Shown here piece by piece: positions 1-46,533 of a stretch of DNA of 46,533 bases (position 1 is the stretch's first letter; each line of letters opens with the position of its first letter). A program made the translations under genes and the position numbers. Where the stretch lies: assembly GCF_029233945.1 (NCBI RefSeq), contig NZ_JARGOQ010000025.1, positions 1-46,533 on the forward strand, read 5' to 3'. The stretch comes from Sneathiella sp. (GTDB lineage Bacteria; Pseudomonadota; Alphaproteobacteria; Sneathiellales; Sneathiellaceae). The notes beneath the pieces were generated by a model. The model searched no databases, had not been told where the DNA came from, and worked only from the letters and a program-made list of their open reading frames with translations.

Positions 1-19
1 TCAACGATAGGCGGCAACT

Positions 20-775
20 TTATTTTTCGAGAAGATTTCGTATGCGATCAATCACCTCTTCGGTTTCATCGCTCGCACCCCGAAGGATATTGAGTGCCTG
101 ATCGGAGAGGTTAAGATCGGTCGAAAGCGCGGCAAGGGTGGTTGCTTGAAGGAGTGGTCCGTAAATCTTTTCAATCAGCGCGGCTGGATAGAGCCCGTTT
201 TCCTTCCTGCCCAGATTTTCAAGATGGAGGTTATCCAGTACCGCCGTTGCTTTCTTGCCAACCAGATCCTCTGCCTGAACAATGACGACGGCGTTCGTTA
301 TATATAGATCATCGATGATGAATTTTTTCGGTGGGCCGGGGCGGTCGGTCGGATAGAGGTCTTGTGCCTCAACGGTCATCGCTTCTTTGATATGGGTGCG
401 AATGACGCGCAGGTTATCGCCGGATTTTGTAATTTCATAGGTAATCTCAGGCGCTTCTATCTCTATGCGCTTGATGATGATGGTTTCCTCGTTGACGGTT
501 TGCGGATCGATTTGCATCTTGATGCGTGGTGTCAGGAAAGCAGGTTGTGCTTTATATGGCTGAGGGCTTGCGACGGTTAGATCAAGCAACTCGGCCTCAC
601 CCGTCGTCGGGGAAAAATCTGTTTCACGCAACGTGACCTTTGTTTGCGTAATGGCTGAGCCGTAGTTTTCAACGGTCGTCGTGATAACGGAGCCAATGGA
701 AAGATAGACGGTGACGATTGCCACGCAGAAAAGGAGGACGATCCCGATCATTGCGATTGTCAATCCACGTCTCAT
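20..775 (-). CDS. membrane-anchored protein of unknown function, AsmA/DUF748-like style
   Basis: A protein of about 251 residues with one N-terminal hydrophobic helix (about residues 5-27) after an MRRG start, so it is probably anchored in the inner membrane with the rest in the periplasm. The remainder is rich in beta-forming segments such as 'IKRIEIEAPEITYEI' and 'FIIDDLYITNAVVIV'. These recall the repetitive beta structure of AsmA/DUF748-type envelope proteins, but I do not see a decisive motif. The reading frame can also start at a GTG at 784; the ATG at 775 is chosen because the hydrophobic helix follows directly. It lies downstream of the TRAP operon but beyond that operon's terminator, so it is probably transcribed separately. 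Function not assigned. Confidence 0.7.
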   Translation of the reverse strand: MRRGLTIAMIGIVLLFCVAIVTVYLSIGSVITTTVENYGSAITQTKVTLRETDFSPTTGEAELLDLTVASPQPYKAQPAFLTPRIKMQIDPQTVNEETIIIKRIEIEAPEITYEITKSGDNLRVIRTHIKEAMTVEAQDLYPTDRPGPPKKFIIDDLYITNAVVIVQAEDLVGKKATAVLDNLHLENLGRKENGLYPAALIEKIYGPLLQATTLAALSTDLNLSDQALNILRGASDETEEVIDRIRNLLEK

Positions 776-883
776 ATATGCCACCGTTCCTACTAGATAA
801 GTTTTCCGGCTGCACCATACGATGACGATTGGGGCATCGCAAGCGCAAGAGGGCTTTGGTGATTTTAAAGGATATCAGTTGCA

Positions 884-917
884 AAAACGCCCGCCGGGTA
901 ATCCAGGCGGGCGTTTT
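884..917 (-). terminator. rho-independent terminator of the TRAP operon
   Basis: A perfect 12-bp inverted repeat (AAAACGCCCGCC / GGCGGGCGTTTT) with a 10-nt loop. Read on the minus strand the stem ends in five T residues. It starts 18 bp past the permease stop codon. Confidence 0.85.
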
Positions 918-934
918 CTTGCATCAGGTTTTAC

Positions 935-2932
935 CTAGATTGCTGCTGTTGCTTTTGCCCGCCGTTCAATCATGAAGGCAACCGTTGCGGCTGACCCCGC
1001 TGTGACCAGCGCGAACAGAGCTAATTCCAGATTGCTATATGGAATGAGCGCACTTCCGCCCGGTGTCGCCAAAGCGAGCCCGCCGATAAGGATAAGTGCC
1101 CTGATCGGCCAGCCAAGTACGGGATGGCGGTGCAGATTGCCGATCCATACGAGATATCCCTGCAGTGAACTGGCGATCAGGATAACGCCCCCGACAGCTG
1201 AGACAAACAGAATAGCTGTCTGGCTCAACTCTCCCCGGAAAATTAAGGCCGGATCGAGAACGAAGAAGAAGGGCACAAAGTAGATGATTGACCCCAATCG
1301 CATGGCCTCGAGCCCCGTGCGCATTGGATTGGCACCCGCGATGGACGCGGCCGCAAAGGCACCCAGAGCAACGGGTGGCGTGATGAAAGAAACCATACCC
1401 CAGTAAAGGATAAAGAGATGCACCGACATCGGGTCCAGGCCGCCCTGCACAAGCGCCGGTGCAAGAACAATCGCGAGGAAGATGTAAGCGGCCGTCACAG
1501 TCATGCCGATACCCATTATGAAACTGGTAATCGCGCCCATCAGCAGAAGAACGAGGATATCACCGCCTGCCATAAAGATCAGGTCATTGACCAAGGTACC
1601 CGCCATACCGGTGATGGACAGCGCCCCCACGATCAGACCAACACCAACCAAAATGGCGGCAATCTCGGCAAGAAGCTTGCCCGTTGCCAGAAGAAACTCC
1701 CAGAATTCCTTCATTCCCCACCGGTTGGAGGAAAACAGCTGGTTGATGACGATCAGCAATGCCGTTGCATAGAATGGCGCGAGCACTTCCTGCTTCAAAT
1801 AAACAAGCATGACGATAAGCAGGACAAACACGGCGATAAAATGCCAACCCTTGCGAAAGGTTTCCCCAAGCTTCGGCAATTGATCCCGGGGCAGGCCCGG
1901 CATGTTGTTCCGTGCCGCATAGGCATCGATCTGGATAAACAGCGCGAGGTAATAGAGCACGGACGGAATGATCGCCGCCACAGCGATGGTGATATAGGGA
2001 ATATTCAGGAACACCGCCATGATGAAGGCGGTCGAGCCCATGATCGGCGGCATGAGAACACCGCCGGTTGACGCACAGGCCTCTACGCCGGCGGCATAAG
2101 ATGGCCGAAATCCGGTCTTGCGCATGGCAGGAATGGTCATGACGCCGGTTGTGATAACGTTTGAAATCACGCTCCCGCTCATCGAGCCCATCAGGCCGGA
2201 GGAGAAAATAGCAACTTTCGCCGGACCGCCACGCACATGGCCAAGGGCCGCAAACGCGAGGTCAATAAAGAACTTGCCGCCACCGGTCTGGGTGAGGGCA
2301 ACGCCGAAGATCAGAAAGCCGATCACCAGGTTGGCAAGCGCCTGCATGGGTATGCCGAGCATGCTTTCCGCGCTTAAGACGTGATAGGCCGTCGTATCCG
2401 CGAGCGTACTGCCAAGGCCTGAAATCGGGCCCGGCATAATGTCGGCATAAAGCGGATAGAGTGAAATGATGACCACGATCACGAACAAGGCGGTGCCGCC
2501 AGCGCGCCTCGTTCCTTCAAGAACCAGAAGCCAGAGGACCATGCCAAGTGTGACGATGTAGTCCGGGGCGCCCATTTCCCAGCCATTGTCGACAATGGCT
2601 GCGGCGTTCATGAAGAAAAACACCAGCAGACCGAAGGTGAGCAGGGCAAACAGGATGTCGTACCAAGGAACCCGATCCATGGCAGACTTACTTGTCGCCG
2701 GGAAAATCAGGAAGACAATAGGTACCAGCAATCCGAACAGCGCATACTGATATTCGTTATCAAGCCAGGTGTGCCCAACAAGGAATCCAGCGTTAAACAG
2801 CTGATTGACAGCAAGCGTGGTAACGATGATGGTGATCGCAATAATGATCACCCGCCATCCAAAAGAAAGATTACGGTGGCGCGCCGTTTCTGGCTGCGCC
2901 ACCGCTCCGTCTTCTTGTTTTTTGGTTTCCAT
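935..2932 (-). CDS. TRAP transporter fused permease (DctQ-DctM, TAXI type)
   Basis: Inner-membrane permease of a tripartite ATP-independent periplasmic transporter; it uses an ion gradient to import an organic acid delivered by the binding protein. At 665 residues it has the length of the fused 4TM/12TM permeases. The N-terminal hydrophobic helices (about 26-160) correspond to the small DctQ subunit. The large subunit carries the family hallmark at about 234-300: 'RGGPAKVAIFSSGLMGS', 'SGSVISNVITTG', 'ASTGGVLMPPIMG'. It follows the binding protein gene by 25 bp on the same strand, so the two form an operon. The fused permease is typical of TAXI systems, whose substrates include glutamate and other dicarboxylates; the substrate here is unknown. 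Confidence 0.93.
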   Translation of the reverse strand: METKKQEDGAVAQPETARHRNLSFGWRVIIIAITIIVTTLAVNQLFNAGFLVGHTWLDNEYQYALFGLLVPIVFLIFPATSKSAMDRVPWYDILFALLTFGLLVFFFMNAAAIVDNGWEMGAPDYIVTLGMVLWLLVLEGTRRAGGTALFVIVVIISLYPLYADIMPGPISGLGSTLADTTAYHVLSAESMLGIPMQALANLVIGFLIFGVALTQTGGGKFFIDLAFAALGHVRGGPAKVAIFSSGLMGSMSGSVISNVITTGVMTIPAMRKTGFRPSYAAGVEACASTGGVLMPPIMGSTAFIMAVFLNIPYITIAVAAIIPSVLYYLALFIQIDAYAARNNMPGLPRDQLPKLGETFRKGWHFIAVFVLLIVMLVYLKQEVLAPFYATALLIVINQLFSSNRWGMKEFWEFLLATGKLLAEIAAILVGVGLIVGALSITGMAGTLVNDLIFMAGGDILVLLLMGAITSFIMGIGMTVTAAYIFLAIVLAPALVQGGLDPMSVHLFILYWGMVSFITPPVALGAFAAASIAGANPMRTGLEAMRLGSIIYFVPFFFVLDPALIFRGELSQTAILFVSAVGGVILIASSLQGYLVWIGNLHRHPVLGWPIRALILIGGLALATPGGSALIPYSNLELALFALVTAGSAATVAFMIERRAKATAAI

Positions 2933-2957
2933 TTAGAAATCTACAAGTAAAAGACTA

Positions 2958-4103
2958 TTAGAAAATAGGGTTCATGTCGGCAGCTTTAAGAGCCGCTGCA
3001 CGGACTTTCATCCATTCTTCCTTGAAGGCATCGCCATCGAGGTCTTTGTCCTTCATGGTTGCCCATGCGTCAGCCAGAACATCCTGACGCTTAATCATCA
3101 AATTGTTATGAGCTTCCATGTCGTCCGTCCAGACGCCGATTTCTTTCCAGTATTTTACCGCCGACATATGATAGGGAACGGCCCATTCAAATGTCTGATT
3201 TTCGATCGCCCAGCCAGTCATTGCCGGTAGAGCATCCTTGTAGTTGTCATATTCGGAGTGAACAGCCTTCACCATTGAATACACAAGGTCAGGGTCCTGG
3301 TCCGCGCGGGTAATCAGGATTGGGTAAGGATATGCCGCGCCGTCATGCGGTGTTTCCTTGGAAATGTTCCCTGTGCCCAATATGGCGGTGTGCGGAACGA
3401 AATAAGGCGCGATATTCTGAATGCGAGCCCAGCCTTCTTTGTCAGCAGCAGGCGTCGGAGGCCAGTAAATGCCGCGAGGTGACGCTTCAAGTTGCTTGGT
3501 CGGTCCGGAAACAGTGGAGGCAAAGGCCGCATCAATCTGACCGGAAACCATACCTTTCCACATTGCACCGTAGCCGCCAAATTCCACGACTTCAACATCG
3601 TCGAAGGTCAGGCCGCCAAATGCGATGATCGCCTGAGTGCCGACGGTGAGTGCAGGGGAACTGCGAACCACGCCGACGCGCTTGCCCTTAAGATCCTGGA
3701 ACGTTTTGACGCCAGTATCAGCAGCGACACCAACCGACAGGTTCGCGTCAGAAGTAGCCGACATGAGCAGTTGAACTTTCTGAGGGCCCCAGTTTGGTAC
3801 TGCAAAGTTGAAAACACCTTCAGAGGCGTAGAAGGTGCCGGCACCGTTTGCAACAAACTGAACCTTGTCAGACCGCAGCGGACCCATGCGTGAGATGTCG
3901 TTCTTGCCCGGAACAACCCGAAGATCAACGCCATATTTGTCTTTTAGCGCCTTACCAATCGCGACGGACTGGTTATAACCGGTCGTGCCTGTGTTATAAG
4001 CGCTCCACGCAAGTGTGCCTGGAAGCTTTACGTCGTCAGCAAATGCGGCAGTCGAAAAAGCAAACGCTGCTGCCACAGCGCATAAGCTTGTACCTATTTT
4101 CAT
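2958..4103 (-). CDS. TAXI-family TRAP transporter solute-binding protein
   Basis: Periplasmic substrate-binding protein of the TRAP system encoded next to it. The frame is open further upstream to 4373, but the start at 4103 is chosen because it gives a clean signal peptide (MKIGTSLCAVAAAFAFSTAAFA, cleaved near residue 22) and has GGGAGA 6-7 bases upstream. That makes 381 residues, longer than the usual TAXI protein of about 320. Recognisable features are the N-terminal 'TTGYNQSVAIGKAL', the 'GKNDISRMGPLRSDKVQF' segment and the 'DLKGKRVGVV' strand. It is the first gene of the operon and is divergent from iclR, with an IclR-type inverted repeat between them, so IclR control is likely. Confidence 0.9.
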   Translation of the reverse strand: MKIGTSLCAVAAAFAFSTAAFADDVKLPGTLAWSAYNTGTTGYNQSVAIGKALKDKYGVDLRVVPGKNDISRMGPLRSDKVQFVANGAGTFYASEGVFNFAVPNWGPQKVQLLMSATSDANLSVGVAADTGVKTFQDLKGKRVGVVRSSPALTVGTQAIIAFGGLTFDDVEVVEFGGYGAMWKGMVSGQIDAAFASTVSGPTKQLEASPRGIYWPPTPAADKEGWARIQNIAPYFVPHTAILGTGNISKETPHDGAAYPYPILITRADQDPDLVYSMVKAVHSEYDNYKDALPAMTGWAIENQTFEWAVPYHMSAVKYWKEIGVWTDDMEAHNNLMIKRQDVLADAWATMKDKDLDGDAFKEEWMKVRAAALKAADMNPIF

Positions 4104-4159
4104 TATTGTCTCCCTAAAGAAAACTTGAGTTAGATTTTTTTGTTTTCTAATAGGACCGC

Positions 4160-4176
4160 ATTCTGCATAGTGGAAT
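4160..4176. promoter_or_regulatory. candidate IclR-type operator between TRAP genes and iclR
   Basis: ATTCTGCATAGTGGAAT is an imperfect 17-bp inverted repeat (ATTC...GAAT arms) of the form seen in operators of IclR-family regulators. A second ATTCTGCA copy follows at 4180-4187. The two overlap the shared divergent intergenic region, so one bound protein could control both directions. Assignment rests on form and position only. Confidence 0.55.
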
Positions 4177-4224
4177 GGAATTCTGCAAGTTTTTTTCGTG
4201 AGAAATTCCTTTTTTACTGTTGTT

Positions 4225-5037
4225 ATGAAGATGCTGGAAGAGAAAACATTCGTTGGGGGTATATCGACGCCCGATAACAGTCGACATTTCGTGACGTCTT
4301 TGGCGCGTGGTCTGGAGATTTTACAGGCTTTTCGCCCGGGTGAAGGCCCGCTTGGAAATAATGAAATTGCCAAAAGAACGCGACTGCCGAGGTCTACTGT
4401 TTCTCGCTTGACGAGTACTTTGCTGCAGCTTGGGTTCCTGACTTATCGGAAGAGTACCGGCAAATATGAGCCCTCGCCAGCGGTTCTTTCTCTCGGGTAT
4501 ACCTATCTGGCCAACAACAAACTCCGATTGTTATCTCGCCCGTTGATGCATGATCTCGCAAAGCAGGTTGGTCTGGGCGTTGCCCTCGCGACACGCGTAC
4601 AGCTGAACATGATGTATGTCGAAACGGTTCGTGGTGCCGATGAAAGTACGCTTCGGCTGGAGGTCGGATCCTTTCTGCCAATCGCGACGACGGCGGTTGG
4701 CCGGGCCTTCCTTTGCAAGCTGCCGGACGGGGAGAAAAATTTTCTCCTGGATCATGTCCGGCGAAAAGCTGCCGATGAGTGGCCTAGGATAAAAAAAGGG
4801 ATTGATCAGGCGGAAAAGGACTATGCGGATTTCGGATATTGCCTTTCTATAGGTGACTGGCACCCCAGCTTTCATGCGGTTGGTGCCGCGGCTCTTGACA
4901 ATTCAACCGGCGATATCGTTGCCTTTAATTGCGGAGGGTCCACTTATCTGGTAACAGAAGCAACCTTGCGGGAAGAAGTTGGCCCCCGTCTCGTCGGCTT
5001 GGCGAGAAGTGTTGAGGTAATGTGCGGGCTAGACTAA
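4225..5037 (+). CDS. IclR-family transcriptional regulator
   Basis: A 270-residue regulator with an N-terminal winged helix-turn-helix (about 24-90; 'RGLEILQAF', 'LGNNEIAKRTRLPRSTVSRLT') and a C-terminal effector-binding domain (about 100-265, ending with 'LVGLARSVEVMCG'). IclR proteins bind a small aromatic or organic-acid effector and repress or activate nearby catabolic genes; PcaR/PcaU-type members are of this size. The start is uncertain: GTG at 4198 and ATG at 4231 are also possible, and none has a good ribosome-binding site. It is divergent from the TRAP operon and 41 bp upstream of the acyl-CoA dehydrogenase gene, so it probably regulates both. Confidence 0.9.
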   Translation: MKMLEEKTFVGGISTPDNSRHFVTSLARGLEILQAFRPGEGPLGNNEIAKRTRLPRSTVSRLTSTLLQLGFLTYRKSTGKYEPSPAVLSLGYTYLANNKLRLLSRPLMHDLAKQVGLGVALATRVQLNMMYVETVRGADESTLRLEVGSFLPIATTAVGRAFLCKLPDGEKNFLLDHVRRKAADEWPRIKKGIDQAEKDYADFGYCLSIGDWHPSFHAVGAAALDNSTGDIVAFNCGGSTYLVTEATLREEVGPRLVGLARSVEVMCGLD

Positions 5038-5078
5038 AATCAAACCTAAATAATAACAAAAAAGTAGAAGGATGGAAG

Positions 5079-6233
5079 ATGGCTCTGGATGCCGAGACAT
5101 TTGAATTAATGAAAGATGCAGTCGCCCGATTCGTGCGCGAAAAGCTCGTTCCCGCTGAAGACACGGTGGAAGAGACAAACGACGTGCCCGAAGAAATTAT
5201 TCAGGAAATGCGGGAATTGGGTCTTTTCGGCCTCTCAATCCCGGAAGAATATGGCGGGTTGGGCCTGAGCATGGCACAGGAATGCCAGATCATACATGAA
5301 CTTTGCAAGGCCTCGCTGGCGTTTCGTTCGGTAATCGGGACGACGGTTGGTATCGGCAGTCAGGGTCTTGTCATGACGGGCACAGATGAACAAAAGAAAC
5401 AGTATCTGCCGCGGCTGGCCTCCGGTGAGATCATGTCTTCCTTCTGCCTGACCGAGCCGGAAGCAGGGTCTGATGCCGCTTCCTTGCGGACCGTCGCGGT
5501 CCGGGACGGCGATGATTATGTGCTGAACGGGACAAAGCGCTATATCACCAACGCACTGCGCGCAGGTATGCTGACGGTTATGGCCCGCACCGACTCATCC
5601 AAAAAAGGCGCGTCGGGTATATCTGCCTTTCTTGTTGATCCCGCCACGCCGGGCGTCACGATTGCCAAAGCAGACGAAAAAATGGGCCAGCGAGGCACAA
5701 AAACCAGTGATGTTATTTTTGAAGATGCCCGCATACCTGCCTCCGCCTTGATGGGCGACGTAGAGGGGAAGGGTTTCTATACTGCGATGAAGGTGCTGGA
5801 CCGCGGCCGGCTGCATTTGAGTTCGGTCTCGACCGGTATTTCGGAGCGGATTTTGGAAGAAGCTCTTAACTATGCGGCCGAGCGCAAGCAATTCGGGACC
5901 GTTATCGGTGAATTCCAGCTCGTGCAAGCGCTTCTTGCTGATAGTCAGACGGAACTTTTCGCCAGCAAGGCAATGACATTGGATGCCGCGCAGAAATATG
6001 ATAATAATGAAGATATCTCAATGCTGGCGGCCTGCTGCAAGATGTTCACAACGGAAGCAGCCGGAAAAATTGCGGACCGGGCGGTGCAGATCCACGGTGG
6101 CGCAGGCTATATGGCGGAGTACAAAGTCGAACGCTTTTACCGGGATGTCCGGCTGCTGCGTCTTTACGAAGGAACGACGCAAATTCAGCAGCTTGTCATC
6201 GCACGCAATATGCTGAAATCGCATACGAACTAA
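5079..6233 (+). CDS. acyl-CoA dehydrogenase family protein
   Basis: FAD-dependent dehydrogenase that introduces an alpha,beta double bond into an acyl-CoA ester. It has 384 residues, normal for the short/medium-chain class. The signature 'FCLTEPEAGSDAAS' lies near 122-135, 'QIHGGAGYM' near the C-terminus, and the catalytic-base position is Glu in 'LYEGTTQIQ' at about 364. The start at 5079 is chosen over an in-frame ATG at 5022 that overlaps iclR, because AGAAGGATGGAAG precedes it and the N-terminus then matches the family. It lies between iclR and a class II aldolase gene on the same strand. The acyl substrate is not evident. Confidence 0.93.
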   Translation: MALDAETFELMKDAVARFVREKLVPAEDTVEETNDVPEEIIQEMRELGLFGLSIPEEYGGLGLSMAQECQIIHELCKASLAFRSVIGTTVGIGSQGLVMTGTDEQKKQYLPRLASGEIMSSFCLTEPEAGSDAASLRTVAVRDGDDYVLNGTKRYITNALRAGMLTVMARTDSSKKGASGISAFLVDPATPGVTIAKADEKMGQRGTKTSDVIFEDARIPASALMGDVEGKGFYTAMKVLDRGRLHLSSVSTGISERILEEALNYAAERKQFGTVIGEFQLVQALLADSQTELFASKAMTLDAAQKYDNNEDISMLAACCKMFTTEAAGKIADRAVQIHGGAGYMAEYKVERFYRDVRLLRLYEGTTQIQQLVIARNMLKSHTN

Positions 6234-6254
6234 AACAGAAAAGGGAAAATTGAC

Positions 6255-7028
6255 ATGGGTGTTGATAAGATAAATAAAATGGTACCCAGCCTGCAGGGCA
6301 AGGTGAGCGATGAAGAATGGGAAACGCGTGTAAATCTCGCAGCCTGTTATCATCTTGTCGCTCACTATGGGATGAGCGATCTTGTTTTCACTCATATTTC
6401 CGCGCGCGTCCCGGGCAGCGATCATCATTTCCTGATAAATCCCTACGGTCTCTTCTTTGATGAAATCACCGCATCGAGCCTGGTCAAGGTGGATATCGAC
6501 GGGAATGTTCTGGATGATACACCGTTTATTATTAATCCGGCGGGTTACACAATCCATAGCGCCATCCATGCCGCGCGGGAGGACGTGGGCTGCGTGCTGC
6601 ATACGCATACAACGGCTGGCATGGCGGTCGCCGCACAGAAACAGGGTCTCTTGCCGATTAGCCAGCATTCGATGATGTTTTACGGTCGTCTGGCCTATCA
6701 CGGGTATGAAGGTATCGCGCTGGATTTGGATGAGCGTGAACGTTTGGTCCGCGATATGGGAGACAGTATTGCGATGATCCTGCGTAATCATGGTTTGCTT
6801 ACGGTCGGGGCCACGGCGTCGGAAGCTTTCCGCCGGATCTTCTATCTTGAAAAGTCCTGTGAATCGCAAATCAAGGCATTAGCAGGGGATTCCGAATTAA
6901 TTCTCCCCTCTCGTGAAGTCTGCGAGCATGCGGCGTCCCAGTTCAAGATCAGCGCTTCCCAGTCGGGTCTTGAATGGCCGGGCTTGTTACGCATCCTTGA
7001 TCGCAAGGGAGCGAATTACCGCGACTGA
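6255..7028 (+). CDS. class II aldolase/adducin family protein
   Basis: Zinc-dependent aldolase or decarboxylase fold of 257 residues. Metal ligands are visible as HTH (His116, His118) and NHG (His179); Glu70 in 'FFDEITASSL' is in the region of the catalytic acid. The AraD/FucA superfamily splits phosphorylated sugars, but this adducin-like branch often acts on other hydroxy- or keto-acids, and the exact reaction cannot be read from the sequence. It starts 21 bp after the acyl-CoA dehydrogenase and probably shares its mRNA. A close paralogue lies at 29611-30381 on the minus strand, with the same 'HFLINPYG' and 'FDEITASSLVK' blocks. Confidence 0.9.
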   Translation: MGVDKINKMVPSLQGKVSDEEWETRVNLAACYHLVAHYGMSDLVFTHISARVPGSDHHFLINPYGLFFDEITASSLVKVDIDGNVLDDTPFIINPAGYTIHSAIHAAREDVGCVLHTHTTAGMAVAAQKQGLLPISQHSMMFYGRLAYHGYEGIALDLDERERLVRDMGDSIAMILRNHGLLTVGATASEAFRRIFYLEKSCESQIKALAGDSELILPSREVCEHAASQFKISASQSGLEWPGLLRILDRKGANYRD

Positions 7029-7058
7029 TCAAGAGGGTTTTTGAGGTTAAAGTTTTTG

Positions 7059-7098
7059 GCGCCGGACCTGATAATTCAAGCAGGCTCCGGCGCTTTTT
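7059..7098 (+). terminator. rho-independent terminator after the aldolase gene
   Basis: GCGCCGGA pairs with TCCGGCGC across a 19-nt loop that can itself pair (CCTG/CAGG), followed by five T residues on the plus strand. It overlaps the 3' end of the convergent MFS gene. Confidence 0.75.
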
Positions 7099-8332
7099 CT
7101 TTGGGCGTTTTAGATTCTTTCGACCGGCTGTAGATCAGCAATGCAATAGTAATGATTGCCGCCAGGCAGAAGAAAAAGACCCGATAGGCGCTGAGTGGCG
7201 CGGTGCCATTTTCTGATGCGAATGCGCCAATTATAAATCCGCCCAAAGATTGCAGCAGAAACACGCCCAGAAATACAGCCGTATTCAGGGTAGCGATGCC
7301 ACGTCCCAGACGCTCTTCTGGAAAGATCGAACGTCCGTGGGACATAATGACAACGCCATAGCTTCCAAAAAAGCTGAATACGATCAGAAGTGAAGATATC
7401 TGCCATACCGCGATGACGGGAACAGAACCGAGGATGACCAGAAGCGAAATTGTAATAACAGCTGCGGCGGCCACAAGAGACTTGCGCCTCCGGAAAACGC
7501 CATCAAGATAACCATAGAAGAAATTGCCTCCGATGACAGCGATAGTCATCCAGAAAAGGATATTTCCCCGCGTGGTGAGATCAAGCCCGTAGATGTCACG
7601 TAAATAGTTTCCACCCCATAAGCCGACGATGGCCATGATCGTACCGTAGATGACAAGATTGATGGCGAAAATATACTGAAACTGCCGATCCTTTATTATG
7701 CCGATGACGCCTCCCAGCGCGTCTTTCAAACTTTCAGCTTTTCTGCTGTGCATGGCATGATCCTTGGGGGCGTCCCTGATGATCAAATATCCAAAGACGA
7801 TGGAAAGCGCGCTGACCAGGCTCGCGATCCAGAAAACATCCCGCCAGCCGATCATGTCGGTGAGGATCGCCGTTGGTGTTGTCGCGAGAATATTGCCAAG
7901 CCCGCCCATGCCAACAACAAGGGACGTGTAAAAGGCGAACCGTTCCGCCGAGAGCCACCTTGAGATAATCACGAGAGAGCCCATCAGAACAGGGGCGCAG
8001 CCAACGCCAATCATGAACCGTGCGGCGGTTAATTCCAGGAAATCTGCTGCTACGGCAAATCCGGCTGACCCCAACACCGCAAACAGCATCATTCCGCAGA
8101 TGGTTCTCCGTGGGCCGTAGCGATCGAGAAAAATACCAACGGGAACCTGGAAAATTGCGAAGGCAATAAAAAATGCACCGCCAATGACGCCAAGTTGACC
8201 ATGCGTAAGCCCTATTTCATCCATCATGTTGGGTGCGATTACGGCAATGGAGGAGCGATAAAAATTACTCGCGACGTAAACAATCGACAATGTCGTGATG
8301 ATCTTGAAGGCGGTCGCCGTTTCGTTTTTCAT
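7076..8332 (-). CDS. MFS transporter
   Basis: A 418-residue secondary transporter with about 12 hydrophobic helices. The loop between helices 2 and 3 carries the MFS signature 'GIFLDRYGPRR', and the central loop (about 200-225) is charged. The frame extends to 8467, but that would overlap the divergent cyclase gene; MKNETATAFK at 8332 puts the first helix at a normal distance. It converges on the aldolase gene and is divergent from the cyclase gene, so it may import or export a compound handled by this locus. The C-terminal tail is charged (SKESKTPKEKAPEPA). Substrate unknown. Confidence 0.85.
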   Translation of the reverse strand: MKNETATAFKIITTLSIVYVASNFYRSSIAVIAPNMMDEIGLTHGQLGVIGGAFFIAFAIFQVPVGIFLDRYGPRRTICGMMLFAVLGSAGFAVAADFLELTAARFMIGVGCAPVLMGSLVIISRWLSAERFAFYTSLVVGMGGLGNILATTPTAILTDMIGWRDVFWIASLVSALSIVFGYLIIRDAPKDHAMHSRKAESLKDALGGVIGIIKDRQFQYIFAINLVIYGTIMAIVGLWGGNYLRDIYGLDLTTRGNILFWMTIAVIGGNFFYGYLDGVFRRRKSLVAAAAVITISLLVILGSVPVIAVWQISSLLIVFSFFGSYGVVIMSHGRSIFPEERLGRGIATLNTAVFLGVFLLQSLGGFIIGAFASENGTAPLSAYRVFFFCLAAIITIALLIYSRSKESKTPKEKAPEPA

Positions 8333-8469
8333 TTTTATTGCGCTCGTACAGATTTTCTTAGAGCTAACAGGTTGCACGCCTGAGGTCAATTCGTACCGAG
8401 GTAGGGCTTTGCAGGCGATCATCTTACGGCTATGCTTGCAAAAAAATAATAACATAGGGAAAGACAAAT

Positions 8470-9483
8470 ATGTCCAGATGGAAGAACCGACCGGAAGGGT
8501 CTAACTGGGGCGATTTTGGTGAAAATGATCAGATAGGTCGCCTGAACCTTGTTACGCCCGAAAAAATTATCGCTGCGGCGGCGGAAATAAGAACAGGAGA
8601 GCGCTTCTGCCTGAGCCTGCCGCTTGATTTGCCGGGCGGGAATCTCCTCAATCCCCGGCGTTACCCACCCAAAATATCACCGACAGTCAGATCCGGCGAC
8701 AGGCCGAACATGAACTATAACCTGTCGCAGGATAACCCAAACATGATTGATGTGATCTGTGATGATCTGGTTGTTCTGCATACGCAATATTCGTCGCAAT
8801 GGGATAGCCTGGCTCATGTGGGGCAGGAGTTTGATGCTGATGGCGATGGCCAGGCGGAGATTGTCTATTACAACGGCTATCGCGGCGGGGAGCATATTCA
8901 GGGGCCGGAAGACGAAGGTGGTCCGCGTGCATTGGCGCTTGGGATCGAGAATATGGCCGCTGCCGGTGTTCAGGGGCGCGGTGTGATGATCGATCTGGAA
9001 GGAGAGTTCGGCCGCGCGCAGACGATTGTCGGCTATGATGATTTGATGCGCGTCATGGAAAAAGACAATGTCACCGTCGAGGAAGGGGATATGGTTTGCC
9101 TGCACACCGGCTTTGCCCAAATGATTATGGAAATGGATGGCAAACCGGATAAAGACAGGCTGCATGGCTCCTGCGCGGCGCTCAATGGGCGTGATCCCAG
9201 GCTTCTCAACTGGATTACTGATTCAGGCCTATCCTTGCTGATTGCTGATAATTATGCGGTGGAAGCACATCCTTCGGTGCCCGGAGAGGGAAGCTGCGCT
9301 TTTCTTCCGATCCATGAGCATTGCCTGTTTAAACTCGGCATACATCTGGGAGAACTGTGGTATCTGACGCCGCTAAATAGTTGGCTAAAATCAAATAACC
9401 GGTCCCGTTTTATGCTGACGGCACCGCCCATCCGCCTGCCGGGTGCGGTCGGCTCTCCCGCCAATCCGGTTGCCACCGTCTAG
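8470..9483 (+). CDS. cyclase family protein (kynurenine formamidase-like hydrolase)
   Basis: A 337-residue member of the metal-dependent cyclase family (COG1878), which includes kynurenine formamidase and isatin hydrolase. The metal-binding block appears as 'HTQYSSQWDSLAHVG' (around residues 99-113), followed by a later 'GRGVMIDLEGEFGR'. Members hydrolyse amide or lactam bonds or related substrates; this longer branch with the QWDSLxH variant is often of unknown function. The 137-bp region to the divergent MFS gene should hold promoters for both. An A/T-rich AATAATAAC stretch lies just upstream of the weak ribosome-binding site. Confidence 0.85.
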   Translation: MSRWKNRPEGSNWGDFGENDQIGRLNLVTPEKIIAAAAEIRTGERFCLSLPLDLPGGNLLNPRRYPPKISPTVRSGDRPNMNYNLSQDNPNMIDVICDDLVVLHTQYSSQWDSLAHVGQEFDADGDGQAEIVYYNGYRGGEHIQGPEDEGGPRALALGIENMAAAGVQGRGVMIDLEGEFGRAQTIVGYDDLMRVMEKDNVTVEEGDMVCLHTGFAQMIMEMDGKPDKDRLHGSCAALNGRDPRLLNWITDSGLSLLIADNYAVEAHPSVPGEGSCAFLPIHEHCLFKLGIHLGELWYLTPLNSWLKSNNRSRFMLTAPPIRLPGAVGSPANPVATV

Positions 9484-9509
9484 TAATTTGGCGCATATGT
9501 GGCTATTGC

Positions 9510-9527
9510 ATGCGTGGACGTACGCAT
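9510..9527. repeat. inverted repeat in the nfu upstream region
   Basis: ATGCGT and ACGCAT are perfect 6-bp arms around GGACGT, about 90 bp upstream of the Fe-S scaffold gene. It could be an operator or chance; nothing ties it to a known regulator. Confidence 0.3.
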
Positions 9528-9618
9528 TATGTTACCCTTGTGTCTTGTCCATGCAAAATTATTCTGCTAGCTGACGACCGTGATTTTATTTCCCCGCTTA
9601 AGGGGGTTGGAGTTTTCC

Positions 9619-10503
9619 ATGTTTATTCAGACCTTGCCGCATGAAAATGAAGACAGGATGAAATTCTTGCCGGGCCGACAGGTTCTGGCGGAAGGCTCCA
9701 TCCTGTTCGAAAATGAGAAAGAGGGGCGGGAACGCTCCCCGCTCGCGGCGCGCCTGTTTGATATCCCGGGAGTCCGCTCGGTGGAACTCGGAGAGGACTA
9801 TGTCACAATCGTCAAACGGACGGATGCCGAACATAAAACCCTATGGATACAGCTTAAACCAATGGTCCTCGCCGCAATCATGGATCATTATATGAGCGGC
9901 ATGCCGGTATTGAACGGGGAACCGCAATCAGCCAGAGCAAGCTATTCAGAAGAAGAACAGAAAATCGTTGATTCCATTGTCGAGCTGATCGACACGCGGG
10001 TACAGCCGCAACTGCGGGAGGATGGGGGCGACGTGGCGTTTAAGTCTTTCGATCCTGCCGATGGCGTTGTTGTGTTGGAAATGGACAGTTCAGGTCTGTC
10101 CACGCCAGCCTTTGGGACGCAAATCAAAATCGAAAACACGCTCAAGCATTTTGTGCCCGAGATTCATCGGGTTCGCTTTGAACGCATGGTCGAAGAAGTG
10201 GCCGAAGATACGAGTGATCGGCCCGGTCTGAAAAGTGATGAAGCGGACCAAATCCGCGTCCTTCTTGAAACGCGGATCAACCCCGCAATCGCGGCGCATG
10301 GCGGTTACATCACATTGATCGATATAAAGGACAATACAGCCTTTGTTGAGATGGCTGGCGGCTGTCAGGGATGCGGCATGGCCGATGCAACGCTGAAACA
10401 GGGCGTGGAAGTGGAAATTAAATCCGCAGTGCCGGTAATTGAACGGGTTCTGGATGTGACCGATCACGCAGGCGGCGCAAATCCCTATTACGTTGGATAT
10501 TGA
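9619..10503 (+). CDS. NifU/Nfu Fe-S cluster scaffold with two NifU domains, the first degenerate
   Basis: A 294-residue protein with three parts. Residues 1-90 are an Nfu N-terminal domain ('MFIQTLPHENEDRMKFLPGR', 'LFDIPGVRSV'). Residues 112-185 are a first NifU domain ('RVQPQLREDGGDVAF', 'LKHFVPEIHRV') in which the CSGCP motif is replaced by a Cys-free stretch (156-167). Residues 207-290 are a second NifU domain with the CxxC intact (Cys249, Cys252 in 'GGCQGCGMADATLK'), closest in type to the end of E. coli NfuA. These two are the only cysteines. Nfu proteins hand 4Fe-4S clusters to targets such as lipoate synthase and aconitase; here one cysteine pair per chain suggests a dimer-bridging cluster. 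The start at 9619 has AAGGGGG upstream. Confidence 0.9.
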   Translation: MFIQTLPHENEDRMKFLPGRQVLAEGSILFENEKEGRERSPLAARLFDIPGVRSVELGEDYVTIVKRTDAEHKTLWIQLKPMVLAAIMDHYMSGMPVLNGEPQSARASYSEEEQKIVDSIVELIDTRVQPQLREDGGDVAFKSFDPADGVVVLEMDSSGLSTPAFGTQIKIENTLKHFVPEIHRVRFERMVEEVAEDTSDRPGLKSDEADQIRVLLETRINPAIAAHGGYITLIDIKDNTAFVEMAGGCQGCGMADATLKQGVEVEIKSAVPVIERVLDVTDHAGGANPYYVGY

Positions 10504-10512
10504 CCGCCGCGC

Positions 10513-10725
10513 CTACTCAACCGCGTCTATGGCTTTGATCACGAAACCGCGGTCCGCGCTGTATTTGCGGCGCATTTTTTCCCATGCCTGTTCAAGGCTT
10601 TCCGCATAAATGTCTAAATAATGCGTTTCGGCCCAGCTATCTGAGAGCTCCTTGTGATGCTCTCCCTCCTGGAGTGCGGTAAGGACTTCTTCATTAAAAA
10701 TAGCTGCTTCAAATTTCAGCTGCAT
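10513..10725 (-). CDS. small protein of unknown function (70 aa)
   Basis: A 70-residue acidic protein (MQLKFEAAIFNEE..., ...FVIKAIDAVE) with no recognised domain. The pattern of aromatic and charged residues, such as 'WAETHYLDIYAESLEQAWEKMRRKY', predicts helices and a small globular fold. A plausible GAGACCGGAA lies just upstream. It is convergent with the nfu gene, with only 9 bp between the stops. Probably real, but its function is not evident. Confidence 0.6.
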   Translation of the reverse strand: MQLKFEAAIFNEEVLTALQEGEHHKELSDSWAETHYLDIYAESLEQAWEKMRRKYSADRGFVIKAIDAVE

Positions 10726-10785
10726 TTCCGGTCTCGCCTAAAATTTCGATTTCCGGGATTTTTGCACTTTGAGGTTAATAATTGG

Positions 10786-11256
10786 TTATTCGGAATGTGT
10801 AACATTCGCCTTATTCAGCACAGGAAAATTCACTGAATTGGCAATAAAGCAGGTTTCATGGGCATCATGATGGAGACGTATCGCTTTTTCAAGGTTGCTT
10901 GCCGCTGAAATAACTACGACGGGGCGCAAAATCACTTCTGTAAACCGGAGTTTTCCGTTTTTCATTTCCATTTTCCCCCAGGCGTCGTCCTGATAGGCGG
11001 TAACAGCAATGTTCTTTCGCGCACAGAGGGCAAGATAGCTCAGCATATGGCAGGCGGAGAGCGAAGCTACTAATAGATCTTCCGGGTTGTAACGGTCGTC
11101 CGTTCCGAGAAATACGGGATCTGCCGACCCCTTGATGACCGGTCTGCCGTCAATCGATATATCATAGGCGCGCGAATAGCTTTTATAGTCGGTCGTCGAG
11201 CCGTCGCGCGCGCCAGTCCATTCGATGCGGGCAACAAATTCATGTGTATGAGTCAT
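10786..11256 (-). CDS. OsmC family protein
   Basis: A 156-residue OsmC/Ohr-fold protein. The two redox cysteines sit where expected: Cys69 in 'LLVASLSACHML' and Cys136 in 'HDAHETCFIANSVNFPV'. Members reduce organic hydroperoxides using a thiol or dihydrolipoyl partner. This version, with the 'NPEDLLVASLSACH' block, resembles the YhfA/OsmC-like branch rather than Ohr itself. It is followed by a long gap to the 70-residue gene, and is divergent from the CDP-alcohol phosphatidyltransferase gene. Confidence 0.88.
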   Translation of the reverse strand: MTHTHEFVARIEWTGARDGSTTDYKSYSRAYDISIDGRPVIKGSADPVFLGTDDRYNPEDLLVASLSACHMLSYLALCARKNIAVTAYQDDAWGKMEMKNGKLRFTEVILRPVVVISAASNLEKAIRLHHDAHETCFIANSVNFPVLNKANVTHSE

Positions 11257-11399
11257 CTTTTATCCTAATCACACCATTTCACATTATCGGGAGTGGGAAC
11301 GATATCGCTTTGCCTTGTCCATAGAATGCTACTATGTAATTTTTTACTGACAATCTCACGATAATTTTTGGCCGATCGACAGGATATTTCAAAGAAACG

Positions 11400-12011
11400 A
11401 TGTTTGATGCCGCCCTGCGAAATATCATTGACCCGCCTCTGAACGCGATGGGCACCAGAATAGCGGCCATAGGCGTTTCCGCAAATAGTGTGACGATACT
11501 CGGTTTCTTGCTTGGCATATCGGCCGTACCTTTGATCGCCATAGAGCAGTACGGCGCGGCGCTAGTTCTAATCTTGCTGAACCGGCTTTTCGATGGTCTC
11601 GACGGCGCGGTTGCCCGGCACTCGTTGTTGACTGACTTTGGTGGATATCTTGATATCGTCTGCGATTTTATTTTTTATTCGGCAATTGTTTTCAGCTTTG
11701 CGCTGGCCAACCCCGAAAACGCGCTTTATGCCGCATTTCTGATTTTCAGCTTTATGGGCACTGCATCGACCTTCCTGACATATGCCATCATGGCGGAGAA
11801 GCACGGGATATCGACGGATATTCAGGGCCGCAAATCGCTCTATTATCTGGGTGGGCTGGCGGAAGGCGGAGAGACGATTGCCGCGATGCTGCTGATGTGC
11901 ATTTTTCCGGATTATTTCATGATTATCGCGCTTGTTTTCGGCGGAATGTGTTGGGTAACTACCGTTACACGTATCTATGCTGCCTGGCTGACCTTCGGTA
12001 AAACCCGCTGA
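11400..12011 (+). CDS. CDP-alcohol phosphatidyltransferase family protein
   Basis: Integral membrane enzyme of 203 residues that transfers a phosphatidyl group from a CDP-diacylglycerol-type donor to an alcohol. The full catalytic signature is present: Asp65, Asp68-Gly69, Ala72-Arg73, Gly81, Asp85 and Asp89 ('FDGLDGAVAR...GGYLDIVCD'). Several hydrophobic helices fill the rest. The short size fits the PgsA/PssA-like branch, but the alcohol acceptor is not clear and it may be a lone paralogue. The gene reads toward the MBL hydrolase, 82 bp away. Confidence 0.88.
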   Translation: MFDAALRNIIDPPLNAMGTRIAAIGVSANSVTILGFLLGISAVPLIAIEQYGAALVLILLNRLFDGLDGAVARHSLLTDFGGYLDIVCDFIFYSAIVFSFALANPENALYAAFLIFSFMGTASTFLTYAIMAEKHGISTDIQGRKSLYYLGGLAEGGETIAAMLLMCIFPDYFMIIALVFGGMCWVTTVTRIYAAWLTFGKTR

Positions 12012-12093
12012 TCGGCATTGTTTGGCCCGCCGGAACCGCTATACTCTTCCCGCAGTACATAAAAATAACAATAATAACAACGGAGGACCCCGA

Positions 12094-12945
12094 ATGAGCG
12101 ACTGGCAAATTGGTAATGTAAAGATTACCCGTGTTGTTGAAGTTGAGGCAACGGGCGGCACCCGGTTTATTCTGCCGCAGGCCACCCCGGATGCCGTGCA
12201 GCCGATTGACTGGCTTGTCCCGCATTTCGCGACCGCAGAAGGCAAGCTGATCATGAGCATTCACGCGCTCATCATTGATACGGGCTCGCGGCGGATTATT
12301 GTCGATACCTGCCTTGGCAACGATAAGAAGCGAGAAATTCCCGCCTGGAACATGCTGCAAACCACTTTCCTTGAAGACCTTGAGGCGGCGGGATATCCGC
12401 GGGAAAGTTTTGATACTGTTCTCTGTACGCATCTTCATGTCGACCATGTGGGCTGGAACACGATGCTGGTGGATGGCGAATGGGTACCGACATTCCCGAA
12501 CGCGCGCTATCTGATAGGCGCGACGGAATGGGATTACTGGCGGGCGACGGCGCAGGACGAATTTGGCGATGTTATCGGCGATTCGGTTGCACCCATCATC
12601 GATGCGGGTCTTGCCGATCTGGTGGCGATGGATCATCAGATATGCGACGAGGTGAGCTTGTTCCCGTCTCCTGGCCATACACCGGGGCATGTCTGCGTTC
12701 AAATCCGGTCTGCGGGCGAAGAAGCGATCATTACCGGCGACAGTATGCATCATCCCTGTCAGATTGCGCATCCTGAATGGTCGAGTGCTGTGGATGCGGA
12801 TGCCGCCGCCGCCCAATCAACACGGAAAGCGTTTCTAGAGAAATATGGCAATTCAGATACACTGATTATCGGTACCCATTTCGCGGCGCCGACGGCCGGG
12901 CATCTTAAAAAGAAAGATACCGGAGAGTATTGGTTGAAAGTCTAA
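12094..12945 (+). CDS. MBL fold metallo-hydrolase
   Basis: A 283-residue metallo-beta-lactamase-fold protein. Metal ligands: 'CTHLHVDHVGWN' (His113, His115, Asp117, His118), a later 'SPGHTPGHV' histidine, the Asp in 'ITGDSMHH', and a final His in 'IGTHFA'. The fold serves lactonases, esterases and other hydrolases; the reaction here is not fixed. GGAGG at 12082-12086 decides the start at 12094 rather than an upstream in-frame TTG. A run of AATAAC-type A/T-rich repeats (12060-12081) lies just before the ribosome-binding site. Confidence 0.9.
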   Translation: MSDWQIGNVKITRVVEVEATGGTRFILPQATPDAVQPIDWLVPHFATAEGKLIMSIHALIIDTGSRRIIVDTCLGNDKKREIPAWNMLQTTFLEDLEAAGYPRESFDTVLCTHLHVDHVGWNTMLVDGEWVPTFPNARYLIGATEWDYWRATAQDEFGDVIGDSVAPIIDAGLADLVAMDHQICDEVSLFPSPGHTPGHVCVQIRSAGEEAIITGDSMHHPCQIAHPEWSSAVDADAAAAQSTRKAFLEKYGNSDTLIIGTHFAAPTAGHLKKKDTGEYWLKV

Positions 12946-13053
12946 CAGCGCTCTGATGAAATCTCAGGAAAATGTGCAGAGATAGTGATTTCTGTGCCAA
13001 GATACAGGGAAATAACTAATCCGGGGCGCAACACTGGATGAGGAAAAGTAGAA

Positions 13054-13686
13054 ATGAAGTTATATGATTGTCCGGGCCCTCCGAGCCCGCGCCGCGTCAG
13101 AATTTTTCTGGCGGAAAAAGGCGTTGAGCTTGAAAAAGTGATTGTCAATATTCGCGAGGGGGAGCAGTTTAACGACGAATTCAGGAAAATTAACCCGAAC
13201 TGCACTGTGCCGGTGTTGGAATTGGATGACGGTAGCCGGATTTCGTCAATCGACGCGATAAACCGCTATCTGGAAGAAAAATTTCCTGAACCGCCGTTAT
13301 TCGGTAAATCCCCTGAGGAACGGGCACGTATCAATGATAGCTGCCATTATATCAATGTGAACGGCTTTATGGCGGTCGCCGAGGCACTGCGCAACTCCGC
13401 GCCGAGGCTCGCCCATCGGGCCATTACCGGGCCGCACGACATTGAACAAATCGCGGAACTCGCGGAGCGTGGGCGAGAGCGGGTTGTCTATTTCTTCAAA
13501 GATATGAACAAGCAGCTTGAAAATCAGGAATTCATCGTCGGAGACAGCTATTCCGCTGCGGATGTCGGCGCCATGGTAGTTGTGGACTTTGCAACCGGGA
13601 TGGCAAAAATTGAGATGCCAGACGGCCTCGACAATCTCAAGCGCTGGCATGAAAAAGTTGCCGCCCGCCCGAGCGCGAGTGCCTGA
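13054..13686 (+). CDS. glutathione S-transferase family protein
   Basis: A 210-residue cytosolic GST. The N-terminal thioredoxin-like domain ('MKLYDCPGPPSPRRVRIFLAEKG', then 'NPNCTVPVLELDDG') gives the glutathione site; the all-helical C-terminal domain follows from about residue 85. The usual 'ESxAI' glutathione-binding motif reads 'SSIDAI', so the conserved Glu is replaced. GAGGAAAAG precedes the start. It converges on bmt with only a few bases between the stops. Substrate unknown. Confidence 0.88.
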   Translation: MKLYDCPGPPSPRRVRIFLAEKGVELEKVIVNIREGEQFNDEFRKINPNCTVPVLELDDGSRISSIDAINRYLEEKFPEPPLFGKSPEERARINDSCHYINVNGFMAVAEALRNSAPRLAHRAITGPHDIEQIAELAERGRERVVYFFKDMNKQLENQEFIVGDSYSAADVGAMVVVDFATGMAKIEMPDGLDNLKRWHEKVAARPSASA

Positions 13687-13692
13687 TATATC

Positions 13693-14727
13693 CTAACTCT
13701 GGCGGCGGCGATTGCGACGGTTGCCGCGGCCAGTTTCCGCTGATGCCCCGTGGGAAGCCTCGGCAGGTAGGGTTACTTGCCAAACGGGGCCAAAACGCGC
13801 CTCAATATCCGCAATGCTGATTGTCTGCCGGGGCGTATATCCGTCAAGGGCTTCGGCCATGGCTTTCAGATGCGCGTGGCTGGTCCCGCAGCAGCCACCG
13901 ATTATTCGGGCGCCTGCATCGGCCGCAAGCCGCGCATAATCCGCCATCACGTCCAGCGTCCCGCTATAAATCAGCTTGCCGTCCTTGAACTCCGGGATGC
14001 CGCAATTGGCCTTGGCGACAATGATGTCGCCTTCTTCCGCAGTGGATTTAAGTCCCAGCACGGTTTCCAGAAGCTCACCTGCACCAACGCCGCAATTCGC
14101 GCCCCATCCGATGGGACGCTCGGGCAGCTCATGACAAAATTCGGTAAAATCAGCGGGCTTGATGCCCATCATTGTGCGCCGGTTGGTATCGAAGGACATG
14201 GTGCAGACAAAAGGATGACCGGTTGCCTTCGCGGCCTCAACGGCGGCGGCGACTTCCTCTTTCGAGGACATGGTTTCAATCCAAAGCACGTCTACGCCGC
14301 CCTCAACCAGTGCGTCCGCCTGAGCCTTGAAGGCGTCAACGGCGCTCTCATGGGTTAATGCACCCATCGGCTCCATCAGTTCCCCGGTCGGGCCCATGGA
14401 ACCCGCCACAACAACCGTGCGGTCCACGCGATCTGCCTCGGCTCGGGCGATTTTTGCGGCGGCAAGGTTCAATTCGAAAACCCGGTCTTGGGCATTATGA
14501 AGCTTGAGCCGATAGCTCGTTCCACCAAAGCTGTTGGTCAGGATGATGTCTGAGCCGGCGTCAACGAAACCGCGATGCAGGTCGTGAATTTTCTCCGGCG
14601 CGTCAATATTCCACAGCTCCGGCGCGTCGCCCGACTGCAGACCGACAGCGAAGAGATTTGTTCCGACCGCGCCGTCCGCCAAAAGGAAGGGCTTGCTGTC
14701 CAGGAGCTGTTGAAGTTTATTGACCAT
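13693..14727 (-). CDS. bmt: betaine-homocysteine S-methyltransferase
   Basis: Zinc enzyme that makes methionine from homocysteine, with glycine betaine as the methyl donor. The 344-residue sequence closely matches rhizobial Bmt: 'LLADGAVGTNLFAVGLQSGDAPELWN', 'ILTNSFGGT', 'GANCGVG', 'GNCGIPEF'-like 'ANCGIPEFKDG', and 'GGCCGTSHAH'. The zinc ligands are Cys212 and Cys279/Cys280. The C-terminus is an Arg-rich tail (GRGNRRNRRRQS), a feature rhizobial homologues also show. It ends a minus-strand series after the DUF4389 gene (31 bp gap). No cobalamin or folate domain is present. Confidence 0.9.
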   Translation of the reverse strand: MVNKLQQLLDSKPFLLADGAVGTNLFAVGLQSGDAPELWNIDAPEKIHDLHRGFVDAGSDIILTNSFGGTSYRLKLHNAQDRVFELNLAAAKIARAEADRVDRTVVVAGSMGPTGELMEPMGALTHESAVDAFKAQADALVEGGVDVLWIETMSSKEEVAAAVEAAKATGHPFVCTMSFDTNRRTMMGIKPADFTEFCHELPERPIGWGANCGVGAGELLETVLGLKSTAEEGDIIVAKANCGIPEFKDGKLIYSGTLDVMADYARLAADAGARIIGGCCGTSHAHLKAMAEALDGYTPRQTISIADIEARFGPVWQVTLPAEASHGASAETGRGNRRNRRRQS

Positions 14728-14758
14728 CTCTCCGTCCTAGGCAAAGGCTACTGAAAGA

Positions 14759-15184
14759 TCAAGCGGTATTTGAGCCTTTATCATCATCCGCATCTTTGGG
14801 CTTTGGTGTTGGACTACTCTTGGGCTTTCCAGATGGTTTCGGCTTTTTCGGCTGCTCTTCGGCGACAATGATCACATCGTCGCTGGCTTTGCTTCCGCTC
14901 TCAGGGGGCGTTTGTGGCGGCCAGGGACCGACGGGAAAAGGCTTCTCGTCACTCTGATAGGATAAATATGCAACGAGTTGCTTGTTATATTCCGCAAGCG
15001 CGCCACCAAAAGACTGCAACTGCCCGAATGGCGATCCGGTCAGCAAGGCCTTGATAAACTGAATGATGGTGATTGCAAACAGGACAATACTCGCGACCCG
15101 GAATATGATCGCATAAAGGATCAGGTAAATTAATCTCGTCCATGTCGTCGTGGACTTAACATGCGTTTTAACGTCATCTGTCAT
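14759..15184 (-). CDS. DUF4389 domain-containing membrane protein
   Basis: A 141-residue protein with one strong hydrophobic segment near the N-terminus (about 18-50; 'LIYLILYAIIFRVASIVLFAI') followed by the DUF4389 block 'LLTGSPFGQLQSFGGALAEYNKQLVAYLSYQSDEKPFP'. The final 45 residues are a low-complexity Pro/Lys/Asp-rich tail (PKKPKPSGKPKSS...). Function unknown. The ATG at 15184 has AAGGGG at a good distance; the GTG at 15193 would overlap that site. It lies between the isoprenylcysteine methyltransferase-like gene and bmt. Confidence 0.82.
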   Translation of the reverse strand: MTDDVKTHVKSTTTWTRLIYLILYAIIFRVASIVLFAITIIQFIKALLTGSPFGQLQSFGGALAEYNKQLVAYLSYQSDEKPFPVGPWPPQTPPESGSKASDDVIIVAEEQPKKPKPSGKPKSSPTPKPKDADDDKGSNTA

Positions 15185-15245
15185 CGGTTGCACCCCTTGA
15201 GATGGTCAATAAGTTCCGGCAAATAGTTCATGCAGGTTAGGCCAA

Positions 15246-15710
15246 TTACAGCCAGCGCCGGACTCTTGCCTTATAGTCTAGATATTCCTTACCAAACTTA
15301 TCTTCAAGGTAGGCCTCTTCGCGGGCAATAACATAATGGCGAATTATTAGGAGGCAGACAGGCAGGAGAATGAGGGCCGGCCAACTGCCCGCGGCGATGG
15401 CTGCGCCGATATAAAAGAGCGTCATGGCGAGATAAATGGGGTTGCGGGAGTATTTATAGGCACCATCGGAAATGATTGCTGTTGTCGGTTTCCAAGGCTC
15501 AACATTGGTGCCGGCGGATTTGTGTTTATGCGCGGTAAGGACTAGGTAAACGAAGGAAGCGGCGGCAATCAGACCGCCTATGGCGGTCAGGTAGGCAGCT
15601 GCAAGGCGCCCATCAACCCACGCAGAATCCAGAAGAATACCAACTGCGAGAAATGCAAAAAAGCAGAGGGGCGGGGGAATTCTCACCCCCGCATTATCCG
15701 GCCTAGACAT
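15246..15710 (-). CDS. isoprenylcysteine carboxyl methyltransferase-family membrane protein
   Basis: A 154-residue integral membrane protein with about four helices. The C-terminal half has the methyltransferase signature of the ICMT/PEMT superfamily: 'SDGAYKYSRNPIYLAMTLFYIG', then 'YVIAREEAYLEDKFGKEYLDYKARVRRWL'. Bacterial members are thought to methylate small lipophilic substrates using S-adenosylmethionine. A perfect GGAGGT before the ATG at 15710 sets the start. It lies 75 bp after the aminotransferase gene. It shares a strand with bmt, so a link through methyl supply is possible but unproven. Confidence 0.85.
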   Translation of the reverse strand: MSRPDNAGVRIPPPLCFFAFLAVGILLDSAWVDGRLAAAYLTAIGGLIAAASFVYLVLTAHKHKSAGTNVEPWKPTTAIISDGAYKYSRNPIYLAMTLFYIGAAIAAGSWPALILLPVCLLIIRHYVIAREEAYLEDKFGKEYLDYKARVRRWL

Positions 15711-15785
15711 AGACACCTCCATTATAGCCGTTAAACAATAGCAGAAAAGAGGCAGGCTATCCGTGCGCAGCATCACAAATGGTAG

Positions 15786-16973
15786 TTATCGCGGCACATT
15801 GGTGGCGAGATAATTGATTGCAGCCTCTACGCCACTTGCGCCATGGAGAATGTTTTGGGCTTTCAGGCTCATTTCTATGGACCCCAAAGTGCCAAGAAGC
15901 ATGGGCGCGTTGATATGTCCCATATGCGCAATTCGAAGCGCTTTTCCAGAAAGAGCGGCAATACCGACGCCGACGACAACCCCGCATTTTTCGATGCAAT
16001 AATCATGGATGGCATCGAGATTTTGTGGATTTGTCACAAGGACTGTCGTGACAGAATTTGCGCGTTCATTCGGATCGATAATGTTGAACGCAAATTCTCC
16101 GTCTTCTGCCCATTTTCCGACAGCCGCGCGGGTTGCGCCGGCAAGCAGGCTGTGGCGGGTGAAGATGTTATCCAACCCTTCCTCCCGGATTAACTCAAAC
16201 GCTTTTTGCAAGCCAAACAGCATATGCACAGGCGGTGTGCCCGCGTAGTTCTGGTAATGCTCGGGGCCCATACGGTTGGTCCAGTCCCAGTAGGCTGTCC
16301 GAAGGTCGGCTTTCTGATGGCGCGCCATGGCCCTTTCATTTGCGATGGTGAAACTCACACCGGGTGACATCATCAGGCCCTTCTGACAAGCGGCGACAGT
16401 GACATCAACGCCCCATTCATCCATCCGGTAATCCATCGTCCCGAGGGAGGCAATCGTGTCTACCATGAGCAATGCATCATGCCCGGCGTTGTCTATCGCG
16501 CGGCGGATTGCCGGGATATCATTGACAACACTTGAGGCGGTATCGACCTGCACGATAAGGACGGCTTTGATATCGCCGCTTGTATCCGATTTCAGCCGTT
16601 CTTCCACCGCCGCCGGATCAACGGCTTTGCGCCAGCTGCCGGGGAGCACTTCGACATCCAGACCGATGGTCCCGCCGGCTTGACCCCATCCTGCGGCGAA
16701 GGATCCGCTTTCCAGGACGAGAATTTTGTCATTGCGGCAGAGTACATTGCTGAGAGCGGCCTCCCATGCGCCGTGTCCGTTGGCGATATAGATAAAAGGC
16801 GTGCCCTTTGATTTGGAGATCATGCGAAGACCATCTTTCAGACGGGCAGTTACTTCGACGAGTTCCCCTTTACGGATATCCACTGCCGGGCGGTGCATCG
16901 CTGCAAGGACTTCATCAGGGACAGTTGTCGGACCAGGAATGCTCAAAAATTGGCGACCGTTTTTGACGCTCAT
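15786..16973 (-). CDS. pyridoxal-phosphate aminotransferase, serine/alanine-glyoxylate class
   Basis: A 395-residue class V aminotransferase of the alanine-glyoxylate/serine-glyoxylate type. It opens with 'FLSIPGPTTVPDEVL', which is typical of these enzymes. Asp172 in 'LMVDTIASLG' contacts the pyridine nitrogen, and Lys198 in 'ACQKGLMMSPG' holds PLP. Such enzymes move the amino group from serine, alanine or aspartate to glyoxylate, in photorespiration-like or one-carbon assimilation routes. It heads a minus-strand series ending in bmt; both could serve one-carbon/methyl metabolism. AGGAAA precedes the start. Which donor it prefers cannot be read from the sequence. Confidence 0.9.
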   Translation of the reverse strand: MSVKNGRQFLSIPGPTTVPDEVLAAMHRPAVDIRKGELVEVTARLKDGLRMISKSKGTPFIYIANGHGAWEAALSNVLCRNDKILVLESGSFAAGWGQAGGTIGLDVEVLPGSWRKAVDPAAVEERLKSDTSGDIKAVLIVQVDTASSVVNDIPAIRRAIDNAGHDALLMVDTIASLGTMDYRMDEWGVDVTVAACQKGLMMSPGVSFTIANERAMARHQKADLRTAYWDWTNRMGPEHYQNYAGTPPVHMLFGLQKAFELIREEGLDNIFTRHSLLAGATRAAVGKWAEDGEFAFNIIDPNERANSVTTVLVTNPQNLDAIHDYCIEKCGVVVGVGIAALSGKALRIAHMGHINAPMLLGTLGSIEMSLKAQNILHGASGVEAAINYLATNVPR

Positions 16974-17060
16974 GATAGTATTTTCCTGTAATAGATAGTC
17001 ATAAAGGTTGAAAAGTGTATTCGCTTTTGTAGATAGGGCAACGGTAATTTGTTCGTTTGC

Positions 17061-18323
17061 TCATTCATCATTCCGATTGCCCTCCTGCTTATAGGTTTCC
17101 CGGGCAACGGAGCTGTAGAGTTGCTTGGTTGAAGAACCAAGGCTGCCAAGGGGCAGGAATTCCGCTTTTTTCTTGCCCGATGGCCTCTGGATAACACGGA
17201 TTATTGTCAGCGCCGCCAGAAACAGGGTACAGCCGATAATGTAGTAAAAGAGGCCGTTCGGTCCGATCCGGCCCATGATTTGCGACGCGGCAATCGGGCC
17301 GATGCTGGCGCCGATACCATAGGCAAACAAGAGACCTGCGGACACTTGCACAAGACGGTCCTGATCTGCGAGATCATTCACCTGAGCGGAGGACATGGGA
17401 TATATGGTGTAACAAAACCCGCCATAAATCAGGCAAAATGCGAACAAGGCCAAAACATAATGTGCGTCGGCAGCCCAGATGATTCCTCCGCTAACGAGCG
17501 CGGTGGCGAGCGCTGAACTGATAAGGATTGTTCGTCGGTCAAACAGGTCCGATAAGCGCCCGACCGGAAACTGCAGCAGCATGCCACCGAGAAGAATTGT
17601 CGCCATAAAGGTGGAAATCTGCCCCAGGCTGAGGCCGATGGTGGCGGCGAAAATTGGCCCCATGCTGTTGATGGCGGAATTTGTGAGGCCCGCGATGAAG
17701 GTTCCGGCAACCCCGACCGGGGAAATTTTGACAAGCTCCCGGAATTTCATCCGCTCCGGCGCGGTTGGCTTTGGCGCGGTTGCCCGGGTGAGGAGAATGG
17801 GAACAAGCGCGATGGAGAAAATAATGGATGCCACGGAAAAAAGCTGGAAGCTGTCAGGGTCTGCAATCGTGATCAGGAACTGGCCGGACCCGGCGCCAAG
17901 ATAGTTGGTAATCATATAGAGCGAAAGAACGCGCCCCCGCGTGGCGTTTGTGGAGCGTTCGTTTAGCCAGCTTTCAACTATCATTATCATGCCGGCCATG
18001 CAAAATCCGGTAACGGCGCGGAGAAAAAACCAGGCAACGGGATCAATGATGAGTACATGCGCCAACACGGCCACGGACATGACCGAGGCGAAGGCGGCGA
18101 AGCTTCGGATATGACCTGCGCTTGCCACCACGCGCACGGCGTAAAATGCGCCCAGAAGCATACCAATGAAAAATCCGGCCATAATCACGCCTGTGACTTC
18201 AGTCGAAAAACCTTCGAGCTTGCTACGCAGTCCAAGCAGGGTGCCGAACATGGCATTTGCGACCATCAGCAAGCCATAGCTTGACAGGAGAGAGGCGACG
18301 GATTTAATTGAGTTCCATATCAT
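17061..18323 (-). CDS. MFS transporter, YcaD-like
   Basis: A 420-residue major facilitator protein with about 12 helices. The N-terminal 'SLLSSYGLLMVANAMFGTLLGLRSKLEGFS' and 'GFCMAGMIMIVESWLNERST' are characteristic of YcaD-type MFS proteins. The start is put at 18323: its ATG shares one base with the stop of the upstream Bcr/CflA gene (TGATG on the minus strand), and the 14 residues added by an upstream start would be read from inside that gene. This overlap implies translational coupling of the two transporters. Substrate unknown. Confidence 0.87.
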   Translation of the reverse strand: MIWNSIKSVASLLSSYGLLMVANAMFGTLLGLRSKLEGFSTEVTGVIMAGFFIGMLLGAFYAVRVVASAGHIRSFAAFASVMSVAVLAHVLIIDPVAWFFLRAVTGFCMAGMIMIVESWLNERSTNATRGRVLSLYMITNYLGAGSGQFLITIADPDSFQLFSVASIIFSIALVPILLTRATAPKPTAPERMKFRELVKISPVGVAGTFIAGLTNSAINSMGPIFAATIGLSLGQISTFMATILLGGMLLQFPVGRLSDLFDRRTILISSALATALVSGGIIWAADAHYVLALFAFCLIYGGFCYTIYPMSSAQVNDLADQDRLVQVSAGLLFAYGIGASIGPIAASQIMGRIGPNGLFYYIIGCTLFLAALTIIRVIQRPSGKKKAEFLPLGSLGSSTKQLYSSVARETYKQEGNRNDE

Positions 18324-19543
18324 CAGCCGGACCTGGGATTGGTTTGCGCTGTTTTTATGGTCCATGCCATCGCGGCAAGGGATAATGCGCCGAGGACGGC
18401 GAAGCTGGCAATGAGAGGGAATACGGTTCCATCATAGAGCTGTGCGATTACGGTGCCGATGCCCATGGAGACGAATGTCGTAATGGATCCGATAACCGCC
18501 GCCGCGACACCAGCAATATGTCCAAGCGGTTCCATCGCCATCGCGTTGAAATTTCCGAACAGGATGCCGATGCAAAAGAAAATCACCATAAAGAAGGAAA
18601 CCAGTGTCCAAAGTGGCGGATGACCATCGCACATATATGCATAAACCATAAACAGAATGGACAAAATGGTTAGCACAACAAGTGCATGGTAAGATAGTTT
18701 TCGCATACCAAAACGCATGACTAAACGGGCATTCATGAACGATGCCGCCCCGAGGGCGAGCGCCAAGACGCCGAAATAAACGGCAAACATCTCACCCACG
18801 TCATACTGATCCTGGAAGATTTGCTGCGACATGGTGAGGTAGCCGAGAAAGGCGCTGAAAATAAAACCGCCCACCATCGTAAAACCAAAGGCTGCACGTG
18901 TATAGATCACTTCCTTCACCGCCCGCCAGATGCGTTTGAGGGAGAGCGGCGCGCGTTTTTCAACGGGAAGCGTTTCCTCCTGACGGAGGCCAAACCAGAT
19001 GAGTGTTGCCAGTCCGAGAGCGAAAAGGACGACAAATATCATCCGCCATTCAGCGAAAAACAGAATAAACTGGCCAAGAGCAGGAGCGAGAACTGGCACC
19101 AGAATGAAAACCGTCATTACCAGAGAGACAAAGCGCGCCATCTCGCGCCCCTCATACTGGTCGCGAATAAGGGCGAGAGAGACGATCCGAGGTGAAGCGA
19201 CCCCCAGGCCCTGAAGCAAGCGGCCGATCAGCATAATGGTGAAATTAGGGGCAAAAATGGATAAGAGGCAACCGATAAGAAACAAACCAAAACCAAAGTA
19301 AATGGCGGTCTTTCGTCCCGTGCTGTCAGAAATCGGGCCGTAGAAAAGCTGACCGATAGCAAGGCCGAGAAACACGGCGGCAACGACATACTGACGATCA
19401 TTCGGATCGTCCGCATGAAGATCATGGCTGATATCGAAAAGAGCCGGCAGCATGACGTCAATCGATAACGCCACCATGGATATCATCAACGCGAGCAGGA
19501 TAATCTGCTCGGCAAATCCAAGTTTTTTTGATGGCGCGGACAT
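18323..19543 (-). CDS. Bcr/CflA-family multidrug efflux MFS transporter
   Basis: A 406-residue drug:H+ antiporter of the Bcr/CflA subfamily. The DHA1 signature 'GQLFYGPISDSTGRK' occurs between helices 2 and 3, and 'LIGRLLQGLGVASPRIVSLALIRD' matches the conserved helix 4 block of Bcr. These proteins export bicyclomycin-type or other cytotoxic compounds and sometimes peptides or cysteine. The gene is first in a two-gene transporter unit, coupled by TGATG to the YcaD-like gene. Which compound it exports is unknown. Confidence 0.9.
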   Translation of the reverse strand: MSAPSKKLGFAEQIILLALMISMVALSIDVMLPALFDISHDLHADDPNDRQYVVAAVFLGLAIGQLFYGPISDSTGRKTAIYFGFGLFLIGCLLSIFAPNFTIMLIGRLLQGLGVASPRIVSLALIRDQYEGREMARFVSLVMTVFILVPVLAPALGQFILFFAEWRMIFVVLFALGLATLIWFGLRQEETLPVEKRAPLSLKRIWRAVKEVIYTRAAFGFTMVGGFIFSAFLGYLTMSQQIFQDQYDVGEMFAVYFGVLALALGAASFMNARLVMRFGMRKLSYHALVVLTILSILFMVYAYMCDGHPPLWTLVSFFMVIFFCIGILFGNFNAMAMEPLGHIAGVAAAVIGSITTFVSMGIGTVIAQLYDGTVFPLIASFAVLGALSLAAMAWTIKTAQTNPRSG

Positions 19544-19705
19544 TGGTGAGCTGATGCTCCTGTTTTACGACAGCGTTCGGGATAAAGCCGGAAGCTGCGA
19601 AGCCCTCTAGTGGGGTGTCATCTTCCGCTCAATGAACCCCCACTATAGTCTATTTTATTTTGGGCTGAACAGACTGTTTTTGATCAAACAGCTTTTCCCG
19701 TAAAA

Positions 19706-20248
19706 TTAATTTCCGGTGGTAGCGCCCATCGCTTGCTGTAGCCGTTGAAATGTCAGGTCGTCCCACGCTGGCGTCCCATAAATTTCGACAAAATTACGGT
19801 TAGGAACTTGTAGCAAAGGATGATCGGTTTCAAAGCCCAGGGCACGCACATATTCGCCATTTGTGACGACAAATTGTGTTTTATAAGGAAAGAGGAATCC
19901 ATTCTCTCGCTGATCGAATTGTTCTTGCGCCTCTGCATAATTCCGGCACCAGATATTCAGGAGGCCTGTGCATTTGGTGTCGTACCAAATCACCCCCATA
20001 TCGTCGCCAATATTTGCTGCTCCGCCAAGGACATGGCTGGCATGCTGCCAGTTTTTAAAGCCGGCAAGGCGAGATACAGCTTTCAGCCCGTCCTTATGCT
20101 GGAAAGGCGGTTCCTGCTTGCCAAATTTCCGTAAAGTATGAAGAGCTGCGGGCTTTTCCTGCGCCGCAGCTTTCAGGAGGATGCGGCTGCGGATTTTAAG
20201 CTCTGCAAGGGAGCGGCAGGCATTGGTCGTGTTTTCGGAAGTAGACAT
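19706..20248 (-). CDS. protein of unknown function (180 aa)
   Basis: A 180-residue cytoplasmic protein that I do not recognise. The N-terminal half is helical and basic (SLAELKIRSRILLKAAAQE...), followed by 'AGFKNWQHASHVLGG', then a mostly beta C-terminal half with many aromatic residues (CTGLLNIWCRNYAEAQ, FLFPYKTQFVVTNGEYV). The start at 20248 is chosen because GGAG lies 8 bases upstream; an upstream start at 20275 has none. It stands alone and is divergent from the next MFS gene across 270 bp. No function inferred. Confidence 0.7.
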   Translation of the reverse strand: MSTSENTTNACRSLAELKIRSRILLKAAAQEKPAALHTLRKFGKQEPPFQHKDGLKAVSRLAGFKNWQHASHVLGGAANIGDDMGVIWYDTKCTGLLNIWCRNYAEAQEQFDQRENGFLFPYKTQFVVTNGEYVRALGFETDHPLLQVPNRNFVEIYGTPAWDDLTFQRLQQAMGATTGN

Positions 20249-20520
20249 ATCATAACTCCAAAGTTTTATCGGCATCCCGCGAGGCCAAACTTGTAAGGTT
20301 AAAACATGTCGGTAATAAAAGCCGTTTCAGGGTGATGTCATCTTGAGCGGGCAGGCACCCCTGAGAACCTGAGGCCAATATACGTAAAGTGTTTCGCGAG
20401 TCAATTCTCGATAATACTAGCGTGAGTGTTTTTCCATTTCGCTTGGCTCACATAGTGGGTTAAGCTTCACGTCATGCTGACGGGAGCTCCGTATTGCAAA
20501 ACCAATAATAAGGAAGCAGC
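20249..20520. other. divergent intergenic region
   Basis: About 270 bp between the unknown protein gene and the MFS gene with no credible coding frame. It should hold promoters for both. A TCGATAATACT stretch near 20408-20418 could be a -10 region for the plus strand; no clear operator is seen. Confidence 0.4.
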
Positions 20521-21888
20521 ATGACCCAAAAGGAAAGCAAGGCCCAGTTGCATGGGATGGATGCGGCGTTGGCGCGCGCCCCATTTTTCTATGGATGGGC
20601 GGTCGTTGCCATTGTTTTTATCACCATGGGGATCGGCGTAAATGTCCGGACCTCTTTTTCGTTGCTGTTTCCTGCCATCCTGAACGAGTTCGGCTGGGAT
20701 CGGGCAACGACAGCGGCTGCTTTTTCAATCGGTTTCGCATTGGCGGCAATTCTGGCGCCGATCGTGGGTAAGCTTCTTGAATTTGTCGCGCCAAGATATC
20801 TTCTGTCGGTGTCTGCTATCACGGTTAGCCTGGGCCTGATCTTGTCGACGATGGCCACGCAACCCTGGCATTTTTATCTCACTCTTGGTGTTTTGATGAC
20901 GGGAACCGGCATTGTTTTGACTTATGTCGGACAGTCGATGTTCCTGCCTAACTGGTTTCAACGTCGTCGTGGCCTTGCGGTGGGGATCGCATTTTCCGGG
21001 GTTGGGATTGGGTCCATGATTCTGATGCCGATTATTCAGGAGGCAATTTCTGCAGACGGCTGGCGGGACGCCTGCTGGCTGATGGCGGCATTGCTGCTGT
21101 TCATCGTGCTGCCACTCAATTTTTTTATGCAACGAAAGCAACCGTCGGATATCGGCCTATACCCGGACGGAGATGCGGCACCGGATCAGGAGCAGACCCG
21201 TGGCCAGCAAGCGGCGGCAGATCCCGTTGTGGATCACGCCTGGGCTAATACGGACTGGACAATAAAAAAGGCGGTAAAGACGGGAACGTTCTGGTGGCTG
21301 GCGCTGGCATGTTCGACGGCGCTCTATGTCTGGTATGCGGTGCAGGTTCATCAAACGAAATATCTGATTGAGATTGGCTTTTCCGACCTGGAGGCTGCGT
21401 CTGCGTTAGGCCTTGTCGGATTTGCCGGCGTGCTCGGGCAGATTTATCTGGGTAATCTTTCAGATCGCATCGGACGGGAATGGGTCTGGACCATTTCGAC
21501 TGCGGGGTTCTTGTTGAGCTGTGTCTTGCTCTTGATCATGGAGCATGTGCCGAGCGCCGCTATGATGTATGCCATGGTCATTCTGCAGGGCGGCCTTGGG
21601 TATGGTGTGGCAACTGTCTATGGGTCCATGCCTGCCGATCTTTTTCAGGGGCGCGGCTATGGCATTATTTTCGGAACGATTAGTACGCTCGCGCTGATTG
21701 GTGGGGCAGTGGGGCCTTGGTTGACCGGATTTTTCTATGATGAAGCCGGGAATTATCATCTCGCCTTCTATGTCATTATCGCTATGTCTATTGTGTCGAT
21801 TGTTTCAGTCTGGCTGGCCGCCCCGAGGAAGAAGCGGCTGGTCGCGGGACAGGCTCAAAAACGCGCTGCACAGGCGATGGCGGGATAA
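20521..21888 (+). CDS. MFS transporter, oxalate/formate antiporter-like (MCT type)
   Basis: A 455-residue transporter with about 12 helices. The N-terminal 'FYGWAVVAIVFITMGIGVNVRTSFSLLFPAIL' and the central 'GVLMTGTGIVLTYVGQSMFLPNWFQRRRGLAVGIAFSG' are typical of the OFA/monocarboxylate porter branch of the MFS. The helix 6-7 loop (about 207-240) is acidic and Gln-rich. AAGGAAG lies before the ATG. It heads a plus-strand run with SDR, pirin and OYE genes, so it may move the carboxylic acid that these enzymes work on. The SDR gene starts 29 bp after its stop. Confidence 0.87.
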   Translation: MTQKESKAQLHGMDAALARAPFFYGWAVVAIVFITMGIGVNVRTSFSLLFPAILNEFGWDRATTAAAFSIGFALAAILAPIVGKLLEFVAPRYLLSVSAITVSLGLILSTMATQPWHFYLTLGVLMTGTGIVLTYVGQSMFLPNWFQRRRGLAVGIAFSGVGIGSMILMPIIQEAISADGWRDACWLMAALLLFIVLPLNFFMQRKQPSDIGLYPDGDAAPDQEQTRGQQAAADPVVDHAWANTDWTIKKAVKTGTFWWLALACSTALYVWYAVQVHQTKYLIEIGFSDLEAASALGLVGFAGVLGQIYLGNLSDRIGREWVWTISTAGFLLSCVLLLIMEHVPSAAMMYAMVILQGGLGYGVATVYGSMPADLFQGRGYGIIFGTISTLALIGGAVGPWLTGFFYDEAGNYHLAFYVIIAMSIVSIVSVWLAAPRKKRLVAGQAQKRAAQAMAG

Positions 21889-21917
21889 AAGTAAGTTTAA
21901 ATATACTGGATCAATAA

Positions 21918-22676
21918 ATGACTGAGAAAAACAAGATCGCACTTGTCACCGGAGCAGGGGCGGGGATTGGCCGGGCGGTTTCCCTCACGCTTTTGCGCGA
22001 TGGATACAGTGTTGTTTTAGCGGGCCGTAATCGTAAAACCCTTCAGGAAACACTGGATCTCGCGGGTTCGGCTTCCTCGAATGGATTGGTTATCCCGACT
22101 GATGTGATCGATCCCACGTCGGTTGAGGCTTTGTTTGACAAGATCAGGGCGGAATATGGCAGGCTTGACCTGTTATTCAACAATGCTGGTATTGGCGCAC
22201 CGCCGGTCACGCCGGATGAACTGGCGATTGATCTCTGGCAGAATGTTGTGAATACTAATCTCAACGGATCCTTTTATTGCGCCCGGGCCGCCTTTGCCCT
22301 CATGCGGGAGCAGACGCCGATGGGAGGACGGATCATCAATAACGGCTCGATCTCGGCGCATGTTCCGCGCCCGAAGAGTATTGCTTATACCTCAACCAAG
22401 CATGCAATCACCGGATTGACACGCAGCCTTTCGCTGGATGGGCGCGCCTTTGATATCGCCTGTGGCCAGATCGATATCGGGAATGCGGAAACACCGATGA
22501 CGGCGGTTATGAAAAAAGGCGTCCCACAGGCTGATCTTTCGATCACACCGGAGCCAGTCATGGATGTCGAGAATGTCGCTTCCGCCGTTCTTTACATGGA
22601 TAGCCTCAGCCTGGACGCGAATGTCCAATTCATGACCATCATGGCGACGAAGATGCCGTTTATCGGTCGTGGGTAG
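21918..22676 (+). CDS. SDR family oxidoreductase
   Basis: A 252-residue classical short-chain dehydrogenase/reductase. Cofactor motif 'TGAGAGIG' is at residues 11-18, 'NNAGIG' at 88-93, and the catalytic residues are Ser144, Tyr157 and Lys161 ('YTSTK'). No acidic residue or basic cluster clearly decides between NADH and NADPH, although 'AGRNRK' after the second strand favours NADPH. The substrate is unknown. It follows the MFS gene closely and has a weak ribosome-binding site, so it probably depends on the upstream transcript. Confidence 0.92.
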
Positions 22677-22757
22677 TGGCGGCCTTTCAATCTGGAAATT
22701 GATACATATATCTAACCGATCGTTCCAATATGTTTGAGAAGGAAAGTCAGGTGTATT

Positions 22758-23597
22758 ATGTCCAACTTACGTAAAGTGAGTCGCGTTGTCCTTTCTATTG
22801 AAGCCTCCGACGGGGCAGGTGTAAAGCTGCGCCGTTCGATTGGCTCGGAATTGATATCGGAATTGGACCCGTTTCTGTTGCTCGATAACTTCGGCACTGA
22901 AAATCCGGATGATTATATTGCCGGCTTTCCGTCTCATCCCCATCGCGGTTTTGAGACCGTGACCTATATGATCGATGGCCAGATGCGGCATAAGGATTCG
23001 ACAGGATCGGAAGGTGTGCTTGGCCCGGGCAGTGTCCAGTGGATGACCGCCGGGCGCGGGATCGTGCATTCCGAAATGCCGGAAAAGCGCGAAGGTCGGA
23101 TGAGCGGGTTTCAGCTTTGGGTGAATCTTCCGGCGAAGGACAAGATGTGCACGCCGCGTTATCAGAACATCGACCCGGAAGATGTCCCGGAAGTGTCACT
23201 TGATAAAGTAACGCTTCGGGTGCTCGCGGGAGAGGTTGAAGGTCCCGACAGTCTTGTTGCCGGGCCGGTGACAGGCGTCGCGACCGATCCCATCTATATC
23301 GATGTTATGTTAAGTTCGGATGGTAGTTATCGCCATGCGGTGCCGGAAGGACATACGGCGTTTGCCTATGTTTTTGATGGTACTGTCACTATCAGCGGTG
23401 AGGAAGTAACGCAGCATCATCTTGCCATTCTTTCTGACGGGGACGAAGTGGAGCTCTCGAGCGAGACCGGAGGCCGGGCTATCCTGGTTGCCGGGCGACC
23501 GATTGGCGAACCGGTGGCGCGCTATGGGCCGTTTGTGATGAACAGCTTTGATGAAATTCAGCAGGCTGTTCGTGATTTCCAGACAGGCAATTTCTAA
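22758..23597 (+). CDS. pirin family protein
   Basis: A 279-residue two-domain cupin of the pirin family. Metal ligands are visible as His60 and His62 ('SHPHRGFETVTYM'), His104 and Glu106 ('GRGIVHSEMPE'). Bacterial pirins include quercetin 2,3-dioxygenases and proteins that act as redox or metabolic sensors; the sequence does not decide between these. The ATG at 22758 is preferred over the upstream TTG at 22734 because it has AGGTG and matches the pirin N-terminus. It lies 81 bp after the SDR gene, in the same run. Confidence 0.92.
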   Translation: MSNLRKVSRVVLSIEASDGAGVKLRRSIGSELISELDPFLLLDNFGTENPDDYIAGFPSHPHRGFETVTYMIDGQMRHKDSTGSEGVLGPGSVQWMTAGRGIVHSEMPEKREGRMSGFQLWVNLPAKDKMCTPRYQNIDPEDVPEVSLDKVTLRVLAGEVEGPDSLVAGPVTGVATDPIYIDVMLSSDGSYRHAVPEGHTAFAYVFDGTVTISGEEVTQHHLAILSDGDEVELSSETGGRAILVAGRPIGEPVARYGPFVMNSFDEIQQAVRDFQTGNF

Positions 23598-23683
23598 CCT
23601 TGCTTGATCGACCGGGGAAAGGCCGTTAGGATTTTGCCCGGCTTAATTGTCACCATAGAGAATGACGAAAAGGATTAGTGCCA

Positions 23684-24913
23684 ATGACTGTTGATATTTC
23701 CTCACCCATTACCCTCCCTTGCGGCGTTTCCGTCAAAAACCGGATTGCCAAGGCCCCGATGACAGAGGGGCTCGCAGACCCGATGAACCGCGCGACGGAA
23801 CGCCATGTCACGCTTTACAAAAAATGGGCCGAAGGCGGCGCGGGCATTCTGGTGACAGGGAATGTCCAGGTGGACCGCCGGTATCTGGAGCGACCGGGGA
23901 ATGTCGTCATTGATCAGAATGGCGGACTTGAGGAACTTCGCGCTTTTGCTGCTGCGGGCACCACAAATGATACTCTTCTCTTTATGCAGATCGGTCATGC
24001 AGGGCGTCAGACGCCTCGCCGTGTGAACCCGCGGCCCGTTGCCCCGTCAGAGATAGCGATGACACTGCCCGATAGCGCCTTCGGGGCTCCGCGCGCGCTG
24101 ACGTCCGATGAGGTTGAGGATGTCATCAAACGCTTTATCCATGTCGCCGAGGTGGCCAAGGAAACAGGATTTTCCGGCGTGCAGGTTCACGGCGCGCATG
24201 GCTATCTGATTTCCGAGTTTCTCTCGCCCCTCGCCAACCAGCGGACGGATCAATGGGGCGGTAGCCTTGAAAACAGGGCCCGACTTTTGCGGTCCGTTGT
24301 GCAGGGTATCCGTAAGGCCGTCGGCCCGGAGTATCCGATATCTGTAAAGCTGAATTCTTCGGACTTTCAAAACGGCGGGTTCAGTCATGAAGACTGCCTG
24401 CAAGTTGTGAAATGGCTGGAGGAAGACACCGTCGATCTTCTCGAAATTTCAGGTGGCAACTATGAGAATCCCGCCATGATGATCGGCGCGCGCGGTGCGG
24501 ACGAAATCCGCAATACGACCATCGCCCGCGAAGCTTATTTCATGGGATATGCCAAAAGCATTCGCGCAGCAACCAATGTTCCCTTGATGGTCACCGGCGG
24601 GTTTAGAAGCCGGGCGGCGATGGACGCGGCGCTTGCAGAAGGTGATGTGGATGTTATCGGGATTGCCCGCCCGATGTGTGTGGATACGGATGTCCCCAAT
24701 CAACTGCTTGCCTCCCCTGACGCCAGCACTATCGCCTATGAGCAGTCGATCAAGCCCTCAAAAGGCGCGCTCGGCTGGTTCTGCCTCAACATCATCCGGA
24801 TAGCCGATGGCAAAAGCGCCGACCCGGACATGACCGGAGAGGAAGCTATCATGGCCTATCTCGACAATGAAGAGAGAACCGCCGTCGCTATGGAAAACGT
24901 AAACCCAAATTAA
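23684..24913 (+). CDS. NADH:flavin oxidoreductase / Old Yellow Enzyme family protein
   Basis: FMN-dependent ene-reductase fold of about 409 residues. The N-terminal 'NRIAKAPMTEGLADP' and 'HGAHGYLISEFLSPLANQRTDQWGGSLENR' blocks are the standard OYE signatures; the His pair in 'HGAHGYL' binds the substrate carbonyl. The length is that of the single-domain OYE form, without the extra FAD/Fe-S module of 2,4-dienoyl-CoA reductase. The enzyme reduces activated C=C bonds with NAD(P)H. GTG at 23678 is an alternative start. It follows the pirin gene by 86 bp. Confidence 0.92.
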   Translation: MTVDISSPITLPCGVSVKNRIAKAPMTEGLADPMNRATERHVTLYKKWAEGGAGILVTGNVQVDRRYLERPGNVVIDQNGGLEELRAFAAAGTTNDTLLFMQIGHAGRQTPRRVNPRPVAPSEIAMTLPDSAFGAPRALTSDEVEDVIKRFIHVAEVAKETGFSGVQVHGAHGYLISEFLSPLANQRTDQWGGSLENRARLLRSVVQGIRKAVGPEYPISVKLNSSDFQNGGFSHEDCLQVVKWLEEDTVDLLEISGGNYENPAMMIGARGADEIRNTTIAREAYFMGYAKSIRAATNVPLMVTGGFRSRAAMDAALAEGDVDVIGIARPMCVDTDVPNQLLASPDASTIAYEQSIKPSKGALGWFCLNIIRIADGKSADPDMTGEEAIMAYLDNEERTAVAMENVNPN

Positions 24914-25006
24914 CCGGTTTATTAAGATTGGTGAAGATTTGATTGCAGTCAATGTCGCATTAAGTGGGTAGGGTAGGCTTGCAACTTATCCAAGGAGGAG
25001 GAACCT

Positions 25007-25447
25007 ATGATCGGCAATCCGTCTTTAATAACGCGCATCGCAATCGGTAAGTTTATCGGGCTGATTTTTGGTCTGTTCGGCTTCTTTCTGCTGCCGTATT
25101 TATGGCCGGAAAGTAATATGATGCTCCGGCTTGGGGTGTTGTTCTGGTATATAACCGTCGGGGCATTTATCGGTGTCTTCGGTGTGATGAACTGGCATCC
25201 CATTATTCGTATGCCCTTGCCCTGGTGGTTTCGGGCGCCCTGGATAGGCGGTTGGATGAATTTTGTCCTGACCCTTTTCGTCTATGATACGTTTCAGCAG
25301 ATGATGGTCCATATGCTCGGGCCGGATTTTCCCTTTCTGTCGCCTTTCTGGTTTATTTTGGAAGGTGCCGTTATTGGCTTCATCATGGGCTATTTTGCAA
25401 CAAAATTAGGTGGTGAGGGAAAAGATACAGTTCCTGAACGCCCTTAA
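25007..25447 (+). CDS. small integral membrane protein of unknown function (146 aa)
   Basis: A 146-residue hydrophobic protein with about four membrane helices: residues 10-32 (ITRIAIGKFIGLIFGLFGFFLLPYLW), 40-64, about 78-98 and 112-135. The start is preceded by a very strong GGAGGAGGAACC. The C-terminus is short, charged and probably cytoplasmic. No family recognised. It lies 93 bp after the OYE gene, on the same strand, and converges on the DsbA-fold isomerase gene. Confidence 0.72.
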   Translation: MIGNPSLITRIAIGKFIGLIFGLFGFFLLPYLWPESNMMLRLGVLFWYITVGAFIGVFGVMNWHPIIRMPLPWWFRAPWIGGWMNFVLTLFVYDTFQQMMVHMLGPDFPFLSPFWFILEGAVIGFIMGYFATKLGGEGKDTVPERP

Positions 25448-25487
25448 ATAGTCAGACGACGGTAGGACCAGATTTGCGGCAGGAGGG

Positions 25488-26096
25488 TTATCGCTGCCGT
25501 ATAATCTCTTTTTCGACTGCGTCCAGCCTGTCCTTGCCGAAGTACATTTCGTCCCCGACAAAAAATGTTGGAGCACCAAAGCATCCGCGTTCGACGGATG
25601 CATTCGTATTATGGATAAGAGCGTCCTTGATGGGTTGTTCCTGTATCCGCTCGAGAATATGCGCACCATCAAGGCCAGCGGCATTTAATGTGGCAATGAT
25701 CACCTCCGGATCGTCCATCTTCTTTCCATCTTCCCACATGGCCATGAACATGGTGTCTGTAAATTGCGCAGCATAACCTTCTTCTTCTGCGACAATCGCC
25801 CCGCGCATCATCTGAACGGTATTGACAGGAAAATGCGGGTTCATGGTGAATTTTGTCAGCTTGTGCTCTTCGATGAAGCGCATTGATTCAAGGCGCATGT
25901 AATCCATCTTGAGGGGAATCTCCGCGAACTGTTGCATGGGAGATTTATTGTTGGTCATCTTAAAGACGCCACCCAGCAAAATCGGAAAATAGGTGAACTC
26001 GACTCCGGATCTTTTCTCAATCTCGGGAATGACCTTATGCACGAAATAGCAGTTGGGGCTGCCGAAGTCATAATGAAATTCAACCTTTACCGTCAT
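25488..26096 (-). CDS. DsbA-family protein, 2-hydroxychromene-2-carboxylate isomerase-like
   Basis: A 202-residue thioredoxin-fold protein of the kappa-class GST/HCCA isomerase type. It has no CxxC; instead the active-site strand reads 'FHYDFGSPNCYFVHKVIPEI', with Ser13 at the catalytic position. Members isomerise 2-hydroxychromene-2-carboxylate in naphthalene breakdown or conjugate glutathione. Other blocks such as 'PILLGGVFKMTNN', 'HFPVNTVQMMRGA' and 'GAPTFFVGDEMYFGKDRLDAVEKEI' match the family. The start at 26096 is set by AAAGGA. It is divergent from the HD-domain gene. Confidence 0.9.
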   Translation of the reverse strand: MTVKVEFHYDFGSPNCYFVHKVIPEIEKRSGVEFTYFPILLGGVFKMTNNKSPMQQFAEIPLKMDYMRLESMRFIEEHKLTKFTMNPHFPVNTVQMMRGAIVAEEEGYAAQFTDTMFMAMWEDGKKMDDPEVIIATLNAAGLDGAHILERIQEQPIKDALIHNTNASVERGCFGAPTFFVGDEMYFGKDRLDAVEKEIIRQR

Positions 26097-26224
26097 GTGA
26101 TCATTCCTTTTTTGTGTTTTATCTCCATGATATGCTGCAGTCTGAACCGGGACGCGACAAGAGACAAGAGTTGTCTTATGCTGTAGGGGTACAAACAATA
26201 AGAATGATAATTGGGAGCACGAAA

Positions 26225-26806
26225 ATGAATGAAATCTCCAATGAAAGAGCGAAATTCAGCCAGATGACAGACGGCACAGCGGCCGACTACAAGATCATTT
26301 CTGACAATTTCAAAGTCTTTTCAAAAGAACTGCCGGATAGGGTCCTGGATCACTTGAAGTTATTGGAGGGTGATTTCGGCGGCTTTTCTGTGGATCGGCT
26401 TGAACATTCCCTGCAAAGCGCCACGCTTGCCCATCAGGATGGACAGGACGAGGAATATGTTGTTGCGGCGTTGCTGCATGATATCGGAGATACCTTGGGG
26501 ACTTTCAATCATGCAGACATCGGGGCGGCAATGCTGAAACCATTCGTATCGGAGAAGATCCACTGGATTCTTGAGAAGCATGGCATTTTCCAAGGCTATT
26601 ACTTTTTCCATCATATCGGACTTGATCGCGATATGCGCGAGCAGCACCGCGGCCATGAGCATTTCGAGGATTGTGCGCATTTCTGCGCGGCCTACGATCA
26701 GGCTGCGTTTGATAAGAATTTTGAATCCGCGCCATTAGAATATTTTGAACCGATGGTGCGCCGGGTTATGGCCGCGCCCAAGCAGTCTATCTATCTGATG
26801 GAGTAA
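26225..26806 (+). CDS. HD-domain protein with the diiron ligand set of PhnZ/TmpB-type oxygenases
   Basis: A 193-residue HD-domain protein. The putative metal ligands are His61 ('LEHSLQSA'), His85-Asp86 ('ALLHDIG'), His96 ('NHADIGAAML'), His119 and Asp158; this is the arrangement of the mixed-valent diiron HD oxygenases such as PhnZ, which cleave C-P bonds. From memory of PhnZ, the gating Tyr and Glu just before the first ligand would correspond to Phe51 and Phe54 here, so the substrate or reaction may differ; it could also be a phosphohydrolase. A long upstream frame exists, but GGGAG sets the start at 26225. It lies about 2.5 kb from a TauD-type dioxygenase, on the other strand. Confidence 0.78.
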   Translation: MNEISNERAKFSQMTDGTAADYKIISDNFKVFSKELPDRVLDHLKLLEGDFGGFSVDRLEHSLQSATLAHQDGQDEEYVVAALLHDIGDTLGTFNHADIGAAMLKPFVSEKIHWILEKHGIFQGYYFFHHIGLDRDMREQHRGHEHFEDCAHFCAAYDQAAFDKNFESAPLEYFEPMVRRVMAAPKQSIYLME

Positions 26807-26828
26807 GGGCTTCTTCCCTTTACTGCCC

Positions 26829-27743
26829 TTATATCTTTGTCTCAATGGCTGAGGGTGTTTGCGCCTTTCGGCTGACCTGTAGTTCCCGGTGGGAAATGTA
26901 GGTTGCGGCACCGACGATAACGGCACCACCGATCATAACAAAAGGATCGAGTGGTTCGCCAAACACAAGGACGCCTAATATCGCGGCCCAGACAAGTTGT
27001 AGGAAGCCGAGCGGCTGGGTAACCGTAATGGGGGCGGCCTGAAAGGCCCGGGTCAGGGTATAATGGCCTGAGGTGGCGATAACGGCGGCCAAGGAAAGCC
27101 AGGCGAGTTCATGTGTTGTCGGCGCGCGCCATTGTATGATAGCGCCGGGTAGCAGCGTGATCGTACATCCTATGGAAAGCATTCCAACAATCATGGATGA
27201 GCTTTGGGTTCCCGTCAGCTTCTTCGCAATAAGAAAAGATATTGCGAATAAAGGTGCCGCACAAAGCTGCGCGAGCTGACCAAGCTGAATCTCCTGAAAG
27301 CCGGGCCGCAAAATAATGAGTGCGCCGATAAATCCGGCAATGACTCCACCAATCCGGCGAAATTGAAGTTTCTCACCAAGAAAGAACGCGGCGCCAATGG
27401 TGACGAAAATCGGAGCGACGTAGCCGATTGCGGTTACTTCCGCGATCGGTATGCGGGCCATTGCGTAAAACCAGAGCATGACACCAACCCCATGAACTAA
27501 GGCCCGAGAAATAAATAGCCGGGTGTTCCGCTTGTTTGGCATGCCCGGCCAATGCCGAATGACCATGGGAAGAATAATCAGTGACCCTAAAAAATAACGG
27601 ATAAACGCCGCCTCAATCGCCGGCATATCGGAGCCGAGATGGCGTACAATTCCTGTCATGCCAACAAAGAGAAAACTGGTCAGGACCATCCAGGCAATCC
27701 CCTGCAGGGTGGTACTGTTTCTCAGGGAGCTTGTGACGGACAT
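26829..27743 (-). CDS. EamA/DMT superfamily transporter
   Basis: A 304-residue protein with about ten helices in two homologous EamA halves. Typical blocks are 'LGEKLQFRRIGGVIAGFIGALIILRPGF' at the end of the first half and 'LGFLQLVWAAILGVLVFGEPLDPFVMIGGAVIVGAATYIS' near the C-terminus. Members export amino acids or other small metabolites, such as RarD, RhtA and YddG. The gene ends 22 bp from the convergent HD-domain gene. No specific substrate. Confidence 0.9.
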   Translation of the reverse strand: MSVTSSLRNSTTLQGIAWMVLTSFLFVGMTGIVRHLGSDMPAIEAAFIRYFLGSLIILPMVIRHWPGMPNKRNTRLFISRALVHGVGVMLWFYAMARIPIAEVTAIGYVAPIFVTIGAAFFLGEKLQFRRIGGVIAGFIGALIILRPGFQEIQLGQLAQLCAAPLFAISFLIAKKLTGTQSSSMIVGMLSIGCTITLLPGAIIQWRAPTTHELAWLSLAAVIATSGHYTLTRAFQAAPITVTQPLGFLQLVWAAILGVLVFGEPLDPFVMIGGAVIVGAATYISHRELQVSRKAQTPSAIETKI

Positions 27744-27910
27744 ACGCAGGCCTTTTTATTTTTATTGCGGCGCCTGTATGGTGATGCGATTTAAAGCTGC
27801 CGCGCTATGTTTCATCTTAGGGCGCGCGACTGCATTTGACTACTTTATTTCGGATGGCCATTTGTTTGACACGGCGAGAGCGAGAGGTAATTTCCTCGCC
27901 TCCGCGCTAA

Positions 27911-28552
27911 TTAATGTTCCATTATACCGCGGCGCGCCTGATCTCCCCACAGCTCGTCCACTTTTGCATCGCGGCCGCAGTTGAAACGGTAGAATTTATA
28001 CTTCCACGAACTTTTCTCCGCATAGTTTTGATGATATTCCTCTGCCGGATAAAATGTTGTCGCACTTCTTATGGGCGTAACAACAGGGGCGTTCAGTAAT
28101 TCCCCTGCGTCAAGGGCGGCTTTGGAATTTTCCGCCGTTGATAGCTGGGCATCGCTGGTCGCGAATATAGCCGTCTTATAACTTTCGCCCCGGTCGCAAA
28201 ACTGGCCACCGTCATCCGTGGGATCAACGCTCCGCCAGAAAATATCCAGAAGCTCCGCATAAGTGACTTTGTCCGGGTTGAAGATAATTTCGACGGCCTC
28301 CAGATATCCACTCCCGCCTGCGGAAACAGTCTGATATGTCGGGTTGGGGGTTTCTCCTCCGATATAGCCGGATGTCGTCTTGACTACGCCGGAGACATTA
28401 TCAAAGTCTGATTCCACGCACCAGAAACAGCCACCGGCAAAAATTGCTGTCTCCTCTGCCGCGGCGGCCTGAGACGTAAGGCCGAAGCTTCCGCCTATAA
28501 CAAGGGCAATCACCATCAAAAACTTTAAAATGGGCGCATATACTTTCTGCAT
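27911..28552 (-). CDS. msrA: exported peptide-methionine (S)-S-oxide reductase
   Basis: Repairs methionine-S-sulfoxide in proteins. The catalytic motif is 'AGGCFWCVE' (nucleophile Cys42), and a resolving cysteine lies in 'RFNCGRDAKVDELWG' near the C-terminus. It begins with a signal sequence (MQKVYAPILKFLMVIALVIG..., cleaved near residue 31 after 'SQAAAA'), so the enzyme probably works in the periplasm; most bacterial MsrA proteins are cytoplasmic. At 213 residues, less the signal, it is a normal MsrA length with no fused MsrB. No MsrB gene is adjacent. Confidence 0.93.
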   Translation of the reverse strand: MQKVYAPILKFLMVIALVIGGSFGLTSQAAAAEETAIFAGGCFWCVESDFDNVSGVVKTTSGYIGGETPNPTYQTVSAGGSGYLEAVEIIFNPDKVTYAELLDIFWRSVDPTDDGGQFCDRGESYKTAIFATSDAQLSTAENSKAALDAGELLNAPVVTPIRSATTFYPAEEYHQNYAEKSSWKYKFYRFNCGRDAKVDELWGDQARRGIMEH

Positions 28553-28674
28553 TCAATCTTCTCCGCTTCATTCTACATTAGCCGATGATCGAAAGCTGGG
28601 CTATTTAAGGCGTGAATACCAGTGTATCTCGCAGAAAGTTGATATCACAAAAATGTCAGCAAGGGGGCTCCGCC

Positions 28675-29562
28675 TCAGGCGGCTTTTTCCTTTTTCGGCA
28701 TAGCCGGACCGAAGGGCCGGTCGCCCGCGACAGTCGTCCGGTACAACGCCCTTCTATAACCGTCATAGTCATTGAGCGCGAGATGCATCGCCGCCCGGTT
28801 ATCCCACATGGCGAGCGAGTTTTTCCGCCACCGGAACCGGCAGGTGAAAATCTCGTTGACCGAATGACGATGGAGCTTTTCTAAGATTTCTCTACTGTCT
28901 CGTTCGGACATATCCTTGAAGCGGATTGTGTAGACCGGGTTGACGAAAAGCGCCTTGCGTCCTGTTTCCGGATGAATTCGAACAACAGGATGCTCGATTT
29001 CCTCATGCGCTTCCTCGGATTGGATGATCGTCATCGACTTCCGCTTCTTGTTGCCAAGAATGCTCTTGCCGGTGCCGTAAGAGCGGCGGGCGGAATGAAT
29101 CGCAATCAGCGGATCGACAATGGCCTTCATCCCTTCAGACAGGGTCTCATAGGCGAGATACATATTGGCAAACATCGTATCGCCCCCATAGGGCGGGATA
29201 TCGTCCCCAAAGAGAATGGTCGCCATCGGCGGGTTTTCCTGAAAAGACCAGTCGGAATGCCAATGACCGCCGAAATTGATCGTTTTTACTTCTTCCGCCT
29301 CTTTAACGACGGCGATTACCTCCGGATGCTCGCCCATGGTCTTGACGTAAGGCTCAGTCCCGAAAGGGCCAAAATGGGAGGTAAAGTTTTTTAGTCCCAG
29401 GATGTCAAGCGGCTGATCCCGAAAAAAGACAACCACATGCTCAAGGAACGCAGCGCGGATTTCCGCAGCAGTTTCTGCATCAAGATTGGCGAGATCAACA
29501 CCGAAAATTTCCGCGCCGATGGTTCCTGTCAGAGGCTCTATTTTTAGTTTCTTATGCGCCAT
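28675..29562 (-). CDS. TauD/TfdA family Fe(II)/2-oxoglutarate dioxygenase
   Basis: A 295-residue non-heme iron dioxygenase that couples 2-oxoglutarate decarboxylation to hydroxylation of a substrate. The iron site is the facial triad: His102-x-Asp104 in 'GGHWHSDWSF', and His260 in 'NRAAMHLALNDYDGYRRALYRTTV', with the 2-oxoglutarate-binding Arg shortly after. The N-terminus 'LTGTIGAEIFGVDLANL' is the usual TauD/TfdA start. The group includes taurine, alkylsulfate and 2,4-D dioxygenases; the substrate here cannot be told. It follows a class II aldolase gene by 48 bp on the same strand, so the two are probably cotranscribed. Confidence 0.92.
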   Translation of the reverse strand: MAHKKLKIEPLTGTIGAEIFGVDLANLDAETAAEIRAAFLEHVVVFFRDQPLDILGLKNFTSHFGPFGTEPYVKTMGEHPEVIAVVKEAEEVKTINFGGHWHSDWSFQENPPMATILFGDDIPPYGGDTMFANMYLAYETLSEGMKAIVDPLIAIHSARRSYGTGKSILGNKKRKSMTIIQSEEAHEEIEHPVVRIHPETGRKALFVNPVYTIRFKDMSERDSREILEKLHRHSVNEIFTCRFRWRKNSLAMWDNRAAMHLALNDYDGYRRALYRTTVAGDRPFGPAMPKKEKAA

Positions 29563-29610
29563 TATTTTTTAATCCCAGCCGTCATGGTTATTTTTTCGGA
29601 ATGTCAGACC

Positions 29611-30381
29611 TTAATCTGCATAGCCCGGCAATTGCCGATCCAGTTTGCGCAGGAGCGCCGTCCAGGCAATCCCTGCAACGGCGGCCAAACCATTCTCACC
29701 TTGTTTAGCCGTTACTTGCATAACGCTGTCGGATGGATAATGAAGCTTACGACCGCCAGCCAGGCTGGCAACCTGCATCTCGCAGGCGCGCTCCAGAAAA
29801 TACATGTTCAGAAACGCTTCACGAACCGTCGGCCCGAGCGCGAGTGTGCCATGGTTCCAAAGCAGCATCAAATCCTTGTCCCCCAAGTCCTTTTGCAGAC
29901 GCGGCCGTTCATCATGATTAAGCGCGATGCCTTCATATTCGTGATAGGCAACCTGTTCGCGGATAACTAGTGCGGTCTGGTTGAGTGGCAATAACCCCTC
30001 TTCCTGTGTCGCAACGGCAGTCCCGGCAGCAGTATGCAGATGCATGACACAGCCGGCATCATGCCGAACTTCATGCACAGCGGAGTGTATGGTAAAGCCG
30101 GCGGGGTTCACTGGATAATCGCTCTCCCCGACCACCTCACCGTTCATGTCAATCTTGACCAGGGACGAGGCAGTGATTTCGTCAAACGTCATGCCATAGG
30201 GGTTAATGAGAAAATGATTATGATCCCCCTGCAGCCGTGCCGAGATATGAGTGAAAATAAGATCATCCCAGCCAAAAAGCGCGACCAATCGATAGGCAGC
30301 CGCGAGATCGACCCGAATCTCCCATTCTGCATCACTGAATTGTTCACGTCGTGATGACTTCTGTAATGTTGCTAAGCTCAT
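29611..30381 (-). CDS. class II aldolase/adducin family protein (paralogue)
   Basis: A 256-residue zinc-dependent aldolase-fold protein, clearly paralogous to the one at 6255-7028. Zinc ligands: HLH (His114, His116) and NHG (His177). Shared blocks are 'FTHISAR', 'HFLINPYG', 'FDEITASSLVK' and 'NPAGFTIHSAVH'. It is first in a minus-strand unit with the TauD dioxygenase, so a hydroxylation followed by C-C cleavage or decarboxylation is conceivable. A 230-bp region upstream, shared with the chemoreceptor gene, has no other credible gene. Confidence 0.9.
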   Translation of the reverse strand: MSLATLQKSSRREQFSDAEWEIRVDLAAAYRLVALFGWDDLIFTHISARLQGDHNHFLINPYGMTFDEITASSLVKIDMNGEVVGESDYPVNPAGFTIHSAVHEVRHDAGCVMHLHTAAGTAVATQEEGLLPLNQTALVIREQVAYHEYEGIALNHDERPRLQKDLGDKDLMLLWNHGTLALGPTVREAFLNMYFLERACEMQVASLAGGRKLHYPSDSVMQVTAKQGENGLAAVAGIAWTALLRKLDRQLPGYAD

Positions 30382-30611
30382 TCTAATCTCCCGAGTTTAA
30401 GTTTCCGGGCTATGGTATTTGGGTGATAAAGCGCAAATACACACGGAATACATAAGTTTTTATTTCTTCTGATGATCGAGTGTAGCGGATTTTTTTGTTC
30501 AAGAGCAATTCACTTTTTTCCTGGCGAGCCCTAACGCGTTGTTAATAATTTTACGGTAACTCTGCTTAAGTCATTACAACTAAAGAGGGGCCAGGTAGGC
30601 TGATTTAACAG
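30382..30611. other. divergent intergenic region upstream of the aldolase and chemoreceptor genes
   Basis: About 230 bp, A/T-rich, with no credible coding frame. It must contain promoters for both flanking genes. I see no riboswitch-like fold. Confidence 0.5.
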
Positions 30612-32951
30612 ATGATGAAAAAGATACACCAGCTTTTCAAGAAAAAGAGCAATCCGGAAGAAGCGGGAGGCGAAGTTGAGTATTCCAAATTTGGCATTGG
30701 CCCTCGGCTTATTGCGGCATTTTCCATCGTTGCGATTTTAACAATTGCCATTTCGGCAATCAGCTGGGTCAGCCTGGGAGCAATCACAACCGCGCAGGAA
30801 GATCTTATCAATAAGAAAGTTCCTGCAATTTCTCTTGCTCTGAAGCTCGCGAATGAAACAACAGCACTTGCGGCGGCAGCGCCGCAGCTCAGCACGGCGA
30901 GAACGGAAGCCGAGCGTCTCTTAAGTTTTAAAAGTATAAACAACACGGGCAAAAAAGCCTCTGAGCAGTTGAGTTCACTCCGTGAGTATGTGAATGACGA
31001 TGAGGCGCTTCATAAAGTTGACGATGGCCTCACCAAGATGCTGGAAAGCCTGACCCGGCTCAACGAGCAGGTTCAACAGCGCATTGAATTTTCTAAGGAG
31101 CTGAATTCGACAGCTCCCGGCCTCTCTGTGGCTCGTGACATACTTGATACGGGATTGGGCCCGTTCCTGCTTCCTCTGAGGATACGGGTAATCGAGAACA
31201 CCGACAAATGGAACGAGGTGCTGTCGCAGTCTGTCGATCAGGCGTTGGCAGGAACACGACCGAAATATGATACGTCCGAGCTCTCTAGCGAGATACAGGG
31301 TATTCTGCGTTTTCAGGAAGATGTCTTCTCATTCAAGAGCAGCGGGTACCAAGTGCTGAGCTTACTGACGGAAGGCTTGCAGACGGATGATATCGATGCT
31401 GTGAAAGACCTTGAATCTATATTCCTGTCATCGATTTCGTCAATGGGCACACCATTGGACGCAATTGAAAAGCAGACTTCGAAAGGCCAGACACAGGAGC
31501 TGTCTGAATTGTTCGCCGATTTTATGGACATGGGCGTTGAAGAGAGCACGTCAAGCTCGGTAAATATTTTCAAAACCCGTGTTAAGGAGCTGGAAGCTGC
31601 GAAAGCTGCCGAGGACATTGTGAGTGAAAGCCGGTTTTTGGCAGGAATCCTCGTCAAGAATGCAAATGCCTTTACAGCAGAAATTGAAGAATCTCTTGGC
31701 GCTGCGGCTCAGCAGAACGCCGCACTCGCAAATACAACGAAGGTGACTCTGCTGATTTGTGCACTGGTTGCGTTGCTCGCTACAATCGGAATTGGATGGC
31801 TTTATGTCCGACGGAATATAATCCGCCGCCTGATGCTTCTCGTCGCCTCTGCGCAGAGGCTTTCTGAAGGGGATTTGTCATCAAGCATCTACCGCGACGG
31901 GCGTGATGAAATCGCTCAGATGGGACATGCTCTCGTCGGGTTCCGCGATACCGCCCGGGAAGCCGAAGCGGCGCGGGCTGAGGCAGACATTGAACGGCAG
32001 AAGCGGGAGGAAGAAAAGGCCAAGCGTGAGGAAGAGCAGCGTAACGCCGAGAAGGCAGCCCGAGAAGAGCGTGAGCAGCTTGAACGCGAATCCGCGGAAA
32101 CCAAAATCAAGGAGCGGAACGAGCTTGCGGATACATTCGAGGGCAGCGTGAAGCATCTGGTTGAAAAATTTGCCGCCGCAGCTTCGGAAATGACGGGAAT
32201 GTCGCAGTCAATGACCAAGTCTGCAGAAGATACCACGCAGCGGTCCGCGACTGTCGCGTCGGCGTCAGATCTCGCAACATCCAGCGTTAATTCAGTCGCC
32301 GCGGCAACGGAGGAACTTACCTCTTCCATCAATGAAATCAGCCGTCAGGTCAACCAGGCTGCAAATATTGCAGGTGAAGCTGTTTCCGAAGCCGAACGGA
32401 CTAATATAATGGTAACTTCGCTGAACGAGGCTGCGTCTAAAATTGGCGATGTTGTTGGTCTGATTAATGACATTGCAGGGCAGACCAATCTGCTCGCTCT
32501 GAATGCGACGATTGAAGCTGCTCGTGCTGGCGATGCGGGCAAGGGATTTGCAGTCGTCGCGAGTGAGGTCAAGAATTTGGCCGCACAGACCGCGAAAGCT
32601 ACGGAGGAAATCTCAGAGCAGGTGAAAGCCGTTCAAGAAGAGACCGGCAGCGCCGTTGGAGCCATTGGCGGCATTACAACGACTATCGGCAAGATCAACG
32701 AGATTGCGACCTCAATCTCTGCCGCTGTGGAAGAACAAGGTGCCGCGACCGGTGAGATCAGCCGCAGTGTTCAGCAAGCCGCCGAGGGGTCACAAGATGT
32801 CTCCCAGAATATTCAGTCTGTGAGAAATGCAGCGGAATCGACTGGTAAAACGGCGCAGGAGATTGAAGAAATCTCGAACGGGCTTACCAGGGAAGTAACT
32901 GAACTGGACCAGCAGGTAGAAGGGTTCCTTGCGCAAATTCGCGCCAGCTAA
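30612..32951 (+). CDS. methyl-accepting chemotaxis protein
   Basis: A 779-residue chemoreceptor. TM1 is about residues 33-55 and TM2 about 377-399, so the periplasmic sensor is large (about 320 residues) and almost all helical, like a helical bimodular sensor. A HAMP domain (about 398-450) is followed by a highly charged stretch (449-505) with Glu/Lys/Arg runs that must be a coiled coil. The signalling domain runs from about 515 to 775, with the conserved tip '[32 protein letters not shown]' near 618-650. No C-terminal CheR pentapeptide is visible. It stands alone; its ligand is unknown. Confidence 0.95.
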
Positions 32952-32968
32952 TTCTTGAAATAACTGAC

Positions 32969-33015
32969 AAAGGCAGCAGTTGAAGGCGAAATATCCTGAA
33001 AGAACTGCTGCCTTT
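32969..33015 (+). terminator. rho-independent terminator after the chemoreceptor gene
   Basis: A perfect 13-bp stem (AAAGGCAGCAGTT / AACTGCTGCCTTT) with a 21-nt loop, followed by TGTTTTTC. It starts 18 bp after the stop codon. Confidence 0.85.
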
Positions 33016-33252
33016 TGTTTTTCTAATATTCGCTCGTTTTGATTGATTAAAGTAAAAGTATAACTATCATTTGGGCTTAGCCCATAAAAACAATATATTT
33101 TTTTCTGGTCAAAACGCATTCTTTGAGTCACAGTTATAACGCAATAAAAAAGAATAACGTTTTAAACTGGGAGGTGGACGCCTAGGCGTCCGGAAGCGTA
33201 TTCATAATAAGATTGAAGATGCATCTGGGGCCTATGCAGCCATTAGTTATGA
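33016..33252 (+). promoter_or_regulatory. palindrome-rich leader of the HAAT ABC operon
   Basis: A/T-rich region that must carry the operon promoter. It holds two palindromes: TGGGCTTAGCCCA at 33072-33084, and a perfect 16-bp GGACGCCTAGGCGTCC at 33176-33191. The second sits about 60 bp before the start, downstream of where a promoter would be expected, and overlaps a GGGAGGTGG that looks like an unused ribosome-binding site. Both could be operators; no family can be named. Confidence 0.5.
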
Positions 33253-34068
33253 GTGAACAAAAACACAGATAGTATAGCGTCTGCGAATGCTTCAGCGACG
33301 GATGCGTTGTTAAGTGTCCAGGATGTAAGCGTCCATTTTGGCGGCATCGTTGCATTAGACGGTGTGTCATTCGATATTCCTTCGGGACAGATCGTCGGGC
33401 TGATTGGGCCAAACGGGGCCGGAAAAACGACCCTGTTCAACTGTATAAGTCGCCTCTATGATGTAAACTGGGGTGATATCCTCTTTCGTGGAAACTCCAT
33501 CCTTAAAAGTCCTGTTCACAGGATGAGTGAGATCGGACTTGGCCGGACATTTCAAAATCTCGCCCTTTTCTCCAATCTGAGCGTTCTTGATAACATCATG
33601 ATTGGCGGGCATTCGACCGCAAAATCAGATTACATCAGCAACGCGGTACATTTACCCTGGATAAAGCGGGAAGAGAAAGAGCTTCGGCAGCGGGCGTTTG
33701 AAATGCTCAAGTTCATGGAGCTTGAAGATACCGCGCTGCAACGGATCGGTGGTCTGTCATTTGGTATCCAAAAGCGGCTTGAAATTGCTCGGGCGATCAT
33801 GAGCAAGCCCAAGCTCCTGCTGATGGATGAGCCAGCAGGCGGACTCAATCACAATGAGTTGTCACTCCTTGTGGACACGATCCGGCGAATTCGCGATGAG
33901 TTTGGCACGACGGTTCTTTTGGTGGAGCACCATATGGGCGTGGTTATGGAGGTTTCCGAGAAAGTTGTTGCGCTCAACTTTGGCCGCAAGCTTGCCGAAG
34001 GCCCACCCGCTGAAATCCAGCAACATCCTGATGTTATTGAAGCGTATCTGGGGACGGGCAAGAAATGA
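33253..34068 (+). CDS. branched-chain (HAAT) ABC transporter ATP-binding protein, LivG type
   Basis: First ATPase of a HAAT-family importer, 271 residues. Walker A 'GLIGPNGAGKTTLFN', ABC signature 'LSFGIQKRLEIARAI' (the LivG form) and Walker B 'LLLMDEPAGGLN' are all present. The frame has only a GTG start at 33253, since an in-frame stop lies directly upstream and no ribosome-binding site is obvious. The ATG at 33249 is out of frame and encodes only seven residues (MSEQKHR). It is first of five genes: LivG, LivF, LivH, LivM and binding-protein types. Confidence 0.93.
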   Translation: MNKNTDSIASANASATDALLSVQDVSVHFGGIVALDGVSFDIPSGQIVGLIGPNGAGKTTLFNCISRLYDVNWGDILFRGNSILKSPVHRMSEIGLGRTFQNLALFSNLSVLDNIMIGGHSTAKSDYISNAVHLPWIKREEKELRQRAFEMLKFMELEDTALQRIGGLSFGIQKRLEIARAIMSKPKLLLMDEPAGGLNHNELSLLVDTIRRIRDEFGTTVLLVEHHMGVVMEVSEKVVALNFGRKLAEGPPAEIQQHPDVIEAYLGTGKK

Positions 34069-34778
34069 GTCAATTGCTTGATGTAAAAGGGCTTGAAGCG
34101 TCATATGGCCCGACGAAAGTTCTGCATGGGCTGGATTTCAGCCTGGAGCAGGGCGGCGTAACAACTATTCTCGGCGCGAATGGTGCCGGTAAAACAACGA
34201 CCCTTCGCGCGATCAGCGGGATGGTCACCCGAAAAGGAGCGATACAGCTGGAGGGAGCGGAACTTACCACCCTGCAAACAGCGGATATTACGCGGAAAGG
34301 CATTGCCCATGTTCCAGAGGGACGCGGCACTTTCGTGAGAATGTCTGCGGAAGACAATTTGCGCCTCGGGGCCTATAGCCGGAGCGACAAGGCGGGTATT
34401 GCGGAAGATGTTGAACGGGTTTACGGCTATTTTCCCATCCTCAAACAGCGGCGAAATCAGCAGGCGGGTACGCTAAGTGGCGGTGAGGCGCAGATGCTTG
34501 CCGTTGGCCGGGCCTTAATGTTACGGCCGCGGCTATTGCTGCTTGATGAACCTTCTTTCGGCCTTGCACCGTTAATTGTTCAAGAGCTTTTCGAAATCCT
34601 GAAAAGAATCAATGTTGAAGAAGGGGTGAGTATGTTGCTGGTCGAGCAAAACGCGTCGCTGGCGCTTGAGTTGGCCGATCATGCTTATTTGCTGGAAACG
34701 GGAAATATCGTCATCTCCGGCACTTCGGAATCAATTCTTGAAAATGAGACCGTTCGTCGGTCCTACTTAGGGTATTAG
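34065..34778 (+). CDS. branched-chain (HAAT) ABC transporter ATP-binding protein, LivF type
   Basis: Second ATPase, 237 residues. Walker A 'GANGAGKTT', signature 'LSGGEAQMLAVGRAL' and Walker B 'LLLLDEPSFGLAP' are present; LivF-type ATPases lack the extra loops of LivG. The ATG at 34065 overlaps the LivG stop codon (ATGA), so the two are translationally coupled. The pair would form the ATPase dimer on the permease. Confidence 0.94.
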   Translation: MSQLLDVKGLEASYGPTKVLHGLDFSLEQGGVTTILGANGAGKTTTLRAISGMVTRKGAIQLEGAELTTLQTADITRKGIAHVPEGRGTFVRMSAEDNLRLGAYSRSDKAGIAEDVERVYGYFPILKQRRNQQAGTLSGGEAQMLAVGRALMLRPRLLLLDEPSFGLAPLIVQELFEILKRINVEEGVSMLLVEQNASLALELADHAYLLETGNIVISGTSESILENETVRRSYLGY

Positions 34779-34787
34779 GACGTTCCC

Positions 34788-35660
34788 ATGGATCTTTTTT
34801 TACAGCAATTACTAACCGGTCTTGCAAATGGCGCTATTTATGCGTGCCTGGCACTTGCGGTCGTCATGATTTATCAGGCCATCGATCATTTCAACTTTGC
34901 ACAGGGCGAAATGGCGATGTTCAGCACCTATATCTGCTGGGCGATGATTGCGGGCGGAGTGCCCTACTGGATCGCGTTTTTCGCGACAATCATCATCTCC
35001 TTCGTCGGGGGCCTCGCGATTGAACGAATTATCTTCAAGCCACTCCATAACGCGCCGGTTCTCAGCCATATTGTTGTCTTTATCGGCCTTGTCGCCATAT
35101 TCAACAGCTTTGCCGGGGCGATATGGGACCATAATATCAAGACATTTCCGTCGCCCTTCCCTGATGGATCTTTTGGCGGCCTGATCGGACTGCATGAAGT
35201 TGGCATGTTCTTCGTGACCCTGCTTTTGCTTCTGGCAATATTCTGCTTCTTCCGTTTCACACGTGTCGGAATGGCCATGCAGGCAGCAGCGGCCAATCCC
35301 GATTCCGCCGGGCTCGTCGGCATTCGGGTCGGCTGGATGCTGGCACTGGGCTGGGGCCTGGCCGCCGCAATCGGTGCCGTGGCAGGAATGATGATTGCAC
35401 CAATTGTCTTTTTGGAACCGAACATGATGCTGGGTATTTTGCTCTACGGCTTTGCCGCCGCGATTGTTGGCGGGATATCGAGCCCGGGAGGGGCTGTCGC
35501 GGGCGGCTTTTTGGTTGGCATTATCGAGAATATGGCAGGGACATATATTCCGGCCATTGGTAGTGAATTGAAACTGACGGTTGCTCTGATTTTGATCGTA
35601 ACCGTTCTGTTGTTCAAGCCTAACGGCTTGTTCGGTAAAACCATTGTGACCAGGGTATAA
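34788..35660 (+). CDS. branched-chain (HAAT) ABC transporter permease, LivH type
   Basis: A 290-residue integral membrane permease with eight or so helices. It opens with 'LLTGLANGAIYACLALAVVMIYQA', a LivH-type start, and has 'GIRVGWMLALGWGLAAAIGAVAGM' near the middle, the usual inner-membrane coupling region. It starts 9 bp after the LivF stop. It pairs with the LivM-type permease that follows. Confidence 0.92.
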   Translation: MDLFLQQLLTGLANGAIYACLALAVVMIYQAIDHFNFAQGEMAMFSTYICWAMIAGGVPYWIAFFATIIISFVGGLAIERIIFKPLHNAPVLSHIVVFIGLVAIFNSFAGAIWDHNIKTFPSPFPDGSFGGLIGLHEVGMFFVTLLLLLAIFCFFRFTRVGMAMQAAAANPDSAGLVGIRVGWMLALGWGLAAAIGAVAGMMIAPIVFLEPNMMLGILLYGFAAAIVGGISSPGGAVAGGFLVGIIENMAGTYIPAIGSELKLTVALILIVTVLLFKPNGLFGKTIVTRV

Positions 35661-35664
35661 AAAT

Positions 35665-36672
35665 ATGGCAACCGATGTAGAAACGCGTATTGATACTAAA
35701 TTAAACGTCGGCGCGAAGATCCCCTTCAAGTGGGTCATTCCCTTCATTGTGATTGGCGCAATCTTGCCCTTTTTCCTTGGGGGATATGCGACCTTCCAGG
35801 GCACTTTGATAATGATCTATGCCATAGCAATCCTCGGCCTAAATTTGCTGACAGGATTTAACGGGCAGTTTTCACTTGGTCATAGCGCCTTTTATGCGAT
35901 TGGGGCCTATACGGCGGCCATTCTTGTGTATCATCTCGATTGGCCAGTGTATGCAGCTATCCCGATCGGAGGGGTGGTTTGTTTCGTCGCAGGATTTCTA
36001 TTTGGGCTGCCGGCGCTACGCCTTGAGGGGCTTTATCTCGCTCTGGCCACCTTTGCATTGGGCGTATCGATACCGCAAATCCTGAAATCATCGCATCTGG
36101 AAGGGCTGACCGGGGGGGTGCAGGGCTTGGATGTGTTCCGTCCGAAGGTCCCTGCTTTTCTGGTTGAAAACTTTGGTTTGACGATGGATCAGTGGTGGTA
36201 CTTGATCGCGTTTGTGGTGATGTTGCTCATGTTCTGGATCGCATGGAACCTGATCAATAGTCGGACAGGGCGCGCCATGATGGCAATTCGGGATAATCCA
36301 ATCGCGGCGAGATCGATGGGTGTGAATGCATCTTTATACAAATCGCTTACCTTTGGTGTCAGCGCTTTTTACACCGGCATTGCCGGGGCGATAGCGGCCA
36401 TCGTGATTGAGTTCGTGGCCCCGGACAGCTTTACATTTCAGCTCTCCATATTGCTGTTCATCGGAATGGTGGTAGGTGGGACAGGCTCTATATGGGGGGC
36501 CGTTTTCGGTGGCTTTTTCATATTGACAGTGCCGAATTTTGCGGAAGAAATCTCGACAGGCCTTTCCTATGCTATTTTTGGCATTATTCTTATATTGGTG
36601 ATTTATGTCATGCCCTCAGGTTTCGCAGGGTTGGTAAATCTTCTAAGGGTTCGAATAAAAAATATGTTATAA
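35665..36672 (+). CDS. branched-chain (HAAT) ABC transporter permease, LivM type
   Basis: A 335-residue permease. The LivM hallmark 'AILGLNLLTGFNGQFSLGHSAFYAIGAYTAA' is near residues 50-80 and 'GRAMMAIRDNPIAARSMGVN' near 208-227. It follows the LivH-type gene by 4 bp. A gap of about 68 bp separates it from the binding protein, which has its own strong ribosome-binding site. Confidence 0.93.
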   Translation: MATDVETRIDTKLNVGAKIPFKWVIPFIVIGAILPFFLGGYATFQGTLIMIYAIAILGLNLLTGFNGQFSLGHSAFYAIGAYTAAILVYHLDWPVYAAIPIGGVVCFVAGFLFGLPALRLEGLYLALATFALGVSIPQILKSSHLEGLTGGVQGLDVFRPKVPAFLVENFGLTMDQWWYLIAFVVMLLMFWIAWNLINSRTGRAMMAIRDNPIAARSMGVNASLYKSLTFGVSAFYTGIAGAIAAIVIEFVAPDSFTFQLSILLFIGMVVGGTGSIWGAVFGGFFILTVPNFAEEISTGLSYAIFGIILILVIYVMPSGFAGLVNLLRVRIKNML

Positions 36673-36740
36673 ACTCTTAGTTGGAAGTGTGAAGAGAATT
36701 CGTATCAACAAGATACGGTAATAAATAACAGGAGGTACTA

Positions 36741-37958
36741 ATGAATACCGGGAGAAAATTAGCGATCACCTTCGCTGCCGTTGCCGCAATGGGAATGGCA
36801 GCGACGTCAGCTTTAGCTGACAAAATGTACGGTCCGGGTGTGACCGATAATTCCATTAAGCTCGGCAATACCATGCCATATAGCGGCCCTGCGGCAGCTT
36901 ATGGTCAGATTGGTAAGTCCACGGCCGCTTATTTCGACAAGATCAATAAGGAAAATGGCGGTGTGAACGGTCGGAAGATCGAATTTATTTCGCTGGACGA
37001 CGGTTATAGCCCGCCAAAAACGAAAGAGCAGATTCGTAAGCTTGTTGAACAGGATGAAGTCCTGCTCATCTTCGAAAGCCTGGGAACGCCAACGAATTCG
37101 GCAATTCATAACTACATGAACAAGAAAGAGATCCCACAGCTGTTTGTTGCAACGGGTGCGACAAAATGGGGCGATCCTGAAAACTTCCCTTGGACAATGG
37201 GCTGGCAGCCGAGCTACCAGACAGAAGGTAAATTGTTCGGCGCCTATATTTTGGAAAATGTAACAGATCCGAAAGTAGCCATTCTTTATCAGAATGACGA
37301 CTATGGTAAGGACTATGTCCACGGCTTGCGGGAATATCTGGGCGATAAAGCGGATTCCATTATCGTTGCCGAAGAAAGCTACGAAGTTACGGACCCGACG
37401 ATCAACTCACAGATGATCAAGCTCAAAGACAGCGGTGCGAATGTCTTTTTTAACGTTACGACACCGAAGTTTGCAGCGCAGGCTATTAAAAAGTTCCGCG
37501 AACTGAACTGGGATGCAGTATTCCTGAATAACTCGGTTTCCAACTCAGTGGGCTCTGTTTACAAGCCCGCCGGACTTGATAATTCCAAGGGTGTCATCTC
37601 GCTCATGTATTATATGGATATTACCGATCCGAATAACTTTGAGTCAGAAGCCTACAAAAAATGGTCGAAATTCATGGATGAGTACTATCCGGATGGCGAC
37701 AAGTCCAGCGCGTTCACAGCTTATGGATATCTTGTCGGCCAGACGATGGAGCAGGTATTGAAGCAGGCTGGCGATAATCTCACTCGTGAGAACATCATGA
37801 AAGAAGCCGCCAATCTGGACCTGGAGCTGGATATGATGCTGCCGGGCATTAAAATTCAGACTAGCCCAACTGACTTCTACCCGATTGAGGCAATGATGCC
37901 GGTTGAGTTTAACGGCGAGAAGTTTAACTCACTGGGCAAGGTTGTGTCTGTAAACTAA
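36741..37958 (+). CDS. ABC transporter substrate-binding protein (HAAT family)
   Basis: Periplasmic type I binding protein of 405 residues, with a signal peptide (MNTGRKLAITFAAVAAMGMAATSALA, about 26 residues). The LivJ-like N-terminus reads 'IKLGNTMPYSGPAAAYGQIGKS', then 'INKENGGVNGRKIEFISLDDGYSP'. Members bind branched-chain amino acids, amides, or aromatic and dicarboxylic acids; the 'FESLGTPTNSAI' region resembles the last group more than LivJ, but this is a weak judgement. GGAGGT lies before the start. The gene ends the HAAT operon. Confidence 0.92.
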   Translation: MNTGRKLAITFAAVAAMGMAATSALADKMYGPGVTDNSIKLGNTMPYSGPAAAYGQIGKSTAAYFDKINKENGGVNGRKIEFISLDDGYSPPKTKEQIRKLVEQDEVLLIFESLGTPTNSAIHNYMNKKEIPQLFVATGATKWGDPENFPWTMGWQPSYQTEGKLFGAYILENVTDPKVAILYQNDDYGKDYVHGLREYLGDKADSIIVAEESYEVTDPTINSQMIKLKDSGANVFFNVTTPKFAAQAIKKFRELNWDAVFLNNSVSNSVGSVYKPAGLDNSKGVISLMYYMDITDPNNFESEAYKKWSKFMDEYYPDGDKSSAFTAYGYLVGQTMEQVLKQAGDNLTRENIMKEAANLDLELDMMLPGIKIQTSPTDFYPIEAMMPVEFNGEKFNSLGKVVSVN

Positions 37959-37979
37959 TCAGGTCTTTGATCTGAAAAG

Positions 37980-38013
37980 AAAGGGCAGGGGATGTCATCA
38001 TCCTCTGCCCTTT
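37980..38013. terminator. bidirectional terminator between the binding protein and alcohol dehydrogenase genes
   Basis: AAAGGGCAGGGGA pairs with TCCTCTGCCCTTT (13 bp with one G-T pair) around an 8-nt loop. T-runs occur on both strands, so it can end the plus-strand HAAT operon and the minus-strand alcohol dehydrogenase transcript. Confidence 0.85.
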
Positions 38014-38027
38014 TTGTATACTTACTT

Positions 38028-39080
38028 TTACGGGCTGAGGACAATGCGGCCTTTGACGTTTCCGGCCTGCAGGTCTGTGAGAGCGCTGTTGACTTCATCA
38101 AGCGGGCGGACTTCATAAGGGATAGGCGCAATTTTCCCCGCCCGAACGAGTGCCATTAACTCATGCATCTCCTCAAGACTTCCGACATAGGAACCCTGGA
38201 TCGTTCGCATCATGAGGGGCAGCATCGCAATTGAGAGCGGCATGGAATCCCCAAACAAGCCGACCGTCACCATATGACCGCCTTTTCTCAATCCGTTAAA
38301 TCCAAAAAGGGAGGTTGCAGGGGCCCCCACAAAGTCGATGGAACCGGCCGCTCCTCCGTTTGTGATTTCCTGAAGTTTGGCGAGTGCGGCTTCCGGATCG
38401 CTGTTATCAATGGTTTCATGCGCGCCTGATTGGCGGGCGATAGACCGCTTCGTGTCGTCAATGTCGGCAACGATGATTTTCGCCTTCACAACGCTTGAGG
38501 CAAAATGAACGGCTGAAAGTCCGACACCGCCAGCCCCGATAATTACGAGATGATCATCTTCGCGCAGATGGGAGAGTTTCTTAAGGGCACTATAGGCTGT
38601 CAGACCGGAGCAGGCATAAGTGCAGGCGAGCTCTGTCGGAACACCATCATAGGGGATCAGATATTTCGGATGGGGCGCAATAACCTCATCTGAATAGCCG
38701 CCGTTATATCGAGTACCGACAGTTTGCGGCGCCATACAAAGGAGTTCGTCCCCCGCCATGCAGACATTGCACTTTCCGCAGCCTATCCAGGGAAAGACAA
38801 TACGCTTGTCACCGATTTCCACCCCTTCCGCATCAGGGCCAATCGCGGCGACTTCACCAACAACTTCATGTCCCAGAGTGAACGGTAGTTTCATGCGCTG
38901 TAAGAGGTCCATCTTCTGGCCTCCTCCCAGGTCGAAGAAACCCTCCCAGATATGCAAATCACTATGGCAAACACCGCAAGCCGTGACATTCAGGAGTACT
39001 TCAGTACCCTTTGGTTCAGGTGTTGGGTAGTCTCGCGCCTCCAATGGCTCACCAAACTGGATGATCTGTTGGCAATGCAT
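38028..39080 (-). CDS. zinc-dependent alcohol dehydrogenase
   Basis: A 350-residue medium-chain dehydrogenase. Catalytic zinc ligands are Cys38 ('CGVCHSDLH'), His71 and Glu72 ('LGHEVVG'); structural zinc ligands are Cys101, Cys104, Cys107 and Cys115. The cofactor site is 'GAGGVGLSA'. It resembles AdhA-type and polyketide-linked ADHs, which oxidise primary alcohols with NAD(P). GGGAGAATAACC lies before the start. It is on the same strand as hspQ and the acyl-CoA synthetase. Confidence 0.93.
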   Translation of the reverse strand: MHCQQIIQFGEPLEARDYPTPEPKGTEVLLNVTACGVCHSDLHIWEGFFDLGGGQKMDLLQRMKLPFTLGHEVVGEVAAIGPDAEGVEIGDKRIVFPWIGCGKCNVCMAGDELLCMAPQTVGTRYNGGYSDEVIAPHPKYLIPYDGVPTELACTYACSGLTAYSALKKLSHLREDDHLVIIGAGGVGLSAVHFASSVVKAKIIVADIDDTKRSIARQSGAHETIDNSDPEAALAKLQEITNGGAAGSIDFVGAPATSLFGFNGLRKGGHMVTVGLFGDSMPLSIAMLPLMMRTIQGSYVGSLEEMHELMALVRAGKIAPIPYEVRPLDEVNSALTDLQAGNVKGRIVLSP

Positions 39081-39185
39081 GGTTATTCTCCCATTTGTTT
39101 GTTCTTAATTGGAGAAAATATGCTAGCTCGTTTCGCAAGTGACGGCCAGAATTTCTGTAGCAGAATAACGTCCGTTTGTGCGCCG

Positions 39186-39527
39186 CTATGATTGCAGGCG
39201 GCTGCTGAAAAGATAACGTCCGTCACGAAGCTCAGAGAAGAAATCTTTGACGGCCGGATGCGATACTGGCTTCCCGGTGTCGTCAATCAGGAGGTTTTGC
39301 TCAGATACATAGGCCTCATAGGTCGTTTCGGCATTCTCCGCGAACAGGTGATAAAAGGGTTGGTCCTTTTTGGGCCGTACCTCTTCGGGGATGGACTCCC
39401 ACCATTCTTCGCTGTTGCTGAAAGTGGGGTCGACATCGTATATGACGCCGCGAAATGGATAAACCCGATGCTTCACGATCTGCCCAATCGCAAACTTGGC
39501 CGCCCTGACTTGTGAATCTTTGCTCAT
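39186..39527 (-). CDS. hspQ: heat shock protein HspQ
   Basis: A 113-residue protein of the HspQ/YccV family. The 'KFAIGQIVKHRVYPFRGVIYDVDPTF' and 'QPFYHLFAENAETTYEAYVSEQNLL' blocks match the family along its full length. In enterobacteria HspQ is a heat-induced specificity enhancer of the Lon protease. It lies alone between the acyl-CoA synthetase and alcohol dehydrogenase genes, all on the minus strand; no heat-shock promoter is recognisable. Confidence 0.9.
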   Translation of the reverse strand: MSKDSQVRAAKFAIGQIVKHRVYPFRGVIYDVDPTFSNSEEWWESIPEEVRPKKDQPFYHLFAENAETTYEAYVSEQNLLIDDTGKPVSHPAVKDFFSELRDGRYLFSSRLQS

Positions 39528-39617
39528 GACGAGCCATAATAGTGGAGTTTATCCCGTGGGCAAGCCTCGAACTCAGAGAATCCGTTGCAACGTCAAATAT
39601 ATAAGCAGATGTCACCT

Positions 39618-41165
39618 TTATACGATACGGCTCTTCTTATCTCCCCAGTAGCGATCCCTGAGCAAACGTTTGTAGAGCTTTCCAGTGGGAAGGCGCGGCA
39701 GTTGTTCTTCAAAATCGAAGGAGCGCGGGCATTTCTGTGCGGAGAGATGTTCATGGCAAAAGGCGTCAAGCTCAACCGCCAGCTCTTCTCCCGGAACAAT
39801 GCCGGGCATCGGCTGAATGACAGCCTTTACTTCCTCGCCGAAATCTTCATTGGGAACGCCAAAGACTGCGGCATCTTCAATTTTTGGATGGGTGATAAGC
39901 AAGTTCTCGCATTCCTGCGGGTATATATTCACACCGCCGGAAACGATCATGAAGGTCGCTCTGTCGGTGAGATAGAGAAAGCCGTCGCCATCGATATATC
40001 CCATATCGCCGACAGTACTCATCGTACCATCCGGTGACATAGCCTCTTTTGTTCGGCTCGGGTCGTTGAAATACTCAAACTGCGTTGCGGTTTTAAACCA
40101 GACAGTTCCAGGCGTTTCAACCGGGCAAGGGTTCATTTCTTCATCCAGAATATGGAGGTCGCCAAGAAGAACCTTTCCGACAGAGCCCGGATGGGAAAGC
40201 CATTCTTCGCTATTGCTGGCGGTAAAGCCAAGCCCCTCTGTCGCGCCATAATATTCGTGAATAATCGGGCCCCACCAGTTGATCATGTCCTGCTTTACTT
40301 GCGTCGGACAAGGGGCGGCGGCATGAATTGCAATTTCCAAGGATGAAAGATCGGCGCGTTTTCGAACCTCTTCCGGGAGCTTGAGCATGCGGGAGAACAT
40401 GGTAGGGACCAGCTGCGTGTGCGTGACTTTGTATTTCTCGACCAACCGGAGATATTGCTCAGGGTCGAATTTTTCCATGATGATGACGGTTCCGCCGAAA
40501 CGGATCGCGAAATTGCAGGCAGCTTGCGGCGCGGAGTGATACAGCGGTGCTGGCGATAAATACACCATGTCCTCACGGTACTGCCAGAGATTCTGTAAGA
40601 AGGTGTATAACGGAATTTGCTCAAGAGGGTGATTATCGGGCATGGGGCGGAGGATGCCTTTTGGCTGCCCGGTCGTCCCGGATGAGTAAAGCATCGACAA
40701 ACCGAGCCGTTCATTCTCAAGTGGTGTCGGCGGACAGTCTTTGGTTGCCTCCTGAAGATTTACAAATTGATCATCGGTTTCGCCATCGACGACAATCCCC
40801 ATGATTACTTTGGGGCATGATTTTAAGGCTTCGCGTGCAACTTCTCTTTTTGCGTTCGACGTGATGAGAATTTTTGAGTCGCTGTTATTGACAATATATG
40901 CCAGCTCTTCTGCAGTCAGATAGGAATTGATACAGGTGTAATAAAGACCCGCGCGTTCCCCGGATCCGCAGCTTTCAAAATACCAGGCATTGTTCTCCAT
41001 GAAAATAGCGTAATGATCCTCTTGCGTGAGCCCCTTTCCCTGAAGAAAATGGGCGAGTTTATTCGCTCTTGCTTCATATTCTCGATAGGTGACGGTTTCT
41101 CCGGAGGAGGCCATGATAAAGGCCGGCCTATCGGGGTTTTCAGTTGCAAATTTCCCTGGATACAT
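39618..41165 (-). CDS. AMP-dependent acyl-CoA synthetase
   Basis: Activates a carboxylic acid to its CoA thioester through an acyl-adenylate. At 515 residues it has the ANL-superfamily core: the P-loop 'LYSSGTTGQPKGI', 'EYYGATEG', and 'TVGDMGYIDGDGFLYLTDR'. The C-terminal lysine region is present ('LPTGKLYKRLLRDRYW'), so the chain is complete. Chain length or aromatic preference is not clear. GGGAGGA precedes the start. It may activate a substrate brought in by the neighbouring HAAT importer. Confidence 0.92.
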   Translation of the reverse strand: MYPGKFATENPDRPAFIMASSGETVTYREYEARANKLAHFLQGKGLTQEDHYAIFMENNAWYFESCGSGERAGLYYTCINSYLTAEELAYIVNNSDSKILITSNAKREVAREALKSCPKVIMGIVVDGETDDQFVNLQEATKDCPPTPLENERLGLSMLYSSGTTGQPKGILRPMPDNHPLEQIPLYTFLQNLWQYREDMVYLSPAPLYHSAPQAACNFAIRFGGTVIIMEKFDPEQYLRLVEKYKVTHTQLVPTMFSRMLKLPEEVRKRADLSSLEIAIHAAAPCPTQVKQDMINWWGPIIHEYYGATEGLGFTASNSEEWLSHPGSVGKVLLGDLHILDEEMNPCPVETPGTVWFKTATQFEYFNDPSRTKEAMSPDGTMSTVGDMGYIDGDGFLYLTDRATFMIVSGGVNIYPQECENLLITHPKIEDAAVFGVPNEDFGEEVKAVIQPMPGIVPGEELAVELDAFCHEHLSAQKCPRSFDFEEQLPRLPTGKLYKRLLRDRYWGDKKSRIV

Positions 41166-41400
41166 GCTGCATTCCTCCCTTTTTTATTCTTCCTTTTTTG
41201 GAAGAGATTGTGGGAAAGGATAGGTTGTGCGGGTTGTAACTGCAACAGTTATGTGGCGCAGAATTCAGCTCTTCCGGAAGTAACTATCTTATTTCTTAAT
41301 ATACTCTTTTGTATAATCCGGCAGGATAAAATTAACGAATATAGGGTATGAATTTTACCTGCAGTCTTAAGCAGATAGTAGTTTTAGTAGGAACGTATTC

Positions 41401-42531
41401 ATGGTCCCGTTCAATAAGCCATGCCTAACCGGGAATGAGGCAGCCTATATTCAGCAAGCCCTTTTAAACGGGCATCTTTCCGGGGATGGCACTTTTTCAA
41501 AAAGTTGTCATAACTGGCTTGAGAGCACTACAGGTGCATCAAAGGCCCTTCTAACGCACTCCTGCACGGGCGCATTGGATATTGCCGCTATACTTTCAGA
41601 AGTCGGGCAGGGTGATGAGGTCATCATGCCGTCTTTTACTTTCGTCTCAACGGCCAATGCTTTCGCTTTGCGTGGGGCGACACCTATATTTGTCGACATT
41701 CGCCCGGATACCCAGAATATTGACGAGACGAAAATTGAAGAAGCGATAACCGAGAGAACGAAAGCCATTGTTCCGGTTCACTATGCAGGTGTGAGCTGTG
41801 AAATGGATGTCATCATGGATATCGCAAGGCGCCACAATCTGATCGTTATCGAGGACGCGGCGCAGGGCATCATGGCGAGCTATAAGGGGCGCGCTCTCGG
41901 CGCCATTGGAGATATTGGAGCTCTTTCATTTCATGAAACCAAGAACATTACCTCCGGTGAGGGCGGGGCGTTGCTTCTGCGTGACGACTGCTATTCAGAA
42001 ATGGCGGAAATAATTCGTGAAAAGGGGACGAATCGGCAGCAGTTTTTCCGCGGGCAGGTAGATAAATATACCTGGACCGGTATTGGATCCTCTTTCCTCC
42101 TCAGCGACATGGCCGCCGCCTTTTTACTCGCCCAGTTGGAGCAGGCGGAAGAAATTACGGCGCTACGCCTTAAAATCTGGAGCCGCTACTTTGATACGCT
42201 TCAGGAACTAAGGGACAGAGAGCTGGTCGGCCTACCAACAGTTCCGCAAGCTTGTAGCCATAATGCGCATATGTTCTATTTGCTACTGCCGGACATTGAT
42301 CGTCGCACAGATTTTATTTCTTTTATGGCCGCGCGCGAGATCCACACATATTTTCATTATGTCCCGCTGCATAATTCCCCGGTGGGTAAGAAAATAGGAC
42401 GATCACATGGTGATCTGTGCCACACGGAAAGCACATCCGACAGACTTGTAAGGTTACCGCTCTTTGCAGGATTAACTGATGACGAGCAGGAGAAAGTTAT
42501 ATCCGCCGTCTTCTCTTTTTTCAGATTATAG
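41401..42531 (+). CDS. rffA: dTDP-4-amino-4,6-dideoxygalactose transaminase (WecE/RffA)
   Basis: A 376-residue PLP sugar aminotransferase that matches E. coli WecE (RffA) along its whole length: 'GDEVIMPSFTFVSTANAFALRG', 'VPVHYAGVSCEMD', 'VIEDAAQGIMASYKGRALG', 'SFHETKNITSGEGGAL', and 'GQVDKYTW'. Asp152 and Lys181 are the PLP contacts. WecE makes dTDP-Fuc4N for enterobacterial common antigen, but no other gene of that pathway is in the window, so it may feed a different surface glycan here. AGGAACG precedes the start. It converges on a second DegT-fold gene. Confidence 0.9.
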   Translation: MVPFNKPCLTGNEAAYIQQALLNGHLSGDGTFSKSCHNWLESTTGASKALLTHSCTGALDIAAILSEVGQGDEVIMPSFTFVSTANAFALRGATPIFVDIRPDTQNIDETKIEEAITERTKAIVPVHYAGVSCEMDVIMDIARRHNLIVIEDAAQGIMASYKGRALGAIGDIGALSFHETKNITSGEGGALLLRDDCYSEMAEIIREKGTNRQQFFRGQVDKYTWTGIGSSFLLSDMAAAFLLAQLEQAEEITALRLKIWSRYFDTLQELRDRELVGLPTVPQACSHNAHMFYLLLPDIDRRTDFISFMAAREIHTYFHYVPLHNSPVGKKIGRSHGDLCHTESTSDRLVRLPLFAGLTDDEQEKVISAVFSFFRL

Positions 42532-42572
42532 GCAGGTAAGGGGGAGGAGCCTATAGTAATACTCTTCCTTTT

Positions 42573-43718
42573 TCACCCTTCTACGCGCACATTATGCATT
42601 TTTGTCAGCCGCGTAAAATCTTCCAGCAATTTTTCTTCTTTCAGATAGGAGATATCCGGATGACAGGGGATGTTGACAAGACGGTGATAGATATCCACGC
42701 AGTTTGGAGTCTCCGCAAGCGGTAGATAATATTTCGCGAGCATCAGATGCTGCGCCGCATCAACGTCATCCTGCCGGATGGGCGTATCGGCGCAAAAAGG
42801 AAGGCTGGTCGCCGGCGTGGTGCCATCGAACGGGTAAAGTGGCCGCAACCCCACTTTCGATGCGATTTTCGTCACTCTCGCCGCTTGCTCAAGATAGAGA
42901 GGTTTCCATTCGTCAACGCGGCTCAACCGATCAATTTGAAAAGCGCAGGCGATATCGGATACTTTGCCGTTATTGATCCAATGTTTCTTTTCCGCAGCCT
43001 TGATGGAACCATAGTTCAAAAGATTGTAAATTGATTCCATTTCATCCCTTGGCGATAGAATGAGCCCTCCTTCTCCGGCGCCATAGGGTTTCGTATGATG
43101 CAGGCTAAAGCTCTGATACGGCCAGTCCGGCAACCTTTCATTTATGCCGGCCGCGTTGTCGATCACCATGAATTTTTTATGCTTCTTGGCAAATTTGATA
43201 AAGGGTTCGAAATCATGCCAGGCTCCAAACGGGTTAGTGACAACGAAGCCATCAAAATTGGCTAGGCCAAATTCTTCAAGCGCTGTCAGGCTTAAGATGC
43301 CTTCTTCAGTGCAATCAACGAAATGCATATCGTTGAAATAGCCGCGCCCGAGATTGTTGAAACTGAAGGAGCTGGCAGCCCAGCGGATTGGCTTGTCGAA
43401 CTTGATCTCAAGAAACCTTGCCAGAGCTTCCAGGCCGATGCCGCCATTCGCGCAGGGCGTAATAGCAAGCTCGGCGGAAAGTTTAAAATGCTTCTCATAC
43501 TTTTCTGCAAGCAGGTGATAAAGCGGGCCACGGTTTGCCCACATATTGGTTTCTATGCATTGCTCAAGGAGCTTTGCAATATAAACCATATCCGGTCGCT
43601 TGCTCTCGACGAAGGGCATTTTGGCTTTAGTGTCTGACAATTTCACAATCTTGCGGCCTTGTATTCGGAGTTTTTGATACTCAGTTAAACGTTCAACTTT
43701 TTTACTAAATTTCATCAT
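42573..43718 (-). CDS. DegT/DnrJ/EryC1/StrS-fold aminotransferase-like protein
   Basis: A 381-residue protein with the sugar-aminotransferase fold. The PLP-binding Asp187 ('MVIDNAAGINERL') and Lys210 ('SLHHTKPYGAGEGGLIL') are present, and 'NYGSI' takes the place of the usual NHG. It begins with a long basic N-terminal extension (MMKFSKKVERLTEYQKLRIQGRKIVKL...), about 40 residues before the fold. It differs much from the neighbouring WecE and is not easily placed in a named subfamily. It is probably a sugar aminotransferase for surface glycans or antibiotics. The start has no strong ribosome-binding site. Confidence 0.82.
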   Translation of the reverse strand: MMKFSKKVERLTEYQKLRIQGRKIVKLSDTKAKMPFVESKRPDMVYIAKLLEQCIETNMWANRGPLYHLLAEKYEKHFKLSAELAITPCANGGIGLEALARFLEIKFDKPIRWAASSFSFNNLGRGYFNDMHFVDCTEEGILSLTALEEFGLANFDGFVVTNPFGAWHDFEPFIKFAKKHKKFMVIDNAAGINERLPDWPYQSFSLHHTKPYGAGEGGLILSPRDEMESIYNLLNYGSIKAAEKKHWINNGKVSDIACAFQIDRLSRVDEWKPLYLEQAARVTKIASKVGLRPLYPFDGTTPATSLPFCADTPIRQDDVDAAQHLMLAKYYLPLAETPNCVDIYHRLVNIPCHPDISYLKEEKLLEDFTRLTKMHNVRVEG

Positions 43719-43842
43719 AAACCATAAAAGTTGAATTTTCTGTTTACTAAACGAAGTAAGCGGTCACTAAAATTGTTATTATTCGCGCTGTATGCGCCAT
43801 TTCATGCGATTGACAATACGTGGTATGAACGAATTCTCTGAA

Positions 43843-43855
43843 ATGGGAATCCCAT
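43843..43855. repeat. palindrome upstream of the DMT transporter gene
   Basis: ATGGGAATCCCAT is a perfect 13-bp palindrome around a central A, in the 226-bp divergent region between the aminotransferase and DMT genes. A TTGACA lies just before it at 43810-43815, which could be a -35 box. Operator role is only a guess. Confidence 0.3.
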
Positions 43856-43944
43856 GCAACTGATATTTTAGACTATCTATCCGTAATGGCCCCCGTCAAT
43901 ATAACAATATTGTAAAGAAAAAACGATAGGACGGAGAAACCGCC

Positions 43945-44847
43945 ATGATACATGATCCCGCACGCCGGAAGAGTAGAGGAATGACGGGCGGGGATGTTTT
44001 CCTAATTGGTGCCGTCCTTGCTTGGGGTATCAACTTCCCGATCGCGAAATATGCGCTGGATTTCATGGATCCGTTTACCTTCTCGGCGACGCGGTATCTG
44101 GCGGCAAGCATTCTGCTTTTTGGCGTTCTTCTGGTCAAGAATACGGCTATTGGAATATCCGCTAAGGAGGCAGGGATGCTTATCATTATCGGCCTGTTGA
44201 GTGTCACCCTGTTTCAAGGCGGATGGGCGTATGGCCTCAGCCTGACGTCTGCATCGAAAGCCTCGGTCCTGATAACAACCTCTCCCATTTTTGGGGCTCT
44301 GATATCCGCAGTGATGGGAAACCGCCCGGGCAGCAAGGCCTGGATCGGTATCTTTCTCTCCTTCCTGGGTGTTGCCGTTGTTATCAACAACAGTCTGACG
44401 GAAATCACTTTCAATGCGGGTTCGATCGTCGGAGACATGCTGATTGTCGGGGCATCGATGATGTGGGCTCTTTATACTTATGTTTCCGGCCCATTAGTTG
44501 CAAAGCGCGGCCCTCTTCTCGTGACCGCTTGGGCGACATTATTCGGCTCAATAACGTTAAACCTGATCGGCTTTCCAAGCCTTATCGAGCAGAATTGGAC
44601 GGCTATTCCAACGCTGGGTTGGCTGAGCTGGGCATCTACCGCGCTTTTCGGTGCGGCTCTCGCCTTCGTCTGGTATTGCGCTGGGATTGCCCGTTTGGGC
44701 GTCACCAAGGGGATGGTCTACAGTTTCTTCATTCCCGTAGTCGCCATCCTGAGCTCGGTTATATTGCTCGACGAGGTGATTACGCCCATTCAGATATTTG
44801 GCGCAGTTATTGTGTTGGTGGGGGTAAAGCTCACTCGGTCAGACTGA
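43945..44847 (+). CDS. EamA/DMT superfamily transporter
   Basis: A 300-residue, ten-helix exporter with two EamA halves. 'VLAWGINFPIAKYALDFMDPFTFSATRYLAA' marks the start of the first half, and 'FIPVVAILSSVILLDEVITPIQIFGAVIVLVGVKLTR' ends the second. The C-terminus is short. Its last 17 bp overlap the 3' end of glpD on the other strand. GGAG precedes the start. It is not closely similar to the DMT gene at 26829-27743. Substrate unknown. Confidence 0.9.
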   Translation: MIHDPARRKSRGMTGGDVFLIGAVLAWGINFPIAKYALDFMDPFTFSATRYLAASILLFGVLLVKNTAIGISAKEAGMLIIIGLLSVTLFQGGWAYGLSLTSASKASVLITTSPIFGALISAVMGNRPGSKAWIGIFLSFLGVAVVINNSLTEITFNAGSIVGDMLIVGASMMWALYTYVSGPLVAKRGPLLVTAWATLFGSITLNLIGFPSLIEQNWTAIPTLGWLSWASTALFGAALAFVWYCAGIARLGVTKGMVYSFFIPVVAILSSVILLDEVITPIQIFGAVIVLVGVKLTRSD

Positions 44848-46345
44848 ACGTTTCTTTTGACTTCATCCAATTGTTGAGGGCAGAGATTTGTTCCTCGCGC
44901 ATCCCGATTCCGATTTTGCTTCTCCGCCAGAGAACATCATCGGCTGTTTGCGCCCATTCATAATTCATAAGGTATCGGACTTCTCTCTCATAAAGGCTGC
45001 CGCCAAAATCGATGCCAAGGTCGGCTTTATTTGCAGCATCTTCCATCAGATCAAACAGATGCGTGCCGTAAGCACGTAGCATGCGTTCAGACTGCTGGGG
45101 ATCAAGAAATGGGTATGTATCGAGAACTTTTTTGAGGAGCTCAGCGAAGCCTTCCATCGGGAAATTTCCCCCCGGAAGTGGCGCATCGATTGTCCACTCC
45201 CCGCCCTTGCCCCCCAGTTTCTGCTCCACTAGTTCCAGCACAGCTTCTGCGAGGCGGCGATAAGTGGTGATCTTGCCGCCGAAAATATTCAAAAAAGGGG
45301 GAGTTTCATCGCCCGACTGCCATTTGAGGACATAATCCCGCGTGGCTTCCTGTGCCTTGGTTGCTCCATCGTCAAAAAGCGGACGGACAGCGGAGTAGGT
45401 CCAGATGACGTCATCTTTATCTATGGGTTTAACAAAATACTCGCTCGCGGCGTCACAAAGATAGGCGATCTCTGTATCCGTGATGGTGACCTTTTCCGGA
45501 TCGCCGTCATAGTCCTGATCCGTAGTCCCAATCAAGGTGTAGTTCTGCTCATAGGGAATAGCGAAGATGATTCGTTCATCCGCATTCTGGAAGATATAGC
45601 ATCTGTCATGCTCATAAAGTTTTGGTACGACGATATGGCTTCCTTGAACTAGCCGGACGTTGGGCGAGGTAGCAGTGTGCAATCCGGCCTGAATGACTTT
45701 GTCGACCCATGGTCCGGCGGCATTGACAATCATCCGCGCGGTTCTGGTCACGGTTTTGCTGCTGCTCGCTTGCTGCGTCGTCACATGCCAAAGTCCGTCC
45801 TTATGCTCGGCGGCGATACATTTTGTCCGAGTCTCGATAATGGCGCCACGGGTGGCGGCATCCATCGCATTGAGAATAACTAGGCGAGAATCATTCACCC
45901 AACAATCGGAATATTCAAAGCCGACTGAAAACTCCTGCTTCAACGGCTCCCCGCTAATGTTTTCACGAAGATTGAGGGATTTTGACGCAGGGAGCTTTTT
46001 TCGGCCCCCAAGATGATCATAAAGAAACAATCCAATCCGAAGAAGCCATGCGGGTCGCAATCCCTTGTGATGGGGGAGTACGAATCTTAGCGGCCAGATT
46101 ATATGCGGCGCATTGGCCCAGAGAATTTCGCGTTCCTGAAGTGCCTTTCGCACCAATCGAAATTCATAATGCTCTAGATAGCGGAGGCCGCCATGAATGA
46201 GTTTCGTTGATCCCGATGAGGTGCCGCTGGCGAGGTCATTCATTTCACAAAGGGCGACGGAATAGCCGCGGCCAGCAGCATCGCGCGCGACACCGCATCC
46301 GTTTATTCCCCCTCCGATTACAAAAATGTCAAAATCTGCCGTCAT
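44831..46345 (-). CDS. glpD: glycerol-3-phosphate dehydrogenase
   Basis: FAD-dependent, membrane-associated enzyme that oxidises glycerol-3-phosphate to dihydroxyacetone phosphate and passes electrons to quinone. It has 504 residues, the usual length. The FAD dinucleotide motif is 'FVIGGGINGCGVARDAAGRGYSVALCE', followed by the GlpD signature 'GTSSGSTKLIHGGLRYL'. Other family blocks are 'YTLIGTTDQDYDGDP' and 'FGGKITTYRRLAE'. It is preceded by an A/T-rich promoter region with a 17-bp palindrome and overlaps the convergent DMT gene by 17 bp. No glpK or glpF is in the window. Confidence 0.95.
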   Translation of the reverse strand: MTADFDIFVIGGGINGCGVARDAAGRGYSVALCEMNDLASGTSSGSTKLIHGGLRYLEHYEFRLVRKALQEREILWANAPHIIWPLRFVLPHHKGLRPAWLLRIGLFLYDHLGGRKKLPASKSLNLRENISGEPLKQEFSVGFEYSDCWVNDSRLVILNAMDAATRGAIIETRTKCIAAEHKDGLWHVTTQQASSSKTVTRTARMIVNAAGPWVDKVIQAGLHTATSPNVRLVQGSHIVVPKLYEHDRCYIFQNADERIIFAIPYEQNYTLIGTTDQDYDGDPEKVTITDTEIAYLCDAASEYFVKPIDKDDVIWTYSAVRPLFDDGATKAQEATRDYVLKWQSGDETPPFLNIFGGKITTYRRLAEAVLELVEQKLGGKGGEWTIDAPLPGGNFPMEGFAELLKKVLDTYPFLDPQQSERMLRAYGTHLFDLMEDAANKADLGIDFGGSLYEREVRYLMNYEWAQTADDVLWRRSKIGIGMREEQISALNNWMKSKETFSLTE

Positions 46346-46387
46346 AATTTTCAGCTTTCACGAACTGCAATGTTGCTAATAACGAAG

Positions 46388-46404
46388 ATTTATATCGTAT
46401 AAAT
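46388..46404. promoter_or_regulatory. candidate operator upstream of glpD
   Basis: ATTTATATCGTATAAAT is a perfect palindrome with 7-bp arms and a TCG centre, about 43 bp upstream of the glpD start. It lies in a very A/T-rich stretch that must contain the promoter. GlpR-type operators also centre on a TCG-like step, so control by a glycerol-3-phosphate-responsive regulator is possible. Confidence 0.45.
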
Positions 46405-46453
46405 GAAAATAAAAAGAAAATATTATTCCATATATATTTTCGCTTTATCGTGA

Positions 46454-46533
46454 CTAGGGCGCTGTCTCTATGACCCGAACATCTCCTTCGGCACATATGC
46501 TACGGATAGAAGGCTCGGTAACGCGATCTGTTA
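46454..46533 (-). CDS. possible 3' end of a gene entering from the right edge
   Basis: On the minus strand one frame is open from the window edge to a TAG at 46454-46456, reading ...TDRVTEPSIRSICAEGDVR... then VIETAP. It looks protein-like and would put a gene upstream of glpD on the same strand, but 25 residues are too few to identify it. The opposite strand also has an open frame starting with ATG at 46470 (MTRTSPSAHMLRIEG...), so only one can be right. Confidence 0.3.
   Translation of the reverse strand, partial: TDRVTEPSIRSICAEGDVRVIETAP

Follow-up and report, generated by a model that had tools for sequence, protein, structure and literature searches.

Why would a bacterium retain a NifU domain that has lost its cysteines within a protein that carries a second, intact one? 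This question is raised by a gene in a 46,533-nucleotide stretch of DNA from the marine bacterium Sneathiella, the whole of which is called the window here. An open reading frame at 9619..10503 (+) encodes a protein of 294 amino acids, termed copy A, in which an Nfu_N domain is followed by a ligand-free ("dead") and then by a ligand-bearing ("live") NifU domain. A preliminary description had proposed such a tandem behind an Nfu N-terminal domain and suggested a profile search of the three parts, and this search recovers all of them. Pfam matches Nfu_N (PF08712) at residues 3-94 with an E value of 4e-20 (domain at residues 1-95, 9619..9903, +) and NifU in two stretches, with an E value of 1e-32 for the whole protein. 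In a genome search, each NifU domain separately exceeds the Pfam cut-off of 27 bits for PF01106, the first with 42.7 bits and the second with 75.4 bits. Likewise, the N-terminal domain of human NFU1 aligns to residues 1-99 (E 2e-14), and residues 105-186 align to the C-terminal domain of human and mouse NFU1 (E 2e-12).

The reading frame starts with ATG, and GGAG is present just 5′ of it within a Shine-Dalgarno-like TTGGAG (9607..9612, +). A candidate promoter-like element, comprising CTTGTC, a spacer and TTCTGCTAGCTGAC, is located at 9544..9575 (+). In an alignment of 22 orthologues from the genus, conservation upstream of copy A is highest in blocks of CTTG and of TTTGATAGCTGAC-like sequence, and this pattern suggests that the element may act as a promoter. 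Its block GCTAGCTGAC resembles half of a type 1 IscR site of E. coli, and no second half of that site was seen at the 9544-9575 block. The gap from copy A to the OsmC gene contains a 70-amino-acid reading frame (10513-10725, -) that matches no Pfam or NCBIfam family.

The first NifU domain (residues 114-187; 9958..10179, +) is cysteine-free. It lacks the CSGCP motif and retains the REDGGDVAF (133-141) and LKHFVPEI (175-182) blocks, as had been noted earlier, and when the ordinary M-x-G-S-C-x-G-C-P segment is aligned with M155 and P163, G159 and T162 stand at the cysteine positions. The concern that this region might not align to NifU at all fails against its 42.7-bit match. Together with its position in a domain tree (see below) and a predicted fold resembling the mouse NifU-like domain 1veh (Z 9.8), this match supports its identity as a genuine NifU domain from which the ligands have been lost.

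The second NifU domain (residues 209-277; 10243..10449, +) carries the cluster-ligand motif CQGC (10363..10374, +), whose C249 and C252 are indeed the only cysteines of the protein. Nfu-type Fe-S carriers are recognized by a PF01106 domain with a CxxC pair, and the second domain has both. It is followed by a C-terminal tail containing HAGGANPYY (residues 278-294; 10450..10500, +), which is nearly invariant in 51 fusions and is common also to NfuA-type relatives of other phyla. The NfuA model TIGR03341 matches best over residues 209-291, scoring 104 bits against a full-length cut-off of 269.

The two NifU domains have different ancestries. In a tree built on 80 columns from 92 domain sequences, obtained by a quick search and containing several long branches so that only its main split is used, first domains group among ordinary alphaproteobacterial Nfu domains. 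Second domains group with NfuA-type domains of other phyla and with E. coli NfuA. The split between these groups has SH-aLRT values of 97 and 98. A separate phylogeny of each NifU domain had been suggested at the outset, and the result, with 98 SH-aLRT and the TIGR03341 match, upholds the early impression that the second domain resembles the end of E. coli NfuA. Because the domains occupy two separate positions, the tandem appears not to have arisen by internal duplication. Rather, an NfuA-type domain looks to have been added onto a complete Nfu of the NFU1 type.

The cysteine-free state of the first domain is common to all Sneathiella copy A orthologues, and an origin by chance or frameshift was rejected since the state is kept in all of them. 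Among about 107 distinct fusions, none has a CxxC in the first domain, and all have one in the second except for a single record with unread bases. The routes of ligand loss are diverse. Copy A combines substitution with a two-residue deletion, and its paralogue copy B has a seven-residue deletion where the ligands were; in a predicted model of copy B, the order of helices and strands is unchanged and the loop is removed. Fusions at three other loci (L084, L095 and L137) exhibit further patterns, unlike those of copies A and B.

Loss by several different routes is what might be seen if the first domain were a dispensable relic that has drifted slowly since the second domain took over, and one protein (L171, below) does without a dead domain entirely. 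However, sequence comparisons reveal strong purifying selection in both paralogues. For 22 copy A genes, in which synonymous sites are near-saturated (pS about 0.72-0.83), pN/pS amounts to 0.24 in Nfu_N, 0.21 in the dead and 0.11 in the live NifU domain, and 0.41-0.46 in the linkers. Constraint within the dead domain of copy A is strongest exactly at the former ligand site, where residues 155-175 (10081..10143, +), with the sequence MDSSGLSTPAFGTQIKIENTL, stand in for the CxxCP loop and run into the following helix. Here pN/pS falls to 0.067, and 19 of the 21 residues are invariant in the genus. Of 274 residue windows, only some in the second NifU domain are more conserved than this stretch, which ranks 10th, and shuffling rarely produces conserved positions so clustered within the dead domain (p 0.0001). 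Copy B even has a dead domain under tighter constraint than its live one (pN/pS 0.16 versus 0.22). The dead domain is thus strongly conserved and not decaying, and it is kept in the other alphaproteobacterial fusions examined, making a drifting relic very unlikely.

Near-invariance of MDSSGLSTPAFGTQIKIENTL in the genus could also be explained if this loop, as rebuilt in copy A, had acquired another activity or a binding site for some other ligand, metal or cofactor. However, the loop proper contains neither Cys nor His and only one acidic residue, copy B simply deleted the loop, and relatives of copy A (L087, L093, L127 and L138) have only the pattern P-x-F...[IV][KR][IV]ENTL in common. We therefore consider this explanation very unlikely.

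A third alternative is that the dead domain serves in dimerization or spacing, pairing with itself or packing on the live domain without recognizing any partner, and thereby holds two live domains together or shields the cluster. The cluster of ordinary Nfu proteins is located at a homodimer interface (PMC8593673), the conserved stretch of the dead domain comprises the former cluster loop and helix, and dead and live domains remain paired even when the N-terminal partner is a glutaredoxin or a PLP enzyme. An AlphaFold2 model built with 51 sequences shows each of the three domains with confidence (pLDDT 86), with loose linkers between them (pTM 0.44). The Nfu_N domain of this model matches the human NFU1 N-terminal domain 2ltm (Z 16.9, rmsd 1.3), and the top Foldseek match is Arabidopsis CnfU (PDB 2z51), a mirror-image tandem. 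Matches to GMP synthetase, a ribosomal protein and cation transporters (Z near 7-8) were set aside as reflecting only a common alpha/beta arrangement. No contact or arrangement between domains is predicted with confidence in the copy A model, although with a pTM of 0.44 a role in dimerization would be compatible with it. Moreover, NfuA-type proteins of other phyla have no second NifU domain, and the retained part of the dead domain contains the helices by which NFU1 docks on ISCU, which favors recognition. Overall, dimerization or spacing appears an unlikely sole function.

Instead, we regard as probable a scheme in which an NfuA-type domain was fused onto the housekeeping Nfu and assumed cluster carrying, while the old domain became a docking module. 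A NifU domain of NfuA type with an HAxGxNPYY tail would have been joined to the C-terminus of an alphaproteobacterial Nfu (Nfu_N plus NifU, as in NFU1), and cluster carrying would have moved to the added domain. By analogy with known Nfu proteins, a [4Fe-4S] cluster is presumably held between two subunits by their C249/C252 pairs. The original NifU domain would have lost its ligands by several routes and been retained as a ligand-free module that binds the donor scaffold, apo-clients or both through its two helices and rebuilt loop. For copy A, we infer the cluster type, the dimer of second domains and the docking role from such comparisons. Precedents for docking exist, as human NFU1 docks on ISCU via two helices of its NifU domain and receives a cluster (PMC7261492), and the ligand-free A-type domain of E. 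coli NfuA targets that protein to apo-proteins (PMC8593673). In Sneathiella the SufB/D genes have a SufU-like and an A-type carrier gene as neighbors, which makes SUF the likely donor.

Under this scheme the fused protein would have replaced the ordinary Nfu, and in Sneathiella it is present as two paralogues, A and B. The source genome, which is 99.7% complete, yields exactly four NifU-domain matches, which belong to two proteins, both of tandem design, and a profile search detects no ordinary Nfu in it. Copy B is located on another contig and has 273 amino acids when counted from a conserved MFIQ start. The nearest named genomes are those of Sneathiella species (S. sedimenti, 91%; S. glossodoripedis, 72%), and all matches in a plasmid search are below 60% identity. 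The fusion is present in all 24 Sneathiella-level genomes, nearly all of which have both A and B (with G010 fragmentary and a third copy in G019), and an ordinary Nfu was not found in any of the 24.

The distribution of the fusion extends well beyond this genus. Of 386 alphaproteobacterial genomes sampled evenly across the class, 29 have it, representing 15 of about 167 families and including Oceanibacterium hippocampi, Ferruginivarius sediminum and Rhodovibrio sodomensis. The idea that the fusion is private to the source genome was therefore discarded. No ordinary CxGCP Nfu was found in 27 of these 29 genomes, and the other two (G084 and G360) retain one. The pattern P-x-F...[IV][KR][IV]ENTL, typical of the A-type subfamily, occurs in Oceanibacterium (L138) and at L093, L087/L139 and L127, and two genomes (G084 and G236) have an A-type copy beside a B-type copy. 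The split between A and B therefore looks older than the genus.

Gene context differs among carriers of the fusion. In Sneathiella, copy A is surrounded by genes for an acyl-CoA dehydrogenase, a class II aldolase, an MFS protein, a cyclase, OsmC and a CDP-alcohol transferase, and the A locus of Oceanibacterium has many of these neighbors in common with it. As none is a known Fe-S protein, the neighbors were dismissed as clients. Elsewhere, many carriers have genes for rSAM_CUAEP and an ATP-grasp ligase immediately downstream of the fusion gene. The former matches NF040546 with 629 bits against a cut-off of 500 and is related to the arsinothricin enzyme ArsL. It occurs in 11 of the 386 survey genomes, all 11 of which carry the fusion, and the genes are adjacent in seven. 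The probability of this co-occurrence, with phylogeny ignored, is 5.6e-14 by genomes and 1.8e-7 by families.

The family model that matched in those 11 genomes finds no rSAM_CUAEP in any of the 24 Sneathiella genomes, so a link of Sneathiella copy A to the rSAM/ATP-grasp cassette was rejected. The ATP-grasp gene is also absent from these 24 genomes, except for G019. There, the third fusion copy is followed by an ATP-grasp gene without rSAM_CUAEP (contig C24; L071, L150), a locus that is perhaps a remnant of the cassette.

The same NifU domain is found near rSAM_CUAEP and ATP-grasp genes in Gemmatimonadetes, Chloroflexi, Latescibacterota, NC10 and others, and the cassette recurs across many phyla (at L131, L134, L136, L142, L146, L172, L177, L191 and other loci). 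What precedes the NifU domain in those phyla is mostly a degenerate A-type domain, as it is in NfuA; in metagenome-assembled genomes (MAGs) of Planctomycetota and Elusimicrobia, it is Nfu_N alone. The place taken by Nfu_N and the dead NifU domain in Alphaproteobacteria is thus filled by a degenerate A-type domain in these cassettes, which bears out the parallel with NfuA drawn in the preliminary description.

Several unusual fusions were encountered. In a MAG labeled Methyloligella (L171, about 1048-1680), Nfu_N is directly joined to an NfuA-type NifU domain without a dead NifU domain, and the gene is located between those for rSAM_CUAEP and ATP-grasp; the dead domain is thus not needed in every such protein. 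A protein from another MAG (L168, 4392-5534) combines a Grx4-type monothiol glutaredoxin (TIGR00365 over cut-off, CGFS) with dead and NfuA-type NifU domains; its gene lies just before an ATP-grasp gene, and the same genome has an ordinary single Nfu. At three loci (L103, G310:C164; L104, G286:C47; L109, G198:C10), both NifU domains follow a PLP enzyme of Cys/Met metabolism (PF01053, cystathionine gamma-synthase/lyase-like) without Nfu_N, and these genomes also hold the Nfu_N fusion. The glutaredoxin and PLP enzyme fusions indicate that the NifU pair behaves as expected of a portable unit. In one deltaproteobacterial protein (L189, about 4700-5700), rhodanese-like, degenerate A-type and NifU domains are combined, with an ATP-grasp gene nearby.

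From these contexts we infer that the carrier domain is part of the cassette, became joined to the housekeeping Nfu within Alphaproteobacteria and outlives the cassette in Sneathiella. A broader history can be offered tentatively, at somewhat less than even odds. NPYY-tailed NfuA-type domains with interchangeable modules (degenerate A-type, Nfu_N, Nfu_N plus dead NifU, or Grx4 plus dead NifU) may have begun as dedicated suppliers of clusters to the rSAM_CUAEP/ATP-grasp pathway. In Alphaproteobacteria the pathway's carrier would have captured the housekeeping Nfu and assumed its cell-wide function, and in Sneathiella it would have outlived the pathway as the sole, duplicated Nfu. For relatives that have them, the linked rSAM_CUAEP and ATP-grasp genes offer a concrete candidate client and a functional handle on the rSAM_CUAEP family.

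Carriers of the Nfu/NfuA kind are known. The preliminary description allowed that this arrangement might prove common and already characterized; it is indeed widespread in some alphaproteobacterial families, and a literature search, with subscription papers outside its scope, found no earlier description of the Nfu_N/dead NifU/NifU order, although a prior mention is possible. The idea that dead carrier domains are recognition modules becomes testable with copies A and B, since the dead loop differs between these two natural paralogues and phenotypes in Sneathiella would not be masked by an ordinary Nfu.

Among known systems, alphaproteobacterial Nfu and mitochondrial NFU1 (NFU4-5 type) are of the same family as Nfu_N and the first NifU domain of copy A by sequence, tree and fold. 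There the NifU domain behind Nfu_N bears CxGCP, whereas in copy A the cysteines are lost and an NfuA-type domain is added. In the rSAM_CUAEP cassette (NF040546) the fusion gene lies directly 5′ of the rSAM_CUAEP and ATP-grasp genes, an association that Sneathiella, having no rSAM gene, does not exhibit. E. coli NfuA likewise joins a ligand-free N-terminal module to one CxxC NifU domain of the same type, and NfuA-type relatives in other phyla occupy the same gene cassette as the fusions. However, the ligand-free part is an A-type domain in NfuA and Nfu_N plus NifU in copy A, which has no PF01521 match. Plant plastid NFU1-3 (CnfU) also have two tandem NifU domains, one of them cysteine-free, but in the reverse order, with the live domain first and the degenerate domain second (PMC3721309), and copy A is a fusion of different domains. 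After the A-type domain of NfuA and the second domain of plant NFU1-3, the first NifU domain of this protein represents a third carrier domain that has been kept without its ligands.
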